Source of the DNA: Verrucomicrobiia bacterium DG1235
Lineage (GTDB): Bacteria; Verrucomicrobiota; Verrucomicrobiia; Opitutales; Opitutaceae
DNA length: 64,000 nucleotides
Direction of reading: 5' to 3'
Assembly: GCA_000155695.1 (NCBI GenBank)
Contig: DS990592.1
Coordinates: 3,023,973 to 3,087,972 of the forward strand
The stretch's first letter is position 1. Each line of letters opens with the position of its first letter. Of this stretch, positions 1 to 64,000 are shown one piece after another. A program made the position numbers and the translations under genes. The notes under the pieces were generated by a model, which saw only the letters and a list, made by a program, of their open reading frames with translations, was not told where the DNA came from and made no database searches.

Positions 1-1676
1 ACCTCTCCACTAGCCGCTGGCGAAACAAGCACGTCATTGTAGGTTATCTGATCAATCTTCCAACTTTGTACCCCAAGCGTGAATACATCGCCAATCGCGC
101 GTTCCCAGACAAATTCCTCGTCAAGCTCGCCAATCCGACTTCCGTTGCCGCTGTGGCGAAGATGGAAGTAACCACGATCCGGAATGACGCCGCCAGAGAA
201 ATAGAAAGCCATCAACGCGCCCTTTCTCAAAGTCGCCGTGTTCTCCGCACGGTCAATCGCTATACGGGCCTTGAGCTCTCGCAAACGACTTCCCGCGTAG
301 CGGCCGGCTTGCATATTGATCACGAGATCAAAGACTTCACGCGAAAGTTCCCGATAAGGATAGGCGCATTTTATCTGAGAAAAAAGCTCATCAATATCCC
401 AGGGACCCGTTCCGAGAATCGAGACAATCACCTGAGCAAGCACATCAAGCGGCGCCTCTACAGGCCGCACCGCCTCGATGTCGCGATCCTGTATTGCTTT
501 TGACAATACAGCCGACTCCAGAAAATCTCGGGAGTAGGATGGGAAAACCACCGCTCGACTTACCGCCCCCACCTGATGTCCCGCTCGCCCTACCTTTTGC
601 ACAGCGGAAGAAACGACGCCCGGACACTGCACCATGACCACACAGTCGAGCGATCCCACATCAATCCCCATCTCAAGAGAATTCGTGGCGACAATCGCTT
701 TTAGCTCCCCGTTCTTCAAGCGTTGCTCGACCGCGAAGCGAAACTCCTTCGACAAAGATCCATGATGTGAATACGCGATAGGATCCGCCTCTTCGAAATT
801 GATCTTATAAGCAAGCTTCTCGCAAAGCTTTCGACTGTTCACGAAAATCAGAGTCGAATTGTTTTTCGCGATCAAGGCCTTCAAATCCCGAACAATAGGA
901 TGCCAAAAATCGTCGTCATCCCCCTGCTCGTTCGAATCAGCAGGAAACCTCACCTCAATTTCGTATCGCTTCGTCGCTGAGGATTGCGCAAGCGAAACGC
1001 GCCTCGGCTTTCCGTTAGAAAACCCTCCGACATAAGCCGCCACCAACTCCATTGGCCGCACGGTCGCAGAGAGAGCGACCCGCTGAAACTCGCCATTCAA
1101 ACGAGCAAGGTGCTCTACTCCCGTCATCAGATAAACGCCACGCTTGCTGCCGACTATTGAATGAACCTCGTCGATGATGACGGACCGAATCCCAAGCAAG
1201 GCCCGCTGCCCATCCTTCGAGGTTAGCAGTAGATTAAGACTCTCCGGAGTCGTAATCAAAATCTCAGGCGGATGCCTCAGCATCTTTCGCCGATCGCTCT
1301 GCTCGGTATCGCCACTTCGCGTCATCACTCGGATATCCGGCCAAGCGACCCCCTCCTCGCGAAAGAGAGCCTCGAGCTCAGCAAGCGGTCCGAGCAAATT
1401 TCGACGAATATCGTTATTCAGCGCCTTCAGCGGCGACACATAAAGAACCCGCGTCTGCCCGAGCTCCCAGGCTCCCGAAGCGAGCTGGCTGATCGCCCAC
1501 AAAAACGACGCCAAGGTCTTCCCGCTACCCGTAGCAGCGGATATAAGACAATGCTCGCCGGTAGCTATCAGCTTCCAAGCCTCCTCCTGAATCTCCGTCG
1601 GCCGCCCGAACCTCTCCTCGAACCACTTGGCCACAAGGGGGTGAAACGATTTCAGGCAAGAAGAGACAGACGGCAT
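1..1676 (-). CDS. Lhr-like DEAD/DEAH-box ATP-dependent helicase (3' end outside window)
   Basis: I translated this frame by hand from ATG at 1676; it stays open to the window edge, so the C-terminus is missing. The N-terminus (EIQEEAWKLIATGEH) resembles the Q-motif region of large Lhr-type helicases. A Walker A (AATGSGKT, near residue 45), a DEVH box (near residue 168) and motif III (SAT) follow. Further on are SLEMGIDVG and QKVGRAGH, the RecA-2 motifs V and VI. Lhr-family proteins are ATP-dependent 3'-5' nucleic-acid helicases linked to DNA repair. The visible 558 residues cover both RecA lobes and part of the Lhr winged-helix region. Family assignment is firm; the substrate is not predicted. 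It lies downstream of metK-ahcY on the same strand but is separated from it by a terminator. Confidence 0.88.
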   Translation of the reverse strand, partial: MPSVSSCLKSFHPLVAKWFEERFGRPTEIQEEAWKLIATGEHCLISAATGSGKTLASFLWAISQLASGAWELGQTRVLYVSPLKALNNDIRRNLLGPLAELEALFREEGVAWPDIRVMTRSGDTEQSDRRKMLRHPPEILITTPESLNLLLTSKDGQRALLGIRSVIIDEVHSIVGSKRGVYLMTGVEHLARLNGEFQRVALSATVRPMELVAAYVGGFSNGKPRRVSLAQSSATKRYEIEVRFPADSNEQGDDDDFWHPIVRDLKALIAKNNSTLIFVNSRKLCEKLAYKINFEEADPIAYSHHGSLSKEFRFAVEQRLKNGELKAIVATNSLEMGIDVGSLDCVVMVQCPGVVSSAVQKVGRAGHQVGAVSRAVVFPSYSRDFLESAVLSKAIQDRDIEAVRPVEAPLDVLAQVIVSILGTGPWDIDELFSQIKCAYPYRELSREVFDLVINMQAGRYAGSRLRELKARIAIDRAENTATLRKGALMAFYFSGGVIPDRGYFHLRHSGNGSRIGELDEEFVWERAIGDVFTLGVQSWKIDQITYNDVLVSPAASGE

Positions 1677-1820
1677 AAGACCCAACAGCCTAGAGCTGAA
1701 CAACCATCTGCCAATCTCGATCCGAAATTATTGCCAAAAAGACCGAGGACAAAACGTATTCAAGCATTCGCTACGCTTGAGCCGGAAAATCAATCCCCCG
1801 ATACTCGCCTATTCGATTTC

Positions 1821-1858
1821 TAAATAAAAAAGCGGCCGAGCTTGATGCTCGGCCGCTT
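1821..1858 (-). terminator. Rho-independent terminator of metK-ahcY
   Basis: Two perfect 12-base arms (AAGCGGCCGAGC and GCTCGGCCGCTT) enclose a 5-base loop. On the - strand the stem is followed by TTTTTATTTA. It lies 27 bases past the ahcY stop codon. Confidence 0.9.
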
Positions 1859-1884
1859 GAAAGTATCTGAACTGGTCTGCGCGT

Positions 1885-3309
1885 TTAGTAACGGTAGTGA
1901 GCCGGCTTGTAGGGACCCTTTTGGTCAACGCCGATGTAGGAAGCCTGATCAGGAGTAAGGGTCGTGAGCTTTACGCCAATCTTATCGAGGTGAAGACGAG
2001 CCACTTCTTCGTCAAGATGCTGAGGAAGACGGTAGACACCGACTTCATATTCATCCTTCTTATTCCAGAGATCGATCTGAGCGAGCGTCTGGTTTGCAAA
2101 GGAATTCGACATCACGAAAGACGGATGACCAGTCGCGCAGCCAAGATTGACGAGGCGGCCCTCTGCGAGGAGGAAGATCGCGTTGCCATCAGGGAAGGTG
2201 TACTGATCGACCTGAGGCTTAATGTTCAGGTGCTTGACTCCTGGGTAGTTCACCAGCTTGGTAACCTGTATCTCGTTGTCGAAGTGACCGATATTGCAAA
2301 CGATCGCCTGATCCTTCATCGCCTTCATATGATCGATGGTGATGATGTCCTTGTTGCCAGTCGTGGTGACATAGATGTCAGCACGGCCGAGAGTGTCCTC
2401 GATCGGGCAAACTTCAAAACCTTCCATCGCAGCCTGCAAGGCGCAGATCGGATCAATCTCAGTGACGATTACGCGAGCGCCCATACCCACAAGGGCTTGA
2501 GCAGAACCTTTGCCGACATCGCCGTATCCACAAACCACTGCCACCTTGCCGCCAGTCATGACGTCTGTGGCGCGCTTGATGCCGTCGATAAGCGACTCGC
2601 GACAGCCGTAGAGGTTGTCGAACTTGGACTTGGTTACAGAGTCGTTGACGTTGATACAAGGGATTAAGAGCTCGCCAGCCTTCTCCATGTGGTAGAGGCG
2701 GTGCACGCCAGTGGTCGTCTCCTCGGAAACGCCCTTCCACTCTTTCACGATGTCGTGCCAGCGGGTTGGATTTTCCGCTTTCGCGCTCTTGAGAAGATTC
2801 TTGATGACCTGCTCTTCTTCCGATTCAGCAGGCGTATTCACCCAATCACTACCATTTTCGAGCTCGTATCCCTTGTGGATGAGAAGCGTCGCGTCGCCCC
2901 CGTCGTCGACGATAAGCTGCGGGCCGAGGCCACCTGGGAATCTAAGCGCCTGATCCGTACACCACCAGTATTCCTCGAGTGTCTCGCCCTTCCAAGCGAA
3001 GACGGGCACGCCTGCAGCAGCGATCGCCGCAGCAGCGTGGTCTTGCGTCGAAAAGATGTTGCAGGACACCCAACGCACGTCAGCGCCGAGGTCGACAAGC
3101 GTCTCTATCAGGACTGCAGTCTGAATCGTCATGTGCAAGGAGCCCATGATGCGCACGCCGTCAAGCGGCTTCTCTGCCGCATACTTTTCGCGAACACCCA
3201 TCAAACCGGGCATTTCCGCTTCGGCGATGGCGATCTCTTTGCGGCCAAATTCAGCCAATGAAATGTCTGCTACCTTGTAAGGAAGCGTTTCTGTTATTGT
3301 TTCGCTCAT
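1885..3309 (-). CDS. ahcY: Adenosylhomocysteinase (S-adenosyl-L-homocysteine hydrolase)
   Basis: Hydrolyses S-adenosylhomocysteine to adenosine and homocysteine, relieving product inhibition of methyltransferases; cytosolic and NAD-dependent. At 474 residues it is the long bacterial/plant form, with an insertion of about 40 residues after the N-terminal third. Visible marks are the NAD-binding [10 protein letters not shown] near residue 260 and the conserved C-terminus ending KPAHYRY, whose Lys and Tyr contact NAD. The ATG is preceded by AGGAGAGG. It follows metK by 20 bases on the same strand, so metK and ahcY form a SAM-cycle operon ending at the terminator near 1840. Assignment is essentially certain. 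Confidence 0.98.
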
Positions 3310-3329
3310 ATTGTTTTCCTCTCCTGTGT

Positions 3330-4508
3330 TTACTTAAATTTCTTAACCGCCTTTTTGAGGGCAGCGACCTTGTCAGTCTGCTCCCAAGGCAGGTCGTCCT
3401 TGCCAAAGTGTCCGTAGTTGGTCGTTCCGCGGTAGATCGGGCGGAGCAGCTTTAGCTGCTTGACGATGTTCGCTGGCTTGAAGCTGAAAACTTCCGCCAC
3501 TGCCGCTTCAATCGCTTCTTCTGGGACAGTGTTCGTCTCGAAAGTCTCAACCGTGATGCTCACTGGCTCCGGATAGCCGATCGCGTAGGCGACCTGCAAC
3601 TCGGCGTGAGTCGAAAGACCTGCCGCTACGATGTTCTTGGCAACCCAACGACACATGTAGGCCGCTGAACGGTCGACCTTGGACGGATCCTTGCCGGAAA
3701 AAGCGCCGCCGCCGTGGCGACCCCATCCCCCGTAAGTGTCCACGATAATCTTACGACCAGTGAGGCCGGCATCACCCTGCGGACCGCCGATCACAAACCG
3801 ACCGGTTGGATTAATAAGGTACTGGGTATTCTTGGTAAGAAGCTTCTTCGGCAAGCACTTCTTGATGACCTTGTTGATCATGAAATCCTTGATGGTCTTC
3901 AAAGACACGTCCGCCGAGTGCTGCGTGGAGATGACTACTGCAGTTATCTCGACAAGCTTTCCATCTTCGTAACGTACTGAAACCTGCGACTTGCAGTCTG
4001 GGCGGAGCCACTTGGCCTGACGCCCAGCGTGGCGCACGCGAGCGATCTCACGACCTATAAGATGAGAGTACATGAGAGCCGCTGGCATGAGCTCCGGAGT
4101 CTCGTTACAAGCGTATCCGAACATGATTCCTTGGTCGCCCGCTCCCTGCTCGGCCGTATCCTTGCCGGCGGCTTTCTTAGCGTCGACACCCTGAGCGATG
4201 TCAGGGGACTGGCTCGTTAGGTAGTTTGTAATGAACACCTTGTCCGCGTGAAAAACGTCGTCGTCGTTGACGTAGCCGATTTCACGAATCGCCTGGCGAA
4301 CGATCGCCTCGTAGTCCAGCTTAGCTTTGGTGGTGATCTCTCCGCCGAGAGTGACAGTGTTACTTTTGACCAGAGTCTCACATGCCACGCGGCTGGCAGG
4401 GTCCTGCTCTAGACAAGCGTCCAAAACGCTGTCGGAGATATAGTCGGACACCTTGTCGGGGTGGCCTTCGGCTACAGACTCAGAGGAGAATACGAAGTTT
4501 TTTGGCAT
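3330..4508 (-). CDS. metK: S-adenosylmethionine synthetase
   Basis: Makes S-adenosylmethionine from methionine and ATP, releasing phosphate and pyrophosphate; cytosolic homotetramer. The 392-residue length is standard. The sequence shows the methionine/ATP loop EGHPDKVSD near residue 14, the signature [12 protein letters not shown] near 120 and the glycine-rich P-loop [16 protein letters not shown]. It is the first gene of an operon with ahcY. A 187-base gap separates it from the upstream gene on the same strand, so it probably has its own promoter and a 5' leader. Confidence 0.98.
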
Positions 4509-4540
4509 GTGCGTGCGTACGGTTACTTGTTAGCTTGGGG

Positions 4541-4562
4541 GATGAAACGAAAAGGTCTCATC
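4541..4562 (-). promoter_or_regulatory. Hairpin in the metK leader
   Basis: On the - strand GATGAGA and TTTCATC pair over an 8-base loop (one G-U pair), about 33 bases upstream of the metK ATG. I compared the whole 187-base leader with what I remember of the SAH and SAM riboswitch cores and found no convincing match. The element is reported only as a possible leader structure. Confidence 0.25.
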
Positions 4563-4695
4563 AACGTATGCAGATTTATTGATATGTTTTTTCCCACAAT
4601 CAAGGCCAGAGTTGCATATAACTTGTGAAACGCCCTGATTCGCAGGCGCAGCAATCCCCTAGAACGGCTTTCGAAGAGAGAAACTACACCTCAAT

Positions 4696-5223
4696 TCATC
4701 GATCAACGGAGCCAGCTTTTCTGGCAAGAGAACGTAAGATTGCCTTCTCACGCTCCTTTTTCCTTCGAGCCTTATCATATTCCGCAAGCACCATGTAACC
4801 AACAAATTGGTCCATACCAACAGCCTCTTCCACCCGCTCCTGTTGAGCATTTCGAGCTGCTACCACTGGATCTGATCGTATTTCAGCAAGCGTTCGGAGT
4901 TCGAGCTTCACGATCCTTGGGCGTTTCAAGCCAAGCGAACGAGTTTGCCCTCGAAGCTCCAGTGTTAGCGTTTCCGAGTTTTCGTCCCACGAGCGAATCG
5001 AAAGGCCATCGAAACTCTGTCCCATTTTAAGCCAAAAACTCTCTCCAGAAACCTTGTTATGAAAACTAAAACGCTCGGTCGCTCCCATCTTGAGTAATCC
5101 GTTAAATTCTAAATTCTTCAGAACAGGATTTCCCGAAACCACCGAAGCGAATACGAGAGCAATAAACAGCAAAACCAACGGCGAATACACCAAACGAAAC
5201 AGTCCTGAGGATGGAGTCAGCAT
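4696..5223 (-). CDS. Membrane-anchored periplasmic protein, possibly GspC/PilP-like
   Basis: A 175-residue protein of unknown function. An N-terminal hydrophobic segment (residues 10-30) looks like a signal anchor. After it comes a small beta-rich stretch with FNGLLKMG, then WLKMGQSFDGLSI and LTLELRGQTRSLGL. That pattern (F-x-G, a W..G....G step, then strand-G-strand) resembles the HR domain of type II secretion GspC or pilus PilP, but this is a fold-level impression only. The C-terminus (residues 130-175) is highly charged and probably helical. It lies 100 bases downstream of the beta-helix gene, with terminator-like hairpins between, so co-transcription is doubtful. Confidence 0.55.
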   Translation of the reverse strand: MLTPSSGLFRLVYSPLVLLFIALVFASVVSGNPVLKNLEFNGLLKMGATERFSFHNKVSGESFWLKMGQSFDGLSIRSWDENSETLTLELRGQTRSLGLKRPRIVKLELRTLAEIRSDPVVAARNAQQERVEEAVGMDQFVGYMVLAEYDKARRKKEREKAILRSLARKAGSVDR

Positions 5224-5251
5224 TTAAATTGAAAGAATAAAAACACGTAAA

Positions 5252-5308
5252 ACCAGCCCTCCGCCAAGAGGGCTGGTCCCCGTAATCACAAAGCCATTGA
5301 GGGCTTTG
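5252..5308 (-). terminator. Terminator-like hairpins after the beta-helix gene
   Basis: There are two inverted repeats: ACCAGCCCTC/GAGGGCTGGT (5252-5277, 6-base loop) and CAAAGCC/GGCTTTG (5289-5308). On the - strand the distal hairpin is followed by TTTTACGTGTTTTT. They sit 15-70 bases past the stop of the 5323-7152 gene. Confidence 0.65.
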
Positions 5309-5322
5309 AAGTCATTTGAAAA

Positions 5323-7152
5323 CTAGCGATCAAGCATCCAAGCAGCGATCTGAACCGCGCCGCCGCCGCCTTGCTCATCGGAAACACGCACAACGTAGAT
5401 TCCTGGATTGAGGCTTACGACTACTGCCGCAGCTGTGGTATCGTCGGTCGGACGCTCAGTAGTAGCCGCCAAAGTAGACATGCCTACTGTCGCTCCCAAA
5501 GTATCGATCAATTCAGCACGATCGAGCCAGCCCGTCTCAGTTACAACAGTTTCACCCGTTCTGAAATTGCGAATCTGAAGCTGAGGGTCTTGCATCACTG
5601 CTCCTGCATCAAGTCCATCGTCTATGAGCTTCAAACCGCGAGCACGGATGATGAAGAGACGGGGAACCTCCCCGTGAACGATCAAGTTTACGTTCGAGAA
5701 ACCTCCTTCTGGAGCCGTCGTGACACTTGAAACCGAGTTAACCGAAGCCCCTGCAGGAGCGTTCAACTCGCCAAGATAGCCCCTCTCAGAGAGGTAAGTC
5801 CAACCATAGAGCCAGTTGGTTTCGCCAAACGCGCCTTGATAGTCCGCATCGATGTACCAGCCATCGTTCGGTACAGTCGCGAGAGCGTTGGAGAAAGCTG
5901 GGCTCGCTGCCATCGGGCGAGGGTCGAGGCCTCCGTCATCGGTGCGGCTTAGACCACCAAGCATCGGGTCTTCAACTGTATTCGATTTACCTCCTGTTGT
6001 GAGGAAAGTAGTAACCGCAGCGGCGTTGTCGCCACCACCGACGACGTCACCAGTTGCGCCGAGGTTGAACCAGATGTTGTTGGTGAAATCGACGCGATTC
6101 ACGCCGTCTCCATCATCAGTTGTGAGACCATCCATTGCGTCGTTCTTGACGTCAACACCGTGACCAAAATCCATGAAAATCGAGTTGTAGTAGCGAACAC
6201 CAGCGTCGTCAGAGACTTCAAATACACCTTCCCCCTGAGTTGGACCGGCACCAATGTAGGTGGCGTTATAGATGCTACCCAACCCGCGGTCGGAGCCAGC
6301 AACGAGAGTGTCCTTGAAACCGTCGTGCTCGCCTGCGTGATCCTGCTCTTCGTCAGTTACAACACCAGTCGTACCCAATGAGAACCAGAACTGACCACGG
6401 CCACGCCAGCCTAAGTCGTAGTCGAAGCTGTCGTCGTTTCCAAACGCCGCAACTAGGTAGCGAGCATCAACTGTCCCGCCGAACCACTCGAAACCGTCGT
6501 CTTTGTTAGCGAAGACTTCGACGAACTCAATGACTGTGCCTCTTCCGACACCACCCATGGTGAGGCCATTGATTTCATTATTCGTCTCGCCCGAAGAAAT
6601 AATCGCCCCACCGTGACGGATTGAGACGTAACGGATGATGCCAGAATTATCTTCCGGATCGAGCCCGCCATACTCTGTCCAATCGTTATCAGGGCTGTTG
6701 ATCAAACCTTCTATATTGTCGACAGTCGCTACTTGAGGATCCGCGGTAAAGTCACCGAGCGTGCCTGAATTGACCGAGTTAAGTGGGGCGTCGCCCAGGA
6801 TAATCAGTCCGCCCCACTGGTTAGTGCGCTCGGGGCCCCAAGAGCCATCCATAGGGTCAGCCTCAGCGGTAAATATGATTGGATCGGAGGGACTACCAGC
6901 AGCGTAGAGTTTCGATCCCCGAGTAATAACAAGAGTCGAAGCACTACCGGAAAGGGCTGCACCTTTAACTACCGTTCCTGGTTCGATTGTTAGTGTGGCA
7001 TCATCGATAACGAATACTTGGGAATCCAGTATATAAGTATTATCGTTAGTCCAAACAGTGTCTTCGGTAATATTGGAACCGATACGAATATCAGCGGCGT
7101 GAAGCCCAGCTCCAAAGGCTATAGATGCAATCAATGCAGTCTTTAGTTTCAT
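5323..7152 (-). CDS. Secreted parallel-beta-helix protein paired with a TonB receptor
   Basis: A 609-residue exported protein. The N-terminus has a signal peptide, with probable cleavage after GAGLHA. The body shows repeated strand-turn motifs typical of right-handed beta-helix proteins: WTNDNTYILDSQVFV, LTIEPGTVVKG, and repeated GGLIILGD/GGAIISSGE/FEWFGGTVD turns. Proteins of this type are often annotated vaguely (for example as multidrug transporters) and are commonly encoded next to a TonB receptor of the kind found upstream here. The gap to the receptor gene is only 24 bases, so the two are probably co-transcribed. I infer that it is a surface or periplasmic partner of the receptor; the ligand is unknown. 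A short C-terminal domain (from about residue 480) may be Ig-like. Confidence 0.75.
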   Translation of the reverse strand: MKLKTALIASIAFGAGLHAADIRIGSNITEDTVWTNDNTYILDSQVFVIDDATLTIEPGTVVKGAALSGSASTLVITRGSKLYAAGSPSDPIIFTAEADPMDGSWGPERTNQWGGLIILGDAPLNSVNSGTLGDFTADPQVATVDNIEGLINSPDNDWTEYGGLDPEDNSGIIRYVSIRHGGAIISSGETNNEINGLTMGGVGRGTVIEFVEVFANKDDGFEWFGGTVDARYLVAAFGNDDSFDYDLGWRGRGQFWFSLGTTGVVTDEEQDHAGEHDGFKDTLVAGSDRGLGSIYNATYIGAGPTQGEGVFEVSDDAGVRYYNSIFMDFGHGVDVKNDAMDGLTTDDGDGVNRVDFTNNIWFNLGATGDVVGGGDNAAAVTTFLTTGGKSNTVEDPMLGGLSRTDDGGLDPRPMAASPAFSNALATVPNDGWYIDADYQGAFGETNWLYGWTYLSERGYLGELNAPAGASVNSVSSVTTAPEGGFSNVNLIVHGEVPRLFIIRARGLKLIDDGLDAGAVMQDPQLQIRNFRTGETVVTETGWLDRAELIDTLGATVGMSTLAATTERPTDDTTAAAVVVSLNPGIYVVRVSDEQGGGGAVQIAAWMLDR

Positions 7153-7176
7153 AACTTTATTTAGTTTTTTGTGGGT

Positions 7177-10044
7177 TTACTCAAATCTCTTGGAGAAACT
7201 TAGAGAGACGCTTCTTCCTTTATCCGAATAGGAATAAACGAGATCTTCTTGAAAATCGGACCACACGCGAGAATCTGCATCATCAAGCAAATTCTTCAAA
7301 GAGAGCTTCATCTTGAAGCCTTTCGGTAGGTCCTGTGAATATATGAAATCTAGGCTATCGAAACCTTCTTGATATACATCCGGAAGTCTTGTCTGAGAAA
7401 CCGAGTATAAACGCTCGCCAGTGTGGTTATAAACAAGGCTAAATGATGAGCCGTTTTCGATAAGTCTCCAATTCGCATCGAAGTTTGCGATTAGACTAGA
7501 CTGACCTTGGAGTTCCCTTTCTGAAGATGCGTCTGGATCACGAAGACGCTTGTCCGCCAGTTCAGTTTCAGACCGTTCAACAGTCGATTCAATTAGGGAC
7601 AAGTTACCACCGACGGTTACTTCGTAGTTATCGTTGCTCAGAAATGCCAGTCTCTTGCTCGCTTCAAACTCAACCCCGATCACCTCTGCTTGCTCGACGT
7701 TAACGTAAGTCAGGCGGCCCTCCTGGTAGGCTTGTTCGATAGGATTTTCGATGTCCTTGCTGAACAGACTGACCGCCATCAGGTCACTCCCTTCCATGAA
7801 CCACTCGTACCTTAGATCCAAATTCTCGATACGAGAACGAACGAGATCGGAGTTTCCAATCTTTTCCTCGCCACCCACGTTGTCGAAGGCACCAAACGGA
7901 GAAAGCTCACGGAAGTTCGGTCGCGCTAGAGTCTTAGAATAGCTGAATCGTAAATTTTTATTGTCATCAAATTCCCTGACAAGCTGAACAGACGGAAGCC
8001 AGTCACTGTTGTCGAGGTTCCCATCGTTGGACAGTTGGTTACCGAACTGATCGAGAGTTTCTACAACGACCTCCGCTTCTTCAAGTCGGGCTCCCGTAAT
8101 GACTCTCCAGTTTTCGAGAGGTCTGAAATCGATCATCACGTAACCCGCATCAATAGACTGCTCGCCAGTGTATTCAGGAAAAAAACCAACGAATTCTCCG
8201 ATAAAGCGTTGGAGTTCTCCATCCTCATTTAGTCCCATTATCTCTGAGCGAGTGTAGTTTTCTGGAATCCCATCGTACGATGGGGCACCAATACCATTCA
8301 GGTAAAGAAAGCTACGTTCGGAGAATTCGCGCTCTGTTTCAGAGGTTAGAAAACCAAACTTAATCTGTCCGTCTCTTTCCCCGAGCGGAACAGTCACGTC
8401 GAATTTAATCTCATCATTCGTCTCTTCAAGTTCGCGCCAGTATCGTCTCGGAGTTCGGAAATTTCCACCGACCCTTGGACGTCCACTTTCCTCAGCTGGC
8501 TGGGAATCGTAAAAGACTCGGTAATCTGGTTCCTCCTGGGTGCTTTTCGAGCTCGCAATCTCCCAGTCTAAACGCACGTCGCTTATATTCCGAAATGCAT
8601 GCTCGCCATATAGCTGATTGGAGGAAAGAGACCTCTCCGTGTAATGCAGGTTCGCCACACGGAACGTATCCCTGTCGACCGCTTCCGGAAAAATTCCCAC
8701 GCGAAAAATGGCGTCGTCTTCACCGCTTTGGTTAAACATTGTCTTAACGCCGAATTCGTGATCGCTCCCCAAGGTGAGAGCAGTATTGAGTATCATTCCC
8801 CATTGGGTGCTTTCCGTGCCTTTAGACTCAGTGAACTGCGTCTCGATGTCCAAATCGCTCCCTGTCCCAGTCGTCTCGTACCGAGCGACCAAGCCATCAT
8901 CGTAAGCGGAGTAGCTACGCCCGTAAGTTAGGCTACCGATAACGCCAAGAACTGCCTCTTCGCCCAAAGGAAACCTGTCACCAAACGCCACAGAAAAAGA
9001 ACTACTCAAAGGCGCGGTCTCCGTGTGAGGCACCAATTGACTACTAAAAGCCTTCGCTGCTTCATCAACCACGGCGAGCCTCTCAGGAGACAGGCCACCG
9101 TCTACGAGTGGCAAACGTTCATCATTCGGAACTATAGATGGCACCGCACGAGTACCATCGTCTTTACCCAACCAGTCGTCACCGCCACCTTCGTACGTTA
9201 GATAGTCACCGAAGGATGTCTTCTCGTTGTATTCAAACCCAACACTGAAGGACATGAATCCAGCCGGAGGGACCGAACTTGTGACTACATCAACTAACCC
9301 TCCAGTGAAGTTTCCAGTTTTGTCGGGTGAAAAGGTCTTTTGTGTATTCACAGACTCGATGATCGCCGAAGGGAACTGGTCTAACTGAACCGCTCGTCGG
9401 TCAGGATCTGCGCTAGGAACAGAGGAGCCGTTAAGCGTCGTGTTGTTGTAACGATCAGAAAGACCTCTAACGACCACGTACTTACCATCCACTACTGACG
9501 CCCCTGGGACCTTGCTCATAGCATCCGCCGCATCACCGATACCGAGGCGGCTAAAAGACTCCGAGCCAATAGCATCGCTGATCGAGGACGAACGCTGCCG
9601 ATCAGCGAGCAATGCCAAACTCGAACCTTCAAGCGCCTTCGCCTTTACCACGAAACCGTCAAGCTCCACGATGTCAGATTCATCCCCATAAATGGGGATG
9701 TCTAGTTTCGCAACTTCGCCACCTACTATTCCAAGGTCTTCAACAGTAGATGTTTTAAAGAAGTTCGCTGTAGCGAGTAGAGTGTAAGTTCCCTCTGCGA
9801 CTGACGTGAACAAAAAACGACCGTCCTTGTCTGTGGTCATTACATGCTCGGTGCCAATAATGGACACCCGAGCACCAGCGACTCCTCCTCCAAAGTCAGC
9901 ATCGATAACGGAACCGGAGAGAATCCCTGCGCTGTCGGATTCTTGTGCAAATGCACTTTTTACAAACAGGGCTACTGCGAACGCAAGCGTCGACAGTTTG
10001 GCGAAACCCTGGCGAGTTATTTGATTACGGGTTGTTTTGAACAT
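7177..10044 (-). CDS. TonB-dependent outer-membrane receptor, probably phosphate-starvation regulated
   Basis: A 955-residue receptor. I chose ATG at 10044 because it gives a compact signal peptide ending VKSAFAQ; a longer frame opening at 10107 would put about 20 non-signal residues first. The order is signal peptide, carboxypeptidase-regulatory-like beta domain (about 35-125, GSVIDADFGGGVAGARV), plug (about 150-275, with VPGASVVDGKYVVVRGL and LNGSSVPSADP) and a 22-strand-type barrel ending SLSFSKRF. It imports an unknown ligand using TonB energy. It is followed within 24 bases by the beta-helix gene. Upstream half-sites at 10113-10181 resemble PhoB boxes, suggesting a role in acquiring phosphorus compounds (inference). 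Confidence 0.9.
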   Translation of the reverse strand: MFKTTRNQITRQGFAKLSTLAFAVALFVKSAFAQESDSAGILSGSVIDADFGGGVAGARVSIIGTEHVMTTDKDGRFLFTSVAEGTYTLLATANFFKTSTVEDLGIVGGEVAKLDIPIYGDESDIVELDGFVVKAKALEGSSLALLADRQRSSSISDAIGSESFSRLGIGDAADAMSKVPGASVVDGKYVVVRGLSDRYNNTTLNGSSVPSADPDRRAVQLDQFPSAIIESVNTQKTFSPDKTGNFTGGLVDVVTSSVPPAGFMSFSVGFEYNEKTSFGDYLTYEGGGDDWLGKDDGTRAVPSIVPNDERLPLVDGGLSPERLAVVDEAAKAFSSQLVPHTETAPLSSSFSVAFGDRFPLGEEAVLGVIGSLTYGRSYSAYDDGLVARYETTGTGSDLDIETQFTESKGTESTQWGMILNTALTLGSDHEFGVKTMFNQSGEDDAIFRVGIFPEAVDRDTFRVANLHYTERSLSSNQLYGEHAFRNISDVRLDWEIASSKSTQEEPDYRVFYDSQPAEESGRPRVGGNFRTPRRYWRELEETNDEIKFDVTVPLGERDGQIKFGFLTSETEREFSERSFLYLNGIGAPSYDGIPENYTRSEIMGLNEDGELQRFIGEFVGFFPEYTGEQSIDAGYVMIDFRPLENWRVITGARLEEAEVVVETLDQFGNQLSNDGNLDNSDWLPSVQLVREFDDNKNLRFSYSKTLARPNFRELSPFGAFDNVGGEEKIGNSDLVRSRIENLDLRYEWFMEGSDLMAVSLFSKDIENPIEQAYQEGRLTYVNVEQAEVIGVEFEASKRLAFLSNDNYEVTVGGNLSLIESTVERSETELADKRLRDPDASSERELQGQSSLIANFDANWRLIENGSSFSLVYNHTGERLYSVSQTRLPDVYQEGFDSLDFIYSQDLPKGFKMKLSLKNLLDDADSRVWSDFQEDLVYSYSDKGRSVSLSFSKRFE

Positions 10045-10112
10045 GATTTTTAAGAGTTCTCGGCTCCAAAACCTTCCCAACGCAGGATAGACCTCAATGG
10101 GAAACATAGGCC

Positions 10113-10181
10113 GTCACCATCTTGTCACCTCTGCGTGACCATCCCCAAACATACGTCACGTCCCCGTAACCTAACTGTGAA
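10113..10181 (-). promoter_or_regulatory. Two triads of 11-bp-phased GTCAC-like half-sites (PhoB-box-like)
   Basis: On the + strand GTCAC, GTCAC and GTGAC begin at 10113, 10124 and 10135. GTCAC, GTAAC and GTGAA begin at 10155, 10166 and 10177. Spacing within each triad is exactly 11 bases, and 20 bases separate the triads. PhoB binds 7-base direct repeats (CTGTCAT-like) with 4-base spacers, also an 11-base period. The block begins about 69 bases upstream of the receptor ATG, with a possible -10 element (TATGTT on the - strand, 10103-10108) between. Confidence 0.6.
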
Positions 10182-10601
10182 TAACTCGGTCTCGCCGGCG
10201 CGAAATCGGCGCAATTGCTATGTCCCACACTTTTCAACAAGGCTTCAACCGACCCATTTTTAGCAATGCGGGTAAACCTGCACCTCTTACCTCAGTACTT
10301 ATCACTAGATCGAGATCCCGCATCGCGACCCATCTCCAGACTATAAATTCACAGAAAGCTTCGTATCCATATTTTCTTACAATAGGTCAACCAAGCCACG
10401 ACCACACCTCCTCAACCCAGACACGAAACGGAACGAAATAAAAAGGAACTATCGATCTGTGACACACCAATCTGAAACAGACATTTCACCTCAACCAAAG
10501 GCATGGGAGATAGATGCTCAGAATAAAATCCGGCGCCAACTTTCTCAAACTCTACGAACACAAACGCCATCCCTGGAAGAATCGAACCAATAGGCAGACG
10601 C
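10182..10601. other. Gene-poor spacer between receptor promoter and tRNA-Asp
   Basis: About 420 bases in which I see no convincing gene. Short open frames exist on both strands but lack family resemblance and ribosome-binding sites. No long repeat or RNA fold was recognised by eye. Confidence 0.5.
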
Positions 10602-10634
10602 AAAAAAACCGTCCCTCGAAAGGAACGGTTTTTT
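10602..10634 (-). terminator. Terminator downstream of tRNA-Asp
   Basis: An inverted repeat, AAAAAACCGTCC against GGAACGGTTTTTT with one bulged base. It is rich in A on one side and T on the other, so it can work in either direction. It begins 5 bases past the tRNA 3' end. Confidence 0.8.
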
Positions 10635-10638
10635 AAAG

Positions 10639-10715
<77 letters not shown>

Positions 10716-10998
10716 GTGGTGTGAAAGAGACGCTGAAAGTAGGATTCGCGTTTTCCAAGTCAAGCGTTGTTTGGGAAATTTTCTCGGTCTTCAAAACCAT
10801 TCCTTTCGCCTCTCCAAGTCCCTCGCTCTCAAGCACAAAAACAAGCTTCGCTGCCAAAGGATAGCTTCCAAAACACCCCCTCCGGCTGCACAAAACTCTC
10901 GCCAAAGGAATCCGCTCACCCTCGACTTTAGCAGGTACCGTTTACAAGACTTGCAAAATCGCATATTTTTGACAGCTTTCAGCACCCAAGAGCAACGC

Positions 10999-11586
10999 AT
11001 GCGCAAACGCACCACGCCAGGACAGTTAGAATTTTGGGCCACCTCGTCTCCTGCAGCCGCAACGCAAGAGATGCTCTTCACTGGCGACCAATTGGAAGGC
11101 CTCGCCCCTAAGCACAAACGCCTCCAAGTTTCCGTCCCTGACAGGCACTCAAAAGCTCCTAAGCAGCTGGACGAAAATTTCGCTCAGCGACGCCCTCTGA
11201 AAATCCTTGTCGCTGACGACAACGAGATAAACCGAAAGGTCATACGCATCATCCTACAAAAGCTGGGATACTCTTGCGTCGAAGCGGAGAATGGCGAAGA
11301 CGCCCTTCAAATGTACCAACGCGGCGACTACGACTATATCTTTATGGATCTCGACATGCCGGAAATGGATGGCATCGAGACCACTCAAGCCATCAGGGAG
11401 GCAGAGGGAGACGGAAAACGAAAAACAGAAATCATCGCTGTCACCGCCAACGTTTCCCAGGAGACTCGTCTCAAATGCAGACGCGTCGGAATGAACGGCT
11501 ACCTCGAAAAACCGATCACCGCTTCTATCATCAAAAACCAGCTACTAAGAAGCTGGCCTCGAGTGCGTACGCGTCGCAAAGACTGA
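10999..11586 (+). CDS. Single-domain response regulator (CheY-like receiver) with N-terminal extension
   Basis: Of 195 residues, the last 130 or so form a receiver domain of the hybrid-kinase type. It has the acidic pair in LVADDNEINRKV (near 74), the phospho-acceptor Asp117 in FMDLDMPEMDG, the Thr of VTANVS and the Lys of YLEKPI. The first 65 residues (charged and Gln-rich, EFWATSSPAAATQ) are not recognised. The frame is open upstream to 10771, but that stretch looks non-coding, so ATG 10999 is chosen. There is no output domain and no kinase next to it, so it is probably a phosphorelay or protein-interaction component. It converges with tpiA. Confidence 0.85.
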   Translation: MRKRTTPGQLEFWATSSPAAATQEMLFTGDQLEGLAPKHKRLQVSVPDRHSKAPKQLDENFAQRRPLKILVADDNEINRKVIRIILQKLGYSCVEAENGEDALQMYQRGDYDYIFMDLDMPEMDGIETTQAIREAEGDGKRKTEIIAVTANVSQETRLKCRRVGMNGYLEKPITASIIKNQLLRSWPRVRTRRKD

Positions 11587-11631
11587 AGCCACTCCGAAAA
11601 TCGAAGCCAGCTCGGCTCCTAGGACACGAAA

Positions 11632-11661
11632 AAGCGCCCCGGCCAAAGACCAAGGGCGCTT
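11632..11661 (-). terminator. Terminator of tpiA
   Basis: Arms AAGCGCCC and GGGCGCTT enclose a 14-base loop and are followed on the - strand by a TTTTT run. It lies 33 bases past the tpiA stop codon. On the + strand, downstream of the response regulator, there is no T-run. Confidence 0.75.
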
Positions 11662-11694
11662 CCACCAAATAATCCGTCGTGAAAACGGTATCGA

Positions 11695-12462
11695 CTAATC
11701 CGCCTTGCGAGCGGACGCGATCAGATCCGAGAAGGACTTGCCGTCAAGAGCCGCCCCACCTATGAGGCCGCCGTCAATATCCTTTTGAGCAAGAAGCTCG
11801 TCCGCGTTGGCTGGCTTCATCGAGCCGCCGTAGAGGATGCGAACCTTTTCGGCGACCACTTCGCCGTACTTGGCCGCGAGCTCAGAGCGGATAGCCGCGT
11901 GAACTTCCTGAGCCATTTCAGGAGTAGCGGTCTTGCCCGTGCCGATAGCCCAAACAGGCTCGTACGCGATAACGACCTTTGGCATGTCCTCAGCGGATAC
12001 GCCTTCGAGCCCACCGAGCAGCTGAGTCTTGTTGACCGCGAGCGTTTCATTCGCTTCGCGCTGCTCGAGCGTTTCACCGATGCAAAGAATTGGCTTAAGC
12101 TCATTTTCGAGAGAGAACTTAACCTTCTCGTTAACAAAAGCGTCCGACTCGGCGAAATACTCGCGACGTTCGCTATGGCCAAGAATCACGTACTTGCCAA
12201 AAACTGCGCGGATCATCTCAGCTGAGATTTCTCCAGTGTAAGCGCCGCTGGCCTTTGGATAAAGATTCTGAGCGCCAAGCTTAACAGCAGACCCTTCGAT
12301 TTGCTGAGAAACGCGGTCCAGAGCCACCGCGGTCGGGCAGATGACGACCTCGACAGACTCGTCCTTGGACACGAATGCCGCGATTTCCTTCGCGAGCGCC
12401 GCGCCATCGGCGGGAGTCTTGTTCATTTTCCAGTTTCCTGCGATGAGATATTTACGTGACAT
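11695..12462 (-). CDS. tpiA: Triosephosphate isomerase
   Basis: Interconverts dihydroxyacetone phosphate and glyceraldehyde 3-phosphate in glycolysis and gluconeogenesis; cytosolic (beta/alpha)8 barrel. The 255-residue length is standard. Catalytic features seen are Lys in GNWKMNK near the N-terminus, His in LGHSERREYF near residue 95 and Glu in AYEPVWAIGTGKTAT near 168. The phosphate-binding LYGGSMKPAN and GGLIGGAALD follow. It lies 53 bases downstream of pgk on the same strand and probably shares its transcript. Confidence 0.98.
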   Translation of the reverse strand: MSRKYLIAGNWKMNKTPADGAALAKEIAAFVSKDESVEVVICPTAVALDRVSQQIEGSAVKLGAQNLYPKASGAYTGEISAEMIRAVFGKYVILGHSERREYFAESDAFVNEKVKFSLENELKPILCIGETLEQREANETLAVNKTQLLGGLEGVSAEDMPKVVIAYEPVWAIGTGKTATPEMAQEVHAAIRSELAAKYGEVVAEKVRILYGGSMKPANADELLAQKDIDGGLIGGAALDGKSFSDLIASARKAD

Positions 12463-12515
12463 AATAATCTTAAATTTTTGATTTTATAATTTTCAATCGG
12501 AACGAAGCGACTCGA

Positions 12516-13718
12516 CTACTTCTTGTCGAGGGCGTCAACGCCGGGGAGAACCTTGCCTTCGAGAAACTCGAGGCTAGCGCCGCCACCGGTGCTCATGAAG
12601 GAAACCTTGTCTCCGTAGCCAGCCATGTTGACCGCCGTCACAGAGTCGCCACCACCGATAATGGTAGTCGCTTCCTGGTTTTCAGCGATCGCCTTAGCCA
12701 CCGCAAACGTTCCCTTATTGCAGGCGTCGCTTTCGAATATCCCCATCGGGCCGTTCCAAAGAACGGTCTTGGACTTGGCAACTTCCGCACAGTAGAGCTC
12801 AGTCGTCTTAGGTCCAATATCCACGCCTTCCCAGCCTGCAGGAATGTTGCCTTCCGCATCGCTTTCGCCGATGTTTCCGGCCGTCATCGTGCTGAAGTCG
12901 AAAGAGTCAACCGTCACGTTGTCGATCGGAAGCAAAAGCTTAACACCCTTCGCCTTGGCCTTCTTCTGAAGCTCAGCGGTCATTTCGACCATCGAGTCCT
13001 CCTTGAGGCTGTCGCCAACCGTCTTTCCGTTAGCGAGTGCAAAAGTATAGGCCATCGCTCCCCCGATCAGGATCGTGTCCGCCTTTTCGAGAAGAGCGTC
13101 GATGACCTTGAGCTTATCGGAAACCTTAGCTCCACCGAGGATTACGGTGAACGGACGCTCCGCGTTCGCGGTCTTGTCGCCGAGGAATTCGAGTTCCTTC
13201 TGGATAAGAAATCCGCAAACCGCTGGCTTCAGAAATGACGCAACGCCGGCAGTAGAAGAGTGAGCACGGTGAGCGGTACCGAAAGCATCGTTAATGTAGA
13301 GATCGCCGAGCTTTGCGAAAGCCTTGGACAGATCTTCGTCGTTGTTGGTTTCACCTGGGTGGAAACGAACATTTTCGAGAAGGGCTACTGAGCCTGGCTC
13401 GAGAGCGGCAACCGCTTTTTCAGCGACTTCGCCACGCGATTCCGGCACGAATACCACCGCTTGGCCGAGTTCTGCTGCGAGCGCCTTTGCGACTGGCTCG
13501 AGAGAGAACTTCGGATTCACTTCGCCCTTCGGACGACCGAGGTGGCTGAGAAGCACAGCAGTTCCGCCGTTGGCGATCACGTGCTTGATGGTCGGCAATG
13601 CGCCGAGGATACGGGTATTATCGGTTACTTCACCGTCCTTGAGCGGTACGTTGAAGTCTACGCGGATGAGCGCTTTCTTACCGTTTAGGTCGATGTCTTC
13701 GATGGTCTTTGTAGCCAT
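12516..13718 (-). CDS. pgk: Phosphoglycerate kinase
   Basis: Transfers the acyl phosphate of 1,3-bisphosphoglycerate to ADP; cytosolic. At 400 residues it has the usual two-domain length. The N-terminal substrate site is RVDFNVPL, followed by LLSHLGRPKGE. The C-terminal nucleotide site has GGGDSVTAV and STGGGASLEFLEGK. It is separated from the upstream gap gene by a terminator, so pgk-tpiA probably has its own promoter in the roughly 200-base spacer at 13719-13922. Confidence 0.98.
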   Translation of the reverse strand: MATKTIEDIDLNGKKALIRVDFNVPLKDGEVTDNTRILGALPTIKHVIANGGTAVLLSHLGRPKGEVNPKFSLEPVAKALAAELGQAVVFVPESRGEVAEKAVAALEPGSVALLENVRFHPGETNNDEDLSKAFAKLGDLYINDAFGTAHRAHSSTAGVASFLKPAVCGFLIQKELEFLGDKTANAERPFTVILGGAKVSDKLKVIDALLEKADTILIGGAMAYTFALANGKTVGDSLKEDSMVEMTAELQKKAKAKGVKLLLPIDNVTVDSFDFSTMTAGNIGESDAEGNIPAGWEGVDIGPKTTELYCAEVAKSKTVLWNGPMGIFESDACNKGTFAVAKAIAENQEATTIIGGGDSVTAVNMAGYGDKVSFMSTGGGASLEFLEGKVLPGVDALDKK

Positions 13719-13857
13719 GGTCTTTTAAGATAAACAGGTGGGACGACTTATCCGAAGGCGTCCAATATATAAAATATCGATGTGAGAAGTACGTCTTGCG
13801 AGAAGGCGCCCTAACTCGAATTTGCCCCAATTCAGGAACGTATTCTTAAAACAAAAA

Positions 13858-13897
13858 AGCCCCTTGCCCGCGCAGTTACGGGCGCAAGCAAAGGGCT
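13858..13897 (-). terminator. Terminator of gap
   Basis: The outer arms AGCCC/GGGCT and the inner arms CTTGCCCG/CGGGCGCAAG form a long GC-rich stem with a small bulge. On the - strand TTTTTTGTTTTA follows. It lies 26 bases past the gap stop codon. Confidence 0.85.
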
Positions 13898-13922
13898 GGA
13901 AAAGATCTAATCCTTCACTCGA

Positions 13923-14945
13923 CTAGAGTGCGGCAACCTTCTTGACGAGGTCTACGACGCGATTGGAGTAGCCCCACTCGTTGTCGTACCAGCTGACGAG
14001 CTTGAAGAACTTGTCGTTGAGACCCATGCCAGAACCTGCATCGAAGATCGAAGAAGCTGGGCAGTGGATGAAGTCGGAAGATGCTACTTCGTCTTCGGTG
14101 TACTCGAGGATACCCTTGAGAGGACCGGACTCGGAAGCTTCCTTCATCTTTTGGCAAATCTCTTCGTAAGAAGTGGACTTAACTGTCTTAACAGTGAGGT
14201 CGACCGCAGAAACGGTTGGAGTTGGAACGCGGAACGCCATGCCAGTGAGCTTGCCAGCTACTTCCGGAAGCACGAGTCCAACAGCCTTGGCAGCACCTGT
14301 AGTAGACGGGATGATGTTCATCGCCGCAGCGCGTCCACCCTTCATGTCCTTGGGAGAAGGTCCATCCACAGTCTTCTGCGTAGCAGTGTAGCTGTGAACA
14401 GTTGTCATAAGACCTTCTTCGATGCCGAAGTTGTCGAGGATAACCTTCGTGATCGGAGCCAAGCAGTTCGTCGTGCAAGAAGCGTTGGAGATCAAAGTGT
14501 CCTCTGCAGTGAGCGTGTCGTCGTTAACACCGAGAACTACGGTCTTAACTGCACCCTTACCTGGAGCGGAAATGATAACCTTCTTCGCGCCGGCATCGAT
14601 GTGGCCCTGCGCCTTCTCGTCCTGTACCCAGAGACCTGTCGACTCGATTACGATGTCGATGTTGTTCTCTGCCCAAGGGAGGTTGGCTGGGATTTCGCGT
14701 AGGGCGAGACACTTGATCTTGTGACCATTGACCACGAGAGTGTCGTCACCTTCGGCTTCTACCGTGCCGTTGAAGCGACCCTGCGTGGAGTCGTACTTCA
14801 AAAGGTATGCGAGGTTGGACGCGGGGACGAGGTCGTTTACGGCGACAACGTCTACTTCAGAGCCGAGAAGGCCCTGGTCCACGAGTGCGCGGAATACTAG
14901 GCGGCCGATACGACCGAAACCATTGATAGCTACTTTTACAGCCAT
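13923..14945 (-). CDS. gap: Glyceraldehyde-3-phosphate dehydrogenase, type I
   Basis: Oxidises glyceraldehyde 3-phosphate to 1,3-bisphosphoglycerate with NAD(P). The 340 residues begin with the Rossmann motif INGFGRIGR. The catalytic Cys lies in [11 protein letters not shown] near residue 155, and the C-terminus carries [16 protein letters not shown]. It is transcribed in the same direction as pgk and tpiA, giving the gap-pgk-tpiA order of lower glycolysis, but a strong terminator isolates it. The 150 bases upstream, up to the end of the debranching-enzyme gene, must hold its promoter. Confidence 0.98.
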
Positions 14946-15095
14946 GGTAATCTATGTGTTGCGATATTGACGTAATTTAGTGATTTCGAGAGGCCCGAAG
15001 GCCACGCGAAGCGGGAGTACATGGTACCGTTATCAGAAAATCAAGAAGTTATGGTATTTGATTTTCGTCAAGCGATTCAGGCGGCTTTAGCAGAC

Positions 15096-17537
15096 CTAAA
15101 GCTCCCAGAGAGCTGTAGCGAGCGAAGGCAGAAAAAGAGACTTATCGGGGTGATTAGACCAAATGCTGTCGCTCGGAGAAAGGAAACGCTCGTGATCCGC
15201 GATCTGGCGCCACGGTTTCCCTCCCCAATCGCGCAATGGAATATCTACCTCTCTCAAACCCGGATTCGCAGCGAACAGAAAGCGCCTGTCTCCCCACTCA
15301 CCCGACGCGTTGTAGACACACGCGAAGGCATTTCCACTTTCCGCCTGCAGAAACTCGAAAAAGCCCTCGGGAGCGCGATTATAATGTCGCAATATCCCTC
15401 CCCGGTCCGACATGCGAAACGCAACCCAGTCCGAAAAGTACTTCGAGCACGACGAATACTCGAGCGCTCGACGGTAGTTCAGCGCATTGCGAGGGCCATC
15501 CTGATACGTGTTTCGAACCCCGTTCTTCGTAACCAGAAAATCCATACCAGCATGCAGCATCGGCATGCCTACAGACATCATCAGCATCGCGACCATCATA
15601 CGAGTACGGGCAATGTCATGCTGCGTGGGATTCGTTCCATCGAAATTTGCGTTCTCCGTTATGTCGTCGATCCAGACCCGATCGTCATGCGACTCCACGT
15701 AATTCACCGTCTGAGCCGGCCAAGTCGCATAGTGCCCTACCGAACCTCTGAGGAAATACTTAACCGACTCTACGCCGGTCTCACCTCGAACGTAGCCTTT
15801 CAAAAATTCCCGGTATCCATCATTCCAAGACGCGTAACCCGTATCCCTCAATTCAGGGCCAATATGCCCGCGAAAGCTCCAGGGCTCCGCTATCAAAATA
15901 ACCTCGGGACGCACCTTCTTCAGCTCCGCCTCGATCTCCTTAAGCACAGGCTTCCCCACAAGGTCAGCCAAATCGAATCGAAACCCATCCACGCCATAAA
16001 ACTCCATCAAGTGCTTTAGGCTATCGATGATCAAGCGCTTCGCCATCGGCGCTTCTGAGCGCAGATCGTTCCCGCAACCACTCCAATTCGTCAACGTTCC
16101 GTCAGCAGCCGTGTGGAAATAGTAAAGCTTGTCCACGAACATCAAATGAGCCGGCTCGCCTACGTGATTGTAAACCACATCAAGAATCACCGCGAAACCC
16201 TCGTCGTGCAAAGAGCTCACCAAATCCCTAAACTCCTCCACCTGAGACCCCTTAGCCGGATCCAGTCCGTATCCAGAATGCGGAGCAAAGTAATTCGAGG
16301 TCATGTAACCCCAATGATACTCTTCATAGGTATGGCTGTCATTCTCCTGAATTGGCTGCAGTTCAATAGCATTCACCCCTAGTCGCTTCGGGTAAAAGTC
16401 CTTGCGACGAGCGTACTTTGCCAAATCCGAAAACCCAAGGGGACGCCCGTCCGCCCGCTCCACGCCAGGAGCATTCTCCACGAAATCGCGAACATGCCCT
16501 TCAAGCACGACAAGATTCTGCCATTGGGGCGGCGTAAACTTGCGAGGCTTCCTTCCGTACTTCGTATCATCAATTACAATACCAGGCCCCTCATGTCCGA
16601 CCACCGCCTTCGCGTAGGGATCGAGTACCTTGAAGCTCGAGTCAAAGAGACTGCTTTCATCATCCGGACCATCAAGCCGGTACCAATAGTAGCAACCCGT
16701 CAGATCCTCCTCGACCGTCGCCTCCCAAACAAAATCCTTGCCCCGCTTCATAAGCAGCCAGCTCGCATCCTCCGGAGCCTTAAGATCGCGGAAGAAACCT
16801 ACCTTAACCCATTTCGCCCGAGGAGCGAAGATCCGAAACGTCACCGACTCCTTAGCTACGACCGCCCCCAACTCCTTGTCCGACTTGAGACTCAAAAAAA
16901 ACTCGCCCAGCGACAGCTCCGTTCGCTCCACCCCTTTGCGCGTATGGTAGAGCAGCACGTTTGTATCCGAAAACTCGATAGGCTTTTTCAGAACAAAACC
17001 GAGACGATGTCTTCCTGAGCGCTTTGGCTGAAAAACATAGTTCCAGTTCCCCATCCCGTCCGAAGCCAGATTCGGCGCCGTCATGTCAGAAAGAAACCAA
17101 TGATGCTTATCCGTCACGAACTTAAACTGGCAGCCATCGTCACAACTGAAAATATCGACGTCCTTACGCAATACGAGCACCCGCTTTCCGCCTATCTTCT
17201 CGGGCTTCAACTCCCAATCGCTATCCCCAATCGCTTCCTGCCAGCCGTTAAAACTGCCCGCAACGAAAACCGAGACGCCCTTGTACTCGATTTTCGAATA
17301 CTTCTGAGGATAGAAGACAAACACTACCTGCCCGTCGTCATCCACGTAGTAGCCGCTCTCCATGGCGTATTCCAGGGCAGGGAGCGGATACAGGGAAAGA
17401 TATCCATGCAACTGCCCTTCCATACTGATCGGTGGCAAACGCGACGCCCGCCAATCCTTGTTTAGCTCCACCACACCCTCTTTAAGAGAAGTGAGAAAAG
17501 CCTTTCGAATGTGTTTGCTGTCTATACTTGGGGACAT
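15096..17537 (-). CDS. GH13 pullulanase / glycogen debranching-type alpha-glucanase
   Basis: An 813-residue alpha-glucan hydrolase, probably cleaving alpha-1,6 branches of glycogen or pullulan. The N-terminal region includes a CBM48/AMPK-like stretch (VSVFVAGSFNGWQ), a second beta-sandwich (about 215-320) and then the GH13 barrel. Conserved regions are VILDVVYNHV (near 454), GVDGFRFDLA with the nucleophile Asp (near 520), ILIAEPWSF with the acid/base Glu (near 548) and NYVESHDD (near 616). ATG 17537 is preferred to an in-frame TTG 27 bases upstream. No signal peptide is visible, so it is probably cytosolic. An alternative is a branching enzyme, but the length and lack of that family's motifs make this less likely. 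Confidence 0.88.
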   Translation of the reverse strand: MSPSIDSKHIRKAFLTSLKEGVVELNKDWRASRLPPISMEGQLHGYLSLYPLPALEYAMESGYYVDDDGQVVFVFYPQKYSKIEYKGVSVFVAGSFNGWQEAIGDSDWELKPEKIGGKRVLVLRKDVDIFSCDDGCQFKFVTDKHHWFLSDMTAPNLASDGMGNWNYVFQPKRSGRHRLGFVLKKPIEFSDTNVLLYHTRKGVERTELSLGEFFLSLKSDKELGAVVAKESVTFRIFAPRAKWVKVGFFRDLKAPEDASWLLMKRGKDFVWEATVEEDLTGCYYWYRLDGPDDESSLFDSSFKVLDPYAKAVVGHEGPGIVIDDTKYGRKPRKFTPPQWQNLVVLEGHVRDFVENAPGVERADGRPLGFSDLAKYARRKDFYPKRLGVNAIELQPIQENDSHTYEEYHWGYMTSNYFAPHSGYGLDPAKGSQVEEFRDLVSSLHDEGFAVILDVVYNHVGEPAHLMFVDKLYYFHTAADGTLTNWSGCGNDLRSEAPMAKRLIIDSLKHLMEFYGVDGFRFDLADLVGKPVLKEIEAELKKVRPEVILIAEPWSFRGHIGPELRDTGYASWNDGYREFLKGYVRGETGVESVKYFLRGSVGHYATWPAQTVNYVESHDDRVWIDDITENANFDGTNPTQHDIARTRMMVAMLMMSVGMPMLHAGMDFLVTKNGVRNTYQDGPRNALNYRRALEYSSCSKYFSDWVAFRMSDRGGILRHYNRAPEGFFEFLQAESGNAFACVYNASGEWGDRRFLFAANPGLREVDIPLRDWGGKPWRQIADHERFLSPSDSIWSNHPDKSLFLPSLATALWEL

Positions 17538-17661
17538 CTCTTTAGTGACCGTACAATCAACCAATCACGATTCGCGCCAAAGCAAGAAAATCGAACGAGA
17601 CTGGACTAGATTTACCCTTTTTAGCGCAAGTAAACCCGCGCCCACCCAAAAAGCAACGGAG

Positions 17662-18390
17662 TCATCCCCTTCGGCTCAAAGCGGCGATCAAATCCGCAGA
17701 CCGCTCGATCGCCTCCAAGTAACGCTCGAACAACTCCTTCGCCGCGTCCCGGCTAAACGGCGGTAAAACACCCCCATCCTTGATACCCTGCAGCTCCTCG
17801 AAAATCGACAAATCGTACATCACATGAGAAGATAGAGCCTGCACCGCATTCCGCTTTCGCGCCGGCACGCTGACCGCATAGAAGCGCAAGGCCGCCTTCA
17901 GCATGATCTGAAAATTCGAAAGCGACCTCAGCATCAGCTCCACCAAAGTCTCCGCGTGCTGCCCCGCCAGCATGTACTCCTCGCGCAGCTGGATCAGCTT
18001 CCCCTTCAGCTCGTGCTCGAGCTGAAACCGTAGATTCGCCTGGCTGATCGGCAAATCTCGCAGCACGTCCCGGCCAAACAGCAACCGATGGTTCTCCTTT
18101 ATATCAAGAAGCTCGATCGGAAAAACATGCGACGAATTCATCAGCCGCTCCAGAGCGAACATCAAAGGCGGCGGATTCCCCAACTTCGCCCACTCCCGCG
18201 AAATCAGAGCAATCGCATCCAGCTCCTCCACCCCAAGCTGTGTGCAGACTACCATGATGTTCACGTCCGAAAAGCTCTCCGCAGTATCGCCAGCCGCCGC
18301 CGACCCAAAGAGGGCGACCATCGTCAAACGGTCGCCCAAAGCGTCTCGCAGCCCTTCCGTAAATGCCTCCGGGGTCATCAAGGTCTTCAT
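17662..18390 (-). CDS. MNT-fold nucleotidyltransferase-domain protein with altered catalytic motif
   Basis: A 242-residue protein. The N-terminal 110 residues carry FGSAAAGDTAESFSDVNI, matching the GS-x(8-12)-DxD nucleotidyltransferase motif, except that the second metal-binding Asp is Asn (SDVN). The rest is helical, with a possible HEPN-like arrangement. ATG 18390 is chosen because it directly precedes the domain (MKTLMTPEAF). It is transcribed divergently from mnmA with 128 bases between. The Asn change suggests a weak or non-catalytic version. The function is unknown; minimal nucleotidyltransferases occur in antitoxins and in antibiotic-modifying enzymes. Confidence 0.7.
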   Translation of the reverse strand: MKTLMTPEAFTEGLRDALGDRLTMVALFGSAAAGDTAESFSDVNIMVVCTQLGVEELDAIALISREWAKLGNPPPLMFALERLMNSSHVFPIELLDIKENHRLLFGRDVLRDLPISQANLRFQLEHELKGKLIQLREEYMLAGQHAETLVELMLRSLSNFQIMLKAALRFYAVSVPARKRNAVQALSSHVMYDLSIFEELQGIKDGGVLPPFSRDAAKELFERYLEAIERSADLIAALSRRG

Positions 18391-18518
18391 AGTTAGCAGA
18401 TTGGGGAACTGCTTTATTCGCGCTTCCACGCGCAAAACACCAGCCTCAAACCAGCCCAAAGCGCCCAACCGACAAATTATTTGCCACAAATCCCCAAGCT
18501 CCCCTATCTCCAAAGCTG

Positions 18519-19601
18519 ATGAAAAAGATCCTAGTTGCCATGTCCGGAGGCGTCGACTCCGCCGTCGCCGCCCTGCTCCTCAAAGAGCAAGGCCACGCCA
18601 TCGAAGGCGCCTACATGAAAAACTGGATCAACGAGGACGAGATCCTCGGCGACTGCCCTTGGCAACAGGACATCGAGGACGCCGCCGCCGTCGCCGAAGC
18701 CCTCGGCATTCCCTTCCGCGTGGTCAACCTCATGCAGGAATACCGCTCCCGCATCGTCGACTATCTCCTCGCCGGCTACCAATCCGGCATCACGCCCAAC
18801 CCGGACGTCATGTGCAACCGCGAGATCAAATTCGGCGTCTTCCTCGACTACGCCCTTGAAAACGGCTTCGACGAAGTCGCCACCGGGCACTACGCCCAGA
18901 TCCGCGAAACCGAAGACCAACCCCGCGCCATCATCGAAGGAGCCGATCCCAACAAAGACCAAACCTACTTCCTCGCCAAGATGCGGGCAGACCAGGTCGC
19001 CCGCGCCCGCTTCCCCGTGGGCCACCTCCTCAAGCCCGAGCTCCGCGAACTCGCCCAAACGGCCAGCCTCCCCAACGCCAAGAAAAAAGACTCCCAAGGC
19101 ATCTGCTTCATCGGCAACATCAAGATGTCCGACTTCCTCCGCGAATACGTGCCCGACCGCCCCGGCCCCATCATCCGCGCCGACGACGACCAGACCCTCG
19201 GCCAACACCGCGGCCTCCACTACTTCACCATCGGCCAACGCCGCGGCATCGGCATCCCCTCCAACACCGACAACGAATTCTACGTCGTAGTCGGAAAAGA
19301 CATACAACGCAACGCCCTGCTCGTCTCCTTCGAAGCCCCCACCGCCCCCGGCCTCTACTCCAGCCGCTGCGAGATCTCCAGCCTTTCATATACCGGGGAG
19401 CCCTTCCCCGACGACTGCCGCATCGAAGCCAAAGTCCGCTACCGAGACCCCCGGGTCGCCATCACCTGCCACCGCCTCTCGCCCGAAACCATCGAAGTCA
19501 CCTTCGACCAACCCCAGCGCGCCCTCGCCCTCGGCCAAATCATCGCCTTCTACCGCGGCCCCCAGCTCCTAGGCGGCGGCGTCTACACCAAAATCGACTA
19601 A
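18519..19601 (+). CDS. mnmA: tRNA-specific 2-thiouridylase MnmA
   Basis: Thiolates U34 of tRNA Lys, Glu and Gln, receiving sulfur through a relay that may involve TusE-like proteins. The 360-residue length is standard. It shows the PP-loop [15 protein letters not shown] at the N-terminus, the active-site Cys near 99 in [12 protein letters not shown], the persulfide Cys near 196 in DSQGICFIG, and the [10 protein letters not shown] motif. A TusE/DsrC-family gene lies 3.3 kb downstream but in a separate operon, so a functional link is only possible. Codon choice is strongly C-ending, like the other + strand genes here. Confidence 0.98.
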
Positions 19602-19608
19602 ACTCCCA

Positions 19609-19634
19609 GAAGGAGCGCGCTTGTCACGCGAATC
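19609..19634 (+). repeat. REP-like palindrome, copy 1
   Basis: The sequence GGAGCGCGCTTGTCACGCGA has imperfect arms (GCGCG, CACGC) around CTTGT. It lies 8 bases after the mnmA stop. It belongs to a family seen also at 28925, 51349, 53593 and, more divergently, 30103, 36225 and 55468. A heptamer array begins 5 bases later. Confidence 0.75.
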
Positions 19635-19638
19635 CTCC

Positions 19639-19693
19639 TTCATAATTCATCCCTCAACCTACATAATTCGACCTCACCATTCACTCTTCACTC
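19639..19693 (+). repeat. Heptanucleotide array leading into mtfA
   Basis: Units in 7-base phase are TTCATAA, TTCATCC, CTCAACC, TACATAA, TTCGAC(C), CTCACCA, TTCACTC and TTCACTC, with one single-base slip. The array runs directly into the presumed mtfA coding start. It contains almost no G. Confidence 0.8.
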
Positions 19694-20503
19694 ATCCTTC
19701 TTTTCGTTTTCCTTGGCATCCCCGCCCTGCTCTTCGGCGGCCAATACCTCTTCGCCCGACGCCTCCGAGCCAAGAAACGCCAAATCGTCACCGCAGACTT
19801 TCCCCAAGCCTGGAACGAAATCCTCCTCGCAAACGTACCCCTCGTATCCAAACTTCCCGCACGCTTTCGCGAACGCCTCGAAAACAACATCAAACTCTTC
19901 CTCGCAGAAGTCGGTTTCGAAGGACAAGGCGGCGTAGAAATTACCGACGAGATCCGCGTCACGGTCGCCGCCCAAGCCTGCCTCCTCACCGTCGGTCGAG
20001 AAAACAAACGCTACCCCCGCCTCAACACCGTCATCATCTACCCCTCCGCCTTCACCGATTCCCAAAACTCGCCCCGCCACGATCCCGACAACCCAACCTA
20101 CCGCCTCGGCGAATCCTGGACCACCGGCACCGTCATCCTCGCATGGGACTCCACCCAACGCGGAGCCGTCAACATCCACGACGGCCACAACGTCACCCTG
20201 CACGAATTCGCCCACCAGCTCGATCAGGAAGACGGAGTCGGAGACGGCGTACCCATTTTTACATCACAATCCGTCTTCACCGCTTGGGCTGAAGTCTTCA
20301 CCAAAGAGTATGACATCCAAGTTAAGAAAGCCCTCAAAGGCCACCGCTCCGTAATCGACCACTACGGAGCCACCAACTACGCCGAATTCTTCGCCGTCGC
20401 CACCGAGGCCTTTTTCGAGAAACCAAAACAGCTCAAACGCAAACGACCCGAAGTCTACAAGATCCTGAAAAACTACTACCGCCTCGACCCCATCACCTGG
20501 TAA
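19694..20503 (+). CDS. mtfA: MtfA-family zinc metallopeptidase (no canonical start codon)
   Basis: I translated this frame by hand. It gives a hydrophobic N-terminus (ILLFVFLGIPALLFGG), then a domain matching the glucose-regulatory peptidase MtfA: VIIYPSAF, a zinc site LHEFAHQLDQEDG (HExxH near residue 170), YAEFFAVATEAFFEKP and a C-terminus YYRLDPITW. In E. coli MtfA (265 residues) binds the repressor Mlc/DgsA. The open frame begins after TAA at 19664 and contains no ATG, GTG or TTG before the conserved domain. By analogy with neighbouring genes, where a heptamer array abuts the start codon, I place the start at ATC 19694; ATT 19679 is the alternative. The start is uncertain; the product is not. 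Confidence 0.78.
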   Translation: MLLFVFLGIPALLFGGQYLFARRLRAKKRQIVTADFPQAWNEILLANVPLVSKLPARFRERLENNIKLFLAEVGFEGQGGVEITDEIRVTVAAQACLLTVGRENKRYPRLNTVIIYPSAFTDSQNSPRHDPDNPTYRLGESWTTGTVILAWDSTQRGAVNIHDGHNVTLHEFAHQLDQEDGVGDGVPIFTSQSVFTAWAEVFTKEYDIQVKKALKGHRSVIDHYGATNYAEFFAVATEAFFEKPKQLKRKRPEVYKILKNYYRLDPITW

Positions 20504-20519
20504 CTCCTAGCCTTCCACT

Positions 20520-20533
20520 CTCACTACTCACCA
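20520..20533 (+). repeat. Two heptanucleotide units before the sensor kinase gene
   Basis: CTCACTA and CTCACCA, then CTTTTC, then ATG at 20540. There is no purine-rich ribosome-binding site. Confidence 0.7.
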
Positions 20534-20539
20534 CTTTTC

Positions 20540-22255
20540 ATGCATCGCCTCACCGACAATCCCGAAACCCTCCTCGCTCTCTACCGCATCAGCCAGGCAG
20601 CCAGCGTTTCGCAGACGCCCCACGATGCCTACATGATCATCACCGAGCAGCTGCAGCGTCTCTTCGCCCCCAAAGCCGCCGCCATCAGCCTCATCAATCC
20701 GAACACCAGTCTACTGGAAATTGAATACGCCCTCGGCTACCCCTCGAAAACCAGCGAGCTCGGCATCCACCCTGGAAAAGGCCTCTCCGGCCGCGCAGCC
20801 TTCAACGGAGAACCGATTCTCTGCAACGACGTCGAAAACGACACCCGTTACGTTAAGCTCATCGAAGGCGTCCGATCAAAAATCGTCGCCCCCATGATCT
20901 CCAGCGGACACATCATCGGAGTCATTAGCGTCGACCGCGACACCCCAAACGCGTTTACCCAACGAGACCTAAACCAGCTCGTCTACATCGCCGACGAATC
21001 CTCCCAAGTCCTCCAATCCGTCTGGTACAGACGCCAACTCTCGAATCAGTCCGAACAACTAAACGCCCTTATCGAAGTTGGGCAAAATATTGTATCCAAC
21101 TTCGAAACACACTCGCTCTGGGAAACAGTCACCGAGGCTGCAATGGAGCTCACTCGAGCTCGACTCTGCACGCTGCAGCTTTTCGACTCGAAAACAAACA
21201 AAGTCAAACTCCTCACCGCTCGACCTCTAAACGACGAGTACACCAGAAACGTGGGCGAAATCGACCTTTCCGAAAGCCTTGCCGGATCCGCCATCCGTAC
21301 CAAGCGACAAATCGAGTTCAACAACATCACCACCCCTGATTACCTCGACCTCAAAGACGTTCCCAGAGATTCAGAAGTTACCTCCTGCCTTTCCACCCCC
21401 ATGATCTACGAAGGGAGCGTCACGGGAATCCTGAATGTATTCACAAAAGTGAGACACCGCTTTCCAAATAGCGAACGTCGCCTCCTCCAAGCCTTCGCTG
21501 ACCTGGCCGCCGTAGCAGCCCAAAACGCCGAGCTCTACAACCGCGTATTCAACTCCGAAGAACGCCTCCGCAAGTCGGAGCGCCTCACCACCCTCGGTCT
21601 CCTCTCCGCAGAAATCGCCCACGAGATTCGCAACCCCCTCACAGTGATCAAGCTTCTCTTCAGCTCGCTCAACCTCCAATACGAAGAAAGTGACCCGCGC
21701 AACAAGGACAAGCAAGTCATCAAGGAGAAGTTCAACCAGCTCGAAGAGATCGTCAGCAAAGTCCTCTCCTTCAGCAAAGCCCCCGAAGGCATCTTCACTC
21801 TTTGGGAAATCGACGAACTTGTCGCCGACACCTGCCTGCTCGTACGCCACAAGATGAGACAGCTCAAAATAGAGCTCGAACACCAGCCAGCCCTGCAAAA
21901 GCTCCGCGTCAACGGAAACAAAGGCCAGCTCCAACAAGTCCTGCTCAACCTCATCATCAACGCCTCAGACGCCATGCCGAATGGAGGTCGTCTCACAATT
22001 TCAACTACACACGAATCAAACGAAAAAGGCAAATTCGCCATCCTCTATATTGAAGACACAGGCTCCGGCATTCCCGAAAACCTCGTCGAACGCGTCTTCG
22101 ACTCATTCCTCACCGACAAGCCGGAAGGCACCGGCCTCGGACTCTCAATCGTCAAGCGAATCCTCCGCACCCACCACGGCGACATTTCAGTCTCAAAGAC
22201 AGGCCAAACCGGCACCACCATGCGCATCGAGCTTCCCGCTCACAAACAGATCTAA
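20540..22255 (+). CDS. GAF-GAF sensor histidine kinase
   Basis: A 571-residue soluble kinase without membrane segments. Two GAF domains (about 15-165 and 180-330) precede a HisKA domain with the phospho-accepting His361 in AEIAHEIRNPLTVIK. The HATPase domain has NLIINASDAMPNGG (N box), DTGSGIP (G1) and GTGLGLSIV (G2). It probably senses a small ligand or redox state in the cytosol. No response regulator is adjacent, so its partner lies elsewhere. The start is ATG 20540, preceded by a heptamer array instead of a Shine-Dalgarno sequence. It converges on the sulfur operon. Confidence 0.92.
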   Translation: MHRLTDNPETLLALYRISQAASVSQTPHDAYMIITEQLQRLFAPKAAAISLINPNTSLLEIEYALGYPSKTSELGIHPGKGLSGRAAFNGEPILCNDVENDTRYVKLIEGVRSKIVAPMISSGHIIGVISVDRDTPNAFTQRDLNQLVYIADESSQVLQSVWYRRQLSNQSEQLNALIEVGQNIVSNFETHSLWETVTEAAMELTRARLCTLQLFDSKTNKVKLLTARPLNDEYTRNVGEIDLSESLAGSAIRTKRQIEFNNITTPDYLDLKDVPRDSEVTSCLSTPMIYEGSVTGILNVFTKVRHRFPNSERRLLQAFADLAAVAAQNAELYNRVFNSEERLRKSERLTTLGLLSAEIAHEIRNPLTVIKLLFSSLNLQYEESDPRNKDKQVIKEKFNQLEEIVSKVLSFSKAPEGIFTLWEIDELVADTCLLVRHKMRQLKIELEHQPALQKLRVNGNKGQLQQVLLNLIINASDAMPNGGRLTISTTHESNEKGKFAILYIEDTGSGIPENLVERVFDSFLTDKPEGTGLGLSIVKRILRTHHGDISVSKTGQTGTTMRIELPAHKQI

Positions 22256-22256
22256 A

Positions 22257-22293
22257 AAAGGCCCTCCCTCGCCATAGCAAGGAAAAGCCCTTT
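22257..22293 (-). terminator. Probable terminator of the sulfur operon
   Basis: An imperfect inverted repeat (AAAGGC and GCCCTTT arms, with AGGGAGGG and CCTTGC segments pairing inside). On the - strand it is followed by TTTTTTAG. It lies 27 bases past the DsrE-like stop codon. Confidence 0.5.
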
Positions 22294-22319
22294 CAAACAG
22301 AACCTGGTATGAAAAAAAA

Positions 22320-22832
22320 TCAGGTGAAAATAATCTGCGCGCCAGCGCTCTTCTCGTAAAAATCACCGATCGTGATTATGTCCTTAACCTGAGGACAAAG
22401 GTCTTCCTTCTTCAAATGGAACATCTCAAAAGCCGCCTTACAGGCATAGACTTCTCCGCCTGAGTCTTCGATCATTTCGAGAAATTCGCTCACAGGAGGA
22501 ATATCGAGTTTATCCATTTCCTTCATCATCATCTTGGACGCAAAGGCGGACATACCAGGGATAGCCCCGAGAAGCGTCGGCATTCCCATCGCTGGGTTCC
22601 CCACAGTCGCCACCTTGAGCTTATCCATCTTGTCCTTCAAAACCGCATTCATACCAAAGAAGGTAAAGAACACCGTGGCTTCGATTCCTTCCATTCGAGC
22701 TCCATTGGCCATGATCAAGCCTGGATAAACGCCATCCAAAGTACCACGTGATATGATTATGGATACGCGCTTGACCGGCTCCGGAGCCTTTTCTTTTTCA
22801 ACAACGGGTTGATCTAGAATCTCTGTACTCAT
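22320..22832 (-). CDS. DsrE/DsrF-like (COG2210-type) sulfur-relay family protein
   Basis: A 170-residue protein starting at ATG 22832, chosen because CGAAAGGAG lies just upstream; the frame is open a further 36 bases. It matches the DsrE/F/H-like family often annotated as a peroxiredoxin-family protein: IIISRGTLDGVYPGLIMANG, then VFFTFFGMNAV and a conserved Cys in EVYACKAAFEMF. Such proteins bind or pass on sulfane sulfur, or associate with membrane flavoproteins. It is the last gene of the FadL-SQR-TusE-DsrE operon. A role in handling sulfur released by the SQR-like enzyme is inferred from context. Confidence 0.82.
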   Translation of the reverse strand: MSTEILDQPVVEKEKAPEPVKRVSIIISRGTLDGVYPGLIMANGARMEGIEATVFFTFFGMNAVLKDKMDKLKVATVGNPAMGMPTLLGAIPGMSAFASKMMMKEMDKLDIPPVSEFLEMIEDSGGEVYACKAAFEMFHLKKEDLCPQVKDIITIGDFYEKSAGAQIIFT

Positions 22833-22858
22833 TTTTATAGTCTCCTTTCGCTTCAACC

Positions 22859-23176
22859 TCAGATACAACCATGCGGTTTTGGTATTCCCGCTATTCTCGC
22901 AGCCTTCTTGGCTGGAGCCCCTGGGAAGAGAGCATACAGCTCCTTCGTCGGCACCCCGCTCTCCTTCGTCAAGCGACGCATCGTTGGACCCGTGCCCTTT
23001 TCCTCATACGTCTTCCGCAAGAAATCAAGCACTACAAAATGCCGGTCATTTAGAGCCTGAAGCCCCTCTTCGCTTGCCAAGGCGGTCGCGATACTTGCGT
23101 CCCAATCCTTGTAGTTAACCATAAAGTTCTCGTCGTCGAATTCGAGTACCTTGCCTGCTATTTCTCTTTCTTTCAT
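22859..23176 (-). CDS. TusE/DsrC/DsvC-family sulfur carrier protein
   Basis: 105 residues, the usual size. It has the family core (FDDENFMVNYKDWD, DFLRKTYEEKGTGPTMRRL) and the flexible C-terminal arm ending PKPHGCI. The penultimate Cys that carries persulfide is present. The second arm Cys, ten residues earlier in true DsrC, is absent, so it is TusE-like or a DsrC paralogue and not the trisulfide-forming type. It lies between SQR-like and DsrE-like genes with short gaps (46 and 26 bases). It probably accepts sulfur from the operon's oxidoreductase and delivers it to tRNA thiolation or another acceptor (inference). Confidence 0.92.
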   Translation of the reverse strand: MKEREIAGKVLEFDDENFMVNYKDWDASIATALASEEGLQALNDRHFVVLDFLRKTYEEKGTGPTMRRLTKESGVPTKELYALFPGAPAKKAARIAGIPKPHGCI

Positions 23177-23222
23177 CTTTATATACTTTCTTTTTGTAAT
23201 TGGGTTTTAAATACAGATTTCA

Positions 23223-24491
23223 CTATCCCGCTGTTGCCAGAGACGTGGGGTTTCTAAGCAGATTCGTCTGCTTGCCTCGAAGCGACATCGCAGGGCCAAT
23301 CCCCAAGGGAAGACCCGGCAGCAACGCATGCCAGTAAACATGGCGAAACATCAGCTTGCCCCAGTGGTTGAGGCGCGACTCCTTCAGAAGCTTCATCGGG
23401 CCGAAACTTGGTATCGGAAAATTACCCGGTAACGGTTCAGTCTCGTAGTTGAAATCAATCAACATCCCCTTGCCATACCCAGTCTCGATAAAGCAATTCG
23501 AATGACCGTCAAACTTGGCCTCAAGCTCCTGGCCAGTCGCTGCCGCCAGTAGGTTCTCCTCGAGAATTTCCGCCTCGAAGTGAGCCACAGATCCCGCCTT
23601 GGAAGCGGGCAGATCCGTCGCGTCACCAATCACGAAAATGTCTTCGTGCTCCAGAGACTGAAGCGTTTGCTTGTTCGTCGGCACGAAGTTCAACTCGTCG
23701 CCCAAGCCCGAACGCTCGATCGCGTCTGAGCCCATATTGGTAGGCACCGAAACGAGCAAGTCGTAGTCCACCGAGCGCTCATCCCAGGAAACGATCCGCT
23801 TCTTGTCATTATCGACCGATCCGATCGCAAAGTCCGTCTCAACATGGATGCGGCGATCATCCAACATGTGCTGTAGTCGTTCCGTGGCGACAGGCTTCGT
23901 AAACGCTCCGGAAAGCGGCGTCACATAGGAGAGCTCCGTCTTATCCCGCAATCCGTTTTTAGTCAGCCACCAATCGGCGAGAAACGCGAACTCGAGCGGA
24001 GCAACCGGACACTTGATCGGCATCTCTGCCACATTGATAACCATACGACCGCCCTTCCAGTCCTTGAGGCGACGAGCAAGTTTACTCGATCCCTCAAAAG
24101 TGTAGAACTCGTGCGCGTCACGTCCCCAGTCATCCCCTTCCATACCCTCGGTTTCCTCAGGTCGCGGAGTCGTGCCGGTAGCGATTACGAGCAAGTCATA
24201 GTCAAGCTTCGCTCCATCCTCGAGAAGGACCTTTTTCGAATCGGGATCGATACGATCAATCGCGCCCATCCTCAAGTTCACCTTATTTGATATAAAGCGC
24301 TTCTTCGGCTTCACTACATCCTTCTCTGAATACACGCCAAAGGGCATGAAGAGAAAACCTGGCTGATAGTAGTGAACCGGGTCCTGATCCACAATCTCGA
24401 TACGCCACTCCTTCGCGGAAAGCTTACGAGCCATCTTGTTTGCGATAATCGTGCCAGCTGTTCCGGCACCTAGTACTAAAAGCGTTTTCAT
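23223..24491 (-). CDS. Sulfide:quinone oxidoreductase-like FAD flavoprotein
   Basis: A 422-residue flavoprotein starting LVLGAGTAGTIIAN (FAD-binding GxGxxG). It has YDLLVIATGTTPRPEE and IFVIGDATDLPASKAGSVAHF, as in SQR and type II NADH dehydrogenase relatives. Two Cys residues lie where SQR redox cysteines are expected (MPIKCPVAPLEF and SNCFIETGYG). The C-terminus holds amphipathic or hydrophobic segments (YWHALLPGLPLG) suited to membrane attachment. It probably oxidises sulfide or a related sulfur compound into the quinone pool. RBS AAGGA precedes ATG 24491. Second gene of the operon. The exact SQR type cannot be settled by eye. Confidence 0.85.
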   Translation of the reverse strand: MKTLLVLGAGTAGTIIANKMARKLSAKEWRIEIVDQDPVHYYQPGFLFMPFGVYSEKDVVKPKKRFISNKVNLRMGAIDRIDPDSKKVLLEDGAKLDYDLLVIATGTTPRPEETEGMEGDDWGRDAHEFYTFEGSSKLARRLKDWKGGRMVINVAEMPIKCPVAPLEFAFLADWWLTKNGLRDKTELSYVTPLSGAFTKPVATERLQHMLDDRRIHVETDFAIGSVDNDKKRIVSWDERSVDYDLLVSVPTNMGSDAIERSGLGDELNFVPTNKQTLQSLEHEDIFVIGDATDLPASKAGSVAHFEAEILEENLLAAATGQELEAKFDGHSNCFIETGYGKGMLIDFNYETEPLPGNFPIPSFGPMKLLKESRLNHWGKLMFRHVYWHALLPGLPLGIGPAMSLRGKQTNLLRNPTSLATAG

Positions 24492-24524
24492 TCTAATTTG
24501 ATCCTTTCTTGATGTTACTGTTCT

Positions 24525-25904
24525 CTACTCGCCCCAGAATTTTGAATACACGATTTGGAAATTGAGCTGCTTATGTTCTGAAATCACTCCAAACGCCTCG
24601 TTCGCTACTCGATTGTTCAATCCAACCGTTCCAGACCAGCTGAAGATGCTCTTACGCCCGACCTTGTGCTCACCGCCAAAGGTGAAGTGATCCTCCACCG
24701 TAGCCGGGAAAAGCGGATTAAGGTAGTGAGTCGGAATCGGGCTGCTCGCATGGTTGAAGCCGATCCGATACGCCCCGCGCTCTGCAGGAGCAAATTCGAG
24801 CCCGATAGAATAAACAGTCTGATCACTCCAATCCTGATACAGCTCAGCGTTCAGATTCATACCAGCCATCGGACCGTTCGTCGCCGAGTCATTTGCTACG
24901 AAACTCAAGCGAAGCGAATCCATCACATCAGACCACTCGACTTGCTTCACGTCTGCCACGACCTTCCAACGATTCGCAGGACGATACATCATGCCCACCG
25001 CGTAAGTGGCAGGCCATTGAAAGTCATTTATGGATACATCGCCATCGAGCCCCATTTCCATATAGCCCATCGGACTCGTAGCTCCCACAGTCACCCTGCC
25101 GGCACCGGTGGTTAGATCGCTCAAGCTCGTTGCAGAATGATAAACCGCGCCGAAACGAAACTCCGGATTAACCTCGTAAGTCACGCCTACGTTCGCCGCA
25201 AAACCATCTCCCTTCGCTTCGCCAAAGAACGTGTTGTTATTGGCGAAATCAAAGTACGCGAACTCTGGCATCGCTCCATCCAAAGCCTGCAGTAGAGATC
25301 CATCCGCCTTGCCAGACATCTGACTCATCGGATTAGCGAGATCCATCAGCTGCTGCCCAGACATCGCCATGCAAAGATCCATACCCGCCCAAACATAATC
25401 GACCGAACCGCCAATCCCTAACTTCTCGTTAACCTGATAAGCATACGGGACCATGAAGCGACCCACCGAAACCTCAGTCATGTTCGTCAGGTCCCTTCCA
25501 AGTCCCAAGAAGGACGAAGCCGCAAATTCAGTGCCCATACCGCCTTGTCCGTAAACCGCCACTCCCCAGACGTGGTTGCCATTCCTTTTCGAGTAACCGA
25601 ATGCCGGCATATAAAACGCGTCCGAAGAAGAGGTCACCGAACCAAACCCCGGCATTTCCGCCGAAACATCCGGTCCAAGCCGTCCCAAAGCCACGTCAAG
25701 CCTCGCATCCTGCTTCATGAGCAGAAGCGTCGCCGGATTGTTGACAGCAGCTGCCGTTCCTGTGTCGATAGCCGTTCCCGCACCGCCCAAAGCCGTCGAA
25801 CGAGCGCCATACCCCTCCATATTCATACCATTCGTGCCAAATAACGTTCCCGTCATTCCGGCAGTTCCTAAGAGTAGAGCAATGAGTGTTTGGGGTATTT
25901 TCAT
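24525..25904 (-). CDS. FadL/OmpP1/TodX-family outer-membrane transport protein
   Basis: A 459-residue outer-membrane beta-barrel with a signal peptide. The mature N-terminus has the FadL-type hallmark: GMNMEGYGARSTALGGAGTA followed by NNPATLLLM. Later strands (YRIGFNHASSPIP, FGGEHKVGR) fit the family. FadL homologues let hydrophobic compounds cross the outer membrane. As the first gene of an operon with SQR-like, TusE and DsrE proteins, it may admit a hydrophobic or sulfur-containing substrate (inference). The divergent PocR-AraC gene starts 106 bases away and probably controls it. Confidence 0.88.
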   Translation of the reverse strand: MKIPQTLIALLLGTAGMTGTLFGTNGMNMEGYGARSTALGGAGTAIDTGTAAAVNNPATLLLMKQDARLDVALGRLGPDVSAEMPGFGSVTSSSDAFYMPAFGYSKRNGNHVWGVAVYGQGGMGTEFAASSFLGLGRDLTNMTEVSVGRFMVPYAYQVNEKLGIGGSVDYVWAGMDLCMAMSGQQLMDLANPMSQMSGKADGSLLQALDGAMPEFAYFDFANNNTFFGEAKGDGFAANVGVTYEVNPEFRFGAVYHSATSLSDLTTGAGRVTVGATSPMGYMEMGLDGDVSINDFQWPATYAVGMMYRPANRWKVVADVKQVEWSDVMDSLRLSFVANDSATNGPMAGMNLNAELYQDWSDQTVYSIGLEFAPAERGAYRIGFNHASSPIPTHYLNPLFPATVEDHFTFGGEHKVGRKSIFSWSGTVGLNNRVANEAFGVISEHKQLNFQIVYSKFWGE

Positions 25905-25950
25905 AACAGTTACTAATATACGGATTTTATATGTTTAGCTCTTCTCATTC

Positions 25951-25985
25951 ATTGCGAAGTCGCGCTCACTAATTGCGGTTCACGC
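25951..25985. promoter_or_regulatory. Direct repeat in the divergent FadL / AraC-type promoter region
   Basis: ATTGCG occurs at 25951 and 25972, a 21-base spacing (two helical turns). The first is followed by CGCGCTCAC and the second by GGTTCACGC. AraC-family regulators commonly bind such direct repeats, and this one sits between the operon and its divergent AraC-type gene. Confidence 0.4.
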
Positions 25986-26010
25986 AGATTTCTCCAAAAT
26001 CGCCCCACAA

Positions 26011-27006
26011 ATGCCCCTTTCCGCAATCAACGCCGCTTTCTACGAGACCGTCATAGCCAAGCTTCAAGCCACCGACGACTATCGAGAATACGAGGCCGCC
26101 TTCCAGGACGCCACCGGCTTGCCCCTCACTCTCGAACCGGCCAGTCGCCTCACCGTTGCCCTCTGCTCCAAGCATCAAGCCCGCACCAGCTTCTGCTCCC
26201 TCATGAACGAAGCCGGCCACAGCTGCCACACCTGCCAGGCCCTCCATAGAGGCATAGAAAAAGAAATGGGCATCGAAGAATCCGACTCCATCGAGCGCGA
26301 AGCCGCCGCTGGCACCACCTTCACCGAAAAATCACCCACCAGCGTAGGAGCCATTACAAGCGCATTTGGCGACGCCCCCCGCACCTTCGAATGCTTCGCC
26401 GGGCTCTGCGAAACCATGGTCCCCGTCAAAGCAGGCAACCAACTGCTCGCCTTCCTAAAAACCGGACAAGTCATGGTCAAGGAGCCCACCCGCGACGCCT
26501 TCCGACACGCCATGTCACAGCTCGACGAGGAAAAGTCCGACTCCGAAGTCACCGCCCTCGAAAAAGCCTACTTCTCCACCCCCATCGTCCCGCCAGCAAA
26601 ATACCGGGCCATGACCACCCTCCTCAAAACCTACGCCAAGCAACTCTCCCTCGCCAGCGAGCGCATCCTTACCGAGCTCGACAACCTAGAGCCCGAATCC
26701 ATCCGCAAGGCCAAAACGTATCTAGCAAACAACTACCAGAAATCCCTCACCCTAAACGAAGTCGCCACCGCTGCCGGCATGAGCCACTTCCACTTCAGCA
26801 AACGCTTCAAGGAGACCGTCGGCATCGGCTTCGCCGAATACCTCTCGCGCCTCCGCATCAGCGAATGCAAAAAAATCCTCTGGAACCCCAACCGATCCAT
26901 TACCGAAGCCGCCTTCGAATGCGGATTCCAATCCATGGCCTCCTTCAACAGAGCCTGGAATAAATTCGAATCCATCTCACCCAAAGAATACCGCAAAACC
27001 CAATAA
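26011..27006 (+). CDS. PocR-domain AraC-family transcriptional regulator
   Basis: 331 residues. The N-terminal half (about 10-190) is a PocR-type sensory domain with its cysteine cluster (VALCSKHQA, TSFCSLMNEAGHSCHTC, FAGLCETMVPVKAG). The C-terminal 100 residues are a double helix-turn-helix AraC domain (LNEVATAAGMSHFHFSKRFK, ITEAAFECGFQSMASFNRAW, SPKEYRK). PocR domains bind small ligands such as hydrocarbon derivatives, and their Cys cluster suggests metal or redox sensing. It is divergent from the FadL-SQR-TusE-DsrE operon, so it is probably that operon's ligand-responsive activator. Confidence 0.9.
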   Translation: MPLSAINAAFYETVIAKLQATDDYREYEAAFQDATGLPLTLEPASRLTVALCSKHQARTSFCSLMNEAGHSCHTCQALHRGIEKEMGIEESDSIEREAAAGTTFTEKSPTSVGAITSAFGDAPRTFECFAGLCETMVPVKAGNQLLAFLKTGQVMVKEPTRDAFRHAMSQLDEEKSDSEVTALEKAYFSTPIVPPAKYRAMTTLLKTYAKQLSLASERILTELDNLEPESIRKAKTYLANNYQKSLTLNEVATAAGMSHFHFSKRFKETVGIGFAEYLSRLRISECKKILWNPNRSITEAAFECGFQSMASFNRAWNKFESISPKEYRKTQ

Positions 27007-27019
27007 TTCCCATTCCCCC

Positions 27020-27228
27020 ATTCATAATTCATAATTACCATCCACCACCCCCTCATAAGTCAGAGTCCCCCAATCCCAACTGTCAGAAAGAGAGAACTCG
27101 CCCCCTCACTCTAGCCATCCCACTATTTCCCCACTCCCCCAATTCCCCAATTCACCCCTCACCCCTCACCCCTCACTATCCCGCCTTTCCCCTTTCACCC
27201 CTCAGCCTTCATACTTCATCCTTCAAAA
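27020..27228 (+). repeat. Heptanucleotide arrays between the regulator and the Nramp-like gene
   Basis: Three arrays in 7-base phase: ATTCATA x2 plus ATTACCA (27020-27040, 14 bases after the regulator stop); TTCACCC, CTCACCC x2, CTCACTA (27151-27178); and TTCACCC, CTCAGCC, TTCATAC, TTCATCC, TTCAAAA (27194-27228). The last ends 2 bases before ATG 27231. The rest of the 224-base gap is C-rich and nearly G-free. Confidence 0.85.
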
Positions 27229-27230
27229 AA

Positions 27231-28919
27231 ATGCCCCTCGATCCCAACGACTCCGCCCAGCGCATCACTGACGCCCAAGCCAAAGGCACCCTCGCCACAG
27301 TAAAAACCTACCTCAGCCTCTCCGGGCCCGGCTGGCTCCAGTCAGCCATCACCCTCGGAGGCGGCTCCCTCGCCGGAGCCCTCTTCCTCGGCGTCGTCGG
27401 CGGCTACTCCATGCTCTGGGTCCAGATGTGCGCCATCCTCATGGGCGTCATCATGCTCGCCGCCATCAGCTACGTCTCACTCTCCACAGACGAATCCGTC
27501 TTCCAAGGCATGCGGACTCACATCAATCCCGTCCTCGCATGGGGCTGGATCCTCGCCACCCTCGCCGCAAACATGGTCTGGTCCCTCCCCCAATTCTCCC
27601 TCGCCTACGGAGCCCTCACCGAAAACATCGCGCCCGACCTCTTCCCCAACGCCTCCTCCCTCGCCACCAAGCTCACCGTCTCCATCGTCATCCTCGCCAT
27701 CGTCACCAGCATCACCTTCCTCTACGGCAGCAAAGGCATCGGTATCCGAATATATGAGACGCTCCTAAAAATCATTGTCGGCGTCATCGTCCTCTCCTTC
27801 ATCGGAGTCACCATCAAGCTCGCCCTCACCGATAACGGACTCCCCTTCGGCGAAATCATCTCCGGCTTCATCCCCAATCCCTCCCTCATCTTCCAGCCAA
27901 GCGACAGCTACCAAGCATTCCTCGATACCATCACCAACCCCGAAGCGCGCGCCTTCTGGACCGATACCGTTCTCGGCAAGCAACGCGACGTCATCGTAGC
28001 CGCCGCCTCCGCAGCCGTCGGCATCAACATGACCTTCCTCCTCCCCTTCTCCATGCGAGCCAAAGGCTGGGGCAAAAAACACCGCGGCCTCGCCATCTTC
28101 GACCTCTCCACCGGCATGGTCGTCCCCTTCCTCATCGCCACCGCCTGTATCGTCATCGCATCCGGCACCCTCTTTCACGCCCAACCCTACGACGGCGTAC
28201 TCGTCGAAGAAAACGGCGTACTCACCCTCACTACCGATGCCTCCCTCGCCCCACAGGCTGGACAAATAAACAGCATGTTCACCTCTCGTGTCATCACAAG
28301 CGACACCCTCGCCGCCGCTCCCGTAGAGCCAGGAGAACTCCGCATCGCCGCCATGCTGCTCAACCGCAGCAACATGCAATTCGCCACCTCCCTCGAACCC
28401 CTCGTCGGCGGCACCATGGCCCACTTCGTCTTCGGAGTCGGAGTCGTCGCCATGGCCCTCTCCAGCATCTCCATCCTCATGCTCATCTCCGGCTTCGTCA
28501 TCTGCGAAATGTTCGGCTACCCGCACGGCGGCATCCAGCACAAGCTCGGCACCCTCGCCGCCGCCACCGGCATCCTCTGGCCCGTTCTCTGGTCCGGCCC
28601 CTCCGTCGCCTACCTCGCCGTGCCGACCTCAGTATTTGGATACACCCTGCTCCCCGTAGCCTTCCTCGCCTTCTTCCTCATGATGAACTCCAAAAAGCTC
28701 CTTGGCGACTCCCGTCCCGAAGGACGCTCCCGCATCATCTGGAACACCCTAATGGGCGTCAGCCTCCTCGTCACCGGCACCGCCAGCGTATCCACCGCAT
28801 GGAGCAAAACCATCGGAGACTTCGATATCGGCAAATTCTTCCTCATCACCTTCGGCCTCGCCATCATCGCCGGCCACTTCTACCTAAAAAAGAAACATAA
28901 AGACAGCGCCGTACTCTAG
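27231..28919 (+). CDS. Nramp-related membrane transporter lacking the canonical metal motifs
   Basis: A 562-residue integral membrane protein with about 11-12 predicted helices. The opening SGPGWLQSAITLGGGSLAGA aligns with Nramp TM1 (GPGF...DPGN), but the metal-binding DPGN is replaced by LGGGS. In the TM6 region, where MPH is expected, the sequence is FLLPFSMRAKGWG. The family relationship is supported; manganese or iron transport is not. It could be a magnesium or other-substrate Nramp relative. There is an extra-membrane insertion near residues 320-380. The start is preceded by an in-phase heptamer array and no Shine-Dalgarno sequence. Gfo/Idh/MocA follows with no evident functional link. 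Confidence 0.8.
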   Translation: MPLDPNDSAQRITDAQAKGTLATVKTYLSLSGPGWLQSAITLGGGSLAGALFLGVVGGYSMLWVQMCAILMGVIMLAAISYVSLSTDESVFQGMRTHINPVLAWGWILATLAANMVWSLPQFSLAYGALTENIAPDLFPNASSLATKLTVSIVILAIVTSITFLYGSKGIGIRIYETLLKIIVGVIVLSFIGVTIKLALTDNGLPFGEIISGFIPNPSLIFQPSDSYQAFLDTITNPEARAFWTDTVLGKQRDVIVAAASAAVGINMTFLLPFSMRAKGWGKKHRGLAIFDLSTGMVVPFLIATACIVIASGTLFHAQPYDGVLVEENGVLTLTTDASLAPQAGQINSMFTSRVITSDTLAAAPVEPGELRIAAMLLNRSNMQFATSLEPLVGGTMAHFVFGVGVVAMALSSISILMLISGFVICEMFGYPHGGIQHKLGTLAAATGILWPVLWSGPSVAYLAVPTSVFGYTLLPVAFLAFFLMMNSKKLLGDSRPEGRSRIIWNTLMGVSLLVTGTASVSTAWSKTIGDFDIGKFFLITFGLAIIAGHFYLKKKHKDSAVL

Positions 28920-28924
28920 CCCTT

Positions 28925-28949
28925 GTAGGAGCGTGCTTGTCACGCGATA
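28925..28949 (+). repeat. REP-like palindrome, copy 2
   Basis: TGTAGGAGCGTG-CTTGT-CACGCGATA, with perfect GCGTG/CACGC arms. It begins 6 bases after the transporter stop and is the first module of a composite spacer running to 29048. Confidence 0.75.
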
Positions 28950-28952
28950 CCC

Positions 28953-29014
28953 CAACCCGATCTCTTTGTGTCTTCTTGTGCCTCTTCGTGGCCAAAACCA
29001 ACACAACCCGATCC
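28953..29014 (+). repeat. TTTGTG/TTCGTGG module with ACAACCCGATC linker
   Basis: Roughly 10-base units: TCTTTGTG, TCTTCTTGTG, CCTCTTCGTGG. They are flanked on both sides by the linker CAACCCGATC. The same arrangement occurs at 31041, 34570 and inside dnaE2 at 31931. Confidence 0.75.
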
Positions 29015-29023
29015 ATCTTCCAC

Positions 29024-29044
29024 TTCACAACTCACTATTCACCC
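29024..29044 (+). repeat. Heptanucleotide array before the Gfo/Idh/MocA gene
   Basis: TTCACAA, CTCACTA and TTCACCC in phase, then TTCC, then ATG at 29049. Confidence 0.75.
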
Positions 29045-29048
29045 TTCC

Positions 29049-30107
29049 ATGACCTACAACATCGGCATCGTCGGCCTCGGCATGATCTCCCACTTCCACG
29101 CCCGCGCCATCGCGGACATGGCCAACGCCAAGCTCGTCGCCTGCTACTCCCGCTCCCAAGACAAAGCCGACGCCTTCGCCCAAAAGCACGGCGGCACCGC
29201 GTATTCAGATTATAACGACTTCTTAGCAAACCCCGATCTCGACATCGTCGCCATCGCCACCCCCAGCGGCTGTCACCTCGACCCCGCCCTCGCCGCCGCC
29301 CAAGCCGGCAAGCACATCCTCTGCGAAAAGCCCATCGAGTCCACCACCGCCCGCACCGACGCCATCATAGCCGCCTGCCAAGCCAACAACGTCCAGCTCT
29401 GCGGCATCTTCCCCCGTCGTTTCAACCCCACCGTCGAAGCCGCCAAAAAAGCCATCGACGCCGGACGCCTCGGCCAACTCACCCTCGCCTCCGCCTACGT
29501 CAAGTGGTTCCGCACCCAAGCCTACTACGACGCCGACATCTGGCGCCGCACCTGGGAGCTCTCCGGCGGCGGAGCCCTCATGAACCAGTCGATCCACCAC
29601 ATCGACATGCTCCTCCACTTCGCCGGCGACGTCGAATCCGTCTCCGCCTACATGCAAACCGCCACCCACTCTGGCATCGAAGTCGAAGACCTCGCCGTCG
29701 CCACCCTCAAATTCAAAAACGGCGCCCTCGGCACCATCGAAGGCACCACCACCGCGTATTCAAAAACCGGACACCCCGCCCGCGTCGAGCTCTGCGGCTC
29801 CACCGGCTCCATCTTCCTCTCCGACAACACCCTCACCGCCTGGGACTTCGAAACCGAACGACCCGAAGACGCCCAAATCCTCGCCACCTACGGCCCCCAA
29901 GCCGCCGCAACCGGCGGAGCCGGTGCCGCCGACCCCACCGCCATCGACTACCGCGAGCACCTCCGCAACTTCCAAGACTTCCTCCACGCCCTCGACACCG
30001 GCGCCCAGCCCCAAGTCAACGCCCCCGAATCCCGCCGCGCCATCGCCCTCATCGAAGCCATCTACCAATCCGCCAAAAACAACGGAACCCCCGTCACCCT
30101 CCCGTAG
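29049..30107 (+). CDS. Gfo/Idh/MocA-family NAD(P)-dependent oxidoreductase
   Basis: A 352-residue dehydrogenase, probably acting on a sugar or cyclitol. The N-terminal Rossmann fold begins NIGIVGLGMISHFHARA. The conserved Lys lies in ILCEKPIESTTAR (the EKP motif), and the substrate-side His region is MNQSIHHIDMLLHF. ATG 29049 is preceded by heptamers; an upstream in-frame ATG at 28968 would translate repeat sequence and is rejected. The TAG stop at 30105 falls inside a REP-like palindrome. The substrate is unknown, and the neighbouring genes do not define a pathway. Confidence 0.9.
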   Translation: MTYNIGIVGLGMISHFHARAIADMANAKLVACYSRSQDKADAFAQKHGGTAYSDYNDFLANPDLDIVAIATPSGCHLDPALAAAQAGKHILCEKPIESTTARTDAIIAACQANNVQLCGIFPRRFNPTVEAAKKAIDAGRLGQLTLASAYVKWFRTQAYYDADIWRRTWELSGGGALMNQSIHHIDMLLHFAGDVESVSAYMQTATHSGIEVEDLAVATLKFKNGALGTIEGTTTAYSKTGHPARVELCGSTGSIFLSDNTLTAWDFETERPEDAQILATYGPQAAATGGAGAADPTAIDYREHLRNFQDFLHALDTGAQPQVNAPESRRAIALIEAIYQSAKNNGTPVTLP

Positions 30108-30132
30108 GGCGCGGGCCTTACGCCCGTCCCGC
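30103..30132 (+). repeat. REP-like palindrome supplying the stop codon of the oxidoreductase
   Basis: CGTAGGGCGCGGGC-CTTAC-GCCCGTCCC. The GCGGGC and GCCCGT arms pair. The flank GTAGGG resembles other family members; its TAG is the stop codon of the 29049 gene. Confidence 0.6.
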
Positions 30133-30241
30133 ACAGCCACCCCCCCACCAAACAAACCCTCGCCAAACCCACCCCCATCTGCCTCCATCCGCGGTTCCAA
30201 CACAAAACCCAGCACCCAGAACCCAATACCGGGAACCCATT

Positions 30242-30946
30242 TTGAAACCACGCAATAAACTCGCCGAAACCGCCACCGCCTCCGGAGGCATCCTCGCCCT
30301 CTACGAGCAAGACGGAGCCTACTCCATTAACTACGCCGGCCAAGAGCTCATGCACTCCAAAGCCTCCGCCTCCGAGAAACTCCTCGGCCAACTCGGAGCC
30401 AAATCCCTTCCCCAAGACGCCCCCTCACGCATGCTCATCGGAGGCCTCGGACTCGGCTTCACCCTCGATCAAGCCCTCGCCCACGCCGGCCCTCAAGCCA
30501 CCATCGAAGTCCTCGAGCTCGCCCCCGAAGTCATCGAGTGGAACCGCCAATTCCTCCAAGACCTCAACGGCAAATGCCTCGACGACCCCCGCGTCACCAT
30601 CGCAGTCGCCGACGTCACCGCCCTCCTCCGCAAAGCCCCGCCCGAGACCTACGACTCCATCCTACTCGACATCGACAACGGCCCCGTCGCCATGGTCCAA
30701 AAAGGCAACGCCACCCTCTACACCAAGTCCGGCCTCCGCACCATCAAGTCCGTCCTCAAGACCGGCGGCTCCGCCATCTTCTGGTCCGCCGGCCCCGACG
30801 AGAAATTCGCCGACCGCCTCAAGCGCGCCGGCTTCAAAGTCTCCGCCATCCCCGCCAAAGTCCACGAAGGCGCCAAACGCGCCGCCTACCTCCTCTACCA
30901 AGCCACCAAGATCGAGCAACCCTGGGCCAACGCCAAAACCAAGTAG
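30242..30946 (+). CDS. Spermidine-synthase-like SAM-fold methyltransferase-family protein
   Basis: A 234-residue protein with a Rossmann-like SAM fold: LIGGLGLGFTLDQAL (motif I), IEVLELAPEVIEWNR (acidic loop) and YDSILLDIDNGP (motif II). This matches spermidine/spermine-synthase-like proteins, but the N-terminal beta domain of true SpeE is much reduced, so polyamine synthesis is not assured. No in-frame ATG precedes motif I closely; TTG 30242 (TTG AAA CCA CGC) is the best start. The 134 bases upstream hold a REP-like palindrome and C-rich spacer. Confidence 0.75.
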   Translation: MKPRNKLAETATASGGILALYEQDGAYSINYAGQELMHSKASASEKLLGQLGAKSLPQDAPSRMLIGGLGLGFTLDQALAHAGPQATIEVLELAPEVIEWNRQFLQDLNGKCLDDPRVTIAVADVTALLRKAPPETYDSILLDIDNGPVAMVQKGNATLYTKSGLRTIKSVLKTGGSAIFWSAGPDEKFADRLKRAGFKVSAIPAKVHEGAKRAAYLLYQATKIEQPWANAKTK

Positions 30947-30980
30947 CTCATCCCCATAAAGCTGGCGCCCTGGCGGTCGT

Positions 30981-31225
30981 AGCTCACAGAGCGAAGTCTG
31001 CTCGCGCCACGCCACGAAGCCCCAGAGGTCTTATAAGAACCAACCCCATCTCTTCGTGCCTTTTCGTGGCCAACAAAAATTATTCCAGAAACATCTGTGC
31101 CTATCTGAGCAATCTGTGGGCAACAAAACACAAATCCTCCTCCATATAATTCGAGCAAATTCGTACCATTGCTTCGCCATCTCCGGCAAGCCTCCGTCGT
31201 GGGCCAAAAAAAGCACAACCCACGT
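30981..31225 (+). repeat. Composite repeat spacer between the synthase-like gene and dnaE2
   Basis: Modules in order: AGCTCACAGAGCGAAG (30981, related to copies at 35787 and 55494); TTCGTGCC/TTCGTGG units (31047-31075); CATCTGTG..ATCTGTGGG units (31082-31120); AATTCGAGCAAATTCG units (about 31145); and AAAAAAAGCACAACCC (31205). This non-coding spacer lies between convergent genes. Confidence 0.7.
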
Positions 31226-31235
31226 TCTCCAATCT

Positions 31236-34200
31236 TCAGTGAAAATCATAACTCCCCGAAGCCGGCACATCCCCCGTCACCAAAGCCTCGATACGATCCG
31301 CCTTCACATGCGTCACCCCCTTCGCGCGCTGTAGCACGCCCGAGATAATCAAGAACTTCTCCTGCGTAATTGTCAGCCGACTCTTCTCAAACAGCTTCGG
31401 CACCACGATCACATTCGAAATCCCCGTCTCGTCCTCCAGCGAGATGAAGACAAAGCCCTTCGCCGTGCCCGGCCGCTGACGGCAAATCACCTGCCCCGCC
31501 ACCTTCACCCGACTCCCATTCGACGTCGTATCCAAATCGCAAGCGCGCCTAACCCCGCCCAACTGTCCCCGCAGTGAAGCCATCGGGTGCTTGCCCACCG
31601 TCACGCCCACTCCCGCATAATCCGCCTGCAGCCGTTCCAAATGCGTCATCACCTCCAACGGGCTCAGAGCCTCCTCCTCCTCCACAAACGCGAACAAATC
31701 ATCCTCATCCAGCAAAGTCTCCACCTCCCAAAGCGCCGACCTTCGATCTCCACAAAAACAATTCAACGCCCCGATCGACGCCAGCATCCGCAGCTCCTCC
31801 TTATTAAACCGCGTCCGAAACCGAAAATCCTTCAGCGACCGAAACGCCCCCCGCTCCCGCTCCGCCACCAAAGCCTTCCCCCTCTCCCGCGACAACCCCT
31901 TCACCATCACCAACCCCAAGCGAATCTCTCCAACCCGATCCCCACCCTCACATTTTCGTGCCTTTTCGTGCCTTTTTGTGGCCATCAAATCCCCATCCCC
32001 CCTTCGTGCCTCTTCGTGCCTCTTCGTGGCCATCACCCCCTCAACCCGATCTACTTCATCCTTCATCCCTCCACCTTCAACCTTCTCCCACGCCGCGCCA
32101 GCGGCGCCACACTCCCACCGCGACTCCACCACACACACCGGCAACACCCTGATCCCCATCCGCTTCGCATCCTGAATCAAGGTCGCCGGCGCATAGAACC
32201 CCATCGGCTGATTATTCAAAAGCCCCACAAAGAACTCCGCCGCGTAGTGACACTTCAAATACGTGCTCGCATACGCCAGCAAGCCAAACGAGATCGCATG
32301 GCTCTCCGGAAATCCATAGTGCGCGAAACTCGACACTGCCCGCACCACGTCCTCCACCTTCGTCTCCTCCACCCCACGCTCCCGCATCGCCCCCACCAGT
32401 TTGCCGAGCACCTTGTTCATCCGCTTCTCGTTCGTGCTAAACGTGCTCACCGCCCGCCGCAGCTCCTCCGCCTCCGCCCCCGAAAAATCAGCCATCACCA
32501 TCGCCACCTTCAAGATCTGCTCCTGAAAAAGCGGCACCCCCAGCGTACGCTCCAGCACCTCCTCCAGCCGCGGATCAATATACTCGATCTTGCTCGGATC
32601 CTCCCGCCGCTCCAAATATGGATGCACCATCTTCCCCTGAATCGGCCCCGGCCGAATAATCCCCACCTCCACCACCACATCATAAAACGTCTTCGGCTTC
32701 ATCCGCGGCAGCGTCGCTATCTGCGCCCGACTCTCGATCTGAAACACCCCCACCGTATCCGCCCGCTGCATCATCTCAAAGGTCACCACATCATCCTTAG
32801 GAATCGTCGCCAACTCGATATCCACCCCCTTCGTATTCAAAGTCTCGATCGTATCCTGCATCACCGCCATCATGCCCAGCCCCAGCAAGTCCACCTTCAC
32901 GATCCCCAGATCCTCGCAGTCATTCTTATCCCACTGGCAAACCGACCGCCCGGGCATCGAAGCCGGCTCCAAAGGCACCACCGTATCCAAAGCTCCCTGA
33001 CAAATCACCATCCCCCCCGAATGCTGACCCAAATGCCGTGGCAGTCCCAGCACCTGCTCGCAAAGCTTCGCCAACGCCCTTGCCCGTGGATGCTCCTTCG
33101 TCACGCCCGACTTTTCCAGCTGATCCGCCAACTCCACCCCATGCTCGTAGTTGTGCCCACCAAACAATGACGAAAACCGCCCCAGCACCTCCTCGTCAAA
33201 ACCCAATACCTTCCCGATCTCCCGAGCCGCGCTCTTCCGCCGATACGTGATCACGTTCGCCGTCATCGCCGCCCCGTGCCGCCCATACCGACGATACACC
33301 TCCTGAATCACCATCTCCCGTCGCTCCCCACTCGGCAAATCGATATCGATATCCGGCCAACTCCTTCTCTCCTCATTCAAAAACCGCTCAAACAACAGCC
33401 CCGCCCCCACCGGATCCACCGGCGTGATCTCCAAACAAAAACACACCACGCTATTCGCCGCGCTCCCACGCCCCTGAGCCATGATCCCATTGTCCCGACA
33501 AAAATTAACCAAATCCCAGACGATTAAGAAGTATCCAGAAAATCCCAACTTCGCGATCACCGCCAGCTCATGCTCCATCTGACGCCGCGTCTTCTCGTTC
33601 GGCTCACCCTTAAACCGCTTCCGCGCCCCCGCCCAAACCACCTTCTTCAAAAACGTATCCATCGACTCACCACGCGGCACGCCATAGCTCGGAAATTCGT
33701 AGCCCAAATTCTCCAACCCAAACTCCACCTGCTCCGCAATCCGCAGCGTATTATCCACCGCCTCCGGAATATCCCGAAACAAATGCCGCATCTCCGCAGG
33801 CGCCTTCACGAACCGCTGCCCATTCCGACTCAACAAAGCCCCCGCCCCATCCAGCGACACCTTCTCCCGCAGACACGTAAACACATCCATCAACGCCCGT
33901 CCCGCCGGCCGCGCATAGCTCACCCCATTCGTCGCCACCATAGAAACGCCCTCCGCCTCCGCCAAATCCCGCAATCCCGACACCAACCGCTCCTCCCCCC
34001 GCTCATGCCTCCGCTGCAGCTCCACAAAAACATTCCCCGCACCAAACAGCCCCTTCAATTCCGCCACCCGATCCCGCATTCCATCCCTGTCACCAAGATC
34101 CCAATACCGCCGCAACACCCCATCTTCATCCCCCGTCAAAGCCACCAACCCCTCAGTCCTCCCCACCAAGTCCCCCCAAGCCAAACGCCCCTCCCCCTTC

Positions 34201-34502
34201 GCCGCCGACAAATGCATATCCGTCAAAATCCGACACAAACTCTGATACCCCGCCCTTGTCTTCACCACCACCGGCAACGCCGAGCCATCCACCATCGGCA
34301 GCTCGCAGCCCACGATCCCCTTCACGCCCATCTCGCGACACGCCGCATGAAAGCGGGCCGACCCATAAAAGCCGCCCCGATCACACACCGCCATCGCCGC
34401 CACGCCCCGATCCGCGCACGCCTCCGCCAATTCATCCGGCTGTGACGCCCCCCTCAAAAACGAAAACGCCGACCGCCCATGAAGTTCGACATAACTATCC
34501 AA
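31236..34502 (-). CDS. dnaE2: Error-prone DNA polymerase DnaE2 (ImuC)
   Basis: A 1088-residue alpha-subunit-type polymerase of the mutasome, which copies damaged DNA during SOS mutagenesis. An N-terminal PHP domain (SYVELHGRSAFSFLRGAS) is followed by the polymerase core with catalytic Asp residues in WPDIDIDLPSGERR (near 385) and KVDLLGLGMM (near 538). Then come helix-hairpin-helix and OB domains (VKVAGQVICRQRPGTAKG). The start is TTG 34502, with GGAGGTG six bases upstream. Between SRWEC and IRLGLVMVKGLS (about residues 797-858) a stretch containing MATKRHEEARR and MATKRHEKARK is encoded by dispersed intergenic repeats. It lies downstream of imuA and imuB on the same strand. Confidence 0.95.
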   Translation of the reverse strand: MDSYVELHGRSAFSFLRGASQPDELAEACADRGVAAMAVCDRGGFYGSARFHAACREMGVKGIVGCELPMVDGSALPVVVKTRAGYQSLCRILTDMHLSAAKGEGRLAWGDLVGRTEGLVALTGDEDGVLRRYWDLGDRDGMRDRVAELKGLFGAGNVFVELQRRHERGEERLVSGLRDLAEAEGVSMVATNGVSYARPAGRALMDVFTCLREKVSLDGAGALLSRNGQRFVKAPAEMRHLFRDIPEAVDNTLRIAEQVEFGLENLGYEFPSYGVPRGESMDTFLKKVVWAGARKRFKGEPNEKTRRQMEHELAVIAKLGFSGYFLIVWDLVNFCRDNGIMAQGRGSAANSVVCFCLEITPVDPVGAGLLFERFLNEERRSWPDIDIDLPSGERREMVIQEVYRRYGRHGAAMTANVITYRRKSAAREIGKVLGFDEEVLGRFSSLFGGHNYEHGVELADQLEKSGVTKEHPRARALAKLCEQVLGLPRHLGQHSGGMVICQGALDTVVPLEPASMPGRSVCQWDKNDCEDLGIVKVDLLGLGMMAVMQDTIETLNTKGVDIELATIPKDDVVTFEMMQRADTVGVFQIESRAQIATLPRMKPKTFYDVVVEVGIIRPGPIQGKMVHPYLERREDPSKIEYIDPRLEEVLERTLGVPLFQEQILKVAMVMADFSGAEAEELRRAVSTFSTNEKRMNKVLGKLVGAMRERGVEETKVEDVVRAVSSFAHYGFPESHAISFGLLAYASTYLKCHYAAEFFVGLLNNQPMGFYAPATLIQDAKRMGIRVLPVCVVESRWECGAAGAAWEKVEGGGMKDEVDRVEGVMATKRHEEARRGDGDLMATKRHEKARKCEGGDRVGEIRLGLVMVKGLSRERGKALVAERERGAFRSLKDFRFRTRFNKEELRMLASIGALNCFCGDRRSALWEVETLLDEDDLFAFVEEEEALSPLEVMTHLERLQADYAGVGVTVGKHPMASLRGQLGGVRRACDLDTTSNGSRVKVAGQVICRQRPGTAKGFVFISLEDETGISNVIVVPKLFEKSRLTITQEKFLIISGVLQRAKGVTHVKADRIEALVTGDVPASGSYDFH
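31931..32112 (-). repeat. In-frame repeat insertion inside dnaE2
   Basis: Two copies of the TTCGTGCC/TTCGTGGCC module (31950-31983 and 32001-32031), the ACCCGATC linker (31933 and 32043) and five phased heptamers (TTCATCC x2, CTCCACC, TTCAACC, TTCTCCC; 32055-32089) lie within the coding sequence. Read on the - strand they encode about 60 residues with no stop codon. Confidence 0.85.
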
Positions 34503-34526
34503 GTTCCACCTCCACGCGTTGATTTA

Positions 34527-34599
34527 TTAACCACAGAAAGCACAAAAGACACAAAACAAGCAGAACCCCTTTTGTGACTTCTGTGCCTCTTGTGGTTAA
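34527..34599 (-). repeat. Inverted repeat in the dnaE2 leader
   Basis: TTAACCACAGAAAGCACAAA faces CTGTGCCTCTTGTGGTTAA across a central segment, giving imperfect arms of about 30 bases. Both arms are copies of the TTGTG/GTGG repeat in opposite orientations. It lies 25 bases upstream of the dnaE2 TTG start, so the mRNA leader could form a long hairpin. Confidence 0.7.
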
Positions 34600-34773
34600 A
34601 CAAATAATTCCCAAATCCATCTGTGCAAATCCATGTAATCTGTGGGCCCAAAAAAGCACAACCCCGATCTCCATTTCCCAAATCCAATTCGAGCCAATTC
34701 GCGCAATTCGTTGGCAAAAAAGCACAACCCGATCCCCTCATTCACCTCATTCTTCATTCTTCATCCTTCATCC
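34600..34773 (+). repeat. Composite repeat spacer between imuB and dnaE2
   Basis: Modules in + strand order: AATCCATGTAATCTGTGGG; AAAAAAGCACAACCCCGATC (34651); AATTCGCGCAATTCGTTGG; AAAAAAGCACAACCCGATC (34718); then heptamers CTCATTC, TTCATTC, TTCATCC, TTCATCC (34746-34773). The array ends 2 bases short of the imuB TGA stop. Confidence 0.8.
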
Positions 34774-34775
34774 TT

Positions 34776-36347
34776 TCAATACTCCCCCTCCACTCTCCAT
34801 CCCAGCTCGTCCTTACAAATCCGATACACGCCCCCCTTGTTCAGCTCCACGTCCCACTCCACCCGATTCCAGCTCCCCTTCTCCTCCCACCAATGCCCCG
34901 AGTGCAGCCACGGCCCCCGCACCGCCTTCACGAAGCCCGACACCCCCTCGCACTGTATCCAAATCGGCATACGCCCCTGAAACTCCACCGCCGCCTTGCG
35001 TCCCGGCCGATACCGCCGCAGCGGCATCCCAAACATCCGCCCCACATCCAATTCACCCACCGGTGGCACCGACGCAGGCAAGGCCTCCATCCTAAAACCA
35101 TCCGGCCGCTCATCCTCGATCACCACCGGACGCCCCACTCTATCCTCGCCCACGATCCCCGCCACCCGCGACAAAGTCTGCGTAAACCGATACGGATTCT
35201 TCAAGCTACTCTCGAACAGCCCCAGCTGACGCTCCCGAAAATCCGCCACCTCCAGCCTTAGCTCCATCGCCGCCACCGGAGACTCCGCCTCAACCTCCTC
35301 CAACCGCGCTGCCAACAACCCAAACAACGCCCCCGCATCGCTCGTCGGCTCCGGCAACTTCTGCTCCACCACCACCGGCTCCCCATAAGCCAGCCGCAGC
35401 TCCACCCGAGCAAACGCCGCCACCTTATGCCCCGCCCGCATCCGAGCCCCCAGCGTATCCAAAAAACGCCTCAGCAAAAACAACAACGGCTCCACCGAAT
35501 CCACATCGTATTCGAAATCCCACGACTCCACAAACTCCGCCGGCAGCTCCGCCACCGCCACCACCCGCTCCTCGCGACCCGTCACCCTATCCCAAAGCGC
35601 CAAACCCTCCACGCCCAGCCGCGCCCCCACCGCCGACCGCTTCAACCCCGCAAACACCGCCAAACTCCGAATCCCCCACTTCTCCAACACATCCCGCAAC
35701 GCCCCGGACATCTCCACAGCCCCCAAAGCCAAGCCCGCCAAAAAAGCACCCACTTCCACACTTCGAGCGCCGCGAGAACCCTGCGAAGCTCGCAGAGCGA
35801 AGCACGGGCCCACACACAAAACCCTACCCTCAACCGCTCGAGCAGCCAACCCCGCCACGACCCAGCTCTCCGCCACTCCAATTCCCACCGTCAAACCCAT
35901 CGCCGCCAATTCCCCCACGATCTCCCCGCACCGAGCAATCGCCTCCTCTATCTTCGCCCCCCGCAAGTCCACCAGCACTCTACCCGCTCCATCCATCTCC
36001 ACGCGCGGCGAAAGCGAATACGCCATCGCAAAAAGCAATTCCTCCACCATCCGTTCCGCCTGATCCGAACGATGCTTAACCACCAGCCCCTCGCACCGAG
36101 CCAAAGCCTGCGGTATCGAAAGTCCCACTACGACACCCTCCTTCGCCGCCATCTCCGTCATCTCCAACACCACCGGCTTCTTCGCCTCCGCATCCACCAC
36201 CACAACAGCCCCCTCAACCCGATCAAGGTAGGGTTCGGGCGCCGCCTCGGACCTGACACCACGCAATCCCCCAACACCCACCTCATCCAGAGCCATCGAC
36301 AAAACCGCCTGCAACGCCAGACGCGGAACATGTAACACCGCATACAT
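34776..36347 (-). CDS. imuB: ImuB, Y-family-polymerase-like mutasome hub
   Basis: A 523-residue Y-family relative thought to link DnaE2 to the beta clamp. ATG 36347 is preceded by CCGGAGG at 7 bases, so it is preferred to longer forms. The palm region is recognisable (AVVVVDAEAKKPVVLEM, GLTVGIGVAESWVVAGLAA), but the acidic catalytic set of active Y-polymerases is not evident, as usual for ImuB. A beta-clamp-binding motif, QLGLF, lies near residue 375. Two stretches (about 31-48, with YLDRVEG, and about 173-197, with CFALRASQGSRGAR) coincide with dispersed-repeat DNA and look like in-frame insertions. Confidence 0.92.
   Translation of the reverse strand: MYAVLHVPRLALQAVLSMALDEVGVGGLRGVRSEAAPEPYLDRVEGAVVVVDAEAKKPVVLEMTEMAAKEGVVVGLSIPQALARCEGLVVKHRSDQAERMVEELLFAMAYSLSPRVEMDGAGRVLVDLRGAKIEEAIARCGEIVGELAAMGLTVGIGVAESWVVAGLAARAVEGRVLCVGPCFALRASQGSRGARSVEVGAFLAGLALGAVEMSGALRDVLEKWGIRSLAVFAGLKRSAVGARLGVEGLALWDRVTGREERVVAVAELPAEFVESWDFEYDVDSVEPLLFLLRRFLDTLGARMRAGHKVAAFARVELRLAYGEPVVVEQKLPEPTSDAGALFGLLAARLEEVEAESPVAAMELRLEVADFRERQLGLFESSLKNPYRFTQTLSRVAGIVGEDRVGRPVVIEDERPDGFRMEALPASVPPVGELDVGRMFGMPLRRYRPGRKAAVEFQGRMPIWIQCEGVSGFVKAVRGPWLHSGHWWEEKGSWNRVEWDVELNKGGVYRICKDELGWRVEGEY
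35787..35804 (-). repeat. AGCTCGCAGAGCGAAG repeat inside imuB
   Basis: This is near-identical to intergenic copies at 30981 and 55494. Here it encodes part of CFALRASQGS (residues about 180-190 of ImuB). Confidence 0.7.
36205..36255 (-). repeat. REP-like element plus linker inside imuB
   Basis: CTCAACCCGATC (the linker) is followed by AAGGTAGGGTTCGGGC and GCCGCCTCGGACC, resembling the GTAGGG-arm-loop-arm palindromes elsewhere. It encodes about residues 31-48 of ImuB without a frameshift. Confidence 0.55.
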
Positions 36348-36370
36348 CAGTTGCCTCCGGCAAAAAAGCG

Positions 36371-36536
36371 AAGAGTGAAAAGTGAAGGGTGAAAAAAACA
36401 ACCAATCAATCGTACCAAAATATTCATTACTTTCATTTCCTATCTCAATCTTTCGTCATTCATTCCTTAAGAGTAGCCTCGCTCCATCCACTCTTCTCCA
36501 ATTCATTCTTCACCCTTCACCCTTCATCCTTCATCC
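36371..36536. repeat. Oppositely oriented heptamer arrays between imuA and imuB
   Basis: On the + strand GAGTGAA, AAGTGAA, GGGTGAA (36373-36393) lie upstream of imuB. TTCATTC, TTCACCC x2, TTCATCC x2 (36502-36536) abut the imuA stop codon at 36537. On the mRNA the two arrays are complementary (GGGTGAA against TTCACCC), so the intergenic region could form a stem. Confidence 0.75.
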
Positions 36537-37352
36537 TTACCCAACCCTTCTCACCAGCTGCGCAAACCCCTCCCGCTCCCGCGTCCGCTTCCTCAGCACC
36601 TCCACCTCCACGCCCGCCCCGAGCTCGCCCAGCGACGCATCCAAATCCTCAATACAATGCCGCCCCTCCAGCCGCACCCGCACCTGAGCGCTCGGAATCA
36701 TCGCCTCCGGCGTAAACACGCACACATACGCGCTCGACCGCTCTGCCAGCCGCTGCAGCCGGTACCAGTCCGCCGCCTTCACCCGCCGCAGTTCCCTCCC
36801 CTCGCAACCGCGAAGATCCACCAGCACCATCCCTAGATTCTCGTCCCGCAACAGCGCGTCCGCCACCCGCATAGCCTCGCCCGCCGAGCGACACCGCGCC
36901 CACAGCAAATGCTCCAGCAATTCCCCCGAAGCCGACCCCGGATCAAACCCGTCCGCCCCATCCACCAAGGCCGCGAACCGCTGCTCTCGCCGCGTCCCCG
37001 CCAGCAAATGCAAAAGCAGAGCCTGCCCCCCGCAGCTCGCCCCCGACTCAGCGATCTCCGTAAGTAGCCCCGAGCGCAAGCCCCCATCCAGGGCTCCGTC
37101 CAAAGAGTCGACACCAGTCCCTAGAATTTCCGATTCCGCAGGCGCCGCGCGCTCCACACCGAGCTCGCCCAGACGCCCCTCTAGACTGGCCAACTCGCTG
37201 CCTGTACCAGCGCTTGCCATGTCCTCATTCCAAGGCGCCGCAGCCCCCTCGTCAACGCCCCCGCGCCCTTCAAAATTCCCCAAATTTCTAGGCGCCTCAC
37301 CCCCAACAATTTGCCCCTCAAAAAAACTTTCCTCGCCCACTCCAGCCGTCAC
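36537..37352 (-). CDS. imuA: ImuA, RecA-fold mutasome protein
   Basis: A 271-residue RecA/SulA-like protein, first gene of the imuA-imuB-dnaE2 cassette. A variable N-terminal 75 residues is followed by GTGVDSLDGALDGGL and LLTEIAESGASCGGQALLL, the latter at the Walker A position but degenerate. VLVDLRGCEGRELRRVKA and VQVRLEGRHCIED-type strands follow. ImuA modulates the mutasome. The stop codon directly meets a heptamer array. I see no CTG-N10-CAG LexA box in the upstream 150 bases. The start is uncertain: internal ATGs, such as the one in WNEDMASAG, are possible. Confidence 0.82.
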   Translation of the reverse strand: MTAGVGEESFFEGQIVGGEAPRNLGNFEGRGGVDEGAAAPWNEDMASAGTGSELASLEGRLGELGVERAAPAESEILGTGVDSLDGALDGGLRSGLLTEIAESGASCGGQALLLHLLAGTRREQRFAALVDGADGFDPGSASGELLEHLLWARCRSAGEAMRVADALLRDENLGMVLVDLRGCEGRELRRVKAADWYRLQRLAERSSAYVCVFTPEAMIPSAQVRVRLEGRHCIEDLDASLGELGAGVEVEVLRKRTREREGFAQLVRRVG

Positions 37353-37441
37353 CCGCCCATTCTAGCGCCCACCCTAGGACATCCACCGTCCCTACCCCTC
37401 CCAACAACCAACTCTCCCTAGAACTGCCGTACACCTCACAA

Positions 37442-37506
37442 CCCAACTCCAAAAAAATCCTGCTGGCCGCAGGCCACCCTACTTCCGCGCAGCGGAACCC
37501 CTGTTA
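37442..37506 (+). repeat. Long direct repeat, copy 1
   Basis: Contains TCCTGCTGGCCGCAGGCC, then CTTCCGCGCAGCGGAACCCC and TGTTAA. It matches copy 2 at 37702 with about four differences. Both have internal inverted repeats (GGCC.GGCC and TTCCGC.GCGGAA). Confidence 0.85.
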
Positions 37507-37701
37507 AGCAAAAACACAAATCAACAAGGATCGCCTTACGGCGAGCAGGATCACGCTAACGCGCAAGCAGGTTTTCCAGTTGAAAATTGAAAACAACATC
37601 GCTGGATTCCTTAAAACTTCCGCTACGAAAGCGATAACTCCCAGCTTCGACAGATTGAGTCGCTTACACCCAGCCTCATACGCCTTCATCAGCTCACCTA
37701 T

Positions 37702-37767
37702 CCCAACTCCAAAAAAAATCCTGCTGGCCACAGGCCATCCTGCTTCCGCGCAGCGGAACCCCTGTTA
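37702..37767 (+). repeat. Long direct repeat, copy 2
   Basis: Near-identical to 37442-37506, with TCCTGCTGGCCACAGGCC and the same CTTCCGCGCAGCGGAACCCC core. Together the two flank a 195-base segment of short palindromes, which looks like a repeat cluster and not a mobile gene. Confidence 0.85.
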
Positions 37768-37798
37768 AACACAATCGCAACCACCCACTCAGCACCCA

Positions 37799-37852
37799 AC
37801 TCACTACCATGTGCCGCCGTACCAAAAAGCAGGCACTTCACCACGACTACCA
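37799..37852 (+). repeat. Leader repeat shared by two neighbouring genes
   Basis: AACTCACTACCATGTGCCGCC followed by AAAAAGCAGGCACTTCACCAC ends just before ATG 37855. A close copy (AACTCACTACCTTGTGCCGCC, AAAAGCAGGCGCATCACTAC) lies at 38494-38546, upstream of the gene at 38627. Confidence 0.75.
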
Positions 37853-37854
37853 CC

Positions 37855-38316
37855 ATGAGCTTCCTCGAACTCAAAATCCCGCCCGCCATCCTCTGGCTCG
37901 TCTTCGCCGCTCTCATGAAGCTGCTCGCAGCCGGCACCCCCCACATCACCCTCCCACACGCCCTGCGCCTCACCCTCTTCATCCTATCGCTCGCCCTCTC
38001 CGCCGCAATCGGCGCCGCCGGCATCTGGAGCTTCCGCAAAGCCAAGACCACCATCAATCCCCACCGTCCACACGCCACCTCCACCCTCGTAACCAGCGGC
38101 ATCTACCAGCACACGCGAAACCCCATGTACCTCAGCTTGTTCATAGCCCTCCTCGGCTGGGCCGCGTATTTGTCAAACCCCTACGCCGCCCTCCTGCCCA
38201 TCGCCTTCGCCCTCACCCTAAACCGCCTGCAAATCATCCCCGAAGAGCGAGCCATGGAAAAACAATTCGGCCAAAGCTTCCACGAATACAAAAGCCGCGC
38301 CGGCCGCTGGCTCTAA
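37855..38316 (+). CDS. Isoprenylcysteine-carboxyl-methyltransferase-family membrane protein
   Basis: A 153-residue protein with about four membrane helices. The C-terminal signature is that of the ICMT/phospholipid methyltransferase superfamily: LVTSGIYQHTRNPMYLSLF, then IIPEERAMEKQFGQSFHEYKSRAGRWL. Such proteins use SAM to methylate lipids or prenylated substrates; bacterial substrates are mostly unknown. ATG 37855 follows a leader repeat. There is no operon context. Confidence 0.88.
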   Translation: MSFLELKIPPAILWLVFAALMKLLAAGTPHITLPHALRLTLFILSLALSAAIGAAGIWSFRKAKTTINPHRPHATSTLVTSGIYQHTRNPMYLSLFIALLGWAAYLSNPYAALLPIAFALTLNRLQIIPEERAMEKQFGQSFHEYKSRAGRWL

Positions 38317-38545
38317 CCCCCTACAATCTTCATCTACTATCCCCAAAAAAAGATACTCATCCTCTTGCTCCGACTCATCCTCCCTTCTCAGCCCATCAAA
38401 TTCCTCATACGCAAATTCCTGCCCAAGCTCCGCTTGGATCCTGCCCGCGAAGCGGATCAAGCGAGCCCGCGAGCGATGTCATACCTCCCCAAAACTCACT
38501 ACCTTGTGCCGCCATATTGAAAAGCAGGCGCATCACTACTCCCTA

Positions 38546-38620
38546 CTTACTACTCACCACTCACCACTTACTACTCACTACTCACTACTCACTACTCACT
38601 ACTCACCACTCACCACTCAT
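38546..38620 (+). repeat. Ten-unit heptanucleotide array (CTCACYA)n
   Basis: In-phase units from 38546: CTTACTA, CTCACCA x2, CTTACTA, CTCACTA x4, CTCACCA x2, then CTCAT. A run of CCCCCC separates it from ATG 38627. Translated, it gives a spurious N-terminal extension of HYS/LLTTH type. Confidence 0.9.
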
Positions 38621-38626
38621 CCCCCC

Positions 38627-39412
38627 ATGCTCCCCCACCACCAAACCGCCCTCGATAAATTCCTCTCCCTCTACCAAGCCAAGCAAGAGTTCATCGGCAT
38701 CCTGCTCGCCGGGTCATTGGCCCATGGATACGAAACGGCCGACTCCGACATCGACATCATCCTCGTCGCCACCGAAGACGAATACCGAAAACGATCCCAA
38801 GACCAAAAACTCGCCTTCAGCCTCTGGGACATCTGCGAATATAAAAATGGATACATCGACTGCAAAGTCGTCTCCCTCGACTCGCTGAAAGAAGTTGCCG
38901 CCAAAGGAAGCGACGCCGCCCGCTACGCCTTCAAAGACTCCCAGCTCCTCCACTCCCGCTCCCACCAGCTCGCCCCGATCCTCAGCCAAGTCAGCCAGTT
39001 CCCCGCCGATCAGCAGCCGGACCGCCAGCACCGCTTCACCTGCCAGCTCCTCGCCTGGAAATGGTACCTCAGCCAAGCCGAACAAAAAAACAATCCCTAC
39101 CTCCGCCACCTCGCCGCCCAAAAGATAACTCTCTTCGCCTGCCGCATCATCCTCAACGAAAACAGCATGCTCTTCCCCTATCACAAGTGGCTGCTTGAAG
39201 AAACCAAACGCGCCCCCCAACAGCCCACCAAATTCCAATCCCTCATCGACAGCTTCCTCCAATCCCCCACCTTCGAAACCGCCCAAAGCATCGCCGACTG
39301 CATTCTAGAGTTCATCCAGCTCAAAGAAAAAGAAGTCGACTGGCCAAACCAGTTCATGACCGACAGCGAACTCAACTGGCTCCACCATCCCCCACCCGTC
39401 GACGACCTCTAA
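38627..39412 (+). CDS. Nucleotidyltransferase-domain protein with intact catalytic motif
   Basis: 261 residues. The N-terminal domain carries LLAGSLAHGYETADSDIDIILVA, an intact GS-x(9)-DxD nucleotidyltransferase motif. The remainder is helical, resembling streptomycin- or kanamycin-nucleotidyltransferase-like and DUF4037-type proteins. It probably transfers an NMP to a small molecule or protein, but the substrate is unknown. ATG 38627 follows the heptamer array; upstream in-frame codons only translate the repeat. Compare the gene at 17662, where the second Asp is lost. Confidence 0.82.
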   Translation: MLPHHQTALDKFLSLYQAKQEFIGILLAGSLAHGYETADSDIDIILVATEDEYRKRSQDQKLAFSLWDICEYKNGYIDCKVVSLDSLKEVAAKGSDAARYAFKDSQLLHSRSHQLAPILSQVSQFPADQQPDRQHRFTCQLLAWKWYLSQAEQKNNPYLRHLAAQKITLFACRIILNENSMLFPYHKWLLEETKRAPQQPTKFQSLIDSFLQSPTFETAQSIADCILEFIQLKEKEVDWPNQFMTDSELNWLHHPPPVDDL

Positions 39413-39442
39413 TACCCTAAAACACTGGGCAATCACCCAAGA

Positions 39443-40075
39443 CTACTCCTTCGCAAACTCACCCGGACGAGCATACGGAAAGTCGGCAATCTTCTCCAGT
39501 CGGTAGTAACTGTTAAGCCCCGAAATCCCCGCGCAATCCAATACCGAAAGATCTATAAACCCGTTCTCAGATACCGCCGCATCGTCCACATATATATCCA
39601 TCACCTCGCCTATCACCATCGCCGTACCATTTCTCTGGATCGGCATCTCCTCGCAAAAGCGAAGCGAATACTTCATGCGACTCTCCTTGAGAAACGGAGC
39701 CTTGCACCCATCCAGAAACTCCGGAGTTAATCCCACCGCGTCAAACTCCGAAACCTCCGCATCAAACTTAGCCGAAGTGTAGTGCCCCTGACGAGCAAAC
39801 ACGCTAGGCAGAGCGTTGATCGTATACTCTCCCGTGCTCATAATATTCTCATGAGTATGACGCCTCACCTCTCCGCTCGGACGCAGAATGAAACCAATCA
39901 AAGCTGGATTACTACCCAAATGTATCACCGAGCTGAATACTGCTAAATTCAACTGCCCTTCCTCCGAAATAGAGCCAATCAAATTAACCGGTTTCACGCC
40001 CGGTATCGAATTCACTATATTCAAACGCCGGATACGGCTTTCATCTTTCAACTGAGCTTTGGAGATATGCATCAT
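39443..40075 (-). CDS. Flavin reductase-like (FMN-binding split-barrel) protein
   Basis: A 210-residue protein of the DIM6/NTAB flavin-reductase-like family: PVNLIGSISEEGQLNLAVFSSV, PALIGFILRPSGEVRRHTHENI and GEYTINALP. It probably binds FMN. ATG 40075 is used; a TTG 33 bases earlier lacks an RBS. It lies 42 bases downstream of the FeS photolyase gene on the same strand and is probably co-transcribed. It may supply reduced flavin or be part of a light-linked redox pair (inference). Confidence 0.85.
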   Translation of the reverse strand: MMHISKAQLKDESRIRRLNIVNSIPGVKPVNLIGSISEEGQLNLAVFSSVIHLGSNPALIGFILRPSGEVRRHTHENIMSTGEYTINALPSVFARQGHYTSAKFDAEVSEFDAVGLTPEFLDGCKAPFLKESRMKYSLRFCEEMPIQRNGTAMVIGEVMDIYVDDAAVSENGFIDLSVLDCAGISGLNSYYRLEKIADFPYARPGEFAKE

Positions 40076-40117
40076 AATTTTTTGGCCTGGAGATAAACGG
40101 TTAAACAAGGACGAACT

Positions 40118-41644
40118 CTACTTCGTTCGAATTTTGCGAGCTGCTTCCCCTATTCCTTCAAGATCGCTCTGCGAGAGACGGTCCAGATTCCTGAGCTGCA
40201 TACTCATCCGCGGGTTTCCTTTAAGCGACGTCCGGTGCTTGTTCAAAAAATCCCAATACAAAACGGTAAACGGACAAGCATCCTCCCCCGTCCGACTGTC
40301 CGGATTATACTGACACCCATCACAGTAGTTGCTCATACGCTTGATATACTTGCCCGTAGCAACGTACGGCTTAGAAGCCATCACCCCTCCGTCCGCATAT
40401 TGAGACATGCCCAAGGTGTTGGGAAGCTCCACCCACTCCACCGCATCAACGTACACCGCAAGGTACCACTCGTGTACCTCCTTTGGATCCACTCCATGTA
40501 GCAGCGCATACAGCCCCGTGACCATCAATCGCTGTATGTGATGCGCGTAGCCATATTTCATCGTCTGCGTCACCACTTCCCGAATACAATTCATTTCGGT
40601 TTCGCCATCCCAATAAAAGCTAGGCAACGGCTCGCGCGCACCCAACGCGTTTCGCTCAAGGTACTCCGGCATGAAAGCCCCATAAATTCCACGCACAAAC
40701 TCTCTCCAGCCAAGTATCTGACGCACGAATCCTTCTACCGACTCGATCGGAGCATGTCCCGACTCGTACGCAGCCACTGCGGCATCCACCACTTCTCTCG
40801 GATCAAGCAGCTTCAAATTAATAGAGGACGCCAGCAAGGAATGGCTGAGGTACGGCTCGCCACTCCACATCGCATCCTGATAAGCTCCAAACAGAGGCAA
40901 CTCGTTCTCGATGAAACTTTCCAGCGCCCTCAAAGCATCGCTCGGCGTGACAGGCCAATCAAAATGCGACAGCTCCCCCGGATGCCCAGTCAAGGCAGTA
41001 TCCACATCTTGGATTACTTCACGAGAAATCTCGTCAGGAGGGAAACGCAAGCGCGGGGCAAGACGCTCCGGCCCGCCCTTGCCAAAAGGCTTACGATTGC
41101 TCGCGTCGAAATTCCATTTCCCGCCAGTAGGCTTGCCATCCGCATCCATCAGCACTCCATGTTTCTTCCGCATCTCTCGATAGAAGTACTCCATGCGTAG
41201 CTGCTTGCGCCCCTCTCTGTGCGCGGCGAAATCCTCCGCGCTAGAATAAAACGAATCATCCTCCACCACCTCCAAAGGCACCCCAGCAGAGAGGCAAGCA
41301 GCCTTAAGCTCCCCGAGCACACGATGATCACCAGGCCTCGTCACCCGCACGCGACCGAAGTCACTTCCTTCGAGAAACGAACACAACGACTCACCCAGAG
41401 ATTCACAGTCTGGATCCTCACCCAGCTTTCGGTAGTGGATCTCCACCCCTTTATCTCTAAGCCCCTCCGCGAAATGACGCATGGCAGAAAGAAAAAGCGT
41501 CGTACGAATCTTCGACGACCAAACATGCTTCGACTCGCCTAAAACCTCCGCCATCCAAACCGCGTCAAACGATGAGAAAGCCCTCAGTCGATCGGAAAGC
41601 TGGTCACCAAGCACAACAAGTAGAGTTTTATCCGTTTGAGCCAT
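40118..41644 (-). CDS. FeS-type bacterial cryptochrome/(6-4) photolyase
   Basis: A 508-residue member of the FeS-BCP/PhrB group that repairs (6-4) photoproducts with FAD, a second chromophore and a [4Fe-4S] cluster. It has LLVVLGDQLS at the N-terminus, PYLSHSLLASSINLKLL, GWREFVRGIYGAF, and YADGGVMASKPYVATG near the FAD site. The four cluster cysteines are visible: one near residue 352 (MNCIREV), then NYCDGC (near 440 and 443) and DACP (near 455). These positions agree well with Agrobacterium PhrB. It is followed by a flavin-reductase-like gene. Confidence 0.93.
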   Translation of the reverse strand: MAQTDKTLLVVLGDQLSDRLRAFSSFDAVWMAEVLGESKHVWSSKIRTTLFLSAMRHFAEGLRDKGVEIHYRKLGEDPDCESLGESLCSFLEGSDFGRVRVTRPGDHRVLGELKAACLSAGVPLEVVEDDSFYSSAEDFAAHREGRKQLRMEYFYREMRKKHGVLMDADGKPTGGKWNFDASNRKPFGKGGPERLAPRLRFPPDEISREVIQDVDTALTGHPGELSHFDWPVTPSDALRALESFIENELPLFGAYQDAMWSGEPYLSHSLLASSINLKLLDPREVVDAAVAAYESGHAPIESVEGFVRQILGWREFVRGIYGAFMPEYLERNALGAREPLPSFYWDGETEMNCIREVVTQTMKYGYAHHIQRLMVTGLYALLHGVDPKEVHEWYLAVYVDAVEWVELPNTLGMSQYADGGVMASKPYVATGKYIKRMSNYCDGCQYNPDSRTGEDACPFTVLYWDFLNKHRTSLKGNPRMSMQLRNLDRLSQSDLEGIGEAARKIRTK

Positions 41645-41828
41645 CTAGTTGCGAAAAATATGGAGGAGCGAGCGAAACTGTTATTCGACAAGAAGCCGGA
41701 GAGTCCTAACCATACGATCCAATCAACGGAACAAATGCGCAGCAACCTTGGAAGCCTCGCCCATTCTCCAAGCTCGCCACTTAACCCCCCATCGCCACCA
41801 CTCACCAAAACACGAGCCGATTTTACCA

Positions 41829-41884
41829 CTCACCACTCACTACTCACTACTCACCACTCACTACTCACTACTCACTACTCACCA
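41829..41884 (+). repeat. Eight-unit heptanucleotide array abutting an ATG
   Basis: CTCACCA, CTCACTA x2, CTCACCA, CTCACTA x3, CTCACCA, then CTCA immediately followed by ATG 41889. The start codon sits in the repeat phase, and there is no Shine-Dalgarno sequence. Confidence 0.92.
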
Positions 41885-41888
41885 CTCA

Positions 41889-43043
41889 ATGCCTTCTCCC
41901 GCCAACCAACTCGCCCAATTCTCCGAATCCGTCATTCGCGGCATGACCCGCCTCGCCAATCAGCACGACGCCATCAACCTCTCCCAAGGCTTCCCCGACT
42001 TCGATCCGCCCGAGGAAATCCTCTCCGCCCTCGAAACCGCCACCCGCGGCCCCCATCACCAATACGCCGTCACCTGGGGCGCTCCACGCTTTCGCCAAGC
42101 CCTCGCCAAAAAGATCAACCGAAACACCGGCCTCTCCATCGATCCCGACCAGCACCTCGTCGTCACCTGCGGCAGCACCGAAGCCATGATGGTCGCCATG
42201 ATGACCGCCTGCAACCCTGGCGACAAAGTCATCGTCTTCTCCCCCTTCTACGAAAACTACGCCGCCGACGCCATTCTCTCCGGAGCCGAGCCCATCTACG
42301 TCCCACTCCACGCTCCAGACTTTGGATACGACCGCGAAGAACTCGCCAAAGCCTTCGAGCAAAAGCCCAAAGCCATCATCGTCTGCAACCCCTCCAACCC
42401 CACCGGCAAAGTCTTCACCCGCGAGGAACTCAGCGAAATCCTCGCTCTCGCCGAACAGCACGACGCCTACGTCATCACCGACGAACCCTACGAGCACATC
42501 GTCTACCCGCCCCACGTCCACACCTACGCCGCCTCCCTCCCCGGAGCCCTCGACCGAGTCATCACCTGCAACTCCCTCTCCAAGACCTACTCCATCACCG
42601 GCTGGCGACTCGGCTACGTCCTCGCATCCGCCGCAGTCATCGCCCAAGCCCGCAAAGTCCACGACTTCCTCACCGTCGGCGCCGCCGCGCCGCTACAGGA
42701 AGCCGCCGTCGCCGGGCTCGAACTCCCCGACTCCTACTACGCCGAACTCCAAACCCTCTACACCAAGAAACGCGACGTATTCATCGACTACCTACGCCGC
42801 ACCAGACTACCCTTCACCGAACCTCAAGGAGCCTACTACGTCATGGTCGACATCTCCTCCCTCGGCTTCCCCAATGATACCCAAGCCGCCGAATGGTTCG
42901 TCAAAACCGTCGGCGTCGCCGGCGTCCCCGGCTCCAGCTTCTTCCGCGACCCCGAGCACCGCTTCATCCGCTTCCACTTCGCCAAAAAAGAGGAAACCCT
43001 ACACGCCGCCGGAAAACGCCTCCTAAACCTCATCCAAAAATGA
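41889..43043 (+). CDS. PLP-dependent class I/II aminotransferase
   Basis: A 384-residue fold-type I aminotransferase. It has INLSQGFPDFDPP, GSTEAMMVAMM, IVCNPSNPTGKVF and the PLP-binding Lys near 232 in SLSKTYSITGWRLGY. The pattern resembles kynurenine/cysteine-conjugate and methionine-type aminotransferases (KAT/YbdL group), but the amino-acid preference cannot be read from sequence alone. ATG 41889 directly follows the heptamer array. It is divergent from the photolyase gene. Confidence 0.93.
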   Translation: MPSPANQLAQFSESVIRGMTRLANQHDAINLSQGFPDFDPPEEILSALETATRGPHHQYAVTWGAPRFRQALAKKINRNTGLSIDPDQHLVVTCGSTEAMMVAMMTACNPGDKVIVFSPFYENYAADAILSGAEPIYVPLHAPDFGYDREELAKAFEQKPKAIIVCNPSNPTGKVFTREELSEILALAEQHDAYVITDEPYEHIVYPPHVHTYAASLPGALDRVITCNSLSKTYSITGWRLGYVLASAAVIAQARKVHDFLTVGAAAPLQEAAVAGLELPDSYYAELQTLYTKKRDVFIDYLRRTRLPFTEPQGAYYVMVDISSLGFPNDTQAAEWFVKTVGVAGVPGSSFFRDPEHRFIRFHFAKKEETLHAAGKRLLNLIQK

Positions 43044-43115
43044 TGTTCTATCTTCTATCCATCACCTCAATCTTCTTCCCATCGAACAACCCTCCTCTTA
43101 CTCCTCCCTCCTAAA

Positions 43116-45887
43116 ATGTATCCTGTTATTCGCTACGTTTTAGTAGCTATTTCATTGGCGACAGCCTCCCTCGCCAAACCCGTTCCCTGGCCAATGGTCC
43201 CCTATGGCGAAGAGCCAGATGGTCTAATCCACTGGGGCAAACTCGAAAACGGCCTACGCTACGCCATACACCCCAATGACTCCAGAGATGGAGAAGCAAG
43301 CCTTCGCTTCATCATCGAAACCGGAAGCGAGCGAGACTCCCCTGGCTTCGAGGGAACAGCTCACTTCGTCGAACACCTTGCATTCGCCGGTACCGCCGAC
43401 TTTTCCGAACTCAAACTCGTAGACTACTTCTACGAAAACGGCGTCAGCCTTACTCGAGACCTAAACGCCTTCACGGGCCCATACCATACTGTATACAAGC
43501 TAGATCTCTCTCTGCCAACCCACCAACAGCTCTCGCTCGGGTTCAGGTTCTTCAGCGGTATCGCTTCAAACATGCAGTTCGATTCAGAAACGATCGAGCG
43601 CGAGAAGGAAATCATGCGCCTTGAACACCTGGAGCGAAAAGCCTTCGGAGTCGAAGCCCTTCAGTCCTTCGAAAACGCCTTCTGCCCTCCAACGCAAAAC
43701 CATCGCCATCCACTAGAATCAATCGAAAGCCACACCCCAGATTCTCTCAAGCAATTCTGGAAAACCTGGTACCAACCAAAGAACATCGTCCTATTTATCT
43801 CGGGTAAGGTCTCAAAAGATGAAGTTGAAACCCTGATACAAAACCACTTTTCCTTCCTTCAGAATGCAGGCTACGAGCTTCCATCACCTCCTCCCTCGCC
43901 AAAACCTAGAAATCCAGGGCTCAGCCTAGAAAACTACCCGCCTGAAATCCTTACACTCAAGGGTCAATTCGCCACAGAAGAGCTAGATTTCTTCGTACCC
44001 GAAAACAACGCTAGGCTAGTCGCCAACCGAATCATCGGCCACTACGTCCAAAGTATCATTTCCGAGGATACAAGCGATATTAAGAACGTGGTCTCAATCG
44101 TTAACGGAAGAATTATCACCGAATTCTATACCTTCAGTTCGCTAAGCCCCACAGGCATGCGCAACTCGATCTACCAAATCGACAAGACCCTGCACGCTCT
44201 AAATCGACACGGCATTCTAAAAAAGGATCTAGACACCCTTGGCGAGAAACTGTTCAGGTTCGCAGAGACAAACGAAACAGACGCCCATCTCTACGATACG
44301 CCAAGCTCCATCTCAGATGAATTCGTCACAACGTTTATCGAAAGACGCCCTTTCAGTCTCCGCAACGGCACTATCGAGTCCCTCGATCTCGCCATCAGAG
44401 AAATGAACGAAAAGCTCGTCAATGACTACATCAAGAGCCACTTCAAGCCAAGCGATATACACTACACGCTTTCATTCCCCAAAGGATACGCCTTCACCCA
44501 AAAACAAGCGGAGAAAACCCTTCGCAAAATCCGAAAACTCTACGACCGAACTCCAGCCTCTCTACCCAAGTCCGAACAAACTCAACTAGCTAGCAGCGGA
44601 GCTCCCGCAGTCGTGGTTGGCGACCAAGCCGACAGTGCCTTCGGTCGTCCCATTCAGCGATACCGCCTTTCGAACAACGTTCACCTAAACCTATCTGTAT
44701 CCAAAAAACTGAGCGGACACGCCTTTTTCGTTGTCAGCCTTGGCGACGGACTCGCCGCCTGCCCTATTCCTCTCACCTCCAGCAAACAAATCACCCAAGC
44801 CATTCTAAGCGGAGTTCCCGAATTCGCCGGATCTGATCGATCCCTGATCGAAACACTCGAAGCGAGCGGACTCGCCCACGTGCAAACCGGTGCCAACATG
44901 GATTGCCTATTCGTTTCCGCCTCAGGAGACACCAGGAATGATCTTCGGTCTTTCCTCGACCAAATCCACAACTGGCTCCTCAACCCAGAAATCACCGAGG
45001 ACAGCCTCCGGCGAGCCAAATTCTTCGCATACAATCACGCAAAAACAGACCCTAGCGTTGAAACGAAATCCCAGCTCGAAAAACGCCTCCTCGGCGAAGA
45101 GACGAGATTTCGGAACGAAATCACGAGCCAAGAACTCGCAGCGCTCGAACTCCCCAATATCGAGTCATGGCTTCTTAAAGTATTCAAACACGGATTTTGC
45201 GAGCTCAGCATCGTCGGCGACATCGATCCTGACCTGGTTCTAAAACAAGTATCCGAAACCCTTGGAACACTTCCGCCGCGAGTTTCCACTATCAACCCCG
45301 AAGACAGAATAAAAACCGCTATGTATCCGAATTCCGGATTCGAGCGGCTCACTCTACAGTCAGACGAAAATCTGGGATTCCTAGAAGCATTGTGGAAGAG
45401 CGACGTCCATTCGAACTACCGGCAACACCAGTTGCATATCATCAACCGCCTCTTTTCCGTCTCCCTTTTTAAGGGACTACGAGTCGAGGCCCCCTTTTGC
45501 TACTCTTTCGTCAACGAAGTCTCCGGGCACCCGCTCATTCCCGAATCCTCTGCGATCTCACTCCGTCTTTGTTTCGAGCCTAGTCGGGAAAAGGAAACAC
45601 TGACTGCGGTCCTTCAATCCGCATCCAAACTCCACGAATTCATCACCTCCCAAAATCTCTCGCCCACCCTCGAATCCTACCGCAAGGAAATCGCCGAAAC
45701 GATTGAGGAAGATAGTTATTTCGTGCACCTAATCTCTTCAGCAAAAGGCAGCCAACTCTACCTAAAAAGCCTGGAAACCTTCTGCGAAGAAATTTCGAAC
45801 TCGAGTACCGAAGACTACCAAAAACTAGCAAAAGAGCTCCTGAAAAGCTACAAAGCCCGCATCGCCGTAGCCTTGCCCCAAAACTAG
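43116..45887 (+). CDS. Exported M16-family zinc metalloprotease (insulinase/PqqL type)
   Basis: A 923-residue periplasmic or outer-membrane-associated peptidase with signal peptide YVLVAISLATASLA. The inverted zinc motif HxxEH is in TAHFVEHLAFAGT (near residues 83-87), followed by the downstream Glu region (ETIEREKEIMRLEHLER). A second, catalytically empty M16 repeat starts near 515, giving the usual two-half architecture. It probably degrades peptides in the periplasm. It follows the aminotransferase by 72 G-poor bases. Its codon use is less C-biased than that of neighbours. Confidence 0.93.
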   Translation: MYPVIRYVLVAISLATASLAKPVPWPMVPYGEEPDGLIHWGKLENGLRYAIHPNDSRDGEASLRFIIETGSERDSPGFEGTAHFVEHLAFAGTADFSELKLVDYFYENGVSLTRDLNAFTGPYHTVYKLDLSLPTHQQLSLGFRFFSGIASNMQFDSETIEREKEIMRLEHLERKAFGVEALQSFENAFCPPTQNHRHPLESIESHTPDSLKQFWKTWYQPKNIVLFISGKVSKDEVETLIQNHFSFLQNAGYELPSPPPSPKPRNPGLSLENYPPEILTLKGQFATEELDFFVPENNARLVANRIIGHYVQSIISEDTSDIKNVVSIVNGRIITEFYTFSSLSPTGMRNSIYQIDKTLHALNRHGILKKDLDTLGEKLFRFAETNETDAHLYDTPSSISDEFVTTFIERRPFSLRNGTIESLDLAIREMNEKLVNDYIKSHFKPSDIHYTLSFPKGYAFTQKQAEKTLRKIRKLYDRTPASLPKSEQTQLASSGAPAVVVGDQADSAFGRPIQRYRLSNNVHLNLSVSKKLSGHAFFVVSLGDGLAACPIPLTSSKQITQAILSGVPEFAGSDRSLIETLEASGLAHVQTGANMDCLFVSASGDTRNDLRSFLDQIHNWLLNPEITEDSLRRAKFFAYNHAKTDPSVETKSQLEKRLLGEETRFRNEITSQELAALELPNIESWLLKVFKHGFCELSIVGDIDPDLVLKQVSETLGTLPPRVSTINPEDRIKTAMYPNSGFERLTLQSDENLGFLEALWKSDVHSNYRQHQLHIINRLFSVSLFKGLRVEAPFCYSFVNEVSGHPLIPESSAISLRLCFEPSREKETLTAVLQSASKLHEFITSQNLSPTLESYRKEIAETIEEDSYFVHLISSAKGSQLYLKSLETFCEEISNSSTEDYQKLAKELLKSYKARIAVALPQN

Positions 45888-45926
45888 ATCCCTAGACCAC
45901 CTCTTCCTACTTCCGCAGCAAGAAAG

Positions 45927-47138
45927 CTATCTTCCCCTCTCACTCCGTATCTGAATAACAGACACAAACAAGGCAACCCCCACGAGCGGCGCACACGCGA
46001 GTAACAAAGTGCCCCATCCAAAACTGTACAAAAACCATCCGGCCGACAAAGACGCCACCGCCTGACACCCAAAAACCGTAAAGTCGTTCGCCGCCTGAGC
46101 CTTGTAACGCTCGCTCGGCTCGTAAGCCGACGGCAACAGAGCAGTTCCGCTAGCAAACAAAAAATTCCATCCAACCCCTAGCAAAATCAAAGCTCCCCAA
46201 AAATGCACGAGTTCTTGTCCCCGCATTCCCACTACAATCACCACCCCATAAGCCACCACGCCAGCCAACATCAGCTTCCCCTTCCCAAATCGCTTCATCA
46301 GCCAGCCGCTAAAAACACTCGGCAAAAACATAGCGATGATATGCCCCTGAATCACCCGCTTCGTATCATCCAGACTAAAGCCGCAAACCTCGTGCATCGT
46401 GATCGGCGTCGCCGTCATGATGAAACTCATCACCACATAGCTGAGAGCCGCAGTCGATACCGCCACCAGAAAGACCTTCGAACGAACAATCCGCCCCAAG
46501 GACCGCGTCGGAACCTCCACCGACTCCTCCACCGAACGCCGCTCCTTGAAAAACGAAAAGACAAGCGCCGCCGTCAAAATCACGCATCCGAGCAAGACAA
46601 ACGACCCCGCGAACCCATGCGGCGACTCGACCAAATCCCGCCCCAACGCTCCGATCTCTGGCCCCAAGTAGGCCGCCAACAAACCACCCGTCATAAACGC
46701 CGAGAGCGCCGGCCCGAAGTCCGAAGGATCCTTCACACTCTCCAAGGCCGCGAAACGAAACTGCTGCCCAAACGCGGACGCCACCCCAAGACAAAAGCAG
46801 GAGCCGAGCAAAAACCCAAACGACTCCAGCGCCGCCGCCTGATAGCCAGAAAAACTCGCCGCTAGACCAAAACAAAACCCAATATACCCGCCTCCCTTCC
46901 GACCAAATCGCCGCATCGCCAAAGCCACCGGAATCGTCGCGCTCGCCGTCCCAATCACGATCACCGCGATCGGCAAAGTCACCAGAGATTCATCTGGCGC
47001 GATCTTCGCCCCCAGCAAGCTGCCGACCAATATCATCATAGGCACCCCGCTCATCGCCAAGGCCTGGCTGAAGGCAAGTATCCAGACATTCGAGGGCAGC
47101 GATCTAAAAGCGGCAAATCTCATAAGCAAAACAAACAA
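45927..47138 (-). CDS. Major facilitator superfamily transporter
   Basis: A 403-residue integral membrane protein with 12 hydrophobic segments and an MFS-type loop after TM2 (ALAMRRFGRKGGG). A repeat-half loop GWLMKRFGKGKLM follows TM8. The central loop (residues about 190-215) is charged. The substrate is unknown. It is divergent from the small gene at 47278, with 139 bases between that include a perfect 12-base palindrome which could control either gene. Confidence 0.88.
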   Translation of the reverse strand: MFVLLMRFAAFRSLPSNVWILAFSQALAMSGVPMMILVGSLLGAKIAPDESLVTLPIAVIVIGTASATIPVALAMRRFGRKGGGYIGFCFGLAASFSGYQAAALESFGFLLGSCFCLGVASAFGQQFRFAALESVKDPSDFGPALSAFMTGGLLAAYLGPEIGALGRDLVESPHGFAGSFVLLGCVILTAALVFSFFKERRSVEESVEVPTRSLGRIVRSKVFLVAVSTAALSYVVMSFIMTATPITMHEVCGFSLDDTKRVIQGHIIAMFLPSVFSGWLMKRFGKGKLMLAGVVAYGVVIVVGMRGQELVHFWGALILLGVGWNFLFASGTALLPSAYEPSERYKAQAANDFTVFGCQAVASLSAGWFLYSFGWGTLLLACAPLVGVALFVSVIQIRSERGR

Positions 47139-47259
47139 TCGGCACCAAGCTCAGACTGCGAACAAGTTCTCAAACAAGCTTTCCCCAAACAAACCCAACA
47201 CCAAAAGCTCCCTCCTACTTTCAAGAAAACACCTCCAAAAGCTTGCAAAACAGTTATTC

Positions 47260-47271
47260 CTACATATGTAG
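47260..47271. promoter_or_regulatory. Perfect palindrome CTACATATGTAG (BlaI/MecI/CopY-like operator)
   Basis: The core TACATATGTA is identical to the centre of BlaI/MecI operators as I recall them. It lies 6 bases upstream of ATG 47278 and 121 bases upstream of the divergent MFS start. No BlaI or M56 gene lies in this window. Confidence 0.45.
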
Positions 47272-47277
47272 TACTTT

Positions 47278-47592
47278 ATGAGCGTCACGGATTCCAGATG
47301 CAGACTGCTTCCCCTCCTCGCAGTTTGCTTCGCCCTACAACCCGTCGAGCCCCTCCCATCGAAAGCGAGCTTCTCAACCACCCCGATCCGTATCCTCTCC
47401 AGTTCCGGCAGCTCAGCAGAGCACTCCGCCAACAACGCCTTCTTCGTCCCTGAACCCGACTCTCCACTGTCCCTCCCCAAAAATCCCCTCACAGACCACA
47501 AAGCCGTCGCCCAGCCCGAATCAGGCTCGAGACCCGACCTAACCCCCATCCTCCTCGACGCGCTAGCCAACCCCGACGAACGAATCTTCTGA
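47278..47592 (+). CDS. Small putative secreted protein, translationally coupled to the next gene
   Basis: 104 residues of unknown function. An N-terminal segment (LLPLLAVCFALQPVEPLP) could be a signal peptide; the rest is Ser/Pro-rich and of low complexity. Its TGA overlaps the next gene's ATG (TGATG at 47590-47594), which supports real translation. A palindromic operator-like sequence lies just upstream of ATG 47278. It has no recognisable family. Confidence 0.55.
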   Translation: MSVTDSRCRLLPLLAVCFALQPVEPLPSKASFSTTPIRILSSSGSSAEHSANNAFFVPEPDSPLSLPKNPLTDHKAVAQPESGSRPDLTPILLDALANPDERIF

Positions 47593-48398
47593 TGAGAGCC
47601 ATCCTATTCACCTGGCTCACCGGAACAGCCGGACTCGCCGTCATCATCTACCAAAACACCCACTCACCACTTCCCGAGCTCCTAATCTTTCCAACCCTAG
47701 CCTTAACCCTAGGCGCCCCCTTGCTCTACGCGATCCTGACTTATCGCTACGTCAGAAAATTCGGATACACGAAACTTCAGTCAGCCGTCCTACCCCTCAC
47801 ACTTCTAGCCTTCATTCTTAGCGGCGAATTCTTTCACTGGCCTCTACTTATCCTAGCAGCCCTCTCTTTCCCACTCCTGGCTCCCCCTGCGAAGCGCTAC
47901 CTAGCGCCGAGCCTCGCCATTCTCATCACGCTATCAATGATCCTCCTGGCAGAAAACGGATTCCGCATCTATGGCGAAAGCCGCTTCTACTACCCCAAGC
48001 CAAAGCCCCACGAAGGCTGGATCGCTATCGACCACCTGGAACCACCCAATCTCATCGTCCTCGAAGACGACACCAAAATTTCGATACACCCATTTCGATT
48101 CATCGAAGAGCCCCCTGACCTGCCACAGTTCTTGAAAGGAATGTTGATAGCTCGAACGCCAATTAGGAAGACCTTCCTTCGATACGATCCAAGCATAAAG
48201 CACGACCCCTGGGAGATCCGATACCATAACTATTTTGTGTGCGTACTTCCGAGCTTCTTCCCAAATGACTACGATGGCATCCTCTACGGAAGGCTCCTAG
48301 ATGAGCTCACTCCCTTTATGATGAACGGTTTCATCACCGAAGTAGCCGATGACTCTGCATTCAAAGCATACCTAAACAAATCAAAAGAGTACCGATAA
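47592..48398 (+). CDS. Membrane protein of unknown function
   Basis: 268 residues. The first 125 hold about five hydrophobic helices (AILFTWLTGTAGLAVIIY, LLIFPTLALTLGAPLLYAI, AVLPLTLLAFILSG, LLILAALSFPLLAP, LAILITLSMILL). The C-terminal half is soluble, with aromatic and Pro-rich stretches (FYYPKPKPHEGWIAI). ATG 47592 overlaps the upstream TGA. The codon use fits its neighbours. I do not recognise the family; the pair may form a small envelope unit. Confidence 0.65.
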   Translation: MRAILFTWLTGTAGLAVIIYQNTHSPLPELLIFPTLALTLGAPLLYAILTYRYVRKFGYTKLQSAVLPLTLLAFILSGEFFHWPLLILAALSFPLLAPPAKRYLAPSLAILITLSMILLAENGFRIYGESRFYYPKPKPHEGWIAIDHLEPPNLIVLEDDTKISIHPFRFIEEPPDLPQFLKGMLIARTPIRKTFLRYDPSIKHDPWEIRYHNYFVCVLPSFFPNDYDGILYGRLLDELTPFMMNGFITEVADDSAFKAYLNKSKEYR

Positions 48399-48456
48399 GA
48401 ACGCGATAAGACTCGCCCAGATTCAAATCCTTAGCATACGTCCTCTGCAGAGACAG

Positions 48457-48897
48457 ATGGATAAAAAGGAAGCGCAATCCACAGAGCCAATCCGAGCTCC
48501 CCACAAAACTGCCCTCATACTCCTAGCAGCGGCAACCATCGCCCTCGGACTCGCTTCCCGCCGCTACGACATTTTTCCAGACCTGTTGAAAAACTATCCA
48601 GGCGACGCCCTCTGGGCCACTCTCGTTTTTATCGTCTGGGCCTTCCTCCTCCCCCATCTCTCAATCAAGAAAATCGCCGCTCTCACCCTAGCGACCTCGC
48701 TCGCCATCGAACTCAGCCAACTCTACAAAGCCCCTTGGATCAACCAACTTCGCGACACCCTCTTCGGTAAACTCGTTCTTGGATCCGGTTTCGACCCCAT
48801 CGATCTAGTCGCCTACCTCGCTGGCGCTCTTCTTGGAATGGCGACCGTCTCTCTCCTACCGAGAATCGACAGCTCTAAATGCTCACTAAACACATGA
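48457..48897 (+). CDS. DUF2809-family membrane protein
   Basis: 146 residues with four hydrophobic helices. It resembles DUF2809: ALGLASRRYDIFPDLLKNYPGDALWATL, IELSQLYKAPWINQLRDT and GSGFDPIDLVAYLAGALLG. Function unknown. Its TGA overlaps the start of the asparaginase-domain gene (ATGA at 48894), so the two are probably translated together. It lies 58 bases after the previous gene, so 47278-49412 may be one operon. Confidence 0.8.
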   Translation: MDKKEAQSTEPIRAPHKTALILLAAATIALGLASRRYDIFPDLLKNYPGDALWATLVFIVWAFLLPHLSIKKIAALTLATSLAIELSQLYKAPWINQLRDTLFGKLVLGSGFDPIDLVAYLAGALLGMATVSLLPRIDSSKCSLNT

Positions 48898-49412
48898 ACG
48901 CGAAAAAACGTATCCTCGCCCTCACTACAGGAGGCACTATCGAAAAATCCTACTGCGAGGCGGAAGGCACCATCTCAAATCGAGAATCCATTCTCCGCGC
49001 CAAGCTCGTGCAAAAGCTTCGCCTTCCTCATACCGACCTCCAAGTCCACGAAGTCATGGCCAAAGACTCGCTCGACCTCACCGATCAGGACAGAGAAACA
49101 ATCTCATCAGAGATCAACCGCCTCTCCACCTCTTACCACGGCATGATCGTCCTTCATGGCACCGACACCATGGAGCGCACCCTGCAACTCTGCCACGAAA
49201 GCCACCCCTCCCCCTGCATTCCCGTCGTCTTCACCGGAGCCATGAAGCCCGCCGGCTTCGAAGACTCAGACGCCACCCAAAACGTCACCGAAGCGATCCT
49301 AGCTGCCCAAATTCTCGCACCGGGATACTACATCGCCTTTCACAGCCGAATCTTCCCAGCCCCAAACGTAACCAAAAACCGGACACGCCTCACCTTCGAG
49401 GAAACGGAGTAA
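48894..49412 (+). CDS. Single-domain asparaginase-like protein
   Basis: 172 residues starting at ATG 48894, which overlaps the upstream TGA. It has the N-terminal asparaginase hallmarks: ILALTTGGTIEKSY (catalytic Thr) and MIVLHGTDTMERT (second Thr-Asp site), then VFTGAMKPAGFEDSDA. Classic type I/II asparaginases are about 330 residues with a second C-terminal domain, which is missing here. Short one-domain members are known as asparaginase-domain proteins. Activity is uncertain: it may act on another amide or bind a ligand. Confidence 0.88.
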   Translation: MNAKKRILALTTGGTIEKSYCEAEGTISNRESILRAKLVQKLRLPHTDLQVHEVMAKDSLDLTDQDRETISSEINRLSTSYHGMIVLHGTDTMERTLQLCHESHPSPCIPVVFTGAMKPAGFEDSDATQNVTEAILAAQILAPGYYIAFHSRIFPAPNVTKNRTRLTFEETE

Positions 49413-49419
49413 TCAAAGC

Positions 49420-50187
49420 CTATATTCGCTCCACAAAAGCATGCGGGTCCTCATCCAGTCTCTCTCGTGCGATCCTCCACATCACCGCAAGGTCGATCAA
49501 ATAGGCAGTCCCATTTAGAGCAGGCCCAACTCTTAAAGATCCCTCTGGCATAGCCCCCTCGATTCTCTCATACCGTTGCCCAAATCCCTCAAAACCATGC
49601 ACGCGGTACGGCTTCCGACTCTTTTCCCCTTTGTAGTCAATAAGCTGATACTCACACGTACTGCCGAAATAATAGTCTGGCGGAGCCATCTCCTCAATAG
49701 CGTGCATGCTCGTATTTGGGCGCAATCCGCAGCCAAGCATCAGAAGCTTCGCCCCAACCTTCGGCAATTTCGCGAACGGACTATTCACTCCGCACGGAGT
49801 CGAATCCACCTCATGCCCACCCGTCAGCTCCTCAGCTAGCGGCCCGCAAGCGCACACCGAATGCGTCGGATGCAGACTCCGATGCGTCGCATACTCCCTT
49901 CGAAACGTCTCCGGAATCAAGCCAACGTTGCACGCTGTCTCCTTCACATCAAAGACCGGCGATTCCGCCGTCACGATCGCATAACTCAGCCCCGGCAAAC
50001 AAAGCGTGCCCTCAACCCCAAGCACTCGAATCAAAGCATCCAAAACCGAGTGAGCTCCATTCTCCAATCGGCAACCCAACCCCTTAAAAGAAGAATGTAC
50101 CAAAACCGTATCCCCTTCTTCGATACCAATGCGCTTCAATTCTGAAACCAATCGCTCACTCTCTTTCATATCCATTTTCTCTTTCAC
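49420..50187 (-). CDS. AAC(3)-family aminoglycoside N-acetyltransferase-like protein
   Basis: A 255-residue member of the antibiotic acetyltransferase (AAC(3)/YokD) family. It shows DTVLVHSSFKGLG, GTLCLPGLSYAI, RREYATHRSLHPTHSVCACG and LMLGCGLRPNTSMHAIEE. The conserved His and Glu region is present. Environmental members are often not resistance genes; natural substrates are unknown. Three Met codons at the N-terminus (MKEKMDM) leave the start open. It converges with the asparaginase gene and diverges from the GH5 gene. Confidence 0.9.
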   Translation of the reverse strand: MKEKMDMKESERLVSELKRIGIEEGDTVLVHSSFKGLGCRLENGAHSVLDALIRVLGVEGTLCLPGLSYAIVTAESPVFDVKETACNVGLIPETFRREYATHRSLHPTHSVCACGPLAEELTGGHEVDSTPCGVNSPFAKLPKVGAKLLMLGCGLRPNTSMHAIEEMAPPDYYFGSTCEYQLIDYKGEKSRKPYRVHGFEGFGQRYERIEGAMPEGSLRVGPALNGTAYLIDLAVMWRIARERLDEDPHAFVERI

Positions 50188-50321
50188 CTCATTCCAGAAA
50201 CTCGACTAACACATTCGTTAGAAAGAGTCCCCTCAGAGATTCGTAACCTACATGTAAATCTGCTCTTAATGACACAACAAGAGCTTGCGACAACCCCTAT
50301 CAAACAAACTACTTCACTAAC

Positions 50322-51332
50322 ATGCATCCCTTTTTTCTAAAAGCCTTCCTCGCGTGCCTTGCCCTAAGCACGGCAATGCCAATCCCCGAATCCGTCGCCA
50401 GCTCCAAGGCGGACCGAGACACCCTATACGTCGAAGGCCGACACCTCCATACCGCTGCCGGCGAACAGGTCGTCATGCGCGGCGTCAACGAAATGTTCGT
50501 CTGGTCCGACGACCCGCAAGGAAACGCCATCTACCCCGAAATCGCCCAATCCAATGCCAACGTCGTACGTATCGTCTGGACCACCAAAGGCAGCATCGCC
50601 GACCTCGACGCCAACATCGCCAACTGCCTCGCCCACAAAATGATCCCCATGGTCGAGCTTCACGACGCCACTGGCGACCTCTCCAAAGTCGATGAAGTCG
50701 TCGATTTCTGGCTACGTCCCGAAATGCTGGATACCATCGAAAAGCACAAAAAATGGTTTATTCTGAATATCGCGAACGAAGCCGGGTCCTCTCGAACCAA
50801 GCCAAAAGAATTCATCGCCACCTATAGCGACGCGATCACACGCCTCCGCTCCGCCGGCGTCACCGTGCCCCTCATCATCGATTCCAGCGACTGGGGCAAA
50901 GACGAAAAAATGATCCTCGCAACCTGGAAGGATCTGCAAGCCGCAGACCCACTCAAAAACCTCATGTTCTCCGTCCATACCTACTGGGTCAAGGACCAGC
51001 AAGCCCGACTCGATTCGCTCGTAAAAACTGTAGTGGACCAGCAATTACCCTTCCTCTTCGGCGAAGGCCCTCAACAAGTCGGCTACGACTGCGAGTCTGT
51101 CTTCCCCTGGCAAAACCTCCTCGCCCAATGCCAGGAAAACGAAATCGGCTGGATAGCATGGTCCTGGGGCTACAACGACAACGGCGACTGCCACCCCGGC
51201 AAATTCGACATGACCAAAGACGGAGCCTACGGAAACTGGGAAAATGACTGGGGCCGCGGCCTCGTCGCCGAAGACCCAAACAGCATCCTCAACACCTCCA
51301 TCCGCCCCGCATCCCTCCTCGCCCAGGACTAA
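50322..51332 (+). CDS. Secreted GH5-type (beta-mannanase/cellulase-like) glycoside hydrolase
   Basis: 336 residues with a signal peptide (FFLKAFLACLALSTAMP). The TIM barrel has clan GH-A marks: MRGVNEMFVW, ANVVRIVW, acid/base Glu near 153 in FILNIANEAG, MFSVHTYW and nucleophile Glu near 248 in FLFGEGPQ, then WIAWSWGYN. It probably hydrolyses beta-1,4-mannan or another beta-glycan. It opens a hemicellulose block with GH10 and GH2 genes. The subfamily needs a profile search. Confidence 0.88.
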   Translation: MHPFFLKAFLACLALSTAMPIPESVASSKADRDTLYVEGRHLHTAAGEQVVMRGVNEMFVWSDDPQGNAIYPEIAQSNANVVRIVWTTKGSIADLDANIANCLAHKMIPMVELHDATGDLSKVDEVVDFWLRPEMLDTIEKHKKWFILNIANEAGSSRTKPKEFIATYSDAITRLRSAGVTVPLIIDSSDWGKDEKMILATWKDLQAADPLKNLMFSVHTYWVKDQQARLDSLVKTVVDQQLPFLFGEGPQQVGYDCESVFPWQNLLAQCQENEIGWIAWSWGYNDNGDCHPGKFDMTKDGAYGNWENDWGRGLVAEDPNSILNTSIRPASLLAQD

Positions 51333-51348
51333 AGCCCCAAAAAAACTC

Positions 51349-51374
51349 GTGGGAGCGTGCTTGCCACGCGATCT
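51349..51374 (+). repeat. REP-like palindrome, copy 3
   Basis: GTGGGAGCGTG-CTTGC-CACGCGATCT, with perfect GCGTG/CACGC arms. It lies 16 bases after the GH5 stop codon. Confidence 0.75.
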
Positions 51375-51476
51375 CCTCAACCTACCACCACAAAAACGCA
51401 CCCATTTCCCTTTCCACAACAAAAGCAATCCCCCACTGTCTAAAGGTCGTCGGCAACCCAAAAAATCCCGAGACCC

Positions 51477-53579
51477 ATGACCTCTAATACGAAATCTACA
51501 GAGCGACGCATCCCCCTCGCTCTCCTCACTTTTCTCCTCTTTTCCATCCCCGCTGTCCTCGCCAGCGCCATCACCACCCTCCCCACCGGTGGCGCTTCCC
51601 TCCTCCCCGCCGACCCGCTCAACCAGCCGGGCAACTTCTGGGAAGGCAGCTTCAACGGCCAACCCGTCGCCTCCGCCCAAGTCGTCGACGTCGACCACCC
51701 AGACTTCAGCCAAGCCATGCGGGTCACCGTCACCAACCCCGCCGGACAATTCTACAACGGCGCCGTTCAGCTCCGCTCCAACCCAGCCGTCGCCGAAAGC
51801 GACGTCATCCTAATCCGCCTCTTCTTCCGCTCCATCGAGTCAAAAGACGAGTCCGGCGTCGGCTTCGCCACCGTCTTCCCCCAAGGCCCCGCCCCGGACT
51901 ACAACAAATACGTCCAGCAAGAAGTCACCGCCACCAACCAATGGGTCGAGTACTTCTTCCCCTTCCAAATAACCGAATCCCTCGCCGCCGGAGACCTCTC
52001 CCTCCAGATCGGAGCCGGAGCAGGCTCCAAAACCCAAACCTGGGAAATCGCCGCCATCGACTTCATCAACTACCGCAACACCCGCACCGTAGACGAACTC
52101 CCCAAAACCCGCCCCACCTACGCCGGTCGCGATCCCGACGCCCCTTGGCGCGCCGCAGCCGCAGCCCGCATCGAGCAACACCGCAAAGGCGACTTCCGTA
52201 TTCGCGTCCTGGACACACAAGGCTCCCCCGTCCCCGACGCAACCATCTCCGTCGAGTTCCTCCGCCACGCCTACCACTTCGGCTCCGTCATCGTAGCCAG
52301 CCGCATCTTCGGCAACGAAGCAGACGACATCACCTACCGCGAAAAATTCCTCGACCTCTTCAACCAAAGCGGACCTGAAAACGACTTCAAATGGGCGCCG
52401 TGGGCAGGTGAATGGGGCAACGCCTTCAACGCCACCCAAACCCTCGCCGCCATGCAATGGCTGCAAGACCGCGACATCTACACCCGCGGACACGTCATGG
52501 TCTGGCCCTCCAAGCGAAACCTTCCCAATCTCATACAGAGCTACCTCCCCGAAGGCAACCCAGCCGCCGCAGACCCCGCCGCCAAACAAGTCGTTCTCGA
52601 CCACATCGACGACGTCGCCAGCCGCTCCGCCCCCGTCATCGACGAGTGGGACGTGCTCAACGAACCCTACGACAACCACTACCTCATGGACGCCTTCGGC
52701 AACCAAGTCATGCTCGACTGGTTCGCCCGCGCCCGCACCCACCTCCCCCGCCAAGACCTCTACCTAAACGACTACAGCATCCTCTCCGGCGGCGGACGCG
52801 ACTTCGCACACCAACAACACTTCGAAGACACCATCGAGTATTTGGTTTCCAACGACGCCCCCATCACCGGCATCGGCATGCAAGGCCACTTCAGTTCCTC
52901 GCCCACCGGTATCGAACTCGTCTACTCCATCCTCAATCGCTACCACAACCACTTCCCCCACCTCAAAATCCGCGTCACCGAATTCGACATCGTCACCGAC
53001 GACGAAGAGATGCAGGCCGACTACACCCGCGACTTCCTCACCATCATGTTCAGCCACCCCGCCACCGTTGGAGTGCAGAACTGGGGCTTCTGGGAAAACG
53101 CCCACTGGCGATCCTCCGCCGCCATGTACACAGCCGACTGGCGCGAAAAACCAAACGCCGTCGCCTGGCGCCGACTCACCCAAGAAACCTGGTGGAACGA
53201 CTTCGCCGGCGACACCAACACCTCCGGCGAATACGCAAACCGCGGCTTCTACGGCGACTACCACGTCACCATCACCCACACCAACGAAACCACCGAATTC
53301 ACCCTCCCTCTCCACAAAGGCGGCCCCAACGAATTCGAAATCACCCTCGGGTCTACATCCACCACCGACACCCCAACGCTCCGTATTCAAAACACCCCAA
53401 CAACTCCCACCATCTTTCTCAGCGAAATCCCCGACCAAGCTTACTTCCTCAACACCTCCCGCAACCTCCGCGACTGGTCCACCCTCGTCAAGTTCAAGCA
53501 AACCACCCCCGGCCTCCGCTACCGCTTCCCCCTCAACACCGCCGAAACCAACTTCCTCCGCCTCGAAGCCCAGCCTTAA
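51477..53579 (+). CDS. Secreted GH10 endo-1,4-beta-xylanase with N-terminal carbohydrate-binding-like module
   Basis: 700 residues. A signal peptide (LLTFLLFSIPAVLASA) is followed by a jelly-roll, CBM4/9-like module (about 35-190). The GH10 barrel (about 230-565) has FKWAPWAGEWG, the acid/base Glu near 397 in DVLNEPYDN and the nucleophile Glu near 502 in IRVTEFDIV. The C-terminus (565-700) is beta-rich and includes FLSEIPDQAYFLNTSRNLRDW, a type of domain frequent in Verrucomicrobiota exoproteins. It probably degrades xylan outside the cell or in the periplasm, together with its GH5 and GH2 neighbours. Confidence 0.93.
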   Translation: MTSNTKSTERRIPLALLTFLLFSIPAVLASAITTLPTGGASLLPADPLNQPGNFWEGSFNGQPVASAQVVDVDHPDFSQAMRVTVTNPAGQFYNGAVQLRSNPAVAESDVILIRLFFRSIESKDESGVGFATVFPQGPAPDYNKYVQQEVTATNQWVEYFFPFQITESLAAGDLSLQIGAGAGSKTQTWEIAAIDFINYRNTRTVDELPKTRPTYAGRDPDAPWRAAAAARIEQHRKGDFRIRVLDTQGSPVPDATISVEFLRHAYHFGSVIVASRIFGNEADDITYREKFLDLFNQSGPENDFKWAPWAGEWGNAFNATQTLAAMQWLQDRDIYTRGHVMVWPSKRNLPNLIQSYLPEGNPAAADPAAKQVVLDHIDDVASRSAPVIDEWDVLNEPYDNHYLMDAFGNQVMLDWFARARTHLPRQDLYLNDYSILSGGGRDFAHQQHFEDTIEYLVSNDAPITGIGMQGHFSSSPTGIELVYSILNRYHNHFPHLKIRVTEFDIVTDDEEMQADYTRDFLTIMFSHPATVGVQNWGFWENAHWRSSAAMYTADWREKPNAVAWRRLTQETWWNDFAGDTNTSGEYANRGFYGDYHVTITHTNETTEFTLPLHKGGPNEFEITLGSTSTTDTPTLRIQNTPTTPTIFLSEIPDQAYFLNTSRNLRDWSTLVKFKQTTPGLRYRFPLNTAETNFLRLEAQP

Positions 53580-53592
53580 AGAGCAACCCAAT

Positions 53593-53619
53593 ATGGGAAG
53601 CGGCCTTGGGCCGCGATTC
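53593..53619 (+). repeat. REP-like palindrome, copy 4 (different arms)
   Basis: TGGGAAGCGGCC-TTG-GGCCGCGATTC. The flanks (GGGA.., CGAT) and the CTTG loop match the other copies, but the arms are GCGGCC/GGCCGC. It lies between the convergent GH10 and GH2 genes. Confidence 0.75.
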
Positions 53620-53633
53620 ATATCCTAGCTATC

Positions 53634-55466
53634 TCACTCCTTCGCCTTCTCCTCATAGTACTGCTGCAGCACGAAAAACGCCTGCTTCCGCTCCCCATTA
53701 TCCCCTATCAAACCCTTCCGATTCCAGCCATCCTGCACAAACGCAAGCGAGCGACGAGGCGAACGAAAGTCCACCAGTATCCACGGAGTCATCCCACTCA
53801 ACCCAGGAATCCGTTCCAGCATCTCCACCGTGCGAGCATACAGATCCGCCTGATACTCCTCGCTGAAACGCGTCAATGCATCGCCGTGCATCCCCTGCAA
53901 CGCACCCGCCCCAAACTCGCTAATCACCACCGGCTTCTCGTATCCAATTTCCCACGTCACACGATCGAGCTTCTCCGGCAAGCCATCGTACCAACCAATG
54001 TACTGATTGAAGCTCAAGATATCCGTGTACTGCCCAAACGGATCATCCACGATCTTGTGCGCATCGTTATCCGCCGGATTGTGAAACTCCATCGCCGCCG
54101 AAACCAAGCGACTCGGATCCAGCTCCCTTGTATCATCCACCAAACGCTTCAAGAAACGCGTCCGCGCCTCGCTCACCGGCGTCTCGTTCGCCATCGACCA
54201 CACAATCACGCTCGAGCGGTTCCGGTCCCGCAAAATCAAGTCCCGCAACTGCCCCCGGGCATTCGCCAAAGTCTCCGCATTCTCCCAAGAGATCGTCCAA
54301 TACACCGGGACTTCCTCCCATAGCAAAATCCCCATCTCGTCCGCCACCCGAGCCATGCTCTCGTTATGCGGATAATGGGCCAGCCGAGCAAAGTTACACC
54401 CAAGCTCCTTCGCCCAACCGAGCAACAAGCGCGAATCCTCCGCCGAACGCGCCCGACCGCCCCGCAACGGATTCTCCTCGTGAATGCTGATCCCCCGCAA
54501 AAACACCGGCTCCCCATTCAACAGAATCTCGCGTCCCCGCGTCTCTATCGTGCGAAACCCCATGCGATCCCGCGTCACGTCTCCCGCCGCAGCAACCTCC
54601 ACCTCATACAACCGCGGCGTTTCCGGACTCCACAAGACCATCCCCTCCGGCCTCGCAAAACTCCCCGAAACTCGTCCCTCCTCGTCGCACGCAAACCGTT
54701 TCTCAACCCCCAGCTCCGGCAAGCGTACCGATACAGCATCCCCTTTGTTCGCCCCCTCTACAAACGCCGAAAACGAAATTCGATCCCTACCCCGATCCAA
54801 CGATAAGTAAAAATCGGATACAAAAACATCCGGCGTTTCCAACAACAAAACATCCCGCGTGATCCCACCGTAGTTCCACCAGTCGGTGTTGAGCGTCGGC
54901 ACCGCATCCTTCTCCCGCTCATTGTTCACCATCACCACCACAGAGTTCTTCCCGTCCCGCAACGCATCCGTTACCTCAAACTGAAACGGCGTAAATCCGC
55001 CCACATGCACCCCGAGCTTTTGCCCATTTAGATAAACATGCGCCTCGTAGTTCGCCGCACCGAAATGCAAGAACTGACGCCCCACAGACTCCCCTTTCGC
55101 AAAATCAAAGGTCTTCCGATACCAAACAGAACCTTCGTAATAGAAGAGCTTGTCGTCCTGCGAATTCCAATCTCCCGGCACGTCCAAAGTCGGAGACTTC
55201 TCGAAATCGTACTCCAACAACTCACTCCTGTCCTTCTGCGTCCGATCTAGAAAATATCCGCCCGTCGCCGGCACGCTCTTATCAAACGGCTCGTATCGAT
55301 AATTGTAATACCCGTTCTCATACGGATCCACAATCACGTGCCACTTCCCGTTCAAAGTCTGAGCTACCCGATCGTAGACATTCGCAACATTGTCGCTACG
55401 GCCAAACAATCCAGCCGCCGAAACCAAACCAAAAAGAAACAGAGATAATGCTTTCATAAAATTCAT
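53634..55466 (-). CDS. Secreted GH2 beta-glucuronidase/beta-galactosidase-type hydrolase
   Basis: 610 residues from ATG 55466 (or 55457), which gives the signal peptide ALSLFLFGLVSAAGLFG. Longer open frame upstream translates repeat DNA and is rejected. The three GH2 domains are visible: sugar-binding domain (WYRKTFDFAKGE, HFGAANYEAHVYLNG), Ig-like domain and barrel. The acid/base Glu near 427 is in IVWSMANETPVSE and the nucleophile Glu near 516 in VISEFGAGAL. It probably releases glucuronic acid or galactose from hemicellulose side chains. The leader contains a REP-like palindrome. Confidence 0.9.
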   Translation of the reverse strand: MNFMKALSLFLFGLVSAAGLFGRSDNVANVYDRVAQTLNGKWHVIVDPYENGYYNYRYEPFDKSVPATGGYFLDRTQKDRSELLEYDFEKSPTLDVPGDWNSQDDKLFYYEGSVWYRKTFDFAKGESVGRQFLHFGAANYEAHVYLNGQKLGVHVGGFTPFQFEVTDALRDGKNSVVVMVNNEREKDAVPTLNTDWWNYGGITRDVLLLETPDVFVSDFYLSLDRGRDRISFSAFVEGANKGDAVSVRLPELGVEKRFACDEEGRVSGSFARPEGMVLWSPETPRLYEVEVAAAGDVTRDRMGFRTIETRGREILLNGEPVFLRGISIHEENPLRGGRARSAEDSRLLLGWAKELGCNFARLAHYPHNESMARVADEMGILLWEEVPVYWTISWENAETLANARGQLRDLILRDRNRSSVIVWSMANETPVSEARTRFLKRLVDDTRELDPSRLVSAAMEFHNPADNDAHKIVDDPFGQYTDILSFNQYIGWYDGLPEKLDRVTWEIGYEKPVVISEFGAGALQGMHGDALTRFSEEYQADLYARTVEMLERIPGLSGMTPWILVDFRSPRRSLAFVQDGWNRKGLIGDNGERKQAFFVLQQYYEEKAKE

Positions 55467-55467
55467 T

Positions 55468-55530
55468 GTAGGGTTGGACCTCTTGACGGACCTAGCTCGC
55501 AAAGCGAAGACTGTTGGTCCAGACCGCAAA
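55468..55530 (-). repeat. REP-like element and AGCTCGCAAAGCGAAG repeat in the GH2 leader
   Basis: TGTAGGGTTGGACC-TCTTGAC-GGACCTAG (55468-55495), then AGCTCGCAAAGCGAAG (55494-55510), then GTTGGTCCAGACC. GGACC and GGTCC can pair across the element. It lies directly upstream of the GH2 start. Confidence 0.65.
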
Positions 55531-55708
55531 GCCCAAGTTTTCAACCATGCCACCCTAAACGAACGGGCTCTCCACCGGGGATTCAATTCCGGCAAAAGTA
55601 GCGATCCGACCAACAATTCACACATTGTAAATCGCTCGCCGCTCTCATAATCCAAAACCGTCTTCCAACAGGTGATGACACGGCAGAGCGCCCGTCCGCT
55701 AGCGGTAG

Positions 55709-55732
55709 CAAATTTTTAAATTAGAAAATTTG
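55709..55732. repeat. AT-rich inverted repeat upstream of the GH2 gene
   Basis: CAAATTTT and AAAATTTG are separated by 8 bases, just after a CCGCTAGCGG palindrome (55696-55705). It lies between the decayed glycosidase and the GH2 gene and could be a terminator stem or an operator. Confidence 0.4.
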
Positions 55733-55753
55733 TATTTAACCAAAGGATACGCC

Positions 55754-56741
55754 TCACCCTTTCCCTTTCACCGGAGGCAGCTTCCTCAAGTTCTGCCCCA
55801 CTCCATAGGTCACCGTCTCCACCACCTTCCCCTTCGCGCTCAAAACGTAGATCTTACTGCACTGCGGCGGCACCGAAACCGAGACCGTCTTGTCCAAGCC
55901 AGTATCCACCGCCAACGCGCCATCCCAAAAACGAAGGATTCCCCACTCCCTCCACATCGCGATTCGGATTCGCATACGTCACGTTCACCTCCGTCAAAGC
56001 CCACACCAATCGATTCTCCCCCGTGCGACCATGCTTCGCATCCGCAGCCTCCATCAACGCCACCAGCTTCTGCACGTCCCGCCGGATCGCTGCCGCGCTG
56101 CCATGCACCACATCCTCCCGATCATACTCCACGCCATTCGGATACGAGTGAAAACTAAACCCGTCGACCAGCCAACGCCCCTCCGCGTCCCGACCCGTCA
56201 TGTCCAAATCCCCACCGCACAAGGCCGCATAAACCGGCTCCCGCAGCCACGCTTCGTCCGAAATCAGAATCGTAATCGACGGATCCGCCGCCCGCATCGC
56301 CGGAGCGATCCGCTGCAAATACGCATGCACCTCCTCCACCGTATGCTCGTCGTGCAACATGGGTTCGTTACCGATCGACCAATACTTCACAGCCTTGCGA
56401 CCCTCCCTGTTAAAATGCTTCACAAACGCCGACGCCTCTTCCGCCGAAAACGTGTAAGGTACCTGCACCAAAGGCTCCACCCCGATCGCTTGCACAGAGT
56501 CGACCATCGAAGTCCAATGCGCCAACGACATCGGCTCCACATTGTATCCATTCCCGCCAATACGAATCAGCGACACTCCGCTCTCCTCCACCTGCGGCCA
56601 AAGCAAATGCAAGTACCCCACCCGATCCTCCGCCTCGTCGCTCAACCAATAGTTCTGACCGAACAACATCGGGCTAATCTCACGCGCACCCGCAGAGCAG
56701 ATAGCCAATAAAGCAATCACTATCGCTTGAATCGTTTTCAT
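55754..56741 (-). pseudogene. Clan GH-A glycosidase, frameshifted and internally deleted
   Basis: The 5' part (56741 to about 55930) encodes a signal peptide (IQAIVIALLAICSAGA) and a TIM-barrel glycosidase with SLIRIGGNGYN, the acid/base Glu near 126 in YWSIGNEPMLHD and a nucleophile-type TEVNVTY near 250, up to DVEGVGNPSF. From there the frame continues only to 55854 with unrelated sequence. A second frame gives WDGALAVDTGLDKTVSVSV through to KLPPVKGKG, ending at 55754, which reads like the natural C-terminal domain of such enzymes. The stretch that should join them (probably more than 100 residues) is missing. I read this as deletion plus frameshift. A sequencing error alone would not explain the lost segment. 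Confidence 0.7.
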
Positions 56742-56914
56742 AGGTTCGAAGGGGTCATTTCCGCAAAGGCAGCCAACTGCCAGAATCAGGGAAGGATACG
56801 AAGCTCGCCCAAATCCGGCCGCTTACAAACTCTCTTTAGAACCCCCTCTTTCGAGGGGCGCCCATTCGCTCGCTTAAACTTGAAAACATCCCCCAAGCAA
56901 ACGAAACCTTCCCC

Positions 56915-58978
56915 ATGCCTTTCTTCCCGAAACGCTCGACCCCCGCCCACCGCTTCCATGGCTGGCTCTGCCTCCTCGCCACCTGTACATTCGCGCTCCA
57001 CCCCCTCGCCGCCACCGAATCGCCTCTCACCGATATTGACCTCATAAAAACCCTCTCTCGCGAAGAAGCCGCCACCCGAATCCCCGTCCTCGTCGAAGGC
57101 ACCGTCATCCTCACCGAAAGCTACGCCTTCGTCCTTCACGACGGCCAATCTGGCATCTTCGTCTACGGAAAGGACAACCAAGCCCTCCCCTTCGGCACCA
57201 AGATCCGCCTCGAAGGCTCCACCGAACGGGGCGAATTCGCCCCCTCTGTCCGAGCCACTCGCATCACTGTCCTCGGACAAGACACCGTCACCCCGCTCCC
57301 CATCGAAAACCTCGACGAGCTGGAATCAGGCACTCTCGACTGTCAGTGGATCGAAATCGAAGGCACCCTCCGCAACGCCCAAGGCGGCTCCGACGCCATC
57401 TCCTTCCTCGCCTCCTACGCTACACTCGCAGCGGGCCCCAAGCGCCTCCACCTCGCCTTCTCCGAAACCCCCTTCGAAACCGTGCAAAGCTGGGTCGGCG
57501 CCCGCGTCCGCATCCGCGCCGCCTGCCTCCACTTCTTCAACTCCCACGGCCAACTCTACGGAGCGCGCCTTATCGTCCCGAACACCGACTCCCTCGCAAT
57601 CCTAGAAAACGCCCTCCCTCCAGAATCCGTTCCCCTCGTCAAAATCGAATCCCTCCTCCGCTACTCGCCGCAAAAAACCGCGCAAACCCGCGTCCACATC
57701 CGCGGCACCGTCACCTACAAAAACAGCCCCACTGAGCTTTACCTCCAGGAAGGGCAACGGGGCATCTTCGTCCACGCCATCGATCCGCCGCCGATCGAAA
57801 TAGGCGACACCATCAACGTCCTTGGCTTTACCCGACGCGGACTCTACTCCCCCGAGATCGAAGACGCTGTCATTGAAATCTCAGGACAAAACCAAACCCT
57901 GCTGCCCCGACCCCTATCCGTCGAAGAAGCCAAGACCGCCGACGGCGAACTCGTGCAAGTCGAAGCCACCCTCATCGACTCGAGCATCACCACCGACTCC
58001 ACCCGCATCACCCTCAAGTCGGACAACACCACCTTCACCGCATCCATCCCCCATCTGGAAAAACCGCCTTCCCTGCCCGCCCCCGGCAGCCGCCTCCAGC
58101 TCGCCGGCATCGCCCGCGTCGACCGCGCCCCCGATTCCGGCACCCCCTTCCCTTGGCTTCCCACATCCTTCGAACTCCTCCTACGCTCCCCCCAAGACCT
58201 CCTCGTCCTCCAACGCCCTCCCATTTCCACCACCGTCTGGATCTTCGCCACAGCCACCGCCGCCACCTCCCTATCCCTCCTCATCGCCGCCGCCTTCTGG
58301 TGGATCTCCCACAAGAAACTCGCCGAACAACAACGCCGCCGCATCATCCGCGAAGCGGAATTCGCCGCCATGATCAAAGAGCGCATGCGCCTCGCCCGCG
58401 AAATCCACGACAACCTCGCCCAAGGCTTCACCGCCGTATCCATCCAGCTGGAAACCGCCAAACACAAGCTCCCGGCCGCAGCCGCTCCCGTCCGCTCCCA
58501 CCTCGACCAAGCCAGCGCCCTCGTTCGCGAAAGCCTCGCCGACGCCCGCCGCTCCATCCAAGGACTCCGCCACGAATCCCTCTCCAACGCCGACTTCCTC
58601 GCCGCCCTCGAACGCATCGCCGGTCGCGTCCTCAAAGACACTCCCATCGCCTTCCAACAAGAACTCAAAGGCGACGTCGCCCGCCTCGGCGCCGAAGCGG
58701 AAAACGAGCTCATCGCCATCGCCACCGAAGCCATCACCAACACCGTCAAACACGCCCAAGCCAAACGTATCCAAATTTCCTGCCAAATACACGAAGCCCA
58801 CGGCACCCTCTCCATCAGCGACGACGGCATCGGCTTCCGCAAAGACCAACCCCCTCCATCCGGCTTCGGCCTGCAAGGCATGCAAGAGCGCGCCGCCAAA
58901 ATCCACGCCACCCTCACCCTCGACTCCTCCCCCAAGCAAGGCACCCGCATCACGATTCACATTCCCATCGATTCTTAA
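56915..58978 (+). CDS. NarX-type sensor histidine kinase with OB-fold-like periplasmic repeats
   Basis: 687 residues. After a signal peptide or first membrane segment (WLCLLATCTFALHPLAA) come two similar beta-rich repeats in the periplasm (about 55-220 and 255-430; VLVEGTVILTESYAFVLHDG and VHIRGTVTYKN..LYLQEG), resembling OB folds. One membrane helix (about 442-465) leads to a HisKA_3 domain with His498 in LAREIHDNLAQGF and a HATPase domain (ITNTVKHAQAK, SDDGIGF, GLQGMQERA). It pairs with the response regulator 2 bases downstream. Its position beside hemicellulases suggests glycan sensing, but this is an inference. Confidence 0.93.
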   Translation: MPFFPKRSTPAHRFHGWLCLLATCTFALHPLAATESPLTDIDLIKTLSREEAATRIPVLVEGTVILTESYAFVLHDGQSGIFVYGKDNQALPFGTKIRLEGSTERGEFAPSVRATRITVLGQDTVTPLPIENLDELESGTLDCQWIEIEGTLRNAQGGSDAISFLASYATLAAGPKRLHLAFSETPFETVQSWVGARVRIRAACLHFFNSHGQLYGARLIVPNTDSLAILENALPPESVPLVKIESLLRYSPQKTAQTRVHIRGTVTYKNSPTELYLQEGQRGIFVHAIDPPPIEIGDTINVLGFTRRGLYSPEIEDAVIEISGQNQTLLPRPLSVEEAKTADGELVQVEATLIDSSITTDSTRITLKSDNTTFTASIPHLEKPPSLPAPGSRLQLAGIARVDRAPDSGTPFPWLPTSFELLLRSPQDLLVLQRPPISTTVWIFATATAATSLSLLIAAAFWWISHKKLAEQQRRRIIREAEFAAMIKERMRLAREIHDNLAQGFTAVSIQLETAKHKLPAAAAPVRSHLDQASALVRESLADARRSIQGLRHESLSNADFLAALERIAGRVLKDTPIAFQQELKGDVARLGAEAENELIAIATEAITNTVKHAQAKRIQISCQIHEAHGTLSISDDGIGFRKDQPPPSGFGLQGMQERAAKIHATLTLDSSPKQGTRITIHIPIDS

Positions 58979-58980
58979 GT

Positions 58981-59610
58981 ATGGAAAATCCAATTACACT
59001 CCTCGTCGTCGACGATCACCCCGCCTTCCGCGCCGGACTGCGCTCCATGCTCAGCGAAGCGCCCAACCTCGAAGTCGTCGCCGAAGCCGCTTCCGTCCAG
59101 GAAACCCTCGACCTTCACCAGCAACACGCCCCCGACGTCACCCTGCTCGACCTCAACCTTAAAAAGGAATCCGGCATCGACGCCATCACCCAGCTCCTCG
59201 CCATCAAAGCCGATACCCGAGTCATCGTGCTCTCCACCTTCGACATGAGCGAAGACATCCACCTCGCCTTCAAAGCCGGAGCCCGCGCCTACCTTCTTAA
59301 AGATTCCTCCCGCTCCGAAATCATCCAAGCCATCGAAGCCGTCTACGCCGGCGAGCGGGTCATCCCACCCGCCATCAAACAACGCCTCCTCGAGCAACGC
59401 TCCCGCCCCGCCCTCACCGCCAAGGAACTGGAAATCCTCGAGCTCGTCGTGCAAGGCCGCCGCAACAAGGAAATCGCCGCCGACCTCGGCATCACCGAAT
59501 TCACCGTCAAGGGACACCTCAAAACCGTCTTCCTCAAACTCCAGGTCTCCGACCGCACTGAAGCCGCCATCAAAGCCGTCTCCGAAGGCCTCGTCCACCT
59601 CCGCCCCTAA
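58981..59610 (+). CDS. NarL/FixJ-family response regulator
   Basis: 209 residues, starting 2 bases after the kinase stop codon, so the pair is one transcript. The receiver has LLVVDDHPAFRAGL, the phospho-Asp57 in VTLLDLNLKKESG and Lys in AYLLKDSSR. The LuxR-type helix-turn-helix is about residues 145-205 (LTAKELEILELVVQGRRNKE, FTVKGHLKTVFLKL). It is probably an activator or repressor controlled by the upstream kinase. Targets are unknown. Confidence 0.96.
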   Translation: MENPITLLVVDDHPAFRAGLRSMLSEAPNLEVVAEAASVQETLDLHQQHAPDVTLLDLNLKKESGIDAITQLLAIKADTRVIVLSTFDMSEDIHLAFKAGARAYLLKDSSRSEIIQAIEAVYAGERVIPPAIKQRLLEQRSRPALTAKELEILELVVQGRRNKEIAADLGITEFTVKGHLKTVFLKLQVSDRTEAAIKAVSEGLVHLRP

Positions 59611-59735
59611 AAAGTAACCAAATCCCCATTACACGCCGCTTCCCGAAGTTCTCTTTTTAAATTGAGAAATCCCACGAACTCACTTTCATCCTACCATAGT
59701 CCACACCAACTAAAACGTACCAATCCTCTAAAACT

Positions 59736-60044
59736 ATGGATCCTAAGACTCGCGGCATCGTCGCCTATCTCACCATTATCGGCTGGGTTATAGCCCTCGT
59801 AACAAACAATCCCAAAGACGAGCAAACCACGTTTCACCTACGACAAATGCTCGGAATCATGCTACTGGGCATAGCCTCCTCCGCTGTATCAGTTATTCCA
59901 ATACTCGGATGGATGATTTGGATGGTCGGATTTCTCGCAGCCTTCATCCTATGGATTATCGGCTTGCTAAGCGCTCTCGAAGGAACCCGAAAACCAGTGC
60001 CTTTCCTCGGAGAACATTTCCAAGAATGGTTTAAAAGCATCTAG
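59736..60044 (+). CDS. DUF4870-like small membrane protein
   Basis: 102 residues with three hydrophobic helices (IVAYLTIIGWVIALVTN, MLGIMLLGIASSAVSVIPILG, WMVGFLAAFILWIIGLLSAL) and the DUF4870 pattern of NNPKDEQTTFHLRQ between the first two. Function unknown. It stands alone, 126 bases after the response regulator. Confidence 0.82.
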   Translation: MDPKTRGIVAYLTIIGWVIALVTNNPKDEQTTFHLRQMLGIMLLGIASSAVSVIPILGWMIWMVGFLAAFILWIIGLLSALEGTRKPVPFLGEHFQEWFKSI

Positions 60045-60217
60045 CAATCGCACTCATACCCAGAGATTCGAAATCCTAATACGCGAATCAGGCTGACTAC
60101 TATTTTATCCACTTAGTGGATACGGGTGAGAGAAGATTCGCGTATCTTCGCCTCATGGTTTTTCGTGTAAACTCGACAAGTGCCTCGCTTGCTCAACACA
60201 GCGAACCCCTCTCAATC

Positions 60218-61597
60218 ATGAATGCGAAACTTGCCCTCACAGGAGTCGCCTGCGTTGCCGGTCTCTGCGCCTCACTCACTTCTGCCCACGCCAAACGCCC
60301 CTTCTTTCTGCGCTACCTGCCCGCGCCACTCGTTGATTCCGACTACTACGACAACAATCAGCCACCAGAAGACAAAGTAATCCTCGGCAACTTCCTCTTT
60401 TTCGACAAGATCCTCAGCGGAAACAAAAACATTTCCTGCGCCACCTGCCACCATCCGCTAACCGATCTCGGAGACGGCTTGGCGCTCTCCGTTGGCGAAG
60501 GCGGTCAAGGCATCGGCATCACTCGCAATACCGGTATCGACCTGGACGCCATCCACGAACGCGTGCCGCGCAACGCACCCCCCGTCTTCGAGCTCGGAGC
60601 TAAATCCGCCCACACCCTCTTCCACGACGGACGCGTGCAGGTCGACCCCAGCACCCCATCCGGCTTCGCCTCCCCAGCTGGAGACGACCTCCCGCTCGGC
60701 CTAGACAACGTCCTCGCCGCCCAGGCCATGTTCCCCGTTACCTCAAGCACCGAAATGGCCGGACAAATCGGTGAGAACCCAATCGCCGACGCCACGGCGC
60801 TCGGCGACCTCGCCGGCCCAGACGGCGTGTGGAATCTCCTCGCTCAGCGTCTCCAATCAAACGCCACCTACGTCTCCCTTTTCATCGACGCCTTTCCAGA
60901 GATCGATGAAGCGAGCGACATCACCTTCGCCCACGCAGCCAACGCAATCGCCGCCTTCGAAGCATCAAGCTGGCAAGCCAACAACAGCCGCTTCGACCAG
61001 TTTCTGCGAGGAGACCTCACTGCTCTCACCTGGACCGAACTACAAGGCATGATGCTCTTCTACGGAAAAGCCAGATGCTCCCAGTGCCACTCGGGACCCC
61101 TAATGAGCGACTTCGACTTTCACGCGATCGCCCTGCCGCAAGTCGGCCCCGGCAAAGGAAACGGAATCGGCGGGCGCGAAGACTTCGGACGCGAGGCGGT
61201 TACAGACCGGCCAGAAGACCGATTTAGATTCAGAACACCCATCCTCCGAAACATCGCCCTCACCGCCCCCTACGGACACGACGGAGCCTACAACTCCCTC
61301 GAAGCCATCGTGCGCCACCACCTCGACCCAGTGTACTCACTTTATAACTACGACAGAAACGAGTTTATCGCACCCTCTCGCCCCGACCTCGACGCCATCG
61401 ACTTCGCTGTCATGGACGATCCCAGCCTCGTCGCAGCCATCGCCGAAGCCAATGAGCTTCAGCCCAACCATCGCGTCAACAATCGCGACGTCCAAAAACT
61501 CCTCGCCTTCCTCCGCTCCCTTACCGATCAGCAAACCATAGATCTGCGACTCGATACGCCTCGATCCGTCCCCTCAGGCCTGTCCATCGTCGAGTAA
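60218..61597 (+). CDS. Diheme cytochrome c peroxidase / MauG-family protein
   Basis: 459 residues starting at ATG 60218, which gives the signal peptide ALTGVACVAGLCASLTSAHA; an upstream in-frame ATG at 60116 gives no signal. Two CXXCH heme sites are present: CATCHH near 74 and CSQCHS near 287. It has the family motifs KILSGNKNISC, NAPPVFELG, LFHDGRVQVD and TPILRNIALTAPYGHDGAY. It reduces hydrogen peroxide or oxidises an unknown partner in the periplasm. No electron-donor gene is adjacent. Confidence 0.93.
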   Translation: MNAKLALTGVACVAGLCASLTSAHAKRPFFLRYLPAPLVDSDYYDNNQPPEDKVILGNFLFFDKILSGNKNISCATCHHPLTDLGDGLALSVGEGGQGIGITRNTGIDLDAIHERVPRNAPPVFELGAKSAHTLFHDGRVQVDPSTPSGFASPAGDDLPLGLDNVLAAQAMFPVTSSTEMAGQIGENPIADATALGDLAGPDGVWNLLAQRLQSNATYVSLFIDAFPEIDEASDITFAHAANAIAAFEASSWQANNSRFDQFLRGDLTALTWTELQGMMLFYGKARCSQCHSGPLMSDFDFHAIALPQVGPGKGNGIGGREDFGREAVTDRPEDRFRFRTPILRNIALTAPYGHDGAYNSLEAIVRHHLDPVYSLYNYDRNEFIAPSRPDLDAIDFAVMDDPSLVAAIAEANELQPNHRVNNRDVQKLLAFLRSLTDQQTIDLRLDTPRSVPSGLSIVE

Positions 61598-61641
61598 AAC
61601 AAGTCCCTCGAAAAACTAAGCCAAAGCCAGACAAGCTCCGC

Positions 61642-63048
61642 CTAGCCAGCAGCCGGACACGACGCCACCTCGCCATCCGCCTTGATTAAATTGCGTATCC
61701 ACTTTTTGGAAGCGAAGCGATATACGCACAGAAAGAGCTTTACGAACTCCTCGGAATTGATCGCCAAAAACACCACGTAAAGCGGCATGTGCCAAACAAA
61801 CGCCGTCAGGTAAGTCAGCACGATCCCGACCGCCCATTGACAAAACAAATCCAGCCCGAGACAGAAACGCGTGTCTCCGCCGCTACGCAGCATCCCCACG
61901 ATCACCGTCACGTTCACCGAACGAAACCCGCTCACCAAGGCCAACGCCGTCAGCACCTGGCTCGCGTTGGTCAATGTATCTCCCTCGATCGCCGGATAGA
62001 AGCTGATGATCAGCCCCTTGCAGCTCCAAATCAAAATGCTCGAAAAGACCGCGCACAAAACCGACCAGACCAGAAACGCCTTACCCTCCGACCAGGCCAC
62101 CTCGTAATCCTCCGCGCCCAGCCTATGCCCCGTAATCACCGAAGCCGCCGTAGCGATGCCCACATAGAGCGCTACAATGATCGATTCGATCGGCGTAATC
62201 ATAGCCAATACAGCCAGTTCGCTCGTTCCCATGCGCCCCACCATGATGTTGTAGATCAAAACCCCGCCAGACCAAACCACGCCATTGATCGCCAGAGGAT
62301 AAGCCACCTTGCCGATCTTCTTCCAGAGACCGTTATCAAGCCCTTCCTTCAAATCCGCTATCGAGAAAGCAAGAGCGCTCTTCCTCAAAAAAACATACGC
62401 CAACACACAAGCAGTCTCGAGCGCCGAGCTGATCAAAGTCGCATAGGCCGCTCCCGCGATCCCCAGAGCCGGAAAACCCCAAGCCCCAAAGATGAGCGCA
62501 TAATTGAGCACGAGATTCGATCCCACCCCAACCACGCTCAACCGCATACAAATCTTCGCCAGGCCAATGCTCCGCAAAGCCACCGAAAGCACCGTTCCGA
62601 TCGTCAACGGAAACGCCATCAAACCAGCAATCTGCAAGTAAGTCGCCCCCAGCTCGATCACCGACGCGTCCGAACTCGCCAAGCCTACCATCCGCTCAGG
62701 TATCAGCGAACAGAGAACCACGAACAACAAAGCGAAGGGAATGCCCATCAGCATCGCGATCGCCGTCGATTGACGCGCCCCCTCCTTTTTCTTCGCTCCC
62801 CAATTCTGAGCGATGATCACCCCGCCCCCACTCGCGATTCCGAAAAGAGCCAAATTCATCACGAAAATGATACGACCCGAAAACCCGATGGCCGCTACCT
62901 CGCTCACGCCTAGATGGGAGGTCATCATGATGTCCGCCAGCGAGCGCGACGAAAACATCAGAGTCTGCAGACAAACCGGAATCGCCGTCGCCAAAAGACG
63001 GCGAACAAACACCGGGTCAAAACTAAGCTTTAAACTACTGATAATCAT
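61642..63048 (-). CDS. MATE-family multidrug/toxin efflux transporter
   Basis: A 468-residue membrane protein with 12 helices in two similar halves: ATAIPVCLQTLMFSSRSLADIMMTS, then KVAYPLAINGVVWSGGVLIYNIMVG in the second half. MATE hallmarks such as GFSGRIIFVMNLALFG and GHRLGAEDYEVAWSEG are visible. It exports cationic compounds using a Na+ or H+ gradient. GGAAGG precedes ATG 63048. It converges with the peroxidase gene. Confidence 0.92.
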   Translation of the reverse strand: MIISSLKLSFDPVFVRRLLATAIPVCLQTLMFSSRSLADIMMTSHLGVSEVAAIGFSGRIIFVMNLALFGIASGGGVIIAQNWGAKKKEGARQSTAIAMLMGIPFALLFVVLCSLIPERMVGLASSDASVIELGATYLQIAGLMAFPLTIGTVLSVALRSIGLAKICMRLSVVGVGSNLVLNYALIFGAWGFPALGIAGAAYATLISSALETACVLAYVFLRKSALAFSIADLKEGLDNGLWKKIGKVAYPLAINGVVWSGGVLIYNIMVGRMGTSELAVLAMITPIESIIVALYVGIATAASVITGHRLGAEDYEVAWSEGKAFLVWSVLCAVFSSILIWSCKGLIISFYPAIEGDTLTNASQVLTALALVSGFRSVNVTVIVGMLRSGGDTRFCLGLDLFCQWAVGIVLTYLTAFVWHMPLYVVFLAINSEEFVKLFLCVYRFASKKWIRNLIKADGEVASCPAAG

Positions 63049-63310
63049 CCTTCCAAAATCCCCAATAAAAATTGCAGATGCAGGCGGTGTTCCAACACGC
63101 CACCCTCAGCAAGCCTTTTTGATCGCTCTGCTGCTCTTCTGTTAGAGTAGCTGAGGTAAGCTCCCCACTCTTTCGGGAAGCAACCACCTGCTTTTAGCGA
63201 CGCCGCTCTACAAATGCCAGTTAGGCGCAGCCGATGCTCCAGCCCAATCGAACCGACCCACTTGCGATGACAGAAAAACCACCTAACTAGTACATTCTCT
63301 AATCCACCCA
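63049..63310. other. Divergent spacer between MATE gene and the last gene
   Basis: 262 bases with no supported gene. On the - strand, near the MATE start, GGTGGCGTGTT and AACACCGCC could pair. I see no known riboswitch. Confidence 0.4.
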
Positions 63311-64000
63311 ATGCCAACCGACCCAAAAGTCAGCCGTGACACGCCTCCCACTGTCTCGCGCACGGCAGGAATCCTCCTTGGATGCGTCCTGCTTACCTCC
63401 TGCTCCAGCCTGGTCGGCCACGGATTGCAGCTGCCCGTACTAACCAACTGGACCGGCCCCTGGTCTCTAACCGTCCCCACCGCAGTCTACTTCGTTTTGC
63501 TCTCCACTCAGTTCGTCCTCCGGTCGAGTTGGTACAACATCCCCTTAGCATGCCTCACCATCACGGGCTCTCTCGTAACCTTCGCGACTGGCTTCGAAGG
63601 CTACTCCCTAGCGACCTGCATCATACAAGTCAGCATCGCCACCGCGCTGATCCTGCCGAATCGCAACGCCGTCCGATGGCTGCTTCTCCCTTCCGTCTGG
63701 TTATGCATACTCTCGCTAGCCAGTCTCGCCTTCAGCGATTCCAGTGGCCCCCTTACCCGCCTCATCGAAAACATGTCGCTCCCCACAGTCTTGGCAGGAC
63801 TCTCCTTTGGCCTGCTCATCCTTAGAACCACAGAGCCTTACGCGTTTCGCAGAACATGCTTCAAGCCTAAGCACATCCCTGCCGCCATCGGAATAATAGC
63901 CGGCTGGATCTTGCTGCAGCTTGTATTCGAAAATTCAAGACAGGAATACAATAGCGTCATCCTCGCCACCATCATCACCGGTCTCTGCGTCTTCGGCATC
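63311..64000 (+). CDS. Multi-helix membrane protein, N-terminal part (3' end outside window)
   Basis: Read by hand from ATG 63311 and open to the window end (230 residues). It has about seven hydrophobic helices (TAGILLGCVLLTSCSSLVG, WSLTVPTAVYFVLLSTQFVL, LACLTITGSLVTFATG, TCIIQVSIATALILP, WLLLPSVWLCILSLASL, MSLPTVLAGLSFGLLIL, IPAAIGIIAGWILLQLVF). This layout is typical of the membrane sensor part of a histidine kinase or GGDEF protein, but no signalling domain is visible before the edge. Confidence 0.7.
   Translation, partial: MPTDPKVSRDTPPTVSRTAGILLGCVLLTSCSSLVGHGLQLPVLTNWTGPWSLTVPTAVYFVLLSTQFVLRSSWYNIPLACLTITGSLVTFATGFEGYSLATCIIQVSIATALILPNRNAVRWLLLPSVWLCILSLASLAFSDSSGPLTRLIENMSLPTVLAGLSFGLLILRTTEPYAFRRTCFKPKHIPAAIGIIAGWILLQLVFENSRQEYNSVILATIITGLCVFGI

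Follow-up and report, generated by a model that had tools for sequence, protein, structure and literature searches.

The STRR elements of cyanobacteria are intergenic heptamer repeats. Repeats of this kind are described as tandem 7-nt units in spacers (PMC4679880), while other short repeats are known from inside genes. Rickettsia palindromic elements, in-frame repeats of about 150 bp, add a peptide to proteins that go on working (PMC10969869, PMC3733652), and Di Nocera et al. (2013) described GTAG/CGTC REPs inside coding genes, many of them for replication or repair and with DnaE2 named among them, genic REPs being high in the verrucomicrobium O. terrae (PMC3733652). The presence of REPs inside DnaE2 genes is, to that extent, already in print; in the portions of that paper on which we draw, REPs occur in genes of one functional category at different sites, those in recB of two Xanthomonas lying apart (PMC3733652). 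The HUH transposases of the IS200/IS605 and RAYT (TnpA_REP) groups have a single-strand mobility that is tied to the lagging strand (PMC6006769). As to the polymerase itself, a survey of polymerase III alpha subunits found the length of the DnaE2 core to vary, ascribing this mainly to the PHP and thumb domains, and notes that genetic studies call DnaE2 non-essential (PMC3919608).

Of particular relevance to these systems is the dnaE2 gene of Verrucomicrobiia bacterium DG1235 (the home genome, G000, of the same genus as Pelagicoccus mobilis), which lies in the window, the whole stretch of 64,000 nucleotides that was analysed (Table 1). The protein scores 1177.7 bits against the DnaE2 profile NF004225, above the family cut-off of 939, and a comparison of its model with PDB structures gives DnaE polymerases as neighbours (best Z 38.0, rmsd 5.5 over 862 residues). 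The expected imuA-imuB neighbourhood is present: an IMS protein adjoins, and the RecA-like protein, slightly under its Pfam cut-off, is probably ImuA, a name that we presume from position. With the imuB-like and RecA-like genes upstream of dnaE2, an imuA-imuB-dnaE2 operon is therefore very probable. The dN/dS of dnaE2 is 0.05-0.15 (21 pairs of genus genomes, 1034 shared codons, with dS close to saturation in comparisons with G001), and dnaE2 is therefore a working gene. The frame is unbroken in all eight genus genomes, home included, which together with the dN/dS rules out a misassembly or a pseudogene. The wider suspicion of an artefact, which would also take in an ancient DnaE2 segment lost elsewhere, found no supporting point; with open frames in 8/8 genomes, purifying selection and inserts that are dissimilar to one another (see below), it is vanishingly improbable.

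Table 1. Features of the dnaE2 locus and of two further module-bearing genes (window positions unless a locus is given)
Feature	Position	Strand	Remark
dnaE2 (error-prone DNA polymerase)	31236..34502	-	open frame, 1088 aa; NF004225 profile
imuB-like gene	34776..36401	-	IMS and IMS_C, both above cut-off
RecA-like gene	36537..37352	-	RecA 26.2 bits, slightly below cut-off 27
dnaE2 insert, residues about 804-858, ~55 residues	31929..32093	-	lengthens beta-hairpin turn of HhH domain; alignment gap after 804, before 859
ACCCGATC linker	31933..31940	+	within dnaE2 insert
TTCGTG module 1, three units	31955..31981	+	within dnaE2 insert
TTCGTG module 2, three units	32003..32029	+	within dnaE2 insert
ACCCGATC linker	32044..32051	+	second copy in dnaE2 insert
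Four clear heptamers, plus a fragment	32056..32083	+	frame in use without stop
Intergenic TTCGTG module past dnaE2 3' end	31053..31069	+	motif scan
Linker and heptamers, imuB-dnaE2 spacer	34726..34774	+	motif scan
Heptamers, spacer upstream of imuB	36503..36537	+	motif scan
CusA-type RND gene, TTCGTG module in frame	L177:6093-9638	-	home genome
Hydantoinase A/B gene, TTCGTG module in frame	L170:4767-8642	+	home genome

The original prediction, that intergenic repeat modules are inserted in frame inside dnaE2, is borne out by the spacers of the window, where the same parts recur: AACCCGATC at 28954, 29005, 34726 and 36216, and heptamers at 27152, 34747 and 36503, with one further heptamer array, at 19681, overlapping a low-scoring ORF. 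Heptamers occupy both spacers of the imuA-imuB-dnaE2 operon. Judged against 20 second-order Markov shuffles of the window, the two-unit module and arrays of at least four heptamers, each found three times on the + strand and never on the - strand, have an expectation of 0.0, and AACCCGATC is found six times on + and never on - (0.95 and 0.15 expected). Taken singly, the words TTCGTGG and ACCCGATC give a weak signal, TTCGTGG occurring 14 times on the - strand with 13.1 expected. Searched against the home genome, the insert DNA has at least 19 other matches among the best 40 of 68 candidates, which were scored, and a strict three-unit module pattern only two.

The composition of the insert that had been proposed stands as to modules, ACCCGATC and heptamers, and MATKRHEEARR and MATKRHEKARK are read from the repeat as stated; the five heptamers become four and a fragment, and the span, real as an insert, moves from residues 797-858 to bounds set by the alignment gap and the pLDDT. 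A 7-nt period exceeds chance (lag-7 identity 0.66, p 0.003, codon shuffles), and a search for a short palindrome in the insert gave a longest perfect stem of 6 (p 0.197). The home insert is in this respect unlike the GTAG/CGTC REPs (PMC3733652). Like the Rickettsia palindromic elements it is an in-frame insertion in a working gene, but it differs from them in not being palindromic (a judgement from palindromy rather than from the element sequences) in its short parts (modules, linkers and heptamers) and in the phylum of its host. The tandem 7-nt units resemble those described from spacers (PMC4679880), except that here they also run in frame through dnaE2 and avoid stops in the frame used. The TTCGTG module and linker have no stop codon in any frame; the heptamers within dnaE2 keep one frame open, and six perfect copies would close all frames. 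Two long heptamer arrays elsewhere in the window, at 38533-38619 and 41828-41888 (12.4 and 8.7 copies), have a unit sequence that differs from that of the dnaE2 heptamers.

The HHH_6 match of the home protein covers residues 783-922, 140 residues against 89 profile positions. In an AlphaFold2 model (46 sequences; mean pLDDT 84.8) residues 803-856, between hairpin strands 799-801 and 859-861, are the sole stretch below pLDDT 50, and the insert is accordingly predicted to be a disordered loop, the point on which a structure check had been suggested. An alignment of 86 DnaE2 proteins (91 rows less five dropped as incomplete or duplicate) has at least 10 extra residues at this site in 18, more than at any other internal site. 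Length also varies elsewhere in DnaE2 (11, 11, about 10, 8, 5, 5 and 5 of the 86), and the hairpin is therefore the leading variable site of DnaE2, not the sole one. Two other sites of variable length, near home residues 137 and 940 (L030, L032, L036, L039, L047, L055, L056, L057 and L071), look by eye inherited rather than repeat-borne, in one group of genomes.

We gathered 135 DnaE2 genes, mostly from Verrucomicrobiota and Acidobacteriota, of which 131 were measurable and 130 distinct. Known DnaE2 proteins were said to pass almost directly between the anchors, and without an insert they indeed do, the distance being 42 or 43 residues for most of the 131 genes. At least 10 extra residues are present in 35 of the 130 distinct genes, and at least 20 in 25. 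Sample (a), 145 Verrucomicrobiota genomes, gave 13 DnaE2-like matches at E <=5e-28 (one at 4e-20 was excluded as unclear), three of which, G000 included, have an insert of at least 10 residues. For sample (b), 119 Acidobacteriota genomes, 47 of the matches listed, with at least 46% identity, were fetched; four unread, the seed genome and one duplicate were excluded, and among the matches listed 15 of the resulting 41 DnaE2 have at least 10 extra residues and 8 at least 20. The remaining genes were taken as the 80 that best match the home protein, and are no random sample. As a control, none of 109 DnaE1-like matches in sample (a) has a net gain of 10 residues or more, the largest gain being 9.

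Compared with each other by BLASTN, the 35 inserts gave 10 hits, and by our count they form about 28 dissimilar groups, a dissimilarity that rules out one inherited segment for most of them. The inserts of L209 and L220 have some residues in common and may form one more pair; those of L199, L221 and L222 (Acidobacteriota) are alike and may, from their sequence, go back to one inherited segment. Under codon shuffles, 15 of the 35 have either a long palindrome or a 7-nt period at p<0.02, where one or two would be expected; the other 20 have neither at that level, and not all of these are traced to repeats. Outside the genus, origin from repeats of the same genome was tested for two inserts: that of L087 has 36 other matches in its own genome and similar ones in two further genomes, and the palindrome of the L064 insert is present on 10 other contigs of its own genome. 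Perfect stems reach 29 bp in the insert of L229 and 25 bp in that of L064, and these resemble small paired-REP elements. As dispersed repeats in genes, the inserts of L087 and L064, and those of G006 and G002 in the genus, are like the GTAG/CGTC REPs; the difference is that one DnaE2 site recurs here across phyla, and different sites there (PMC3733652).

That inserts recur in DnaE2 and not in the DnaE1-like matches, and that a DNA-binding domain is the one hit, could mean that the loop is useful, its inserts being selected because they tune DnaE2 in its mutation rate or in its contact with DNA or ImuB; a mutator idea of this sort is in print as a speculation of Di Nocera et al. (2013; PMC3733652). 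We regard this as unlikely, since the inserts are dissimilar in sequence, range from 10 to about 80 residues and are predicted to be disordered, and 95 of the 130 DnaE2 were counted without one. The alternative that we prefer, a tolerant hairpin loop, draws further on the genus.

Among seven other genomes of the genus, the site is filled by a long insert of different composition in four and by a short one in two, and is empty in one. The residues between the anchors of this comparison number 36 in the insert-free relative/outgroup DnaE2 of G004 and K14, 49 in G005, 51 in G001, 80 in G007, 83 in G003, 90 in G000, 93 in G006 and 118 in G002 (the DnaE2 proteins of G003 and G007 are identical to those of P. 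mobilis KCTC 13126 and Pelagicoccus sp. SDUM812005, respectively). By reading, a GTAG-like hairpin is accompanied by a linker and by TTCGTG units in the inserts of G007 and G003, and the inserts of G006 and G002 combine heptamers with REP-like hairpins. Matches to the G006 insert stretch number 17 in G006 itself, its own copy counted, at least 40 each in G002 and G003, 29 in G007, 19 in G004 and 7 in G000; searches of G001 and G005 gave none. The G006 and G002 inserts are dispersed REP families, found in many places in five genus genomes. In the proposed alignment with related DnaE2, then, relatives have other residues from other DNA, or nothing; neither the same residues encoded by non-repeat DNA nor an insert conserved across DnaE2, the outcomes that would have told against the original prediction, was found. 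In the tree G000 branches within the insert-bearing group (some nodes are weak, 0.52 to 0.95), and the content of its insert was therefore replaced. In the PHP domain, near residue 101, G002, G003, G006, G007 and G001 (L010, L011, L012, L013, L014) have a second insert, which G000, G005 and G004 lack; REP matches land in this insert in G002, G003 and G007.

In the home genome the repeats sit on the C-rich strand of each genome half. The C-rich strand would by the common rule be the lagging one; rRNA genes, searched for to place the leading strand, gave no match. GC skew reverses near 0.85 and 3.8 Mb, the switch points being set by hand from the skew, with two loci near 0.837 Mb close to one of them. 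A loose module pattern has 66 hits, two of them on another contig. Members of the module family, defined by bases 7-10 from the sequence alone, agree in orientation with the replichore in 37 of 37 cases, at 22 of 22 loci, while the remaining 27 loose-pattern hits include 21 that agree and six that do not. Agreement extends to the REP matches in G000 (7/7), to the other matches to the home-insert stretch (19/19, in partial overlap with the 22 module loci) and to heptamers in the fetched stretches (5/5). Modules in these stretches lie 11 times on + at negative skew, 12 times on - at positive skew and twice on - at a skew of -0.02; ACCCGATCC lies five times on + at negative skew and eight times on - at positive skew, with none against (two stretches overlap). 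At 4.60 Mb in G000 (L156), a 12-kb stretch has a GC skew opposite to its surroundings and its one ACCCGATCC copy is likewise turned, perhaps by a recent inversion.

Base composition is an unlikely cause of this orientation, because the module, which has T and no A, lies on the strand richer in A (by reading, AT skew is 0.06 to 0.20 in 20 of the 21 stretches whose GC skew is below about -0.08; the exception is a 12-kb stretch at 0.831 Mb with skew -0.02). Gene direction is rejected: of the ATG ORFs of at least 350 aa in the window and 39 stretches, the C-rich strand has 106 and the G-rich strand 69. The split of 175 to 33 from a dicodon gene finder was set aside, the program having been trained on the same strand-biased genes and having scored dnaE2 low. 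A mobility tied to the lagging strand, as in IS200/IS605 and RAYT elements, would yield a fixed orientation (PMC6006769), but no transposase could be tied to the TTCGTG module. G000 has two Y1_Tnp genes; by eye no REP was recognised in their flanks, part of one of which is N, and no link to the TTCGTG modules was visible there.

A home-made gene finder places 19 of 26 module loci in spacers, four unclearly at or near predicted starts, and three in genes, namely dnaE2, the CusA-type RND gene and the hydantoinase A/B gene. In the CusA-type protein, residues 527-653 are without partner where CusA has 46 residues, and the module stretch of the hydantoinase is 14 residues longer than N-methylhydantoinase. 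That one dnaE2 site is struck by different kinds of repeat in two phyla, and that two inserts contain palindromes (25 and 29 bp), might suggest a transposase or recombination system aiming at a DNA motif there; with the repeats mostly in spacers, 3/26 module loci inside genes and no common mover known for heptamers, modules and REPs, this is very unlikely. The thought that an error-prone polymerase carrying the repeats may reveal how they move fared badly, as the modules in two other genes and the replichore orientation point to a spread process not tied to DnaE2; we have no evidence that DnaE2 moves the repeats. A mutasome that leaves a mark on its own locus, by writing repeats through template switching while it fills gaps, would account for repeats both within dnaE2 and in the flanking spacers and for the second REP-coded DnaE2 loop of relatives. 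Repeat-bearing spacers are nevertheless spread over the whole chromosome, and outside dnaE2 the modules struck genes for a transporter and a hydantoinase, which leaves such writing highly improbable.

The best explanation, and one that we think probable, combines a tolerant DnaE2 hairpin loop with strand-specific spread of repeats and with fast turnover. The turn of the hairpin in the HhH domain would accept extra residues with function kept, the loop being presumably neutral. Short intergenic repeats would spread in the home genome in one orientation relative to replication and would occasionally arrive in the turn, perhaps via single-stranded DNA at the fork; for palindromic REPs the mover may be a HUH transposase of the RAYT type. 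In-frame arrivals would survive, decay and be replaced, so that every species would come to have its own repeats in the loop. Rather than a one-off accident, the home insert is one case of a DnaE2 loop that repeatedly harbours wandering repeats. A more speculative extension, which we hold to be decidedly unlikely, is that one replication-strand-specific copying process spreads REPs, TTCGTG modules and heptamers alike, with the hairpin, filled independently in two phyla, as its natural recorder and with mutasome gap filling perhaps helping to write the repeats.

In the openly licensed literature, the supplementary table of REP-bearing genes aside, we found no account of one site that recurs across phyla or of its turnover, and none of the polarity or of non-palindromic modules, and the portions of Di Nocera et al. 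(2013) drawn on here do not take up replichore orientation of genic REPs (PMC3733652). The repeat-coded residues of DnaE2 are no conserved domain, which is a warning to be heeded, and the strict polarity of non-palindromic repeats calls for a mover not known. A remark in the literature on REPs in DnaE2 genes becomes a testable pattern of one hairpin turn with dissimilar, species-specific inserts, and the DnaE2 hairpin a place to count the arrivals of intergenic repeats.
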